In this document: positions 1 through 38,896 of the stretch, piece by piece
How the letters are laid out: each line of letters opens with the position of its first letter
Numbering within the stretch: the stretch's first letter is position 1
Origin: Gammaproteobacteria bacterium
GTDB taxonomy: Bacteria > Pseudomonadota > Gammaproteobacteria > Pseudomonadales > Pseudohongiellaceae
Length of the DNA: 38,896 nucleotides
NCBI GenBank assembly: GCA_028825335.1
Contig: JAPKAI010000018.1
Span: forward strand, 1 to 38,896
Direction: 5' to 3'
Notes under the pieces: generated by a model
Database searches by the model: none
Told to the model about the DNA's origin: nothing
Seen by the model: only the letters and a program-made list of their open reading frames with translations
Made by a program: the position numbers and the translations under genes

Positions 1-164
1 TTTTCGCCAACGAGGATCATATTGCCTTGCTCCATGGGTGCGACGATGCCATTGATATGGCCATTTCGGCTAGTATTTTTTGGTTTCACCAGCACGCGAT
101 CCTTCGCGCAAAGGGTCTGCCTAAATTGGTACTCTTCCTCAAGTGTTTTACTGCGCTGGAAAGC
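1..164 (-). other. Possible 5' part of a minus-strand gene running off the left edge
   Basis: Reading leftward from an in-frame TGA at 165-167, one minus-strand frame is open for 54 codons to the window edge. Its composition is protein-like (lysine, glutamate, valine and glycine rich, with segments such as KDRVLVKPKNTSRNG and GNMILVGE). No ATG is present; the only usable starts are two GTG codons at 93-95 and 87-89. It could be the start of a divergent gene upstream of dapB or chance. An overlapping plus-strand frame to 276 is serine rich, overlaps dapB and looks like a shadow. Confidence 0.2.
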
Positions 165-266
165 TCAGGCTGATTCTGGCCCAGCGGAAAGCATCTCAGC
201 TGCATCAAGGTTTAGCTTGTGCCAGAGCCGCTGTATACTGAACGCCTTTAAAATTTCCAGGACTGA

Positions 267-1073
<807 letters not shown>

Positions 1074-1210
1074 CTGCAGTTAGCATCAGAGCTAAAAAGT
1101 TGACGCCTCTTGAATAGGTTTGCATAACTCATGGCTAATGAAACCCTAATAATTTAGCTGAAGATCGAAGATTTTTTTCACTTCTCACTAGATTTTTAGA
1201 CAGTTCGACG

Positions 1211-1240
1211 TAGACAAGATGGGGCATGTGTCTATAGAAT
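1211..1240 (+). promoter_or_regulatory. Putative sigma70 promoter of carAB
   Basis: A -35-like TAGACA at 1211-1216 (five of six consensus bases) is followed after 18 bases by TAGAAT at 1235-1240 (five of six). A TATAGA at 1233 gives an alternative 16-base spacer. This would start transcription near 1247, upstream of the terminator hairpin and of carA. It is a consensus match only. Confidence 0.45.
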
Positions 1241-1251
1241 ACTCGCTCAGT

Positions 1252-1284
1252 ATGACTATGCTGAAAAAATTACAAATTGATTAA
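1252..1284 (+). CDS. Possible carA leader peptide (10 codons)
   Basis: An ATG at 1252 opens a 10-codon frame reading MTMLKKLQID and ending in TAA at 1282-1284; a second in-frame ATG is at 1258. It lies just after the putative promoter and stops four bases before the first G-C-rich arm of the terminator hairpin. This is the geometry expected of a translation-coupled attenuator of the pyrBI type. No good Shine-Dalgarno sequence is visible, so this is a candidate only. Confidence 0.25.
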   Translation: MTMLKKLQID

Positions 1285-1322
1285 AAAAGCGGAGTGAGGA
1301 GATTCTTCATTCCGCTTTTTTT
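1283..1322 (+). terminator. Intrinsic terminator between dapB and carA (possible attenuator)
   Basis: The arm AGCGGAGTGA (1288-1297) pairs with TCATTCCGCT (1307-1316), with one G-U pair. The stem is flanked by six A on the left and seven T on the right (1316-1322). It ends 43 bases before the carA start. Since a promoter candidate lies upstream of it, it may attenuate carAB as well as, or instead of, ending dapB. Confidence 0.8.
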
Positions 1323-1365
1323 CGCCCGAAATTAGTAGAATGATGAAGGTAGTTTAGGAGAAAAA

Positions 1366-2502
1366 GTGGCTGGGTCAGCGGTACTTGCATTAGAAGATGG
1401 TAGCGTATTTCATGGTATTGCAATTGGGGCTCAGGGAAGCTCCAGCGGCGAAGTGGTTTTCAATACCTCGTTGACGGGCTATCAGGAAATCCTCACTGAC
1501 CCTTCATACGCTAAACAGATCGTCACTCTCACCTATCCCCACATCGGCAACACTGGCACGAATGAAGAAGACAATGAGTCCAGCCAGGTTTGGGCCTCTG
1601 GTCTCGTTATTCGCGATTTACCTTTACTGGCAAGCAACTGGCGAAATGAGCAGTCACTTGATGAGTTCCTGAAAGCTAGAAATATTGTCGCGATCGCCGA
1701 GATCGATACGCGCCGTCTTACGCGCTTGCTTCGCGATAAAGGGGCGCTGAACGGCTGCCTTCTTGCTGGTGCAGCGCTTGAAGCGGGTGGTGAGGTCGAA
1801 GCATTGCGACTCGCCAAGGCATTCCCAGGATTAAAAGGTATGGATCTCGCCAAAGAGGTCAGCGTTAAAGAAAGTTACGATTGGAAGGGCGGTGTTTGGG
1901 ACTTAGAGTCCGGATACAAAGTGGATTCCGATAACCGATTCAAGATCGTTGCCTACGACTTCGGCGTTAAGAACAATATTCTGCGTATGTTGGTCGATCG
2001 CGACTGCGAAGTAACGGTTGTGCCTGCACAGACACCGGCGAGCGAGGTGCTCGCTATGAAGCCTCATGGAATCTTCCTCTCCAACGGCCCGGGCGACCCT
2101 GAGCCATGCGACTATGCCATCGCGGCTATATCGGAGTTCCTGGAAGCAGGTATTCCACTATTCGGCATTTGTCTGGGTTGTCAGTTAATGGCGCTAGCCT
2201 GCGGTGCAAGCACGGTGAAGATGTCTTTGGGCCATCATGGCGCGAACCATCCCGTACAAAACCTAAAAGATGGCACGGTAATGATTACCAGCCAAAACCA
2301 TGGCTTCGCCGTCGACGAGAAGACCCTTCCTGACAATCTAGTAGCAACACACAAGTCTTTATTCGATGGCTCCTTGCAGGGAATAGAGCGCACAGACAAG
2401 CCAGCATTCGCGTTTCAGGGTCATCCGGAAGCAAGCCCAGGTCCACATGATGTGGCACCGCTGTTCGATTATTTCATTGAATTGATGGCCAATCAGAATT
2501 AA
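1366..2502 (+). CDS. carA: Carbamoyl-phosphate synthase small (glutaminase) subunit
   Basis: Class I glutamine amidotransferase subunit that hydrolyses glutamine and passes ammonia to CarB for carbamoyl phosphate synthesis, feeding arginine and pyrimidines. It has 378 residues. The amidotransferase domain carries the nucleophile Cys269 in GICLGCQ and the partners His353 and Glu355 in GHPEAS. The usual motif is GICLGHQ; here the histidine at position 272 is a cysteine. The start is GTG at 1366, supported by a TAGGAGA ribosome site at 1354-1360, and no ATG fits better. carB follows after 80 bp, so the two form an operon. Confidence 0.97.
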
Positions 2503-2582
2503 TAGTTTAACCATTCTCGACTAAAACGTGTAAACCCGTGACTGCAAAGCAGAACTAACTACAAGGTACAGACAACGCGACC

Positions 2583-5500
2583 ATGCCACGAAGAACTGAT
2601 CTAAAGAGCATATTAATCATAGGAGCCGGCCCTATCGTTATCGGGCAGGCATGTGAATTCGACTATTCAGGTGCACAGGCTTGCCAGGCGTTAAAGGAAG
2701 AAGGCCTGCGAGTCATTCTAGTTAACTCTAATCCTGCCACTATCATGACCGACCCGGTGATGGCTGATGCCACCTACATTGAGCCCATCAATTGGCGCAT
2801 GGTCGAGAAGATTATCGAGAAGGAAAGACCTGATGCTATTCTGCCAACCATGGGCGGGCAGACTGCGCTCAACTGTGCATTGGACCTAAACCGTCACGGC
2901 GTTTTGGACAAGTACAACGTCGAGCTAATTGGCGCGAACTGCGAGGCAATAGACAAGGCTGAAGACCGAGAACTTTTCGACGAGGCTATGCAGAAAATCG
3001 GATTGGAAACGCCTCAGCATGGTATTGCTTGTAACCTGGAACAGGCGCACGAAGCACTCGAAAAAGTTGGCTTCCCCTGCATCATTAGACCTTCGTTCAC
3101 CATGGGTGGTACTGGTGGTGGAATCGCCTATAACAAGGAAGAGTTTGATGAGATCTGCCTGCGCGGCATGGAGCTGTCACCCACCAACGAGCTGCTAATC
3201 GACGAATCGCTAATCGGTTGGAAAGAATATGAGCTCGAAGTGGTGCGCGATACGAATGACAACTGCATCATCGTCTGTTCTATCGAGAATTTCGATGCTA
3301 TGGGTGTGCACACGGGTGATTCGATTACCGTTGCTCCTGCGCAAACCCTGACCGACAAGGAATATCAGATTCTTCGGAATGCCTCGCTCGCCGTCTTGCG
3401 AGAGATTGGTGTAGAAACTGGGGGGTCCAACGTTCAGTTTGGTATTAATCCTGCGGACGGTCGTCTAGTTATCATCGAGATGAACCCAAGGGTGTCACGT
3501 TCCTCAGCACTTGCCTCGAAGGCGACTGGATTTCCAATTGCTCGGGTCGCTGCGAAGCTCGCAATAGGCTTTACTCTCGATGAACTACGAAACGAAATTA
3601 CCGGTGGCGCAACGCCCGCATCTTTCGAGCCGTCTATCGACTATGTTGTTACCAAGATTCCTCGATTCACCTTCGAAAAATTTCCAGAAGCGAATGATCG
3701 CCTGACCACTCAGATGAAGTCGGTTGGTGAAGTCATGGCGATTGGACGAACCTTCCAGGAATCCTTGCACAAGGCGCTGCGCGGGCTTGAGGTCGGGATG
3801 TGTGGTTTTGATCCAGTGCTCAACCTCAAGCTAAGTGATGCCAAGGCCATTTTAACGAGAGAGTTAACCGAGCCGGGCGCAGAACGAATCTGGTATATCG
3901 CAGATGCCTTCCGAGCGGGCTGGCCTATCGACACGGTGCACGATCTGACCGGGATTGATCGCTGGTTCCTCGTGCAGATCGAAGACCTAATCGACGATGA
4001 AACGATGCTCGCAGAGAAGACTCTCGATGAAGTCGATTATGACCTCATGCGCAAGCTCAAGAGGAAAGGTTTCTCAGATATGCGCTTGAGTCAGGTTCTG
4101 GAAATACCGGAGCTGGCTGTTCAATCGAAACGGCATGAATTGGGCATTCGCCCCGTCTATAAGCGGGTAGATACCTGTGCTGCAGAATTCGTTTCTTCGA
4201 CAGCCTACATGTACTCAACCTACGAAGAAGAGTGTGAGGCAATGCCTTCCGGTAAAGATAAGATTATGGTGTTAGGCGGCGGGCCTAATCGTATCGGGCA
4301 GGGAATCGAGTTTGATTACTGCTGTGTGCACGCCGCGCTAGCTATGCGTGAGGACGGCTACGAGACCATCATGGTCAACTGCAATCCCGAGACTGTATCT
4401 ACCGACTACAATATTTCAGATCGCCTGTTCTTTGAGCCGCTGACATTCGAAGACGTCATCGAGATTGTGCAGCTTGAGAAACCTAAGGGCGTCATCGTTC
4501 AATTTGGTGGGCAGACGCCACTAAATCTCGTGAAACGATTAGAAGAAGCTGGTGTTCCGGTAATCGGCACCAGCCCCGATGCTATCGATCGCGCTGAGGA
4601 TCGAGAAAGATTCCAGCAGCTAATCGAGAAGGTGGGCCTGAAACAACCACCAAACAGCACGGTACGAAGCGTTGAAGAGGCCATCGAAGCGGCAAAACGA
4701 ATTACCTATCCATTGGTAGTGCGACCTTCCTATGTGCTGGGCGGGCGTGCCATGGAGATCGTCTACAACGAAGAAGAGCTCGATCGTTACATGCACGATG
4801 CAGTTAAGGTATCCAATGACAGCCCTGTGTTACTCGACTACTTTTTGAGTGCAGCGATCGAGATAGACGTCGATTTGGTTTGCGACGGCGAGCAAGTGGT
4901 CGTTGGTGCAATCATGCAGCATATCGAGCAGGCAGGCATTCATTCTGGTGATTCGGCTTGTTCCTTGCCGCCCTACAACCTGCCAATTCAAGTGCAGGAC
5001 AAGATTCGCCAGCAAGTAAGTGCGCTAGCGCTAGAGTTGGGCGTTATCGGATTGATGAATACCCAGCTTGCCTATCAGGATGGTGAGATTTATATTATAG
5101 AAGTAAACCCTCGGGCCTCGCGTACAGTACCGTTTGTTTCAAAATGTATCGGTCGGTCGTTAGCAAAAGTTGCTGCACGCTGCATGGTCGGTCAGTCGTT
5201 GAAGGACCAAGGGTTTACGAGCGAGATTATTCCAAAGACCTTTGCTGTAAAAGAGGCGATATTCCCGTTTAATAAATTCCCTGGTGTTGACCCGATACTC
5301 GGGCCAGAGATGAAGTCCACGGGCGAGGTGATGGGGGTTGGTAAGACATTCGCAGAAGCCTACGCAAAGGCGCAGATGGGCGCTGGCGAATTTTTCGAGA
5401 AAAAAGGCAATGCCTTCTTGAGCGTGCGCGCTGCAGATAAACCTCATATTGCTGAGGTGGCGAGGAAGCTGCTTGAGTTGGGCTATTCGATAGTCGCCAC

Positions 5501-5801
5501 ACATGGCACCGCCGCAGTTATAGAAGAAGCTGGGCTCGAGGTGGCGGGTGTCAATAAAGTCGCCGAAGGTAGACCGCATATAGTCGATATGTTAAAAAAT
5601 GATGAGATACAGTTAATCGTCAATACGACAGAAGGCAAACAGGCTATATCGGATTCATCACTTATCAGGCGCACCGCCTTAAGACACGATGTGTTCTGCA
5701 CGACAACAGTAGCCGGCGCTCTCGCAGTTTGCGAAGCACTATCCTTCAGTGGCAATATGTCGGTATACACAATTCAAGACCTTCACGCTGCTCTGAATTA
5801 G
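2583..5801 (+). CDS. carB: Carbamoyl-phosphate synthase large subunit
   Basis: Synthetase subunit that makes carbamoyl phosphate from bicarbonate, ammonia and two ATP in complex with CarA. It has 1072 residues, the family's usual size. Two homologous ATP-grasp halves are visible: the first begins with [20 protein letters not shown] near residue 9, the second with [19 protein letters not shown] near residue 560. Each half has its own metal- and ATP-binding block ([20 protein letters not shown] and [20 protein letters not shown]). The last 140 or so residues form the MGS-like allosteric domain. The Shine-Dalgarno sequence is weak (AAGG about 15 bases upstream), consistent with coupling to carA. 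Confidence 0.98.
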
Positions 5802-5909
5802 GCTAGCCCACAATGCTGAGGCAATGGTAGTTTTCACTCTTGCCGTGCTATCTGATTTTGTTAGTCCTGCTACTTTTTTATAGTGCAGTGAAATTAAAAC
5901 GGAAAAATT

Positions 5910-6386
5910 ATGTCCAGAGTGCCAATGACAGTGGGAGGTTCTGAGCGATTACGCGAAGAGCTGAGCCAACTGAAATCAGAACAACGTCCCAAAATTATTA
6001 AGGCTATCGCCGAGGCAAGAGAACATGGCGACCTTAAAGAAAATGCCGAGTATCACGCGGCGCGAGAACAGCAGAGTTTTTGCGAAGGGCGTATCGGAGA
6101 AATCGAAGGAAAATTAGCTGATGCTCAAGTCATTGACGTCACTAAAATAGAGGCAACCGGCAGAGTAATCTTTGGTACAACGGTGAAGCTTATTAACATC
6201 GAAACCGATAAAGCAGTGATCTATCAGATTGTTGGTGAAGACGAGGCTGAAGTGCCTAAAGGAAAGATCTCAGTTAGCTCGCCAATAGCCCGCGCCATCA
6301 TGGGTAAGCGAGAGGGAGATGAGATTGTGGTGAACGCGCCCGCCGGTGATATCGAATACGAGATCGACAAGGTCGAGCATAAGTAA
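5910..6386 (+). CDS. greA: Transcript cleavage factor GreA
   Basis: Binds the RNA polymerase secondary channel and stimulates endonucleolytic cleavage of backtracked RNA. It has 158 residues, the same as E. coli GreA. An N-terminal coiled coil (about residues 1-75) has the acidic tip [13 protein letters not shown] with Asp41 and Glu44, the pair that positions the second metal ion. A globular C-terminal FKBP-like domain follows. It lies 108 bp after carB, the usual gammaproteobacterial order; the gap holds a TATAGT at 5879-5884 that could be a promoter element. It converges on yhbY with 10 bp between stops. Confidence 0.97.
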
Positions 6387-6396
6387 CGGATTCGCT

Positions 6397-6708
6397 TTAG
6401 ACTGCCTTTCGCTTTATGTTCGATAATCTACCATCATGCTTCTTGGCCCTTCTGTACAGTAACGCCGTGTGGCCAATGCTTTGTACGCACTCAGATTTAA
6501 ACTCCTGACAGATAATTGCTACAAGTGCTTTCTTGGCATCGCGGTCGGCTGCTACTAGCTTAATCTTGATGAGTTCATGGTCGGTTAGGGCGCGCTCAAG
6601 TTCTAATCGAATGTTCTCGCTCAAGCCTTTTTGGGCAATCGTAACGATCGGGTGCAAATTGTGACCGATGGCTCGATACTGTTTCTTGGCCGTGTTACTT
6701 AGTGTCAT
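6397..6708 (-). CDS. yhbY: CRM-domain RNA-binding protein, ribosome assembly factor YhbY
   Basis: A small 103-residue protein that is almost entirely one CRS1/YhbY (CRM) domain. The family binds pre-50S ribosomal particles through 23S rRNA. The core runs LHPIVTIAQKGLSENI (the GxxG-like loop), then a helix with LTDHELIKIKL and a C-terminal IGHTALLYRRAKK strand. The basic tail (RLSNIKRKAV) fits RNA binding. It is divergent from rlmE, which methylates 23S rRNA, with a 138-bp shared promoter region; this pairing is conserved in many gammaproteobacteria. Confidence 0.92.
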   Translation of the reverse strand: MTLSNTAKKQYRAIGHNLHPIVTIAQKGLSENIRLELERALTDHELIKIKLVAADRDAKKALVAIICQEFKSECVQSIGHTALLYRRAKKHDGRLSNIKRKAV

Positions 6709-6846
6709 GATAGTTCCATGTTAGTCCCGTAGCGGGCTTGTAGCTGTCTTTCTATGAGGGAAGCGGATTCTAGCGGAACTCAAGTAATTAATAAACGTAG
6801 AAACAGCAATGAAAGGTAATGATAGGGATTTAGTAGGTTCAAGTTA

Positions 6847-7473
6847 ATGGGGCGATCAAAAACCAGCAAGCAATGGCTAAAAGAGCACTTCGATGACGTC
6901 TATGTGCGCCGCGCGAAGGAAGAAGGCTATCGTTCGAGGGCTAGCTTCAAGTTGCTTGAGATTCAAGAGCAAGACAAGCTGATCATGCAGGGTATGACAA
7001 TTGTCGATCTAGGCGCAGCGCCCGGCGGCTGGTCTCAGGTAGCCGCTAATCTGGCGGGCGAGAAGGGGCAAGTGATAGCCAGCGATATCCTGCCCATCGA
7101 CTCTCTGCCTGGAGTCGAATTCTTACAAGGTGATTTCACTGAAGACGCGGTTTTAGAGCAGCTAATAGAGTTGCTCAAAGACCAGCAGGCAGACCTTGTA
7201 ATTTCGGACATGGCACCCAATATGAGTGGTATGAGAGACATTGATCTCCCGCGGGTAATGTATCTTGCTGAACTGGCTCTAGACCTCGCCAGTACTGTCT
7301 TGAAGCCTGGTGGGAGCTTCCTTGTGAAGGTTTTCCATGGTGAAGGTTACGAAGATCTGCAAAAAGTGCTTAAAATTCGTTTTAGTAGCGTCAAGGTCAG
7401 GAAACCCAAGGCTTCTAGGGCGAGATCGAGTGAAATCTATCTGTTGGCCGCTGGTTTTCGGGGCTTAGACTGA
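6847..7473 (+). CDS. rlmE: 23S rRNA 2'-O-ribose U2552 methyltransferase
   Basis: Class I SAM-dependent methyltransferase (FtsJ/RrmJ) that modifies the A-loop of 23S rRNA late in 50S assembly. It has 208 residues. The SAM motif is [12 protein letters not shown] (residues 53-64). The K-D-K-E catalytic set is present: Lys35 in SFKLLE, Asp121 in SDMAPN, Lys161 in FLVKVF and Glu196 in [10 protein letters not shown] at 6847 gives the conserved basic N-terminus ([10 protein letters not shown]). It precedes ftsH by 115 bp, the classical ftsJ-ftsH arrangement. Confidence 0.97.
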
Positions 7474-7588
7474 ATTCACGTGCATTATTTTCTACGTTCA
7501 TTAGAATTGAGCCTCAATATGAGCTCTCTTCGCCGACCGCCAACAGGCCTCTACTAACAAATTTCACTAACCACTGGGGGATAAACCC

Positions 7589-9532
7589 TTGAATGATATG
7601 GCAAAAAACTTGATTCTTTGGATGATTATTGCCGGAGTCCTGCTCACGGTATTCCAGAACATTAATCAGGAACCTAGAGAAGACAGCATTAATTACTCCG
7701 AATTCATCCGGGAAGTTCGCGCGGGCCGAGTTCAGCGGGTCGAGCTCGCAGGTATAAACATTGCGGGAGTGCGTAGTGATAACACGCAGTTTCGTTCGGT
7801 TATGCCGCTAATTGGTGATGATCAACTGCTAAATGACTTATTTGAGAATGATGTCGAGGTAACGGCTAACGAGCCTGAGCAGCGTAGCATCTGGGTTGAT
7901 TTACTGCTCTCCATATTTCCAATATTAATTATCGTCGGGCTATTCCTCTTTTTCATGAGGCAAATGCAAGGCGGAGGTGCCGGAGGCAAGGGCGGTCCCA
8001 TGTCTTTTGGCAAGAGCAAGGCTAAGCTCTTAGGCGAAGACCAGATTAAGGTAACGTTCGCGGATGTAGCCGGTGTAGACGAGGCGAAAGCGGACGTTCA
8101 AGAGTTAGTAGAGTTTCTCCGCGAGCCAGACAAATTCCAGCGGCTAGGTGGTCGTATTCCCCGCGGTATCTTGATGGTCGGTCAGCCGGGTACTGGTAAA
8201 ACTTTGTTGGCTAAAGCGATAGCTGGTGAAGCAAAAGTTCCTTTCTTCTCTATTTCGGGTTCCGATTTTGTTGAGATGTTTGTGGGCGTAGGCGCCTCTC
8301 GTGTGCGTGACATGTTTGAGCAGGCGAAGAAGCAGGCACCTTGCATCATTTTTATAGACGAGATCGACGCTGTGGGTCGTCATCGTGGTGCTGGTTTAGG
8401 CGGCGGACATGATGAGCGTGAGCAAACGCTAAACCAGTTGCTGGTTGAGATGGATGGCTTTGAAGCCAACGACGGCGTGATCGTTGTCGCTGCAACAAAC
8501 AGGCCTGATGTATTAGACCCGGCACTTCTGCGCCCAGGTCGATTCGATCGCCAGGTCGTGGTTGGTTTGCCAGACATTCGTGGCCGAGAGCAGATTCTCA
8601 AAGTGCATATGCGCAAGGTGCCTATTAATGACAATGTTAAGGCCGGAGTGATCGCGCGTGGTACACCAGGATTTTCCGGAGCTGATCTTGCCAACTTGGT
8701 GAATGAAGCAGCACTGTTCTCTGCCAGAGCGGGCAAGCGTCTCGTTACTATGGAAGAGTTCGAGAAAGCAAAAGACAAAATCATGATGGGCGCTGAGCGC
8801 AAATCGATGGTGATGTCAGATAAGGAAAGAGAAAATACGGCTTATCATGAGTCGGGTCATGCGATCGTTGGTAGAATGGTGCCAGATCATGATCCTGTCT
8901 ACAAAGTCAGCATCATTCCGCGTGGTCGTGCATTGGGCGTTACTATGTTCTTGCCAGAGGAAGATCGATACAGCCTGAGTCGGCAGACTATTTTGAGCCA
9001 AATTTGTAGCCTTTATGGCGGTCGCATCGCAGAAGAGATTACGCTTGGCAAGGACGGAGTGACTACCGGTGCCTCCAACGATATTCAGCGAGCGACAGAG
9101 ATGGCTCGCAACATGGTTACTAAGTGGGGGCTGTCAGAAGAGTTAGGCCCGCTGCTCTACTCGGAAGATGAGGGTGAGGTATTTCTAGGTCGTTCGGCCG
9201 CCTCGCAATCGAAGTCCTTCTCCGGCGAGACGGCAATAGCGATCGATGTGGAAGTACGCAAGATCATCGACGAATGCTACGGCAGGGCTACGAAGATTTT
9301 AGAGGACCATATGCCTCAGTTGGAGTTGATGAAAGACGCTCTGATGGAGTACGAGACTATCGATGCCGATATGATCGATGACATCATGAAAGGCGAGAGG
9401 CCAAGACCTCCAGCGGATTGGTCGGATAGCGATTCCAGCAGTTCAGATAGTGGAGGCTCCAGCGCTACTGAAGCATCGAGCGAAGATGAAGATAAGTCTG
9501 GTACGATCGATGGCGTGGCCAGCGAACATTAG
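7589..9532 (+). CDS. ftsH: ATP-dependent zinc metalloprotease FtsH
   Basis: Inner-membrane AAA+ protease that degrades membrane proteins and regulators such as LpxC and sigma32 in E. coli. Two N-terminal membrane segments (about residues 7-25 and 103-123) bracket a periplasmic domain. Walker A is GQPGTGKT (198-205, with Q where P is usual), Walker B IIFIDE (253-258), then the GRFDRQ second region of homology. The zinc site is HESGH (420-424) with a further acidic ligand in TGASNDI. The serine/acid-rich tail is variable in the family. TTG at 7589 sits 7 bases after GGGGGAT and yields MNDMAKN; the in-frame ATG at 7598 yields MAKNLILW and may also be used. Confidence 0.97.
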
Positions 9533-9566
9533 GCACCCACATCTCTTCAACTAAGAAACCCTTGTT

Positions 9567-10439
9567 TTGATTGAAAGTCTTACAGCAGGAGAACGACAGA
9601 TCGATCTGTCTTCTCCTGTATGCATGGGCATAATAAACGCGACACCTGACTCCTTTTCCGATGGCGCGCAGTTGCAAAGATCAGGCGCCGACTCTTTTAA
9701 AATCGATATCGATAAAGCTCTATCCCGCGCGGAAGCTATGGTTGCCGATGGCGCTACCTTCATTGATGTGGGTGGAGAATCCACTCGCCCTGGCGCCGCT
9801 ACAGTATCGGAGCAGGAGGAATTGGATAGAGTCATTCCCATCATTAAAGCGATTAGCACAAGACTAGATGTTTGCATCTCAGTTGATACGAGCTCGCCAA
9901 CAGTGATGAGAGAGGCGATCAATTGTGGTGCCGAACTAATCAACGATGTTCGGGCGCTCTTGTCTCCCGGGTCCATAGAAGCGCTGATAGCGAGTAAGGC
10001 GGCGGTTTGCCTGATGCACATGCAGGGTAAGCCGGGCACTATGCAGAAAAATGCGTCCCAAACTAGTTATGAAAGTGTGGTGGAGGAAGTCTTCGAATTT
10101 CTCCGGGCGCGAGTCGAGCACTGTTTAGGTCAAGGTATACAGCGTAGCCGGCTGTTGATCGATCCAGGGTTTGGTTTTGGTAAGACGGTTCAGCATAACT
10201 ACCTCCTGCTAAAAAAACTCGCTCACTTTTCAGAGCTCGAAATTCCAATACTCATCGGTGTCTCGCGCAAATCCATGATTGGCGAGGTAACAGGAAGAAC
10301 TGTTGATCAGCGTCTAGCGGGCTCAGTCGCGGCAACGACCTTCGCGCTAGCCTCGGGCGCAAAGATAATTCGCACTCATGATGTTGCTGCCACCATGGAT
10401 GCAATTAGAGTAAACTTAGCCTATTCAAGCGCCGAGTAA
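9567..10439 (+). CDS. folP: Dihydropteroate synthase
   Basis: Condenses p-aminobenzoate with hydroxymethyl-dihydropterin pyrophosphate in folate synthesis; the family is the sulfonamide target. It is a TIM barrel of 290 residues. The signatures are present: [14 protein letters not shown] (residues 20-33), [25 protein letters not shown] in the pterin site and GVSRKSMIG in the sulfa/phosphate site. TTG at 9567 is the only usable start, because an in-frame TAA lies at 9552 and no ATG precedes the first conserved strand. The 34-bp gap to ftsH and 8-bp gap to glmM indicate an operon. Confidence 0.96.
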
Positions 10440-10447
10440 GATGCGAT

Positions 10448-11809
10448 ATGACTAAAAAAGAAAAACAATATTTTGGTACCGACGGCATACGCGGTGCCGT
10501 GGGCACTTCACCCATAACCCCCGATTTCATGCTTAAGCTCGGATGGGCTGCAGGAACCGTGTTTGCGAAGAAAGGCGGGGCGCGAAATAAGATAATCATC
10601 GGGAAAGACACGCGTATCTCCGGCTACATGTTTGAAGCGGCGCTAGAGGCAGGAGTGACTGCCGCAGGTGTCGATATCAATCTGCTTGGCCCCATGCCCA
10701 CCCCAGCGGTTGCCTATTTAACGCGAACGTTACGCGCTCAAGCAGGCATAGTCATAAGTGCCTCGCATAATACTTATCAAGACAATGGGATTAAATTCTT
10801 TGCAGTCGATGGCACGAAGCTACCCGATGATGTTGAATTTGCCATCGAGGAGCAGCTCTCGAAACCCATCTCAACTGTATCCCCGCAGTTGTTAGGCAAA
10901 GCCTCCCGTGTTACCGATGCAGCGGGCAGATATATCGAATTTTGCAAGAGCCGAATTGATACAGATCTGAAATTTACCGGGCTTAAGATCGTGCTCGATT
11001 GTGCGCAAGGGGCTACCTATCACATTGCACCTAGTGTATTTGAAGAGCTCGGCGCAACGGTTATCTCGATAGGTGTCAGCCCAGATGGCTTGAATATAAA
11101 CGAGAACAGCGGTTCCACGTCTCCGGAGCTGTTGGCCGAGACTGTGCTGAAAGAAGAGGCGGATATCGGCATCGCATTCGATGGTGATGGCGACCGTGTA
11201 GTCATGATTGATCACCTGGGAAATGTCGTCGATGGTGATGAGATACTGTATGTCATCGCGCGCGACAGGCGTCGTCAGAATGTTGATTTCGGTGGAGTCG
11301 TTGGTACCTCAATGAGTAATTTGGGACTTGAGCAGGCGCTCGACATCCTTGATATACCTTTTGCCAGAAGCGCAGTAGGAGATCGCTACGTGATGCGAGA
11401 GCTACTCGAGCGCGGCTGGAGTCTTGGCGGTGAATCGTCTGGGCATATTATTTGTTTGGACAAGACCACGACAGGCGATGGCATAGTCTCAGCCCTGCAA
11501 GCGCTGTCTGCAATTTCGCGCACCGAGCGTTCGTTGGCGGAATTAACCAGTAAATTCAATAAGTACCCGCAATCCATGGTGAATGTGCGAATCACGGATT
11601 CTGCAGATATAGCCGGTAGCAGCAGAGTGCAAAAGGCAGTTGCCGATGTGGAATCAAAGCTACGCTCAAAGGGCCGAGTACTGCTACGGCCTTCTGGTAC
11701 AGAGCCTGTTGTGCGGGTAATGGTGGAGGGCGAGGATGCTGCCGAGGTGCTCAAGCTAGCCATCGAGCTGGCAGAAGTCGTTGAAAAAGAAGTTGGAGCG
11801 GCAGCCTGA
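10448..11809 (+). CDS. glmM: Phosphoglucosamine mutase
   Basis: Interconverts glucosamine-6-phosphate and glucosamine-1-phosphate on the route to UDP-GlcNAc for peptidoglycan and LPS. It has 453 residues (about 445 in E. coli). The active-site phosphoserine is Ser106 in ISASHN, the metal-binding loop is DGDGDR (245-250), the sugar-specificity loop is GGESSGH, and the phosphate-binding loop near the C-terminus is [15 protein letters not shown]. It begins 8 bp after folP; folP-glmM linkage is standard in this class. No clear terminator separates it from tpiA. Confidence 0.97.
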
Positions 11810-11916
11810 GACAGCGTTACTATGTTGCAAGACCTCGGTATCTTAGTTAGTATTGGCGCCCGTTTTGGCGGGCAGTTCTAGAATGTTCAATATCTCGCCC
11901 TTCTGGATTTGTAAGC

Positions 11917-12678
11917 ATGCGTCAGAAATTGGTTGTTGGTAATTGGAAGATGCATGGCTCGACGGCTCAGGTACGGCAGTTGATAGAGGGTGTGGCTGCG
12001 AGTAGTGCAGATCTTAAGAAGGTGGAGATAGCAGTTGGACCGACTCTTCTGCATATAGGCCTCGCCGCTGAATTATGCGCTAGCGATGCTGCTGGTCATT
12101 TGAAGTTGGCCGCACAGAACCTATTTGCTGAACCGGCAGGTGCTTTTACCGGTGAGGTTTCAGCGCCCATGTTGGCTGAATATGGAGTTAACTACGTTAT
12201 AGTAGGGCACTCTGAGCGGCGTGAATTTTTTGCAGAAACAGATCAAGTAGTTGCTGCCAAATTCAAGGCGGCTCAGGCAAGCGGATTGATTCCCATCCTC
12301 TGTGTGGGCGAGTCATTGGCGCAGCGAGAAGCCGGAATCAGCGCCGAGGTTGTATTGGCGCAGCTGAATGCTGTAATCGAGGCAGCGGGAATAGAAGCAC
12401 TACAATCCACGGTCCTCGCATATGAGCCCTTATGGGCAATCGGCACAGGAAAGACGGCAAGCAAGGAGCAGGCACAGGAAATTCATCGGGTGCTGCGGGA
12501 ACACATTGCGAAGTCGGATACGACTGTCGCGAAAGGCATAAGGATTTTATACGGCGGCAGTGTTAATGCAGCCAATGCAACAGAGTTGTTTAGTCAGGCC
12601 GACATAGATGGTGGCCTGGTAGGTGGGGCCTCACTGAAGGTCGAAGAATTTGTATCCATTTGTAAAAGCGCGGATTAA
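11917..12678 (+). CDS. tpiA: Triosephosphate isomerase
   Basis: Glycolytic and gluconeogenic isomerase of dihydroxyacetone phosphate and glyceraldehyde-3-phosphate. It has 253 residues. The N-terminal VGNWKMHG holds the catalytic Asn and Lys11; His98 lies in IVGHSERREFF, catalytic Glu170 in AYEPLWAIGTG with the mobile loop just after, and the phosphate-binding GGSVNAAN and GGLVGGASL follow. The order glmM-tpiA-secG-tRNA-Leu is found in pseudomonads, unlike E. coli where tpiA lies elsewhere. It ends 5 bp before secG, so the two are probably translationally coupled. Confidence 0.97.
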   Translation: MRQKLVVGNWKMHGSTAQVRQLIEGVAASSADLKKVEIAVGPTLLHIGLAAELCASDAAGHLKLAAQNLFAEPAGAFTGEVSAPMLAEYGVNYVIVGHSERREFFAETDQVVAAKFKAAQASGLIPILCVGESLAQREAGISAEVVLAQLNAVIEAAGIEALQSTVLAYEPLWAIGTGKTASKEQAQEIHRVLREHIAKSDTTVAKGIRILYGGSVNAANATELFSQADIDGGLVGGASLKVEEFVSICKSAD

Positions 12679-12683
12679 GAATC

Positions 12684-13073
12684 ATGGAAACCATAGTAGT
12701 TGTAGTTCATGTAATAGTTGCCATTGGAATAGTGGGCCTAGTTCTCTTGCAGCAAGGTAAGGGTGCTGACGCCGGCGCCTCTTTCGGTGCAGGCTCTTCC
12801 CAGACAGTGTTTGGCGCATCTGGTACTGGCAATTTTTTGGTGCGGGCCACAACCGTTGGCGCCACGATATTCTTCATAACCAGCCTTTCACTGGCTGTAT
12901 TTGCGAAGAATCAGTCAAGCCTCGGTGGCGCGGCGAATTCGCCATTAGCGAACGAAGCATTGCTGCAGGAAGCAGCAGCTCCGATAGTCTCGGATGTACC
13001 TCAGCTAGATGAGGCGCCACAGCCATCTCTTGATGCGGAAGATGTGCCGAGCCTACCAAACAGCGATAATTAG
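12684..13073 (+). CDS. secG: Protein-export membrane protein SecG
   Basis: Auxiliary subunit of the SecYEG translocon. It has 129 residues with two membrane segments (about residues 2-20 and 52-72) separated by the conserved loop LQQGKGADAGASFG followed by GSGT-like residues (GASGTGNF). The long C-terminal tail after residue 80 is rich in Ala, Pro and acidic residues and of low complexity, as is common in SecG. There is no strong Shine-Dalgarno sequence; translation likely couples to tpiA 5 bp upstream. tRNA-Leu starts 17 bp downstream. Confidence 0.93.
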   Translation: METIVVVVHVIVAIGIVGLVLLQQGKGADAGASFGAGSSQTVFGASGTGNFLVRATTVGATIFFITSLSLAVFAKNQSSLGGAANSPLANEALLQEAAAPIVSDVPQLDEAPQPSLDAEDVPSLPNSDN

Positions 13074-13090
13074 GATTATTGATAGAATTA

Positions 13091-13175
13091 GCCGAAGTGG
13101 TGAAATTGGTAGACACGCTACCTTGAGGGGGTAGTGACCTCGGTCGTGCCGGTTCAAGTCCGGCCTTCGGCACCA
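13091..13175 (+). tRNA. leuU: tRNA-Leu (anticodon GAG)
   Basis: This is an 85-nucleotide class II tRNA including the encoded CCA. Acceptor GCCGAAG (13091-13097) pairs with CTTCGGC (13165-13171). The anticodon stem CTACC/GGTAG encloses the loop TTGAGGG, giving anticodon GAG. A long variable arm and the T loop GGTTCAAGTCC are present. It lies after secG, as in pseudomonads. Confidence 0.96.
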
Positions 13176-13204
13176 AACCTTCAAAACCGGTCCCTCAAGC
13201 CGAT

Positions 13205-13255
13205 TTTTACGCTTGTCCGCGGGAATTGCTCAATTCCCGCGAAAGCCGCGTAAAA
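13205..13255. repeat. Nested palindrome downstream of tRNA-Leu
   Basis: An outer 8-bp inverted repeat, TTTTACGC (13205-13212) with GCGTAAAA (13248-13255), encloses a perfect 11-bp inverted repeat, CGCGGGAATTG (13218-13228) with CAATTCCCGCG (13231-13241). The inner stem leaves only CT between the arms. No T-run follows on either strand, so it is not a standard terminator. It could be a REP-like palindrome or a tRNA-processing structure. No second copy was noticed in this window. Confidence 0.6.
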
Positions 13256-13317
13256 CCTTGACCTTAGCCCCAACTAGTCCTTATAATTCGCTCCCCTTGT
13301 GAAATAGGCCTGTGGCT

Positions 13318-13345
13318 TTGCTGTCTTAGAAAAATTTCTTATAAA
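13318..13345 (+). promoter_or_regulatory. Putative promoter for tRNA-fMet and the rimP-infB operon
   Basis: TTGCTG at 13318-13323 and TATAAA at 13340-13345 are separated by 16 bases in an AT-rich stretch, about 175 bases before the tRNA. The -10 is good and the -35 moderate. In E. coli the metY-rimP-nusA-infB operon is also driven from upstream of the tRNA. Confidence 0.35.
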
Positions 13346-13389
13346 ACAAGGGTTTGTTGGTAGGGTGATTTATCATTCTAACCAAAGCC

Positions 13390-13437
13390 AAGTTTAAGAT
13401 TTGTTGCGGGGATAACCCGATTAATAAGAACACAGGT
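13390..13437 (+). pseudogene. Degenerate partial copy of the tRNA-fMet 5' region
   Basis: Positions 13390-13411 repeat, with one base inserted, the 21 bases at 13505-13525 that lead into the real initiator tRNA and include its first seven bases. The next bases, ATAACCCGA (13412-13420), match the 3' half of the anticodon loop and stem, and an AGGTCG follows at 13434-13439. The pattern suggests a duplicated initiator tRNA that lost its D arm and much of its 3' half. The match is short, so this stays tentative. Confidence 0.4.
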
Positions 13438-13464
13438 CGCTGGGCTGGTAAATAGTAGTGATAA

Positions 13465-13493
13465 TGGTTCTGATCTGAGTCAGATCGGAGCCA
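13465..13493 (+). repeat. 13-bp hairpin just upstream of tRNA-fMet
   Basis: The arm 13465-13477 pairs over 13 positions (two G-U) with 13481-13493 around an AGT loop; the core is GATCTG/CAGATC. It ends 25 bases before the mature tRNA 5' end and lacks a T-run. It may be a processing or pausing structure in the tRNA precursor. Confidence 0.5.
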
Positions 13494-13518
13494 GCCAGAA
13501 GTCGAAGTTTAGATTTGT

Positions 13519-13595
<77 letters not shown>

Positions 13596-13682
13596 ATATT
13601 TGCAGTATGGCGGTCCTGATCGGACTACCAAACACCAAGCTTCTCGCTTGCTCAGATTGAGTCGGCTAAGAAGATCTTAGAG

Positions 13683-13703
13683 TGGGCCTTTGGCCCATTT
13701 TTT
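13683..13703 (+). terminator. Intrinsic terminator after tRNA-fMet
   Basis: TGGGCC (13683-13688) and GGCCCA (13692-13697) form a stem with loop TTT, followed by six T (13698-13703). It lies 41 bp before rimP. It should end most tRNA transcripts, so rimP expression needs read-through or a local promoter. Confidence 0.85.
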
Positions 13704-13744
13704 GTATCTAGGGGATACGTTCCAGATGCTGAGTAAAAAGTGTT

Positions 13745-14194
13745 GTGAGCAGTAGCGTAACTCTGATAACAGAATTGATCGACACCACGATTCAAGCGTT
13801 AGGTTTGGATCTGTGGGGAGTCGAACTGCTTCAGCAGGGGAAGTATTCACTGCTGAGGATTTATATCGAACGTGAAGAAGGCGTCACGATCGAAGATTGC
13901 GAAAAAGTCAGTCGGCAGGTAAGTGCGTTAATGGATGTCGAAGATCCAATTGCCGGGGAATATACCCTTGAGGTGTCATCTCCGGGTATGGATAGACCAC
14001 TGTTCTGTATTGAACATTATTTGCAATATGTTGGCAGCGAAGTGGATTTAAAGTTACGACGGCCATTAGATGGCAGACGTAAATTTAAAGGACAAATAAT
14101 AAAAGTTTCAGGAGATATTGTTGGCTTATTGGTTGATGGTTCTGAGTATGACTTAGAATTTTCTGATATTGAGAAAGCCAGTATTGTTTTCTAG
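13745..14194 (+). CDS. rimP: Ribosome maturation factor RimP
   Basis: Cytoplasmic factor for late 30S subunit assembly. Its 149 residues fit the family, with an N-terminal alpha/beta domain (GLDLWGVELLQQGKYSLLRI, then the EDCEKVSRQVSALMD helix) and a C-terminal Sm-like barrel starting near EVSSPGMDRPLF. That last block is the family's most conserved. The likely start is GTG at 13745, with a poor ribosome site. It opens the rimP-nusA-infB-rbfA-truB cluster, with nusA 64 bp downstream. Confidence 0.95.
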   Translation: MSSSVTLITELIDTTIQALGLDLWGVELLQQGKYSLLRIYIEREEGVTIEDCEKVSRQVSALMDVEDPIAGEYTLEVSSPGMDRPLFCIEHYLQYVGSEVDLKLRRPLDGRRKFKGQIIKVSGDIVGLLVDGSEYDLEFSDIEKASIVF

Positions 14195-14258
14195 ATTATT
14201 TTTACTCCATGCTCTGGACTAATATCCGGATCTAAGCTTTGAGTAAGGTGGCATTGTT

Positions 14259-15746
14259 ATGATGAGTAAAGAAATTTTAATGGTTGCGGATGCCGTCTCG
14301 AATGAGAAGGGTGTTTCGCGTGAAGTGATTTTTGAAGCGATTGAGTCGGCGTTAGCGGCGGCTACGAAGAAGCTTAATGATCATGACGAGATTGACTGCC
14401 GAGTTGCAGTTGATCGAGAGACTGGTGACTACGATTCCTTCCGAGTTTGGACGGTGGTTGAAGACGAAGAGTATCTGGAAGAGGGTTCTCAATTTACTGT
14501 CGAGCAAGCACAAGAGAAGAAGAAAGGCCTCGCTGTCGGAGATGTATACGAAGAAAAAATCGACAATATGGAATTTGGTCGGATCGCTGCACAGACTGCT
14601 AAGCAGGTAATCGTGCAAAAAGTACGCGAAGCCGAGAGAGAAATTATAATTGGCGATTATAAAGATCGCATTGGCGAGCTTGTTGCTGGAACGGTAAAGA
14701 AAGTTACCCGTGAGAATATCATTATCGATCTGGGCAGCAATGCCGAGGCGTTACTAACTCGCGATCAAATGATTCCGAGAGAGACCTTCCGCATGGGCGA
14801 TCGAATGCGCGCCCTTTTGATCGATGTTCGTTCAGAGCAGCGCGGCCCGCAGTTATTCCTAAGCCGAACCTCTCCTGACATGTTGATCGAGTTGTTTAAG
14901 ATCGAAGTGCCGGAGATCTCTGAAGAAATTATCGAAATCAAGGCGGCGGCGAGAGATCCTGGCTCGAGAGCCAAGATCGTAGTTAGCACGAATGACGGTC
15001 GAATCGACCCCGTGGGTGCTTGTGTTGGTATGCGTGGTTCACGCGTGCAAGTGGTCTCGAATGAATTAGCAAATGAGCGCATCGACATCATCCTTTGGGA
15101 TGACAATCCAGCGCAGTTAGTAATCAATTCAATGTCTCCGGCAGAAGTTGCTTCTATCATTGTTGATGAAGACAGCAACACGATGGACATCGCTGTTGAA
15201 GAAGATAATCTTGCCCAAGCCATCGGCAGAAACGGTCAGAACGTACGCCTGTCTACTGAATTAACTGGATGGACTATCAACGTGATGAGCGAAGAAGAGG
15301 CGGCGGACAAGCAACAGCAGGAGGCAAGCAGCTTCATCGACATGTTTGTTGAAAAGCTCGACGTCGACGAGGAGTCAGCGGAAGTTCTTGTGCAAGAAGG
15401 TTTTACTTCACTCGAAGAAATTGCCTACGTGCCTCTCGACGAGATACTCGCTATCGATGGATTTGATGAAGAGATCGCGAATGAATTGAGGAATCGTGCT
15501 AAAGATGCATTGCTTACTTTGGCTATCGCCTCTGAGGAAGATTTATCATCTGCGAATATCGCAGATGATCTTCTGAATATGGAAGGCATGGATGGAAAGC
15601 TGGCATTGGAACTCGCTAAGAAAGGAATTCTCAATATGGAAGAATTGGCAGAGCAGTCTATCGATGAATTGATAGACATCGAAGGCATGGATGAAGAACG
15701 CGCAGGCAAGCTAATTATGACCGCGCGCGCACCATGGTTTGAGTAA
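14259..15746 (+). CDS. nusA: Transcription termination/antitermination factor NusA
   Basis: RNA polymerase-associated factor that modulates pausing, intrinsic termination, antitermination and transcription-translation coupling. It has 495 residues, equal to E. coli NusA. Visible domains are an N-terminal polymerase-binding domain (1-125), an S1 domain (about 135-200, with [17 protein letters not shown]), KH1/KH2 (about 230-345, with [13 protein letters not shown] and [11 protein letters not shown]) and two acidic C-terminal helix-hairpin-helix repeats (AR1 and AR2). The start is ATG at 14259, 8 bases after AAGGTG; a second ATG follows at once. It is 36 bp from infB. Confidence 0.98.
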
Positions 15747-15782
15747 CAGCAATTCTGAAAATTGTTGAATGGGAGTAATTGA

Positions 15783-18341
15783 ATGGCAGATGCAAAAATA
15801 AGTGAGCTCGCCGAAGTTGTCGGAGTCTCGGTAGACAAGCTGCTGTCTCAGATAAAAGAGGCAGGCCTGTCGCATACTAAAGCTGACGATTCGATTTCGA
15901 ACGACGACAAAAACACTTTATTGCAGTTTCTGCGACGTAGCCACGGAGACTCTGAGGCCAGCATCTCTGCGCCTAAGAAAATCACACTCAAGCGGAAGAC
16001 AGTTGGCACGCTTAAAGCGGCGTCCACACATGGCCGGGGCAAGACTGTTAACGTCGAGGTTCGTAAGAAGCGCACCTATGTAAAACGCAGCGCTGTCGTC
16101 GAAGATGCGCCAGAAGAATTAGAAGATGAGGCAGTAGTAGCTGCGGCAGGGAGTGCAGAAGAGGCCGCGGTAGATAGTAATGTTGAAGCGGCAACGGATA
16201 CTTCTAGCGCGGAGTCTGTGGAGACAGTAACAACAGAAGCTCCAGAAAAAGTCGGTGATGAAGTTCCTGCCAAAGATAAAGCCGCGCCAGAGGTGCCTGC
16301 CGAAGAAGCTGCTACAGCTAGAGACGACAAGCCAGGTGCGAAGCGTAAGGGGCAGGGCAAGAAAGACTCAGATGAACCCGGCGAGAAGAAAAAAGATCAT
16401 CTAAAGAATAAAGATAAGGCAGCCAAGCGACAGGCCAAAAATATTCATGTTAATGACGATTTCGTTTTAGAAGGCGGCGATGTTGAAGACATGGGCGGGC
16501 GTGGCCGAAGAGGCGGCGGCAGGAAAGGCAAGGCACGTCTATCTGCTACTCAACATGCCTTCGAGAAGCCAAAAGATTTTATTAAACGTGAAATCAAGAT
16601 TGGTGAAACCAACACATTGCAGGACCTAGCGCAGCAGATGTCGGTTAAGACAGCAGGGCTAGTGAAATCTCTGTTCAATATGGGTGTCATGGCAACGATC
16701 AATCAGATTATAGATCAAGATACGGCGTCATTATTGATTGAAGAGTTAGGCCATACACCGAAATTTGTATCCGAAGATGCGATCGAAGATCAATTGGCAG
16801 AATCGATCACTTCGGATACGGGTAAAGAAGAGATTACTCGTGCGCCGGTAGTTACAGTAATGGGCCACGTTGATCACGGCAAGACTTCTCTGTTGGACTA
16901 TATACGTAAATCAAAAGTCGCCTCGCACGAGGCCGGTGGTATCACGCAGCACATCGGTGCCTACCACGTGAATACCGATCACGGCATGATTAGTTTTCTT
17001 GATACACCTGGCCACGCGGCATTTACCGCGATGCGCTCTCGTGGAGCGAAGGCAACGGACGTAGTTGTCCTAGTAGTCGCCGCTGACGACGGTGTTAAGC
17101 CACAAACCGAAGAGGCTGTGCAGCACGCGAAAGCTTCCGGTGTAGCGCTAGTAGTAGCTGTCAACAAGATGGACAAAGAAGGCGTCGATGTAGATCGTGT
17201 TAAGAATGAATTGGCCGCTATGGAAGTTATCCCAGAGGATTGGGGTGGCGAGACGCAATTCATAGAAGTATCGGCAATTACCGGTGCGGGTGTCGATCAG
17301 TTGCTAGAAGCCATCAGCCTGCAGGCCGAGCTTTTGGAGTTAACGGCTTATACCGATGTTCCCGGTCAGGGTGTAGTAATTGAGTCCAGGCTAGACAAAG
17401 GACGCGGGCCAGTCGCCTCAGTTCTGGTGCAAAACGGTACATTAAAAACCGGCGACACTGTATTAGCTGGTCATGAATATGGCCGCGTCCGCGCTCTGGT
17501 TGACGAGGCGGGAAAGAATATTAAAACCGCGGGTCCTTCTATTCCTGTTGAGATTCTCGGCCTCAATGGTGTACCGGAAGCGGGTGATGAATTTGTTGTA
17601 GTAGCGGATGAGAAGAAGGCCCGAGAGATCGCGGAATTCAGACGCACGCGTCACAAAGATTCATTGCAGGCATCGCAGCAGTCGAACTTAGTTGAAAATA
17701 TGTTCGCCGGCATTGGCAAAGAAAACCTAAGTGTCTTCAATATCATCATCAAGACCGATGTGCGTGGCTCGCTTGAGGCGATCGTGGGTTCGTTGCAGAA
17801 ACTCAATACTGAAGAGGTTGAAGTCAACATCGTTGCCTCAGGTGTGGGTGGAATCTCGGAGACCGACGCGCACCTAGCAGCCACATCAAAGGCGACGGTA
17901 ATTGGCTTTAATGTGCGAGCTGATAAGTCCTCGCGCGATATTATTGAGAACGAAGGCCTGCAATTACGTTATTACAATGTCATATACGATGTGATCGATG
18001 ACACGAAGGCGATCATGAGCGGCATGCTGGCGCCAGAGATTCGCGAAGAGATTGTTGGCGTTGCGGAAGTTCGCGATGTCTTTAACTCGCCGAAGTTTGG
18101 TCAAATCGCCGGAAGCATGGTTATCGAAGGTACTGTCTATCGCAGCAAGCCGATACGTGTTCTGCGCGATGATGTGGTGATCTATGAAGGTGAACTCGAA
18201 TCACTGAGACGATTCAAGGACGATGCCAGCGAAGTTCGAAACGGCATTGAGTGCGGAATCGGCGTTCGTAACTACACTGACGTTAAAGTCGGCGACAAGA
18301 TTGAGGTATACGAGACAACTGAAGTGGCCAGGAGCCTTTGA
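15783..18341 (+). CDS. infB: Translation initiation factor IF-2
   Basis: GTPase that recruits fMet-tRNA to the 30S subunit and promotes 50S joining. It has 852 residues. An N-terminal IF2-N domain is followed by a long Ala/Glu/Lys-rich low-complexity linker (about residues 60-260), a second IF2-N motif and the G domain: GHVDHGKT at 361-368, DTPGH and NKMD. Domains II, III and the fMet-binding C-terminal domain follow. An alternative in-frame start for a shorter isoform, as in E. coli, is possible but not evident. A GGGAG ribosome site precedes ATG 15783. Confidence 0.98.
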
Positions 18342-18369
18342 GAATAAGTTCTCAAGCTGGTAATTAATC

Positions 18370-18795
18370 GTGGCTGATATGTCTCCAAGAGTGCAAAGAG
18401 TAGCTGATCAGATTCAGAGAGAACTGGCGTCCTTAATTCAGATGGAAGTAAACGATCCTCGGGTTGGCATGGTTTCGGTTACAGGGGTAGAGGTGAGCAA
18501 AGATTTGGCTCATGCCAAAGTGTTCGTGACGGTATTGAATACCCTGACCGATGATCCCCAGATAAATGAATCTACACTTTCCGAGCCTGGCGATCTTGAT
18601 AAGCTAGAGATAAAAGAGAATATAGATGCGTTGAATAAGGCTGCAGGGTTTTTGCGATCCTTATTGTCGAAACGACTGAGTACTCGTTCGGTGCCCAAGT
18701 TACGTTTTTACTACGACGGAAGTATAGCGCGCGGGCAGCAGCTTTCGAGCCTGATAGATAGCGCATTAGCAGCTGATCAAGATTCGCATTCTTGA
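18370..18795 (+). CDS. rbfA: 30S ribosome-binding factor RbfA
   Basis: Small KH-fold protein needed for 16S rRNA 5'-end maturation and cold adaptation. It has 141 residues: MSPRVQRVADQIQRELASLI at the start, DPRVGMVSVTGVEVSKDL in the KH core and LRFYYDGSIARGQQ near the end match the family. GTG at 18370 adds three residues before ATG 18379; neither has a strong Shine-Dalgarno sequence, so the exact start is open. It is 28 bp after infB and 33 bp before truB. Confidence 0.95.
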   Translation: MADMSPRVQRVADQIQRELASLIQMEVNDPRVGMVSVTGVEVSKDLAHAKVFVTVLNTLTDDPQINESTLSEPGDLDKLEIKENIDALNKAAGFLRSLLSKRLSTRSVPKLRFYYDGSIARGQQLSSLIDSALAADQDSHS

Positions 18796-18828
18796 GTTTG
18801 CTGTCGTTAGAGTTGATGGGGATGCAGA

Positions 18829-19743
18829 TTGGCTAAGCGCAAGAAAGGCAGAAGCATTGATGGCATCGTTATACTAGACAAAGCCATAGGCATTAGTTCA
18901 AACAGAGCTCTGCAGGAAGTAAAAAGAATTTTTGATGCCCAGAAGGCAGGGCATACAGGCAGTCTAGACCCATTAGCGACTGGAGTGCTGCCACTGTGCT
19001 TAGGTGAGGCGACCAAAGTATCTCAGTTCTTGCTGGATTCGGATAAGAAGTATCGAGCTAAACTGAAGCTGGGTGTTAGAACCGATAGCGGCGACTGCGA
19101 AGGAAACGTACTTGAAAGCTGTGCCAATTTTCAAATTTCGCAACTGCAGATTGAAGAGGCGCTGACACCATTTAGAGGCGAGATTGAGCAAGTGCCTCCC
19201 ATGTACTCCGCCTTGAAAGTAAACGGAGTGCCGCTGTATAAGATGGCGCGTAAAGGTCAAACTATAGAGCGCGAGGCTAGGCGGATCACCGTATACAGCA
19301 TCGAGCTGACAGCCTTCGAAGGCGACGAGCTGGAACTGGAGATCGCCTGTAGTAAGGGTACTTATATAAGAACCATCGCCGATGATCTCGGTCAGTCCTT
19401 GGGATGTGGAGCGCACATCATAGCCTTAAGGCGAACACAGGCAGGCGCATTCACAGAAGCGGACTGCGTAACAACACAGAAGTTGATGCAGGAGTTCGAA
19501 AGTGGCGGTTTGAGTGTCATCGATCAACATCTCATTCCGATGGACAAGGCTGTAGCGGACTTGCCAGAAGTTGTACTACCAAGCGTCACGGCTCGCTTTA
19601 TCAAGAATGGTCAGCCAGTTTTGGTTAGACACTTGCCAGAAGAAGGCTTGGTAAGATTGTACGAAGAGGAGCAATTTATCGGTATTGGCTGTATCGATGA
19701 TGATGGGAAGGTCGCTCCGCGAAGGTTAATAGTCGCGCACTGA
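18829..19743 (+). CDS. truB: tRNA pseudouridine(55) synthase
   Basis: Makes pseudouridine 55 in the T loop of elongator tRNAs and can act as a tRNA chaperone. It has 304 residues. The catalytic Asp47 lies in GHTGSLDPLATGVLP; further family blocks are YRAKLKLGVRTDSGD, PPMYSALKVNGVPLYKMAR and CSKGTYIRTIADDLG. A C-terminal PUA-like domain follows. TTG at 18829 is the start that fits a GGGGAT site at 18818-18823 and the conserved basic N-terminus; the nearby ATG at 18822 is out of frame. Confidence 0.96.
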   Translation: MAKRKKGRSIDGIVILDKAIGISSNRALQEVKRIFDAQKAGHTGSLDPLATGVLPLCLGEATKVSQFLLDSDKKYRAKLKLGVRTDSGDCEGNVLESCANFQISQLQIEEALTPFRGEIEQVPPMYSALKVNGVPLYKMARKGQTIEREARRITVYSIELTAFEGDELELEIACSKGTYIRTIADDLGQSLGCGAHIIALRRTQAGAFTEADCVTTQKLMQEFESGGLSVIDQHLIPMDKAVADLPEVVLPSVTARFIKNGQPVLVRHLPEEGLVRLYEEEQFIGIGCIDDDGKVAPRRLIVAH

Positions 19744-19836
19744 GTACTGTGTACGATGCCAAGCTAAGAATTCAACAGGGAAAGTATCAGGTAACTACTA
19801 ATATGCGTGGTTATTCTGAATTTAAACGGAAGTTGT

Positions 19837-19860
19837 AGTCGCGCCTTTTCAGCGACTTTA
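19837..19860 (+). terminator. Weak hairpin in the rpsO leader
   Basis: AGTCGC (19837-19842) pairs with GCGACT (19852-19857) around a nine-base loop and is followed by TTTA. It lies 28 bp before the rpsO ATG. It may be a weak terminator of the truB transcript or part of an rpsO leader structure; E. coli rpsO is autoregulated through its leader. Confidence 0.3.
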
Positions 19861-19885
19861 TTAATTGCATATTAGGAGATAGAAA

Positions 19886-20155
19886 ATGGCTTTATCAGCT
19901 GAACAGAAAGATACAATCGTCAAAGACTACGCGCAGAGCGAAGGTGATACAGGTTCACCCGAAGTGCAAGTGGCTTTGCTGACAGCAAATATCAATGAAC
20001 TGCAATCACACTTCAAAGAGCACATTCACGATCATCACTCCCGCCGTGGACTCATCCGAATGGTGAACAGCCGCAGGAAATTGCTTGACTACTTGAAGCG
20101 CAAAAATTTAGAACGTTATACCACTTTGATCAAGCGACTTGGACTACGTCGTTAA
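19886..20155 (+). CDS. rpsO: 30S ribosomal protein S15
   Basis: Primary 16S rRNA-binding protein of the 30S platform. Its 89 residues match the universal S15 length. The signatures [21 protein letters not shown] and [21 protein letters not shown], and the terminal [12 protein letters not shown], are present. A strong TTAGGAGATAG ribosome site precedes ATG 19886. It is followed by pnp, the classical rpsO-pnp pair. Confidence 0.98.
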
Positions 20156-20198
20156 CTGTTCAACTAACTTTGTCGATGACAATCAATCGTAAATATCT

Positions 20199-20227
20199 GC
20201 GCAGAGCCTGATGAGTTGGCTCTGCGC
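20199..20227 (+). promoter_or_regulatory. Perfect 10-bp hairpin in the rpsO-pnp gap
   Basis: GCGCAGAGCC (20199-20208) pairs perfectly with GGCTCTGCGC (20218-20227) around a nine-base loop. No T-run follows, so it is a poor intrinsic terminator. E. coli pnp has an RNase III-cleaved leader stem through which PNPase autoregulates; this hairpin, 25 bases before pnp, may serve the same role. Confidence 0.6.
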
Positions 20228-20252
20228 CTAATTAAATAATTAGGAAAATATT

Positions 20253-22364
20253 ATGTTTAATCCAGTAACTAAGACGTTTCAATTCGGTGGCAAGACGGTC
20301 ACTTTGGAAACCGGTAAAGTAGCGAGACAGGCAACAGGTTCTGTTGTCGTAACCATTGGAAATACTACGGTACTAGCGACCGTAGTGGGTCGAAAGAAAG
20401 CCAACCCTGGCGCGGCTTTTTTTCCACTGACAGTTAATTACCAGGAAAAAACTTACGCTGTAGGCAAAATTCCTGGAGGATTCTTCAAGCGCGAAGGCAG
20501 ACCAACTGAGAATGAAACCTTAACATCGCGTCTTATAGATCGTCCGATTCGTCCTTTGTTCCCGAAGGGATTTATGAATGAAGTGCAGGTAATTTGTACG
20601 GTAGTTTCTGCTGATAAAGATGAGCAGGCAGATATTGCAGGTTTGATAGGCGCATCAGCGGCCTTGTCTATTTCGGGCATACCTTTCGCAGAGCCAATTG
20701 GAGCTGCTCGCGTAGGCTACAATGCCGAAACTGGTTATTTCCTGAATCCTACCAATACCGAGCTCGCAACATCGCAGCTCGACATGGTCGTGGCAGGCAC
20801 AAAGTCAGCGGTTCTAATGGTTGAGTCTGAAGCGAAACAACTAAGCGAAGATCAAATGCTAGGCGCGGTTCTGTATGCTCATCAAGAGATGCAGGTTGTT
20901 GTCGACACGATCGCTGAACTGAAGGCAGAAATTGGCAAGCCAGCATGGGATTGGCAGCCTGAGCCCGTCAATGAAGAGTTAACTGCTGCCGTTGCAGCTC
21001 AAGTTGGAGCTGGCGTTACTGAGGCTTATCAAGTTTCTGACAAGATGGCTCGCCAGGATGCTCTTGGAGCATTGAAGACGCAGGCTGTTGAGCAACTAGC
21101 TAACGATGAGTCAGGTGTTAGTTCCGACGACGTAAAAGATGTTTTTGCGAAGCTGGAGAAAAGCACTGTACGCAACCGAGTATTAGATGGTAATCCACGT
21201 ATCGATGGTCGAGATACTACAACTGTTCGTGCAATCGAAGTTGAAACTGGAGTTCTACCTAAGGCTCACGGTTCTGCTTTGTTCACACGCGGCGAAACAC
21301 AGGCCTTGGTTGTAACTACACTTGGCGCACTGCGTGATTCGCAACTTATCGAAGACCTTCAGGGTTCGAGAAAAGACCCATTCATGTTGCACTATAACTT
21401 CCCTCCCTACTCTGTAGGCGAGACTGGTTTCATGAGCGGTCCGAAGCGACGTGAGATTGGCCACGGCCGTCTTGCTAGACGTGGCGTTGCTGCGGTTATG
21501 CCTCCGGAAGAAGAATTCCCGTATGCGATTCGTGTAGTTTCCGAAATCACCGAATCTAACGGTTCAAGCTCCATGGCGAGTGTCTGCGGAAGCAGCCTAG
21601 CAATGATGGATGCTGGTGTTCCTATCTCAGCTCCAGTTGCCGGTATTGCAATGGGCCTTATCAAGGAAGGCGAGCGTTTTGCAGTCCTAACAGATATCCT
21701 TGGTGATGAAGATCATCTTGGCGATATGGATTTCAAAGTTGCGGGAACAGCTGCGGGTATTACTGCTCTGCAGATGGATATCAAGATTCAGGGCATTACC
21801 GAAGAGATCATGGAGATTGCTCTCGAGCAGGCTCATACAGCTAGAAATCATATCCTGGACGAGATGAATAAAGTCATCTCAGTTGCTAGAGAAACAGTTT
21901 CTGATAACGCGCCTGCTATGGCGATGATCAAGATCGATACAGATAAGATTCGCGACGTTATCGGTAAGGGCGGTGCAGTTATCCGTGGCATTACTGAAGA
22001 GACTGGCGCATCTGTTGATATCGATGACGACGGTAATGTTCGCATTTACGGCGAAGACGCAGACTCTCGCGATGCTGCACTCGAGATGGTTAATGCTATT
22101 ACGGCAGAAGCCGAAGTAGGCAGGATCTACAATGGTAAGGTTGCAAGAATCGTCGACTTTGGCGCGTTCGTTACAATCTTACCTGGCAAAGATGGTTTGG
22201 TTCACATCTCTCAAATCTCGCAAGAGCGTGTAGAGAATGTAAATGAGCATTTAGAAGAGGGGCAGGACGTTCTAGTTAAGGTTCTAGACACCGATGCTAG
22301 AGGCCGTATCAAGCTGAGTATCAAGGAAATCAGTGAAGAGGAAAGAGCTGCACACGTAGCTTAA
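20253..22364 (+). CDS. pnp: Polyribonucleotide nucleotidyltransferase (PNPase)
   Basis: Phosphate-dependent 3'-5' exoribonuclease and component of the RNA degradosome. It has 703 residues (711 in E. coli). Two RNase PH-like halves (about 1-220 and 305-540) flank a helical linker; [20 protein letters not shown] and [17 protein letters not shown] are core motifs, and the second active site is near [16 protein letters not shown]. The C-terminus has a KH domain ([16 protein letters not shown]) and an S1 domain ([19 protein letters not shown]). TTAGGAAAA provides the ribosome site. Transcription ends at the hairpin about 20 bp downstream. Confidence 0.98.
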
Positions 22365-22383
22365 TTCTCTCCACCTCCTAAAC

Positions 22384-22412
22384 AAAAAGCCCGGGCATTG
22401 CTCGGGCTTTTT
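22384..22412 (+). terminator. Intrinsic terminator of the rimP-pnp operon
   Basis: AAAAAGCCCG (22384-22393) pairs with CGGGCTTTTT (22403-22412), with five A before and five T after the G-C core. The symmetry lets it work on both strands, so it may also end the minus-strand regulator transcript, whose stop is at 22462. Confidence 0.92.
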
Positions 22413-22461
22413 CGTTATGTACTATTAATAATCTACTAAGGATAGGTGCGCAGCTCGAAAT

Positions 22462-23550
22462 CTACGTAGTCGAACGCTCGCTGTTGCGAAATTCCGAAGG
22501 TGTCACTTTATGCCGCTCCTTGAATGCCTTGTTGAAGACAGATAATGAAACATATCCAACATCTAGTGCTATCGTAGATATCGGCGCATTGGTCTCACGC
22601 AGTCGTATACATGCATCCTCGATTCGATAATTATTTAAGAATTGATTGAAGTTTTTAAAATTCAGCTGCTGATTGATTACTCGTCGCAATCTGTATTCCT
22701 GAATAGACAAACTCTGCGCTAGGTCGGCAATAGTAAGGCCGGTGCGAGTGTAGATTTTGCCTCCTTTCATCGTTTGTTCAATCTTCTCGAGTAACGTAGG
22801 ATCGACATTCGTCTCGAAGTTGCCATTTTTACTCTTTCTGTTCTTAATGCTAATGCCAGTCGAGATAAGCGTGGTGGCTTCTTCGCTTAATTGAAATATG
22901 CGCTGGCAGAACAGAAATGTCACCACTAATATATAGAGTGATACCAGATAGTTTGGCACATCAGGTATCAGGTTTTGGCCCGGTTCTAGAATGAATCGAC
23001 TGAACAGATTGATGAAGTCGGAACCAACGATGACGACTAACAAGATGCTCATGATGAGTAAGAAGGTAAACCGAAGACGCCTGCGTTGTTCTGATAAATC
23101 TACGGAGTATCCCTGATACGCTAAATATAGGGTGTGTGTTGCAAACACCAACATGATCAGCTGGGGGATTATCTGTACTACTATGAAACTCGCGTTGTTA
23201 ATGGTCTCTGGGTTCAAGTAGAAAATGCCTATTCCGATCCCTCGTGTAAGTTCGAAGAAGACGATTGCCAGCCATGCGCCTAGATGAATTTTTTCGTCAT
23301 CGACAAATAGCGTGAATGCAATGATCCAGAGAATGAAGGGCGCTAGGGTTGCGAACCTAAAGAGTATGAAGATTGAAAGTAGATTGTTCGAGAAGAAGGG
23401 GATTCCCGCTAGCATGTAGGCGCTAAGACAGAAGCAATACAGAGATATCAGTCGCGCAAGTACCCCTTGATTGTGAACAAGAAAAAAGACCCCAATAAAA
23501 ATTAGCTGGAAGAAAGCGAGGATCGCAACTAGATCGGGAAATTGATTCAT
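22462..23550 (-). CDS. Membrane-anchored AraC-family transcriptional regulator
   Basis: 362 residues in two parts. Residues 1-220 contain about seven hydrophobic segments (near 8-24, 33-50, 57-82, 91-112, 119-145, 159-185 and 201-218). Residues 265-357 form a double helix-turn-helix AraC domain: the first HTH is at LTIADLAQSLSIQEYRLRRV, the second at PISTIALDVGYVSLSVFNKAF, ending in the family signature HKVTPSEFR. This is a one-component regulator with a membrane sensor. The ligand is unknown. It is divergent from the monooxygenase gene across a dyad-rich 737-bp gap, so regulation of that gene is a reasonable inference. No strong ribosome site precedes its ATG. Confidence 0.88.
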   Translation of the reverse strand: MNQFPDLVAILAFFQLIFIGVFFLVHNQGVLARLISLYCFCLSAYMLAGIPFFSNNLLSIFILFRFATLAPFILWIIAFTLFVDDEKIHLGAWLAIVFFELTRGIGIGIFYLNPETINNASFIVVQIIPQLIMLVFATHTLYLAYQGYSVDLSEQRRRLRFTFLLIMSILLVVIVGSDFINLFSRFILEPGQNLIPDVPNYLVSLYILVVTFLFCQRIFQLSEEATTLISTGISIKNRKSKNGNFETNVDPTLLEKIEQTMKGGKIYTRTGLTIADLAQSLSIQEYRLRRVINQQLNFKNFNQFLNNYRIEDACIRLRETNAPISTIALDVGYVSLSVFNKAFKERHKVTPSEFRNSERSTT

Positions 23551-23682
23551 TCGGAATGAAGATAGATTAGTGTGGCGGGCATTGCAACTAAGTTATAGCT
23601 TTCAGGTATTTCTGGATTCTTGGGAGTTTTACGAAGTAGGCAAATCGAAAATTCAAGCCACTTCATCTCTAAAACTAAAACA

Positions 23683-23707
23683 GTTGGGATAGAATTCCTA
23701 TCCCAAC
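23683..23707 (-). terminator. Intrinsic terminator on the minus strand
   Basis: GTTGGGATAG (23683-23692) and CTATCCCAAC (23698-23707) form a perfect 10-bp stem with a five-base loop. On the minus strand it is followed by TGTTTTAGTTTT. It lies 133 bp upstream of the AraC-type regulator, so it ends a transcript that starts before that gene: either a small RNA or an attenuated leader. Confidence 0.6.
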
Positions 23708-23921
23708 CGTTAGGTAGTCAACTTAGAAGTCGCACTTAGGCCTGCGCGAAAGTCTTTGCTAGAGCGCCACGTCTAGGACGTTGATCTATTACTGCGATTA
23801 TTACTCGTACCTTTCTACTCTAATTTATTTCGAGTAGCTCCTCGTATTTGAATTTTTACCGGAAATTCCAAAATCCATCAGTATCTTTTACAATATAATC
23901 GATAGCTAGGTCGCGCGTTCG

Positions 23922-23943
23922 AGCTGAATATGACTATTCAGCT
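23922..23943. promoter_or_regulatory. Perfect 9-bp inverted repeat, possible operator
   Basis: AGCTGAATA and TATTCAGCT are separated by TGAC. The dyad is 22 bp long and lies centrally between the two divergent genes. Its size suits a dimeric regulator, but AraC proteins often use direct repeats, so the binder is unknown. Confidence 0.35.
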
Positions 23944-24047
23944 AGTAGTCTTCTCTTACGATGCTGCTGACGTTGACCTGAAGCAGTGGTCCTGCGAAAG
24001 GCACAATCGGGAAAATCGCTGAAAAGCAGCAAAAATCATGGAATGAG

Positions 24048-24063
24048 TCGGTAAAAGTACCGA
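24048..24063. repeat. 6-bp inverted repeat (TCGGTA/TACCGA)
   Basis: The arms are separated by AAAG. It is one of several dyads in the gap before the monooxygenase gene, with no T-run. Function is not evident. Confidence 0.3.
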
Positions 24064-24232
24064 ATTACTGCAATATACAACAATTTCGAAAATTCTTTTG
24101 GCTCGTATAAGCGCTCTACTCTAAAATTCATCAAGATTAGTTCAGAATTCACAAGACAGCCCCGCCTAATTTTGGTTCAATTCCACTACTGAATAAACAG
24201 TTCTCCACGACTTTTCTAGATCAATCGAGACT

Positions 24233-24255
24233 TGTCTACCCGCTCGGGTAGGACA
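24233..24255 (+). promoter_or_regulatory. Hairpin in the leader of the monooxygenase gene
   Basis: TACCCG (24237-24242) pairs with CGGGTA (24245-24250), and TGTC/GACA extend the stem across one bulged G. It ends about 33 bp before the GTG start. It is not a terminator; it could be an operator or an mRNA-stabilising stem. Confidence 0.4.
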
Positions 24256-24287
24256 GGTCAAAGAACCACTAAATAAAGGATCCGCCA

Positions 24288-25754
24288 GTGTTAACTACAA
24301 GCTATCGATCAATATTCTGCAAATTGGTAAAGCTATCTCAGGCTTTCGCTATTTTATCCGTGTTGTCTTTGCCGAATCTGGCAACTGCTCAATCGGATCA
24401 AGTCACATTCCACAAGGATATCGAGCCCATTCTGCAGCGCAGCTGTCAGAACTGTCATCGCCCTGGTGGTGTCGGCCCTATGCCGCTAGTGTCATACGAC
24501 GAAGTGGCACCTTTTGCTGGACTGATCGAATACAAGACCGCACTGCGTGATAGAGCAGGAGCGATGCCGCCATGGTATATGGAAAAGAACATCGGTATTC
24601 AGGACTTTAAATTCGACCCGTCATTGAGCGATGCAGAGCTCGCAGCTATCTCAACCTGGGCGCGAAGTGGAACGCCCAAAGGTGATCCAGCAGATGCGCC
24701 TGTAGCTCTAGCCTTCAGCGATGATCTGAAGTGGACGGCTGGTCAACCTGACCTCGTTGTTAGCACAAACGCTGTAACCAAATTAGCAGGTACTCCTGAT
24801 TGGTGGGGTGAGATTGATAGGATAGAAATCCCCATAGATCAAGATCGCTATGTGAAGTCTGTGGAAATCGTTGAAGTCAACGATGTGAACTACACTGCCG
24901 GCACAGGTCGAGACACCGTTGGCGGCAGGTACATATTTCACCACATGATCTGGTCAACGGCCGAGATAGACGAAAACGGGCAGCGTATCGCAGAGACTGC
25001 AACCGGCTGGCCAGTACATGAAGTAGGGCGCAACGCAGACATTTTCGATGTGGACGGTGGGCGTCTACTTAAAGCTGGCACCTTCCTCGTTTCTGATTCT
25101 GTTCATATGCATTCGAATGGCAAAGACACAACAGCACACTTGGAAGTTGGGTTTCGTTTTCATCCGGTTGGTTACGAGCCAAAGTATGAGCGCGTTAGTT
25201 TGGGACTAGGCAATGGAGTGGACATTAGTATTGCTGGCAACGAAGATGCACAGGAACTGCATGCCTATACCGTTCTCCAAGACCACCTAAAGATCATTAC
25301 ATTCGAGCCACATTTGCACGCCCCTGGCGAGCGCATGTGTCTTGAAGCGATATGGGGATATACAGTAGAGACACTTTCCTGTGTTGGTTATGACCATAAC
25401 TGGGTACGTGGCTATGCGTACGATAACGATGCGCAACCTCTGTTGCCGAAGGGAACTATTCTCCACATCGTCGGTTACATGAATAATACTGAAACCAACC
25501 CCAATGTACCTGACCCAAGGAATTGGCAGGGGTCTGGTAATCGATCCGTAACCAATATGTTTATCGATTTGGGCATGCGGGTAAAAATGGATGACGAGCA
25601 ATTTTTCGAAGAGATGGAAAATCGCCGTCAGACACTAAATCTTGGACCAAACGATCACGTGATCGGTTGTCCATTATGTTTGGCGCCACTTGTTGCGCCG
25701 GTAAATTCCACCGAAGAAATAAGTAATGAAGTTGCATTGCAGGGAACAAATTAG
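24288..25754 (+). CDS. Secreted cytochrome c / type II copper monooxygenase-like protein
   Basis: 488 residues with a signal peptide (about 1-35, cleavage near ATAQS). A heme c motif CQNCH lies at 53-57, with an MPPWYM segment that may give the axial Met. From about 150 the protein resembles the peptidylglycine monooxygenase dicopper fold: HH at 218-219 and His275 (in VHMH) fit the CuH site; His342 and His344 (in EPHLH) plus Met398 fit the CuM site, in the order and approximate spacing of the PHM ligands. It would act in the periplasm, with the heme passing electrons. GTG 24288 is 7 bases after AAAGGA. The next gene is 2 bp downstream. Substrate unknown; the ligand assignment is by motif. Confidence 0.82.
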   Translation: MLTTSYRSIFCKLVKLSQAFAILSVLSLPNLATAQSDQVTFHKDIEPILQRSCQNCHRPGGVGPMPLVSYDEVAPFAGLIEYKTALRDRAGAMPPWYMEKNIGIQDFKFDPSLSDAELAAISTWARSGTPKGDPADAPVALAFSDDLKWTAGQPDLVVSTNAVTKLAGTPDWWGEIDRIEIPIDQDRYVKSVEIVEVNDVNYTAGTGRDTVGGRYIFHHMIWSTAEIDENGQRIAETATGWPVHEVGRNADIFDVDGGRLLKAGTFLVSDSVHMHSNGKDTTAHLEVGFRFHPVGYEPKYERVSLGLGNGVDISIAGNEDAQELHAYTVLQDHLKIITFEPHLHAPGERMCLEAIWGYTVETLSCVGYDHNWVRGYAYDNDAQPLLPKGTILHIVGYMNNTETNPNVPDPRNWQGSGNRSVTNMFIDLGMRVKMDDEQFFEEMENRRQTLNLGPNDHVIGCPLCLAPLVAPVNSTEEISNEVALQGTN

Positions 25755-25756
25755 AT

Positions 25757-26746
25757 ATGCAAAGTTTAAAAATTAGAAGCACGAGCAAGACTTTTAGGTT
25801 TTTCGTAATCGCGCTTGGTGCTGCGGTTCTATCACCGTTGGTATCAGCAGATACCTACCGTAGTGGTCAGCACATCGAGCCGGCATTTGAAGGTTGGCGG
25901 CCAAACGAAGATGGCACATTCAACATGATGTTCGGTTACATGAACGAGAACTGGGAAGAAGAGCCAAACGTCGATGTTGGCGAAAACAATATGTTTTCTC
26001 CGGGCGACTCTGATCGTGGTCAGCCGACTCACTTCCTTCCGCGCCGCAATCGCTTTACCTTCGAAGTTCAGGTTCCTTCTGATTGGGGTGATCGCGAGCT
26101 GGTATGGACGCTAAGTGTGAATGGGGTTGATCGCAAAGCCTACGGAACATTAAAGGACGATTACCTGGTCGACAATATGGTGATTGCATCGGAGACAGGC
26201 TCTCTGGGTGCTGGAACTAGTAGCCCTGAATCGCGCGCGAATCTACCGCCGGTAACTACGGTTCAAGGTGATGATATCCGTACAGTAAGAGTGGGCCAGG
26301 CTATGACTTTGCGCACTCATGTTGTCGACGATGGCATTCCTACTCCTACCGATCCAGTTGAGCAAGCTAGAGAGTTTGCTGAGTTTGTCGGCGGTCCTCT
26401 TGCGGTTGCTTTTGTAACTGAAGAAAATGTTCGCCAACGTCTTCTGATGTCGCCACCAATAAAGGTGACGGTCCAAAAAATTAACGGATTGTTCCTGTCA
26501 TGGAATGTTTATCGCGGAGCAGGTGATGTTCAGTTCAGCCCGCAGCAAGCTAAGCCATGGGAGGATACTCGTGCTGGAGCACATTCTCCTTGGGGAACAC
26601 TCTGGATGCCGCCACCAAGTCCAGAAGATGGTATGCATGATGTGGAAGTGACTTTCGATGAACCTGGAACCTATGTGCTATGGGGACGGGCCGATGATGG
26701 TGGTCTCTATGACGATGCCTATATCACGGTGAACGTGACTGAATAG
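25757..26746 (+). CDS. Secreted protein of unknown function, partner of the monooxygenase-like protein
   Basis: 329 residues. A signal peptide (about 1-31, ending VSADTY) is followed by a beta-rich, Trp/Asn-rich exported domain containing FEGWRPNEDGTFNMMFGY and NRFTFEVQVPSDW. The final segment, DVEVTFDEPGTYVLWGRADD, looks like an immunoglobulin-like or cupredoxin-like strand pair, but no copper-ligand set is seen. It starts 2 bp after the upstream gene and is closed by a terminator, so the two form an operon and presumably work together in the periplasm. I do not recognise the family; an accessory or scaffold role is inference. Confidence 0.8.
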   Translation: MQSLKIRSTSKTFRFFVIALGAAVLSPLVSADTYRSGQHIEPAFEGWRPNEDGTFNMMFGYMNENWEEEPNVDVGENNMFSPGDSDRGQPTHFLPRRNRFTFEVQVPSDWGDRELVWTLSVNGVDRKAYGTLKDDYLVDNMVIASETGSLGAGTSSPESRANLPPVTTVQGDDIRTVRVGQAMTLRTHVVDDGIPTPTDPVEQAREFAEFVGGPLAVAFVTEENVRQRLLMSPPIKVTVQKINGLFLSWNVYRGAGDVQFSPQQAKPWEDTRAGAHSPWGTLWMPPPSPEDGMHDVEVTFDEPGTYVLWGRADDGGLYDDAYITVNVTE

Positions 26747-26776
26747 CATTCGCTTGATATTTCAATGAATGCTACT

Positions 26777-26804
26777 AAAAAAGGGCGGTTTACCGCCCTT
26801 TTTT
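26777..26804 (+). terminator. Intrinsic terminator of the monooxygenase operon
   Basis: AAAAAAGGGCGG (26777-26788) pairs perfectly with CCGCCCTTTTTT (26793-26804) around TTTA. It is one of the strongest hairpins in the window and may work in both directions. Confidence 0.95.
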
Positions 26805-26891
26805 GTGGGCGGGATTTCTAGCCTTTGGCATACTATGTTAGCTACACTCTAGGCCAATGCAGCGCCTAGGCCACGATGGCGAGAAACTTCG

Positions 26892-27647
26892 ATGAACAAT
26901 CTGTTGAGTAAAACGATTAGCAAGGTGGTGCTTTTGTAGCGAATTTCATTTTCGCAGGAATGGTATTGGCAGACGGACACACGGCGATAGAAAAAGCACT
27001 GGCCAACGAAGCTAGGCCAGAGGCGGATAGACAGAGAGATGCGAATAGAAAGCCAGAGCAGGTGCTCGAATTCTTCGGAATAGAACCTGACATGAAAGTA
27101 ATAGATATATTTGCAGGTGGCGGATATTACGCTGAAATACTCAGCTATGTTGTAGGGGTAGATGGCGAGGTGACTCTCTACAACAATGGAGGCTGGGATG
27201 GCTTTGTTGGCGCCGGCGTAGAAGAAAGGCTCGAAGGGAATCGATTTTCCAACTTACAGAGTATTGTCATGGACGCAAATTAATTGCTCCTTGAAGAAAA
27301 TTACTACGATGCGGCTGTGTTCGTTCTGGGCTTCCACGACTTATATTATGAAGAGGCTAGCTGGCCTGCTATCGATGCCGCTGATTTTTCTGAGAGACTC
27401 TAAGGATTTCTAAAACCAGGCAGAATCTTAGATATCGTAGATCATGCCGCCGGATCGGGTGTTAGTGTGGATGTTGCGAACGCATTGCACAGGATCGATC
27501 CGGGCATCATTCGTAGCGATCTAATTTCTGCTGGATTCAAATTCGTTGCTGAGTCAGATGTCTTGCGCAATCAAGCCGATGAGCGATCCAAGTGTCCGCG
27601 GTAAAACCGACAGAGTAGTGATGAAGTTTAGGAAGCCCGATTCTTAA
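26892..27647 (+). pseudogene. Decayed exported SAM-dependent methyltransferase
   Basis: The ATG at 26892 starts a signal-peptide-like MNNLLSKTISKVVLL that hits TAG at 26937; the sequence resumes in another frame as ANFIFAGMVLADGHT. The SAM motif VIDIFAGGGYYAEIL is intact, but in-frame stops lie at 27281 (TAA) and 27401 (TAA). Between and after them the same frame still encodes family-like segments (AAVFVLGFHDLYY, GFLKPGRILDIVDH). A second frameshift near 27585 moves the conserved end DPSVRGKTDRVVMKFRKP to another frame, stopping at 27647. Four lesions indicate an old pseudogene. The family is exported methyltransferases of unknown substrate. The longest remaining open piece is 26960-27283. 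Confidence 0.85.
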
Positions 27648-27678
27648 GATTCGTTCTGTGCATTAAAATTGGGGACGC

Positions 27679-30600
27679 TTACATGTTTCTGCGGTACTGG
27701 CCTCCAACCTCGAAGAAGGTGTCTGTTATCTGGCCTAGGCTGCAATAGCGCACGGCATCCATCAGCTCTTCAAAGACATTCTCGTTGTTGATGGCAGCGC
27801 GGCGAAGTCGCTCTAAGGCCTCAATAGAGTGCTCGGCATTTTTGGATTTGAATGCCGCCAAACGATCTATCTGACTTTGCTTCTCAGTTTCGGTCGAGCG
27901 TGCTAATTCTATTTGCAATTGTGCTTCAGGCTCTGGGTTTAGAAAAGTATTAACCCCAATCAAAGGCAGGCTGCCATCGTGTTTTCGATGCTCGTAGTAC
28001 ATTGATTCGTCCTGAATCTTGCCGCGCTGATAGCCAGTTTCCATAGCCCCTAAAACTCCGCCTCGCTCGGAAATGCGTTCAAATTCCTGAAGTACGGCTT
28101 CTTCTAAGAGATCCGTTAATTCATCGATGATGAACGAACCCTGACTCGAGTTTTCGTTGACAGCTAAACCCCATTCTTTGTTGATAATTAGCTGTATAGC
28201 CATCGCCCTGCGTACCGACTCCTCAGTAGGCGTGGTTACTGCCTCGTCGTATGCGTTCGTGTGTAGGCTGTTGCAGTTGTCATAGACCGCGATCAATGCC
28301 TGCAGCGTCGTGCGAATATCATTAAATGACATCTCCTGTGCATGCAAGGACCTACCTGATGTCTGTATGTGGTATTTGAGTTTTTGGCTGCGCTCGCTAG
28401 CGCCATATTTGAAGCGCATGGCTGTAGCCCAAATGCGACGAGCAACTCGGCCCAAGACCGTGTATTCCGGATCCATACCGTTAGAGAAGAAGAAGGATAG
28501 ATTGTGTGCGAAGTCATCCACCTTCATACCGCGAGCGATATACGCCTCTACGAAAGTGAAGCCATTAGAAAGCGTGAATGCGAGTTGCGAGATAGGATTC
28601 GCACCGGCTTCGGCAATGTGATATCCCGAGATGGAAACAGAATAGAAGTTGCGAATCTTATTGGCCGTGAAATATTCCTGTATATCGCCCATTAACTTGA
28701 GGCTAAATTCGGTGGAGAAGATGCAGGTGTTCTGACCCTGATCCTCCTTTAATATGTCCGCCTGAACAGTGCCGCGGACATTTTCAAGTGCCTGCGCCTT
28801 TAGTGACTCATATTCCTCGGCAGTCGGAGAGGCATCGTTCGCGCCCTTAAACTTTTCTACCTGCTGATCTATCGCGGCATTCATATACATGGCGAGTATC
28901 GTTGGCGCGGGGCCGTTTATTGTCATCGACACGGATGTAGTAGGGTGGCATAGATCAAAGCCGCTATAGAGTTCTTTCATGTCATCGAGCGTGGCGATAG
29001 AGACGCCGGAGTTACCTACTTTGCCATAGATGTCCGGCTGCACAGCTGGATCGAAACCATACAGCGTCACAGAGTCGAATGCAGTGGAGAGTCGCTTTGC
29101 TTGGGAGTGTTCCGAGAGTTGCTTGAAGCGTCGATTGGTTCGGAATGCATCGCCTTCGCCAGCGAACATACGTGTTGGATCTTCCGACTCACGCTTAAAT
29201 TGAAACACACCAGCAGTAAAGGGAAAGCGTCCAGGAACATTTTCCAAGAGCAGCCATTTTAATAACTCGCCGTGATCTTTGTAGTCGGGTAGAGCTACTC
29301 GAGGAATCTTTGTGCCAGAGAGCGAAGTACGTGTGAGTGCGGTGCGGATCTCTCTGTCCCTAACCTTTACGACATACTCTTCACCCGAGTAGTCCTCGAT
29401 TAGCTGTGGCCAGGCATCCAATAACCACTTCGCCTCACTATCCATAGCATTGTCTTTAAGTGCTATGAGCTCATCAAGCTCGGAGCTGTCTTTTGATGCG
29501 GCATCCAGCATGGTTTTGCTGGCGGTGAGTTGCTGCCTATCGCGAGCAAGTTGTGACTGAGTCTGCACCTGGTCATGGTAGCCACGCACGACTTCAGCAA
29601 TCTCAGCTAGATAGCGCTGTTGGCCTGCGGGGATAATTAGTGTGGTTTGTGTCGATTTTTTAGTGTCCAGTGACTCGATAGACTGGGCATAGTCTGGCAA
29701 GCCCTTCTCTCGCAATAACACAACGAGTGCCTGGTAGAGCGCAGTAATACCGTCGTCATTGAACTTGGACGCTATAGTGCCGAATACGGGCATCTTATCG
29801 GGCATTTGATCGAAGGCTGCGCGATTTCGCTGCACTTGCTTACAGACATCCCTGAGTGCGTCCTCGCTTCCCTTTCGGTCGAACTTGTTGATAGCAAAGA
29901 TATCGGCATAGTCCAGCATGTCGATCTTTTCTAACTGGCTGGCCGCGCCGAATTCGGGCGTCATGACATACAAAGATGTATCAACAAATGGAACGATGCC
30001 TGCATCACCCTGGCCTATGCCTGGGGTTTCCACAATGATGAGATCGAATCCGGATAGTTTAATAGCGGCGATAATCTCGCTCAACCTCTCGGGAATTTCT
30101 ACGGTAGCATCTCGTGTGGCTATCGAGCGCATGAATATATTGGAGTGACTGATCGCGTTCATACGAATTCGATCGCCAAGTAAGGCGCCACCTGTCTTTT
30201 TTCTAGTAGGGTCAATTGCTAGCACTGCAATCGTCAGCGAATCTCCGCTGTCTTGTCTGAATCGTCTTATGATCTCATCGGTAGACGATGACTTGCCTGC
30301 ACCACCAGTTCCCGTTATACCTAAAATGGGTGTAGCTTCGATTGAGTCTGCCTTATCCTTAAGGGTAGCTAATTCTTCAGCAGAGTATTGGCCATTCTCG
30401 ATACCAGTAATTGTTCGCGTTAGTGCGATTCTATCAGCAATATTGAGTTCCGCTAGACTTGGAGCGACGGGGCGAAAATCTCCATCACGGCAGCGCCGTA
30501 GCATGTCGTCGATCATGCCTTGTAAACCGATGGTCTGGCCATCATTAGGGGAATAGATGCGGCTCACGCCGTAGTCGTGTAGCTCTTCAATCTCTGCTGG

Positions 30601-30948
30601 GATGATTACACCACCACCGCCACCAAAAATCTTGATGTGCCCCGCATCCAATTCTCTGAGACGGTCTACGAGGTATTTGAAGTATTCGATATGCCCACCC
30701 TGATAAGAGCTGATGGCGATAGCATCGACATCTTCTTGAACGGCAGCATCTACGATTTCTTGGACCGAGCGATTGTGGGCGAGATGAATGACCTCGGCAC
30801 CACTGGATTGCAGGATACGGCGCATGATGTTGATGGCGGCATCATGCCCATCGAAAAGACTTGCAGCAGTAACGAAGCGAAGCCATTTGCGTCTTGACTT
30901 GGACGTTGAAGGATTCTCATTTGGTTTTTGGAATGATACTACTGACAA
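27679..30948 (-). CDS. icmF: Fused isobutyryl-CoA mutase (IcmF)
   Basis: Adenosylcobalamin-dependent carbon-skeleton mutase fused to its G-protein chaperone; the family interconverts isobutyryl-CoA and n-butyryl-CoA. Of 1089 residues, 20-155 form the B12-binding domain with LFDGHDAA (His35 the probable cobalt ligand) and a GGGGG loop. About 205-420 form the MeaB-like GTPase: Walker A GTGGAGKS (213-220), ETPGIGQGD and NKFDRKG. The linker and the TIM-barrel acyl-CoA mutase domain follow from about 540 ([27 protein letters not shown]). The start is TTG at 30948, with AAGGGG about 9 bases upstream and no earlier ATG. It may serve branched-chain or fatty-acid CoA metabolism. It is transcribed alone. 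Confidence 0.95.
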
Positions 30949-31064
30949 AATCTAGGCCCCTTTTCTACGTTGAACTTCATTACGACTTATTTCCTTAAAT
31001 CGCAATTCAGAGCCAGTTTAGCGCACTCTAGTTTACTGCGCTCTAGTTTAGAGGCCTTTCGGGG

Positions 31065-31970
31065 TCACCTCGCCGCCGTTATGGGGTGTTTCGCGAGAAA
31101 AGAGACGATGGCAGCTGCTGTTTCTCGAGGCTTCTCGAGCCCCATGGCATGTCCAGCAGCCTCTAGGTCAACTAGCGTGATGCGCTCACCGAACTCTAGT
31201 TTCATTCGGCTGCCATTCTCGGGCGGGGCAGTCTTGTCGTCTACTCCTTGGATGATTAACATAGGTCCATTCCCACCGGCCCACCATTGCTCTAGCGGAG
31301 TATTTCTATTGGCTTCCCTCTGCGAGCGCCGGGCATCAGGCCAGTATTTCAACGTTCTCACGTAGTCGAGAACAATCTCATCATCGGTGTGTGGAGAAAA
31401 CAACGTGCGTCTCGCCAGTCCGAATTTTTCGGCTTCAGGTAGGGTGGCGTCTCCCAACAATCTCCCCAGTTCGCCTGGAATCGTGAGCGGCTTGGCTAAG
31501 CCTCCTGCCGCAATAAGAGAAATGCTTGCAACTGATTCGGGATGATCTGTGGCAACCATTCGTGCAGTTCTGTTGCCCAGCGCCCAGCCCAAAAGGTGGG
31601 CTTGCTCTAACCCGAAGGCTTCGATGATAGCGACCACATCCTGTGCATAGTCATTAAGAGTAAGGCCTTCTAAATCGCCTGTGCTTCCCATGATTCCACG
31701 CTGGTTCACGGCTATAACTCGATAGCCCGCATCAGCTAAGAGCGGAGCTAGGGACTTGTAGCGAGAAAAATCTCCGCCTGAGCCGGGCAGAGCAACTAGG
31801 GTTTCCTGCTTGCTTGAGCCGGACCCCCACACCTCAACCTGCAGTTGAGCATGTCCGATATCGATCATTCTTTGGATGCGGTCCGCTGCGAATATGCCGC
31901 TCGAAAAAACCAAGCTAAGCAATACGAGAATGGGCTTGCCGGCGGTAATAAATTTGATGTACTGACGCAT
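31065..31970 (-). CDS. Exported alpha/beta hydrolase-fold protein lacking the nucleophile serine
   Basis: Translated from ATG 31970, which has a GGGGAT ribosome site just upstream, the protein has 301 residues and a signal peptide (about 1-29, SSGIFAADR); a longer frame to 32042 lacks such support. The alpha/beta hydrolase fold is clear: oxyanion region LPGSGGDFSRY, NQRGIMGSTG, nucleophile elbow LLGWALGNR, acid region QGVDDKTAPP (Asp244 or 245) and His274 in AAGHAMG. The elbow normally reads GxSxG; here Ala130 replaces Ser. Related proteins with Ala at this site exist, to my recollection, so it may be a non-hydrolytic or unusual enzyme. Substrate unknown. Confidence 0.85.
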   Translation of the reverse strand: MRQYIKFITAGKPILVLLSLVFSSGIFAADRIQRMIDIGHAQLQVEVWGSGSSKQETLVALPGSGGDFSRYKSLAPLLADAGYRVIAVNQRGIMGSTGDLEGLTLNDYAQDVVAIIEAFGLEQAHLLGWALGNRTARMVATDHPESVASISLIAAGGLAKPLTIPGELGRLLGDATLPEAEKFGLARRTLFSPHTDDEIVLDYVRTLKYWPDARRSQREANRNTPLEQWWAGGNGPMLIIQGVDDKTAPPENGSRMKLEFGERITLVDLEAAGHAMGLEKPRETAAAIVSFLAKHPITAAR

Positions 31971-32066
31971 AGTATCCCCATCTAAAAATCGAAAGCTGAT
32001 TGGAGTGAGTTCTGATTCTATCACGCAAAGTTGAGTCGCCAAGTTGTATTGAAATGCTGGTCGGCC

Positions 32067-32096
32067 TTGGGCTTTCCCGTGGCTCTTCTGTATAGT
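32067..32096 (+). promoter_or_regulatory. Putative promoter very close to the EamA start
   Basis: TTGGGC at 32067-32072 and TATAGT at 32091-32096 are 18 bases apart. The predicted start point is at or within a few bases of the ATG at 32103, implying a leaderless or nearly leaderless mRNA. Confidence 0.35.
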
Positions 32097-32102
32097 GCGG
32101 CC

Positions 32103-32990
32103 ATGGAAGCGTGGATACTTTTTACACTATTGGCAGTAGCGATGCAGTCGGTGCGTACCGCCGCACAGAAACAGATTGCGCAAAGCATTTCTGCAGCATC
32201 CACCACGCTTGTGCGCTACCTATTCGGTCTTCCCTTCGCGCTTGGGTATTATTTTTCTCTTTCCCATTTTTATCAAGGTGAGGAATTTGTTGGCAATACC
32301 GTCTTTTATAAAGCTTCAACGCTAGCTGCCATAGCGCAAATATTTGCTACTGTTTTCCTAATTAAGGCGCTTACTTTGCGCAACTTTGCCGTTGGTACAG
32401 CGCTGGTGAAAACAGAGGCTTTGCTAACAGCGGTTCTTGGGGCGGTATTCTTTTCGACGGCACTGAGTTCTATCGCCTACCTTTCAGTCTTTTTAGGAGT
32501 GGTCGGCGTCCTAATCGCGAGCAACTGGAAAGTCAGCTGGCAAGATCTGGTTGAGAATGAAAGTATAAAATATGGCGTCGGTGCAGGGCTGGGCTTCGCT
32601 CTGGCATCGCTATGGATACGGGAGGCATCTCTATCTTTGGGTGTGCCGAGGCTGCTTAGTGCATCAACTGTACTGCTGTATATGGTGGCGATCCAGACTG
32701 TGTTATGCCTGCTATTTGTGGCTATTCGGGAACGGAATCAACTTGCTCTGGTTCTGTCCCGATGGAGATCCTGCGTTTTTATTGGCTTCACCAGTTTGGC
32801 AGGCTCAGTGGGCTGGTTCACGGCAATGAGCCTGCAAGATGCGGCAGTAGTTAAGACGCTAGGTCAGACTGAGTTCGCTGTCACTCTGCTGATAACCTAC
32901 TTTTATTTCGGTGAAAAGATAACGGCGAAAGAATACGTCGGGATCATGTTGGTTGCGCTGAGCGTCATATTACTGCTTGTGGCAGCCTGA
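32103..32990 (+). CDS. EamA/DMT-family membrane transporter
   Basis: 295 residues from ATG 32103; a longer frame from 32031 adds 24 residues without membrane character, and the first membrane helix begins at EAWILFTLL. About ten hydrophobic segments in two five-helix halves fit the drug/metabolite transporter superfamily. Typical features are the RYLFGLPFALGYY and ALVKTEALLTAVLGAVFF segments in the first half and KTLGQTEFAVTLLITYFYFGE plus the EYVGIMLVALSVILL end in the second. Substrate cannot be inferred. No ribosome site is visible before 32103. It is divergent from the hydrolase, with 132 bp between starts. Confidence 0.85.
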   Translation: MEAWILFTLLAVAMQSVRTAAQKQIAQSISAASTTLVRYLFGLPFALGYYFSLSHFYQGEEFVGNTVFYKASTLAAIAQIFATVFLIKALTLRNFAVGTALVKTEALLTAVLGAVFFSTALSSIAYLSVFLGVVGVLIASNWKVSWQDLVENESIKYGVGAGLGFALASLWIREASLSLGVPRLLSASTVLLYMVAIQTVLCLLFVAIRERNQLALVLSRWRSCVFIGFTSLAGSVGWFTAMSLQDAAVVKTLGQTEFAVTLLITYFYFGEKITAKEYVGIMLVALSVILLLVAA

Positions 32991-33005
32991 CTCTTGTCAA
33001 AAAAT

Positions 33006-33137
33006 CTATTCTTTTAACAGTTCTGCGTCGTAACCCAACTCTTTTAGTCTGGCGAGCATGGCCAGTTTTCTCCATATAAAATTGAGCCGATAATAGAGAG
33101 TATTGTTTGCTATTATGCAACGTAGAACAAAGTCAAT
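33006..33137 (-). pseudogene. Possible 3' relic of a minus-strand gene
   Basis: A minus-strand frame open for 43 codons ends in TAG at 33006. It encodes an amphipathic, protein-like end (FIWRKLAMLARLKELGYDAE). The only ATG is at 33059, leaving 17 codons. It fills the gap between the EamA stop and the amidohydrolase start. It may be the tail of a deleted gene, or chance. Confidence 0.25.
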
Positions 33138-33152
33138 TTAGAAGAGGTTGTC

Positions 33153-34493
33153 ATGCTAAGAAGTACGCTATTTTTGGTTTCAATGGTTCTCAGTACAGCT
33201 TTATATGCGCAAGCATTCGGTGAATGGAAAATCATTCATGCCGGCATACTGCTGGCGGATGCGCGTGAAGAAGTCCTAACTGAGCAGAGTATTATTATTA
33301 GAAACGATGAGATTGTCGAAGTGCGCGGTGGCTATGTCTCGCCCGGACAGGTGAGTGGCACTGCTAACGCTAGAGTGATCGACCTAAGCGATCAGTTCGT
33401 AATGGCTGGTCTCATCGATTCTCATACGCATATTTTGAGTCAACAGGAGCCGAACGGTCGTGAGATTCGAGTTACCCGTTCCTCGCAACTTAGCACCTTA
33501 ATGGGAGTCGAGTTTGGCATGCGGACACTGCGTGCTGGATTCACCACTATCCGCAATGTAGGTTCTGATCGAAATGCGATCTTTGCTTTGCGCGATGCAA
33601 TTAATCAGGGCATCGTTATGGGTCCGCGAATAAAAGCCGCTGGGCAAGGGCTAACACCAACAGGCGGTCATGGAGATGGTGGTGGATATCGCGATGATGT
33701 ATTTCCTCATCCTCACTCGGGTGTTTGCGATGGCGTGGCCGAATGCCGCAAAGCGGTTCGTACACAGATAAAATACGGGGCCGACCACATAAAGTATGTA
33801 GCTACCGGCGGCGTACTTAGTCAAACCGCTACTGGTACTGGTCAGCAATTTACTGACGAAGAGCAGATCGCTCTGGTACAGGCTGCTCATGCAATGGGCC
33901 GAAAAGTAGCAGCGCATGCACACGGAAAAATCGGCTTGGAAGCCGCTTTACGAGCTGGAGTGGATTCCATCGAACATGGCTCCTACCTCGATGCCCAGAC
34001 GGCTGACTTATTTGTTGCAACAGGCGCTTATCTGGTTCCAACTTTAATTGCAGGTCACACGGTCGAGCGAATCGCTACGGAGCGGCCTGACTTCTTTGTC
34101 CCTGCAGTTCGCCAGAAGGCCCTTGAAGTAGGTCCGGTCATGAGGAATGCGCTACGACTCGCTTATGAGCGAGGAGTGAAGATTGCCTTTGGCACAGATG
34201 CCGGCGTGAACGATCACGGCACTAATGCTTACGAGATGGTGTTGATGAACGAGGCGGGTATGCCCGAGCGAGCTATCCTAATTTCCGCGACTATCAACGC
34301 CGCCGACCTTATGGATCTGACCGATATTACTGGAACAATCGAGGCGGGAAAAGATGCGGACATTGTTGCTACCGCTGGCAATCCTCTTGAAAATATTTCG
34401 GCGATGATGAGGCCGACCTTTGTTATGGCGCGCGGCAATCAAGTAAACCTCGACGTGCCACCGGTTGACCTGTTTCCTTGGCCAGAGATTTAA
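33153..34493 (+). CDS. Secreted metal-dependent amidohydrolase (dipeptidase/imidazolonepropionase-like)
   Basis: 446 residues with a signal peptide (about 1-20, ALYAQ). The amidohydrolase TIM barrel is complete: His91 and His93 in DSHTH, a probable carboxylated Lys214 in DHIKYVATGG, His255/257 in AAHAHG, His275 in IEHGSY and Asp349 in FGTDAG. This set matches the binuclear-zinc subgroup that includes Xaa-Pro and Xaa-Arg dipeptidases. The exported form suggests hydrolysis of peptides or related amides in the periplasm. A good AGAAGAGG ribosome site precedes ATG 33153. It appears to be a single-gene unit. Confidence 0.9.
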   Translation: MLRSTLFLVSMVLSTALYAQAFGEWKIIHAGILLADAREEVLTEQSIIIRNDEIVEVRGGYVSPGQVSGTANARVIDLSDQFVMAGLIDSHTHILSQQEPNGREIRVTRSSQLSTLMGVEFGMRTLRAGFTTIRNVGSDRNAIFALRDAINQGIVMGPRIKAAGQGLTPTGGHGDGGGYRDDVFPHPHSGVCDGVAECRKAVRTQIKYGADHIKYVATGGVLSQTATGTGQQFTDEEQIALVQAAHAMGRKVAAHAHGKIGLEAALRAGVDSIEHGSYLDAQTADLFVATGAYLVPTLIAGHTVERIATERPDFFVPAVRQKALEVGPVMRNALRLAYERGVKIAFGTDAGVNDHGTNAYEMVLMNEAGMPERAILISATINAADLMDLTDITGTIEAGKDADIVATAGNPLENISAMMRPTFVMARGNQVNLDVPPVDLFPWPEI

Positions 34494-34917
34494 ACAGTAA
34501 TTCAGCAAACTTAGCCGCCGGATGAGTTTAAATATTGAGTTCGCCGGCCGATTCTGCCCTGCCCAATTCGATCGGAGATGGACCTTATCGTAATTGAGCT
34601 AGATAAGATCAAAGTAGGAGGAACGTTTAGCCGTTTCCAAGACTCGGGCTCCGTGTAAATGGATCGTGAGTAATCCAATCGAGAGTAGTTTTCTCCAAAC
34701 TATCAGGCAGCTCTACCAGCATCCTATATTCAATCAGCCTAGATCGACCAAAACTAACTGCCAGATTTTAATATCTCTGGCAGGTTGGGAATAGCGGAGT
34801 CTAACTAAGAATGTAGTGATCGGTCCCTCTGATTTTGGGTCAAATCATCATTAGCCTCTGCACTGCTTATCGGGCACAATCCATGTCATAAGGGATAGGG
34901 ATAGGGTCGAAACAGGT
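34494..34917. other. Intergenic region with inverted repeats, no gene seen
   Basis: No open frame looks real. Three dyads are present: 34581-34610 (CTTATC/GATAAG core, 8 of 9 pairs), 34758-34783 (CTGCCAGA and TCTGGCAG, 10-base spacer) and 34830-34847 (TGATTT/AAATCA). A GGAGG at 34618-34622 resembles a ribosome site but is not followed by a start codon. GGGATA repeats occur just before the next gene (34890-34905). Confidence 0.4.
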
Positions 34918-35769
34918 ATGAATTTACTACACATCTCAGATATGCATTTTGGCCCTCGTCACTGGCAAGGGAGTAGTGAGCTACTGCTAAAGAAACTGAA
35001 CAGCTACGCGGCTGATATTGTAATAAACACCGGCGACAATACGACCGATGCTCTCGAAAGCGAATTTGAAGCGGCAGGCAATTTTCTGGATTCGATTGAT
35101 TGTGAGCACATCGTTTCGATCTCTGGAAATCATGATAAACGGAATATGCGTAGTGCCGAATATTTCCGTCAATATATCGATGACATCGAAGTAATTCGTC
35201 CGCTAGATCGTGAAAAATGTGGTAAGAAAAACATTTTTCTTGATGCGAATGCTAACGGATTGACGGAGCATTTTACTGACATCAACTTCCTTAAGAACAT
35301 CACTATTGATGGTGTGTCTATCCTAGTGGTTTGCCTCGACTCCTGCGAGCTCTATGAAGACAACGGTCTTGTAGACAAGGAAATGTTAAGAACAGTTTCT
35401 CAGGCAATTGATAAAGCGAGCTACGATCGGATAATTCTTCTAAACCACCACTCTATTCTCGATACCGACTCAGACCCTCTTTTTAATTCGCGAATTGTTA
35501 TCGAGTTTGTAATAGAGAACAATATTGAACACGTCTTCTGTGGCCATACCCATCAGCTGTCAGTAATGAGTTCGACTGACCTGTATCACAAGCACTCATT
35601 CACTCAATACAAAAATGGGTCTCTATCAAGTATTAATACCCCCCATGACACGAATATGTTTTTGTACTATGAGAACTTTGGCTCTGAAGAGATGGTAATT
35701 CATGTGGTTAGAGTCATTGTTGAAGGCCAAAGTCTGAAGTTTGAGGAAGAACTAATTAGTCCTAATTAG
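34918..35769 (+). CDS. Calcineurin-like metallophosphoesterase (class III phosphodiesterase type)
   Basis: 283 residues, cytoplasmic (no signal peptide). The full metal-binding set is visible: Asp8 and His10 in SDMHFG, Asp40 in TGDNTTD, Asn71 and His72 in GNHDK, His177 in LLNHHS, and His210/His212 in CGHTHQ. This resembles the CpdA-like cyclic-nucleotide or glycerophosphodiester phosphodiesterase group. A phosphate-ester transporter homologue begins 17 bp downstream, which favours a role in organophosphate use over cAMP turnover; that is inference. An AGG lies only 2 bases before the ATG and AGGG about 12 bases before, so the ribosome site is imperfect. Confidence 0.9.
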   Translation: MNLLHISDMHFGPRHWQGSSELLLKKLNSYAADIVINTGDNTTDALESEFEAAGNFLDSIDCEHIVSISGNHDKRNMRSAEYFRQYIDDIEVIRPLDREKCGKKNIFLDANANGLTEHFTDINFLKNITIDGVSILVVCLDSCELYEDNGLVDKEMLRTVSQAIDKASYDRIILLNHHSILDTDSDPLFNSRIVIEFVIENNIEHVFCGHTHQLSVMSSTDLYHKHSFTQYKNGSLSSINTPHDTNMFLYYENFGSEEMVIHVVRVIVEGQSLKFEEELISPN

Positions 35770-35786
35770 TTCCAAGAGCTAATAAA

Positions 35787-37112
35787 ATGAATACCTTAAG
35801 CACACCGAGTATCCGTTGGGAAATGCGAATCGTCATTAGTATGTGTTTAGGCTACGGCATGCTAATGCTTTGCCGGACAGTTGTCGGTGTCGCCGGGCCT
35901 GCAATGCTGGCTGACCCTATGCTTACTCTTGATACCGCGACCTTCGGCGCTATTCTGGGCTGGGGTACGGCTGGCAATTTAACGGGGAAACTCACAACTG
36001 GCGTTCTCGCTGACAAGCTCGGCGGGAGTAAGGTGTTTGTCTGGGCCGTTGGGCTCGCGGCCATCGCTACATTCATTTTTGGCACGCTATCAAGCAACAT
36101 TGCTTTCTTTACGCTGTATTTTCTCACGGTATTTGCCAAGTCTGCCGGCTGGCCATCGATGGCGAACATAATTCGCGTTGGTTTTGTTCAGGCTAAGCAT
36201 GGCCGAGTATGGGGCTTTATCGCAACAAGTTCGCGAGTAAGCTCCGTTGCTACCACTGTGCTGGTCAGCAGTTTACTCCTCATAATGTCCTGGCGAGGTT
36301 TGTTCTATATGGCGGGGGCGCTTGCGCTTCTGAGCGCTATCATATTGCCCCGGTACTTGAAGAGCTCGATACAAGGCTCAGAAACATCACTCGCCGATGT
36401 GGAAGACCCAGCCGAGACTATCTCTGCTTGGTCAAAAGATCACCCGCTCAGCAAAACAGAGACACGCGCCGCGATCCGCGTTTTCATCAGCAATCCTAGG
36501 TTTTGGCTAATCAGTCTTGGTGTTTCTTCACTTGCGGTTCTTTTCGAATTTCAGGTCTTTTTGCCCATTTATCTTAGTGAGACATTTTCCTTACCACCAG
36601 CCCAAGCTGGTATGGCGTCTTCGGCGTTTCCGCTGGGCTGTCTCGTTGCAGTTTTCAGTGGCGGCTTCATCTACGATAAACTTTCTAAGAAGAATATTGT
36701 TTATACGATGAGTGCGAACTTGATTGTCGCTGTGCTATGTCTTCTGGGTTTGCGCCTTCTTGGTGTCTACGATTTTAGCTCTGGATTGGAATTGGCACTT
36801 ACTGTGGTTTTGATATTTGTTTTTGGCTTCGCTATCTCGCCGGCATATTACATTCCAATGAGTGTCTTTTCGATCGGCTTTGGTGGCAAGCACTGCGGTT
36901 TGCTTGTTGGCTTAATCGATGCGTTTGCCTACTTTGGCGCAATGATGTTCGACTTCATTGGTGGTGCCGTGGCAAACAAAGAAGGGGGGTGGGAAGATTT
37001 CATCCTCATACTTATCGTCACCTCTATGCTGGCGACAATCATCATGACGACATTCCTCTATCTAGACTATCGAGACTCAGAGCGCGATCTCGAATTGCCC
37101 CAGCCTTCCTGA
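35787..37112 (+). CDS. MFS transporter, organophosphate:phosphate antiporter-like
   Basis: 441 residues with about twelve membrane helices. The family A motif is present as GVLADKLGGSKVF after helix 2, and a related GFIYDKLSKKNIVY in the second half. The N-terminal YGMLMLCRTVVGVAGPAML and AGWPSMANIIRVGF resemble the glycerol-3-phosphate/hexose-phosphate (OPA) branch, in which an Arg in helix 1 and another near helix 5 bind phosphate. It starts 17 bp after the metallophosphoesterase, so they are probably co-transcribed and share a substrate pathway. Substrate unproven; a sugar-acid or other organic-anion transporter remains possible. Confidence 0.85.
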   Translation: MNTLSTPSIRWEMRIVISMCLGYGMLMLCRTVVGVAGPAMLADPMLTLDTATFGAILGWGTAGNLTGKLTTGVLADKLGGSKVFVWAVGLAAIATFIFGTLSSNIAFFTLYFLTVFAKSAGWPSMANIIRVGFVQAKHGRVWGFIATSSRVSSVATTVLVSSLLLIMSWRGLFYMAGALALLSAIILPRYLKSSIQGSETSLADVEDPAETISAWSKDHPLSKTETRAAIRVFISNPRFWLISLGVSSLAVLFEFQVFLPIYLSETFSLPPAQAGMASSAFPLGCLVAVFSGGFIYDKLSKKNIVYTMSANLIVAVLCLLGLRLLGVYDFSSGLELALTVVLIFVFGFAISPAYYIPMSVFSIGFGGKHCGLLVGLIDAFAYFGAMMFDFIGGAVANKEGGWEDFILILIVTSMLATIIMTTFLYLDYRDSERDLELPQPS

Positions 37113-37303
37113 AGCAGATCGGTATCGCTCGATGCTAATGATGGGCTAGTTAAGAACAGTTTTTGCTTTTCATTTGTAGATGAGACCAGGCCGCTTTCCT
37201 CTATAGAGAAGTCGTCGATCATCAAATGCAAGCCATCTCGCCTGGCTATAGATTGCTTTAGTAGCGGCTGTTCCTTACATTCTATAGCGTGGACATATAC
37301 CAC
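37067..37303 (-). pseudogene. Orphan minus-strand frame next to the small membrane peptide
   Basis: 78 codons from GTG 37303 to a stop at 37067, overlapping the last 46 bp of the MFS gene on the other strand. Composition is protein-like (RRDGLHLMIDDFSIEESGL, NEKQKLFLTS). It is in the -1 frame relative to the 31-residue membrane peptide that overlaps its start, so the two may be halves of one anchored protein split by a frameshift, or two coupled small genes. I do not recognise a family. Confidence 0.35.
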
Positions 37304-37377
37304 CAGAGAAGTATCAGGGTGAGTATAAGTATGAGGGTCGCGTTAGCGATCATTTTGTTAGCCCACAATATTTTCAT
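37282..37377 (-). CDS. 31-residue single-pass membrane peptide
   Basis: The minus-strand ATG at 37377 starts MKILWANKMIANATLI and continues as a run of Leu, Ile and Trp, ending in TAG at 37282. A GAGG ribosome site lies 7 bases upstream, which is ideal. It would form one membrane helix with a basic N-terminus. It overlaps the start of the 78-codon frame downstream. It is either a true small protein or the 5' end of a frameshifted gene. Confidence 0.45.
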   Translation of the reverse strand: MKILWANKMIANATLILILTLILLWWYMSTL

Positions 37378-37449
37378 CCGCGATCCTCTATGCCCTTACC
37401 GTTATCATTTCTATTTCCCGTGCAGATAGCGTCAATCTAATTCATGCTA

Positions 37450-37776
37450 CTAAGATTCTATTTCGCCATCTCTAATTACATAAATAGTATGAGTGACCGA
37501 GCCATCTATGATGGTTTTTATTCTAGCTTTGACAGGGAATATCTTTCCATCTATTCGCTCCATAGGTACATTAATAGCTTCCTCCTGGTCCACGTTTCTG
37601 TGCCAATAATTCCGAGAAAAAAGCTCATCTATATACATCTTCCTAATTATATTTGCGCTGGTATATCCAAATATGTTCTCAGCTCTATTGTTCCAAGATA
37701 GTAGCAAGCCGGAATTGCTCACGCTGAGAATGGTATCTATAGAGTTGTCGAGAATGAATCTTAGGTCTGTCTCGGC
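37450..37776 (-). pseudogene. PAS-domain sensor remnant
   Basis: The frame is open for 109 codons between TGA 37777-37779 and TAG 37450. It encodes a PAS domain: FILDNSIDTILSVSNSGLLL, then WNNRAENIFGYTSANIIRK, and near the end MERIDGKIFPVKARI and THTIYVIRDGEIES. No start codon precedes the first PAS strand; the only candidate, GTG 37722, cuts into the domain. The same frame continues upstream with further stops at 37912, 37993 and 38035 and helical segments such as RDSIERMLLRYES. It looks like the remains of a larger sensor (kinase or cyclase) whose output domain is gone. Confidence 0.6.
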
Positions 37777-38098
37777 TCATGTACTTTCGTACCTGAGCAG
37801 CATGCGCTCGATAGAATCCCGGTTCATTATTTTTTTATCAACAAATGATATTGGTGGGGCTACTGAAATTGGAATCCGATACAAACGGATTATGAGGAAA
37901 GTCAACCGAACTCAGTTTACGAGAATAGCCTGAAGAATTCTAAGTGTTTCTTTCCAATCGAATCCTGAGTCCGGCCGAACACCGAACCAAAATCAGGCAT
38001 CCAAACTGCTATCTCGAGGAGCAACGTATTTCTTCTAGATTAAGAGTTAGCCAAGAAGGCGAAAAACTAAATTCCTAGTACCTTAAGCACTCTTGAGG
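37777..38098. other. Gene-poor stretch between the PAS remnant and the DUF2058 gene
   Basis: No intact gene is seen. The minus strand carries the possible upstream part of the PAS pseudogene, interrupted by three in-frame stops. No terminator or strong promoter was recognised. Confidence 0.35.
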
Positions 38099-38647
38099 TT
38101 ACCAAGTTAAGTCATCCGGGATTTGAAAATCTGCATAAGGGTCATCTTCTTCGGCAATAGTATTTTGTTGTGCCTTAAACACTACGACCTTAGCATCACG
38201 CTGTTCAATCTTCTTTGCTACACCCATGGGGACTAATACGTGATTATGTTTTTGTCCGTTTTTTTGCCTAACTATTGTAAGTGCGCCGCGACTGAGTTGA
38301 TCAATTTGAGTTTGACTGACGTAAATATGCCTAATTACACTAGCATCGGTAAAACTGAATTTCTGATCACCGTCTTTCGCGACAATGTTCATCTCAATGA
38401 GCTGTTTTATCTGAGCCACCACTGCATGTTTTTCGGCTTGCCTATTCTTCTCCAAATTCAGCTGCCGGTCTTTCGCGATCTTCTCGGACTTTGCTCGATC
38501 CTGTTCTAACTTATATTGATCAACGGCAGGGTTCTTGGTCTTACGAGCAAGTTTTTCCTGTTTGTTTTTTGCGCGCTTGAGTTGCTTGGCTTTCTTGTCG
38601 TCTATCAAGCCAGATTTTTTGAGTTGATCTTGTAGGGAAACGGACAT
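38099..38647 (-). CDS. DUF2058 (YaiL-like) nucleoprotein
   Basis: 182 residues. The start, MSVSLQDQLKKSGLIDDKKAKQLKRAKNKQEK, shown here as two adjoining blocks of one highly basic coiled-coil (1-75), is typical of the family. A compact C-terminal domain follows with FSFTDASVIRHIYVSQTQ, LSRGALTIVRQ and DDPYADFQIPDDLTW. E. coli YaiL is described only as a nucleic-acid-associated protein, so the role is unknown. It is transcribed leftward from the AT-rich region near the right edge and has no operon partner in view. Confidence 0.85.
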   Translation of the reverse strand: MSVSLQDQLKKSGLIDDKKAKQLKRAKNKQEKLARKTKNPAVDQYKLEQDRAKSEKIAKDRQLNLEKNRQAEKHAVVAQIKQLIEMNIVAKDGDQKFSFTDASVIRHIYVSQTQIDQLSRGALTIVRQKNGQKHNHVLVPMGVAKKIEQRDAKVVVFKAQQNTIAEEDDPYADFQIPDDLTW

Positions 38648-38832
38648 AAGTAAATAATTAGTTAGGTGGTTAGTTGAGTGAGTGGCAGTTAGAAAATTCG
38701 GTACAAACCACGATCTGTATTAGCTTAACATAGGAAATTCGAAAAACGAGAGTTAATACCTTGGGAGCCCGCGTGCTGATTTGTAGCGAAAATTGGTTTA
38801 GTACTGCCATGATGTAGATTGTTGTCACTACC

Positions 38833-38896
38833 AACGATGGGAACGATGGGAACGATGGGAACGATGGGAACGATGGGAACGATGGGAACGATGGGA
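38833..38896. repeat. Tandem 9-bp repeat (AACGATGGG) running off the right edge
   Basis: Seven exact copies of AACGATGGG occupy 38833-38895, and the eighth begins at the last base. The unit is a multiple of three, and every frame on the plus strand stays open (Asn-Asp-Gly, Thr-Met-Gly or Arg-Trp-Glu). The array's length is unknown because the window ends inside it. It may be a variable-number repeat between genes or the start of a repeat-coding gene. Confidence 0.97.

Follow-up and report, generated by a model that had tools for sequence, protein, structure and literature searches.

A putative heme-fed dicopper monooxygenase, its partner protein and an optional membrane regulator in a gammaproteobacterium

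The gene denoted P2 in the window (the whole 38,896-nucleotide stretch of DNA that was analysed) probably encodes a heme-fed dicopper monooxygenase of the periplasm or cell surface, a member of the PHM/dopamine beta-monooxygenase superfamily that would carry its own N-terminal cytochrome c domain, with P3 as its partner and P1 as a possible regulator; we set the probability of this reading at roughly 0.6. A sequence-only reading of this DNA had found no characterised system of such make-up that it could name, and full-text literature searches, whose coverage mostly excluded subscription papers, agreed with it, returning no description and no characterised member of the heme-dicopper architecture.

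Locus layout and gene integrity

P1, P2 and P3 are three intact ORFs, and the ORF check agrees with the sequence-only reading on their coordinates, on the 2 bp gap between P2 and P3 and on the divergent orientation of P1, which is separated from P2 by 737 bp.

22462..23550, minus strand: P1, 362 aa, AraC-type HTH at the C-terminus behind seven hydrophobic segments, possible regulator of the locus (ORF, Pfam, hydropathy)
24117..24285, plus strand: stretch upstream of P2, 76-82% alike in relatives L009, L010 and L013, and over shorter lengths in some others (intergenic region compared by blastn)
24288..25754, plus strand: P2, 488 aa, heme c-dicopper protein, predicted PHM/DBH fold, signal-like start (ORF; model pLDDT 83.7, pTM 0.76)
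25757..26746, plus strand: P3, 329 aa, signal-like start, predicted to form two Ig-like domains, partner protein to P2 (ORF; model pLDDT 89.1, pTM 0.82)

The stretch at 24117..24285 is perhaps the promoter and leader of P2. A TonB receptor remnant between P1 and P2 was considered and rejected (best match only E 0.19), and a palindrome at 23679-23711 was dropped as an operator because its exact core recurs nowhere else in the 207 records searched, its four matches being the same place in the window and in overlapping loci. Plasmid records searched with P2 and with L108:3506-5206 gave no match. Selection on all three genes looks purifying, judging by dN/dS against L010 (0.17 for P1, 0.07 for P2 and 0.06 for P3); for P1 the call comes from this single pair, the comparisons with L054 and L016 being saturated in dS.

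The heme end of P2 and its export signal

The heme c motif originally read in P2 is present, and a second, putative heme ligand can be proposed downstream of it.

24444..24458, plus strand: heme c attachment motif C53-Q-N-C56-H57 (CQNCH, residues 53-57), from the sequence
24564..24566, plus strand: M93 of an MPP motif, proposed distal heme ligand (MPP invariant in 49/49 sequences, divergent paralogues included)

Each of the C, C and H residues of the CxxCH motif is kept in 48/49 aligned homologues, divergent paralogues included, the remaining case being a gap. The role of M93 is one that we assume from class I cytochromes c. On P2 itself the Pfam Cytochrome_CBB3 model scores 21.6 bits, below its cut-off of 27, and a cytochrome c model is found in 29 of the 32 members of the P2 group, A1, at E up to 1 (best 2.3e-5). 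Both P2 and P3 had been described as secreted: their N-termini are indeed signal-peptide-like when judged by eye, whereas the export itself, as well as the loading of P2 with copper and heme, is something we infer, and the location of P2 appears to be periplasmic or cell-surface.

Fold and family of P2

Comparison of the predicted P2 model with known structures, which together with the motif register takes the place of the check on ligand clustering put forward in the sequence-only reading, bears out the likeness to PHM: residues ~152-439 are predicted to adopt a PHM/dopamine beta-hydroxylase (DBH) fold. In the VIA comparison the model matches 6ala_A (Z 17.6, rmsd 2.7, 242 aligned) and the DBH structure 4zel_A (Z 17.1, rmsd 3.7, 291 aligned), and ranks 1-26 are all PHM or DBH at Z 14.0-17.6, against 8.3 or less for unrelated rows. 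Foldseek rows 1-30 are likewise all PHM or DBH, with E from 1.3e-9 to 3.0e-6, the lower value being that of 4zel.

At the level of sequence, P2 searched against solved structures in the PDB gave no PHM or DBH match (best 9if7_L8, E 0.51), the A1 profile gave none either, with three weak short matches of which the best fell on a cytochrome-like part of hydrazine synthase (E 0.023), and P2 had no copper-monooxygenase match in Pfam, passing the cut-off of neither PF01082 nor PF03712. PHM is thus reached from P2 only by fold and through the bridging homologue L122, which matches the P2 profile nearly full-length (177 bits), matches PHM chains directly (1opm, E 2.8e-7) and stands above the Pfam Cu2_monooxygen (PF01082) cut-off (33.9 vs 30 bits). 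Three paralogues of P2 in its own genome are above the PF03712 cut-off, Cu2_monoox_C is found in 6/32 A1 members at E up to 1 (best 2.9e-6), and the redoxin-type paralogues, used as a profile, match DBH at E 2.2e-6. Because P2 itself does not reach the PF01082 and PF03712 cut-offs, it is placed by predicted fold and ligands as a divergent relative within the PHM/DBM superfamily, and is not filed as PHM or DBM.

Copper ligands

Copper type II monooxygenases hold two coppers about 11 Å apart across an open cleft, and candidate ligands for both can be located in P2.

24939..24944, plus strand: H218-H219, predicted CuH ligands (PHM H107-H108; 49/49; PHM register via L122)
25104..25106, plus strand: H273, predicted third CuH ligand (PHM H172; 49/49; register via L122)
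25311..25319, plus strand: H342-x-H344, predicted CuM ligands (PHM H242, H244; 45/49; register via L122)
25557..25559, plus strand: M424, predicted CuM ligand (PHM M314; Met in 48/49, one gap; on the DEMC motif via L122)

In PMC6123673, the CuH ligands of PHM are given as H107, H108 and H172, and H242 and H244 bind copper in the H108A structure. The HH, QVHY, HxH and DEMC motifs of L122 align with those of PHM, and their columns correspond to H218/H219, H273, H342/H344 and M424 of P2. We take these PHM motifs to be the residues so numbered, with M314 presumably the CuM ligand. At the level of predicted sites the ligand set of P2 is complete (6/6). A full PHM-like set had been claimed from the start, and four of its members (H218, H219, H342 and H344) stand; H275 and M398 are rejected, because both conservation and PHM register point to H273 (His in 49/49 homologues, vs 26/49 at 275) and M424 (Met in 48/49, vs 18/49 at 398).

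P3 and P1

That P3 belongs to no recognised family is correct for the protein itself, which has no match in Pfam, but less so for its 43 aligned relatives, seven of which contain PKD (E up to 0.1, best 1.5e-6); YtkA is found in two of them (E up to 0.1). Structure comparison of P3 returned Ig-like folds only, with no row at Z 8 or more, and the best match of its profile in the PDB was a glycoside hydrolase family 97 enzyme (E 0.0054), so that Pfam, fold and PDB profile searches found no named role for it.

The description of P1 as seven membrane segments fused to an AraC domain holds by hydropathy and Pfam, and the two parts can be delimited as follows.

22894..23550, minus strand: membrane region of P1, residues 1-219 (Kyte-Doolittle segments)
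22483..22722, minus strand: DNA-binding AraC domain of P1, residues 277-356 (Pfam HTH_18)

The hydrophobic segments start at residues ~7, 30, 60, 94, 120, 162 and 201 on the Kyte-Doolittle scale, and by hydropathy only, 6 to 8 such segments occur in all 23 P1 relatives over 330 aa, P1 included. HTH_18 matches at E 2.8e-17 (63.2 bits vs a cut-off of 33.6) and HTH_AraC at E 1.4e-8.

Linkage of the three genes

Linkage was counted on the stronger matches only (91 P2, 109 P3 and 74 P1 rows), and all figures here are among the matches listed. P3 lies directly downstream in 85/91 close P2 genes. P1-like genes are found within 7 kb of P2/P3 in 37/74 cases, vs 0.98 expected by chance (computed with rounded genome sizes); 22 of these 37 are on the same strand just after P3, and the divergent arrangement seen in the window is a minority (4/37). 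Conversely, P1 is within 7 kb of 22/91 P2 genes, and at the 49 loci sharing the pnp neighbour (named from its own translation) P1 is present in 6 and missing from 43, with P1 fragments only in L009, L011 and L013, while P3 is present in 46. Clusters of P3 and P1 without P2 also exist. Because the divergent layout is a minority and P1 occurs in only 6/49 pnp loci, P2 and P3 make up the unit, to which P1 is an optional regulatory addition. Of the proposal that the three genes form one module, the neighbourhood survey therefore upholds the P2-P3 pair and the recurrence of P1, and not its constant presence.

The same counts bear on a quite different possibility, that P1-P2-P3 is a sensing unit in which P2-P3 detects or modifies an envelope signal read by P1, oxidation being incidental. 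The enrichment of P1 near P2/P3 and the P3-P1 clusters would suit such a unit, but P1 is rare beside P3 at the pnp loci and accompanies fewer than a quarter of P2 genes, and a local regulator beside catabolic genes requires no sensing by the enzyme; we regard it as improbable.

Paralogues and their neighbourhoods

The genome of origin contains up to 22 P2-like genes, and the genomes of relatives give 10 to 29 P2 matches each (n=37 genomes). A wider search at E 0.001, in which at most five candidates were scored per genome, matched 82/299 genomes; beyond the own genome, G259 and G096, the matches among these 82 are short and mostly over the heme end. The 80 loci compared are the best 80 of 522 and not a random sample, and 30 loci were hand-chosen, so that clade counts among the 121 proteins are not frequencies.

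Paralogues adjoin genes for SURF1, CopC, TonB receptors, PQQ dehydrogenases and NHL propellers, these neighbours being BLAST clusters of which some members were Pfam-scanned. Near divergent paralogues, 6 of the 15 members of the PQQ alcohol dehydrogenase cluster were scanned and all 6 were PQQ, and of the 18 members of the NHL cluster 7 were scanned and all 7 were NHL; the PQQ enzymes would fit a scheme in which an alcohol is made and then oxidised. One paralogous gene cluster contains SURF1 and two CopC genes, and all 21 P2-like proteins with a nearby SURF1-cluster gene fall within one clade of 22 among the 121 proteins. On the monooxygenase reading, these neighbours would speak for a supply of copper and heme to such proteins. 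At the window locus itself, no neighbour falls under a PQQ, SURF1, CopC or NHL cluster label.

SURF1 serves oxidase assembly and CopC is a copper carrier, and their presence in paralogous clusters would favour an account in which P2, though its fold and metal sites are retained, does not work as an oxygenase and acts instead in envelope copper or redox housekeeping, e.g. copper delivery or reduction in respiratory oxidase assembly. A heme beside the Cu sites could simply reduce copper, and the HxH pair of CuM is gone in 4/49 homologues, so that some of the family cannot act as PHM-like enzymes. Both CuM histidines are, however, kept in the other 45; the 10 to 29 matches in each genome, like the PQQ dehydrogenases and TonB receptors near some paralogues, are easier to reconcile with catabolism than with a single housekeeping duty; and the window locus is, by cluster label, without SURF1 or CopC. 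We therefore consider housekeeping unlikely, though the most serious competitor of the monooxygenase reading.

The NHL neighbours raise the further idea that P2 hydroxylates glycine ends, peptide or fatty-acyl, in the manner of PHM, and that nearby NHL propellers supply the PAL-like second enzyme of a bacterial alpha-amidation route. One such neighbour does match the PAL half of PAM (3fvz, E 9.3e-20), but it is closer to unrelated NHL proteins (6d69, 2.2e-30), NHL is a generic propeller, and P2 in the window has no NHL gene nearby by cluster label; we regard amidation, too, as improbable.

Proposed mechanism and significance

If P2 is a heme-fed monooxygenase, electrons from the respiratory chain would pass to its heme (C53/C56/H57, with M93 probably the second ligand) and from there to CuH (H218, H219, H273), while O2 at CuM (H342, H344, M424) would be used to hydroxylate a C-H bond of the substrate. 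The heme would in this way replace ascorbate as the electron donor, as the sequence-only reading had also supposed. P3 would be a dedicated partner of P2 that perhaps holds the substrate or the complex, and P1, as a membrane one-component regulator, may tune the divergent P2-P3 operon to an envelope signal in this strain.

A broader proposition, which we hold tentatively and at somewhat under even odds, is that a marine gammaproteobacterial family has multiplied the heme c-fused dicopper monooxygenase, each genome having ten or more copies and up to nearly thirty. These would be driven by the respiratory chain instead of ascorbate and built into periplasmic pathways in which P3 and then a PQQ alcohol dehydrogenase or an NHL propeller join the monooxygenase, with TonB receptors feeding them and seven-helix AraC membrane regulators switching them. 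If true, this would amount to a system, so far undescribed, that oxidises dissolved organic matter in the outer compartment, and a marine group with at least ten paralogues in each genome would point to an overlooked route of organic oxidation in sea water. A bacterial PHM/DBH relative with its own heme would also reveal a different means of powering uncoupled dicopper chemistry, and would offer a model in which to study how electrons pass from one copper to the other, a matter of long debate.

Comparison with known systems

PHM and DBH are the textbook animal copper enzymes, both dependent on ascorbate; PHM, which takes its electrons from it, finishes peptide hormones, and DBH makes noradrenaline. 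The PHM half of PAM resembles P2 in predicted fold and in the register of the HH, QVHY, HxH and DEMC motifs, whereas P2 differs in its N-terminal cytochrome c domain, bacterial host and P3 partner, and has no direct sequence match to PHM. DBH (4zel) has the two-domain copper core that is predicted for P2, but carries a DOMON domain in front where P2 has cytochrome c, and a shared substrate is unlikely. The heme-copper arrangement of P2 recurs in bacterial proteins that combine Cu2_monoox_C with a cytochrome c or redoxin domain (the paralogues, L121 and L122); the close P2 group is set apart from them by its linkage to P3 and by the C-terminal Cys pair it keeps (C461, C464).

The feeding of a copper oxygenase by a heme domain outside the cytoplasm is known from cellobiose dehydrogenase and LPMO, which differ from P2 in having one copper, separate proteins, a b-type heme and a polysaccharide substrate. 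Finally, P1 follows the plan of ToxR and CadC, in which a membrane sensor and a DNA-binding domain share a single chain, with the difference that those proteins have one helix and an N-terminal winged helix, and P1 instead has an AraC domain at the C-terminus, preceded by seven hydrophobic segments.

The predicted heme–dicopper locus

The predicted heme c–dicopper protein P2 (488 aa) is encoded with its partner P3 (329 aa) and the AraC-domain regulator P1 (362 aa) in the window, which is a single contig (C81) from a draft genome of 2.97 Mb, next to a set of translation/RNA genes named by reading their translations:

15783-22364, infB, rbfA, truB and pnp (translation/RNA genes)
22462-23550, minus strand, P1, adjoining the translation/RNA genes
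24288-25754, plus strand, P2
25757-26746, plus strand, P3

Among the matches listed, the loci most similar in P2 lie in assemblies of Pseudomonadales, Proteobacteria, SAR86 cluster, Pseudohongiella and OM182 bacterium. The dN/dS values against one related locus, L010, are 0.17 for P1, 0.07 for P2 and 0.06 for P3, which, judged against this relative, indicate purifying selection on all three genes. An inverted repeat of 15 pairs lies between P1 and P2 (window 23679-23711); its exact core has no second site among the loci compared, L010 included. A decayed methyltransferase gene with in-frame stops is found at window 26930-27645 (plus strand), and homologues with an open frame of ~250 aa occur downstream of P2–P3 in three relatives (L016, L018 and L029).

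Predicted fold of P2

The sequence-only reading had called the copper ligands of P2 PHM-like (PHM, peptidylglycine alpha-hydroxylating monooxygenase), and the predicted fold supports a PHM-like core. An AlphaFold2 model built from a 49-sequence alignment (pLDDT 83.7, pTM 0.76) was searched against the PDB with Foldseek, where rows 1–30 were all PHM or DBH (dopamine beta-monooxygenase) and rows 31–43, with E still below 0.001, were unrelated proteins with a query-normalised TM-score of at most 0.19. A second structural comparison gave Z 17.6 over 242 aligned residues (rmsd 2.7) for PHM 6ala_A and Z 17.1 over 291 (rmsd 3.7) for DBH, against Z 8.3 for the best unrelated chain. P2 is predicted to have a PHM/DBH fold, the PHM part of the model spanning approximately residues 152–439. 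Sequence searches of P2 against the PDB matched neither PHM nor DBH, and a Pfam scan found no copper domain in it; the link is invisible from sequence alone.

Copper and heme ligands

A bridge to PHM is provided by a protein encoded in a different family of the same phylum:

L122:1162-2403, minus strand, heme c–Cu2_monooxygenase protein of 414 aa, in a 2.1 Mb genome

This protein and the P2 profile match across almost the full length (177 bits); the protein passes the Pfam cut-off for Cu2_monooxygen, a match found in its genome only among 398 genomes of the phylum, and aligns to PHM 1opm (E 2.8e-7). Its DEMC and QVHY motifs are strong, and it is a good candidate for a solved structure. Through this protein the motifs of PHM can be placed at P2 residues H218, H219, H273, H342, H344 and M424, kept in 49, 49, 49, 45, 45 and 48 of 49 homologues, respectively. 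Four of the ligands first proposed (H218, H219, H342 and H344) therefore stand, while H275 and M398 give way to H273 and M424, position 275 being His in 26/49 and position 398 Met in 18/49. We take the PHM numbers H107, H108, H172, H242, H244 and M314 to belong to the aligned motifs, and M314 to be a ligand of the CuM site. For PHM, the CuH site is described as formed by H107, H108 and H172, and H242 and H244 are shown binding copper in an H108A structure (PMC6123673).

The heme motif of P2 is CQNCH (residues 53–57), and M93, in an MPP motif invariant among the homologues aligned, is a likely distal heme ligand. The HxH pair of CuM is lost in 4/49 homologues, where column counts show R and N three times and K and S once; these four may be non-catalytic or one-copper proteins. 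Near the P2 C-terminus, a GCPLC motif (C461 and C464; window 25668-25679) is conserved among close P2 proteins and missing from the divergent paralogues in alignment A1; it may be a metal site or a disulphide.

The partner P3 and the regulator P1

Close P2 genes (at least 52% identity) number 91 among the matches listed, in 37 of 59 genomes sampled from the family, and 85 of these 91 have P3 downstream in the same orientation, no more than 1 kb away. At E 0.001, P2 is matched in 39/59 genomes and P3 in 37/59. The P3 model (pLDDT 89.1) resembles a two-part Ig-like sandwich; its fold search returned no match at Z ≥ 8, and PKD is matched by 7/43 P3 relatives. P3 rows with no P2 within 1.5 kb (20/109, among the matches listed), together with loci lacking P2, weigh against obligatory pairing. 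Five example loci (L190, L191, L192, L193 and L200) have P3 and P1 with no P2, some with TonB receptor and CopC-cluster genes; in these, P3 or P1 may work with a different partner.

P1 combines seven hydrophobic segments with its AraC domain. Among the matches listed are 74 P1-like rows. P2 or P3 is no more than 7 kb away in 37 of them, against 0.98 expected, and no more than 2 kb away in 28, against 0.39 expected. All 74 belong to the 37 genomes with close P2, for which genome kinship may be the reason. The 37 rows with P2 or P3 nearby include 22 that follow P3 in the same orientation by at most 1 kb and four that are divergent beside P2 as in the window; conversely, 22 of the 91 P2 genes among the matches listed have P1 within 7 kb. 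Where both P2 and the pnp-cluster gene are present (49 loci, the window included), P3 is found in 46 and P1 in six. The association is thus real across the family and the regulator dispensable: of the three genes first proposed as a module, P2–P3 is the unit and P1 an optional regulator. L038 is one of the six, with P1 on the other side of P2 and cut by the contig end; L009, L011 and L013 contain P1 fragments.

Copy number and paralogue contexts

P2 has 24 matches in the window's genome, counted as 22 genes by contig and open frame, several truncated at contig ends, and 10 to 29 per genome across the 37 genomes with close P2. Single-contig genomes carry 27 (G348) and 17 (G331), so the high copy number is no fragmentation artefact. 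Among 299 phylum genomes, with at most five candidates scored in each, long P2 matches were confined to the window's genome, G259 and G096.

A FastTree phylogeny of 121 P2-like proteins, whose loci were partly chosen by hand so that counts are not frequencies, groups all 21 proteins with a nearby SURF1-cluster gene in a single 22-member clade with support of 0.935. Examples of paralogue contexts are:

L101:5361-13307, two DUF6644-like membrane genes (one above the Pfam cut-off), SURF1, P2 (of the type that forms the single clade), two P3, and two CopC genes that lie on opposite strands from each other
L108:3506-5206, minus strand, heme–copper paralogue with an N-terminal redoxin (AhpC-TSA) domain, plus relatives

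The redoxin domain is present in 6/32 members of alignment A1, and the L194 locus reads CopC, P2, P3, TonB receptor, second plug protein, P1. By cluster label, a PQQ dehydrogenase lies within 3 kb of 10/121 P2-like proteins and an NHL protein within 3.5 kb of 13/121; the cluster members scanned with Pfam (PQQ 6/15, NHL 7/18) all agreed with their label. PQQ alcohol dehydrogenases near divergent paralogues were scanned at L005, L107, L109, L174 and L176 and assigned by cluster label at L104 and L177, two of these dehydrogenases having a cytochrome c domain. NHL propeller proteins occur near divergent paralogues at L105, L107, L108, L176 and L178; one of them hits the lyase half (PAL) of PAM at 9.3e-20, with better matches to other NHL proteins.

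Proposed mechanism and relation to known enzymes

In PHM and DBH, electrons are taken up singly by CuH and O2 is bound by CuM. By analogy, CuH of P2 would receive single electrons and CuM would hold O2, with a respiratory donor acting through the fused cytochrome c in place of ascorbate. SURF1 and CopC next to one paralogue and PQQ dehydrogenases next to others would suit copper and heme enzymes of a catabolic periplasmic pathway. No published description of a heme-fused dicopper architecture was found in the open full-text literature for the terms searched. Fold and ligands place P2 as a divergent relative inside a known superfamily; what sets it apart as new is the heme fusion, the P3 partner, the copy number and the membrane AraC regulator.
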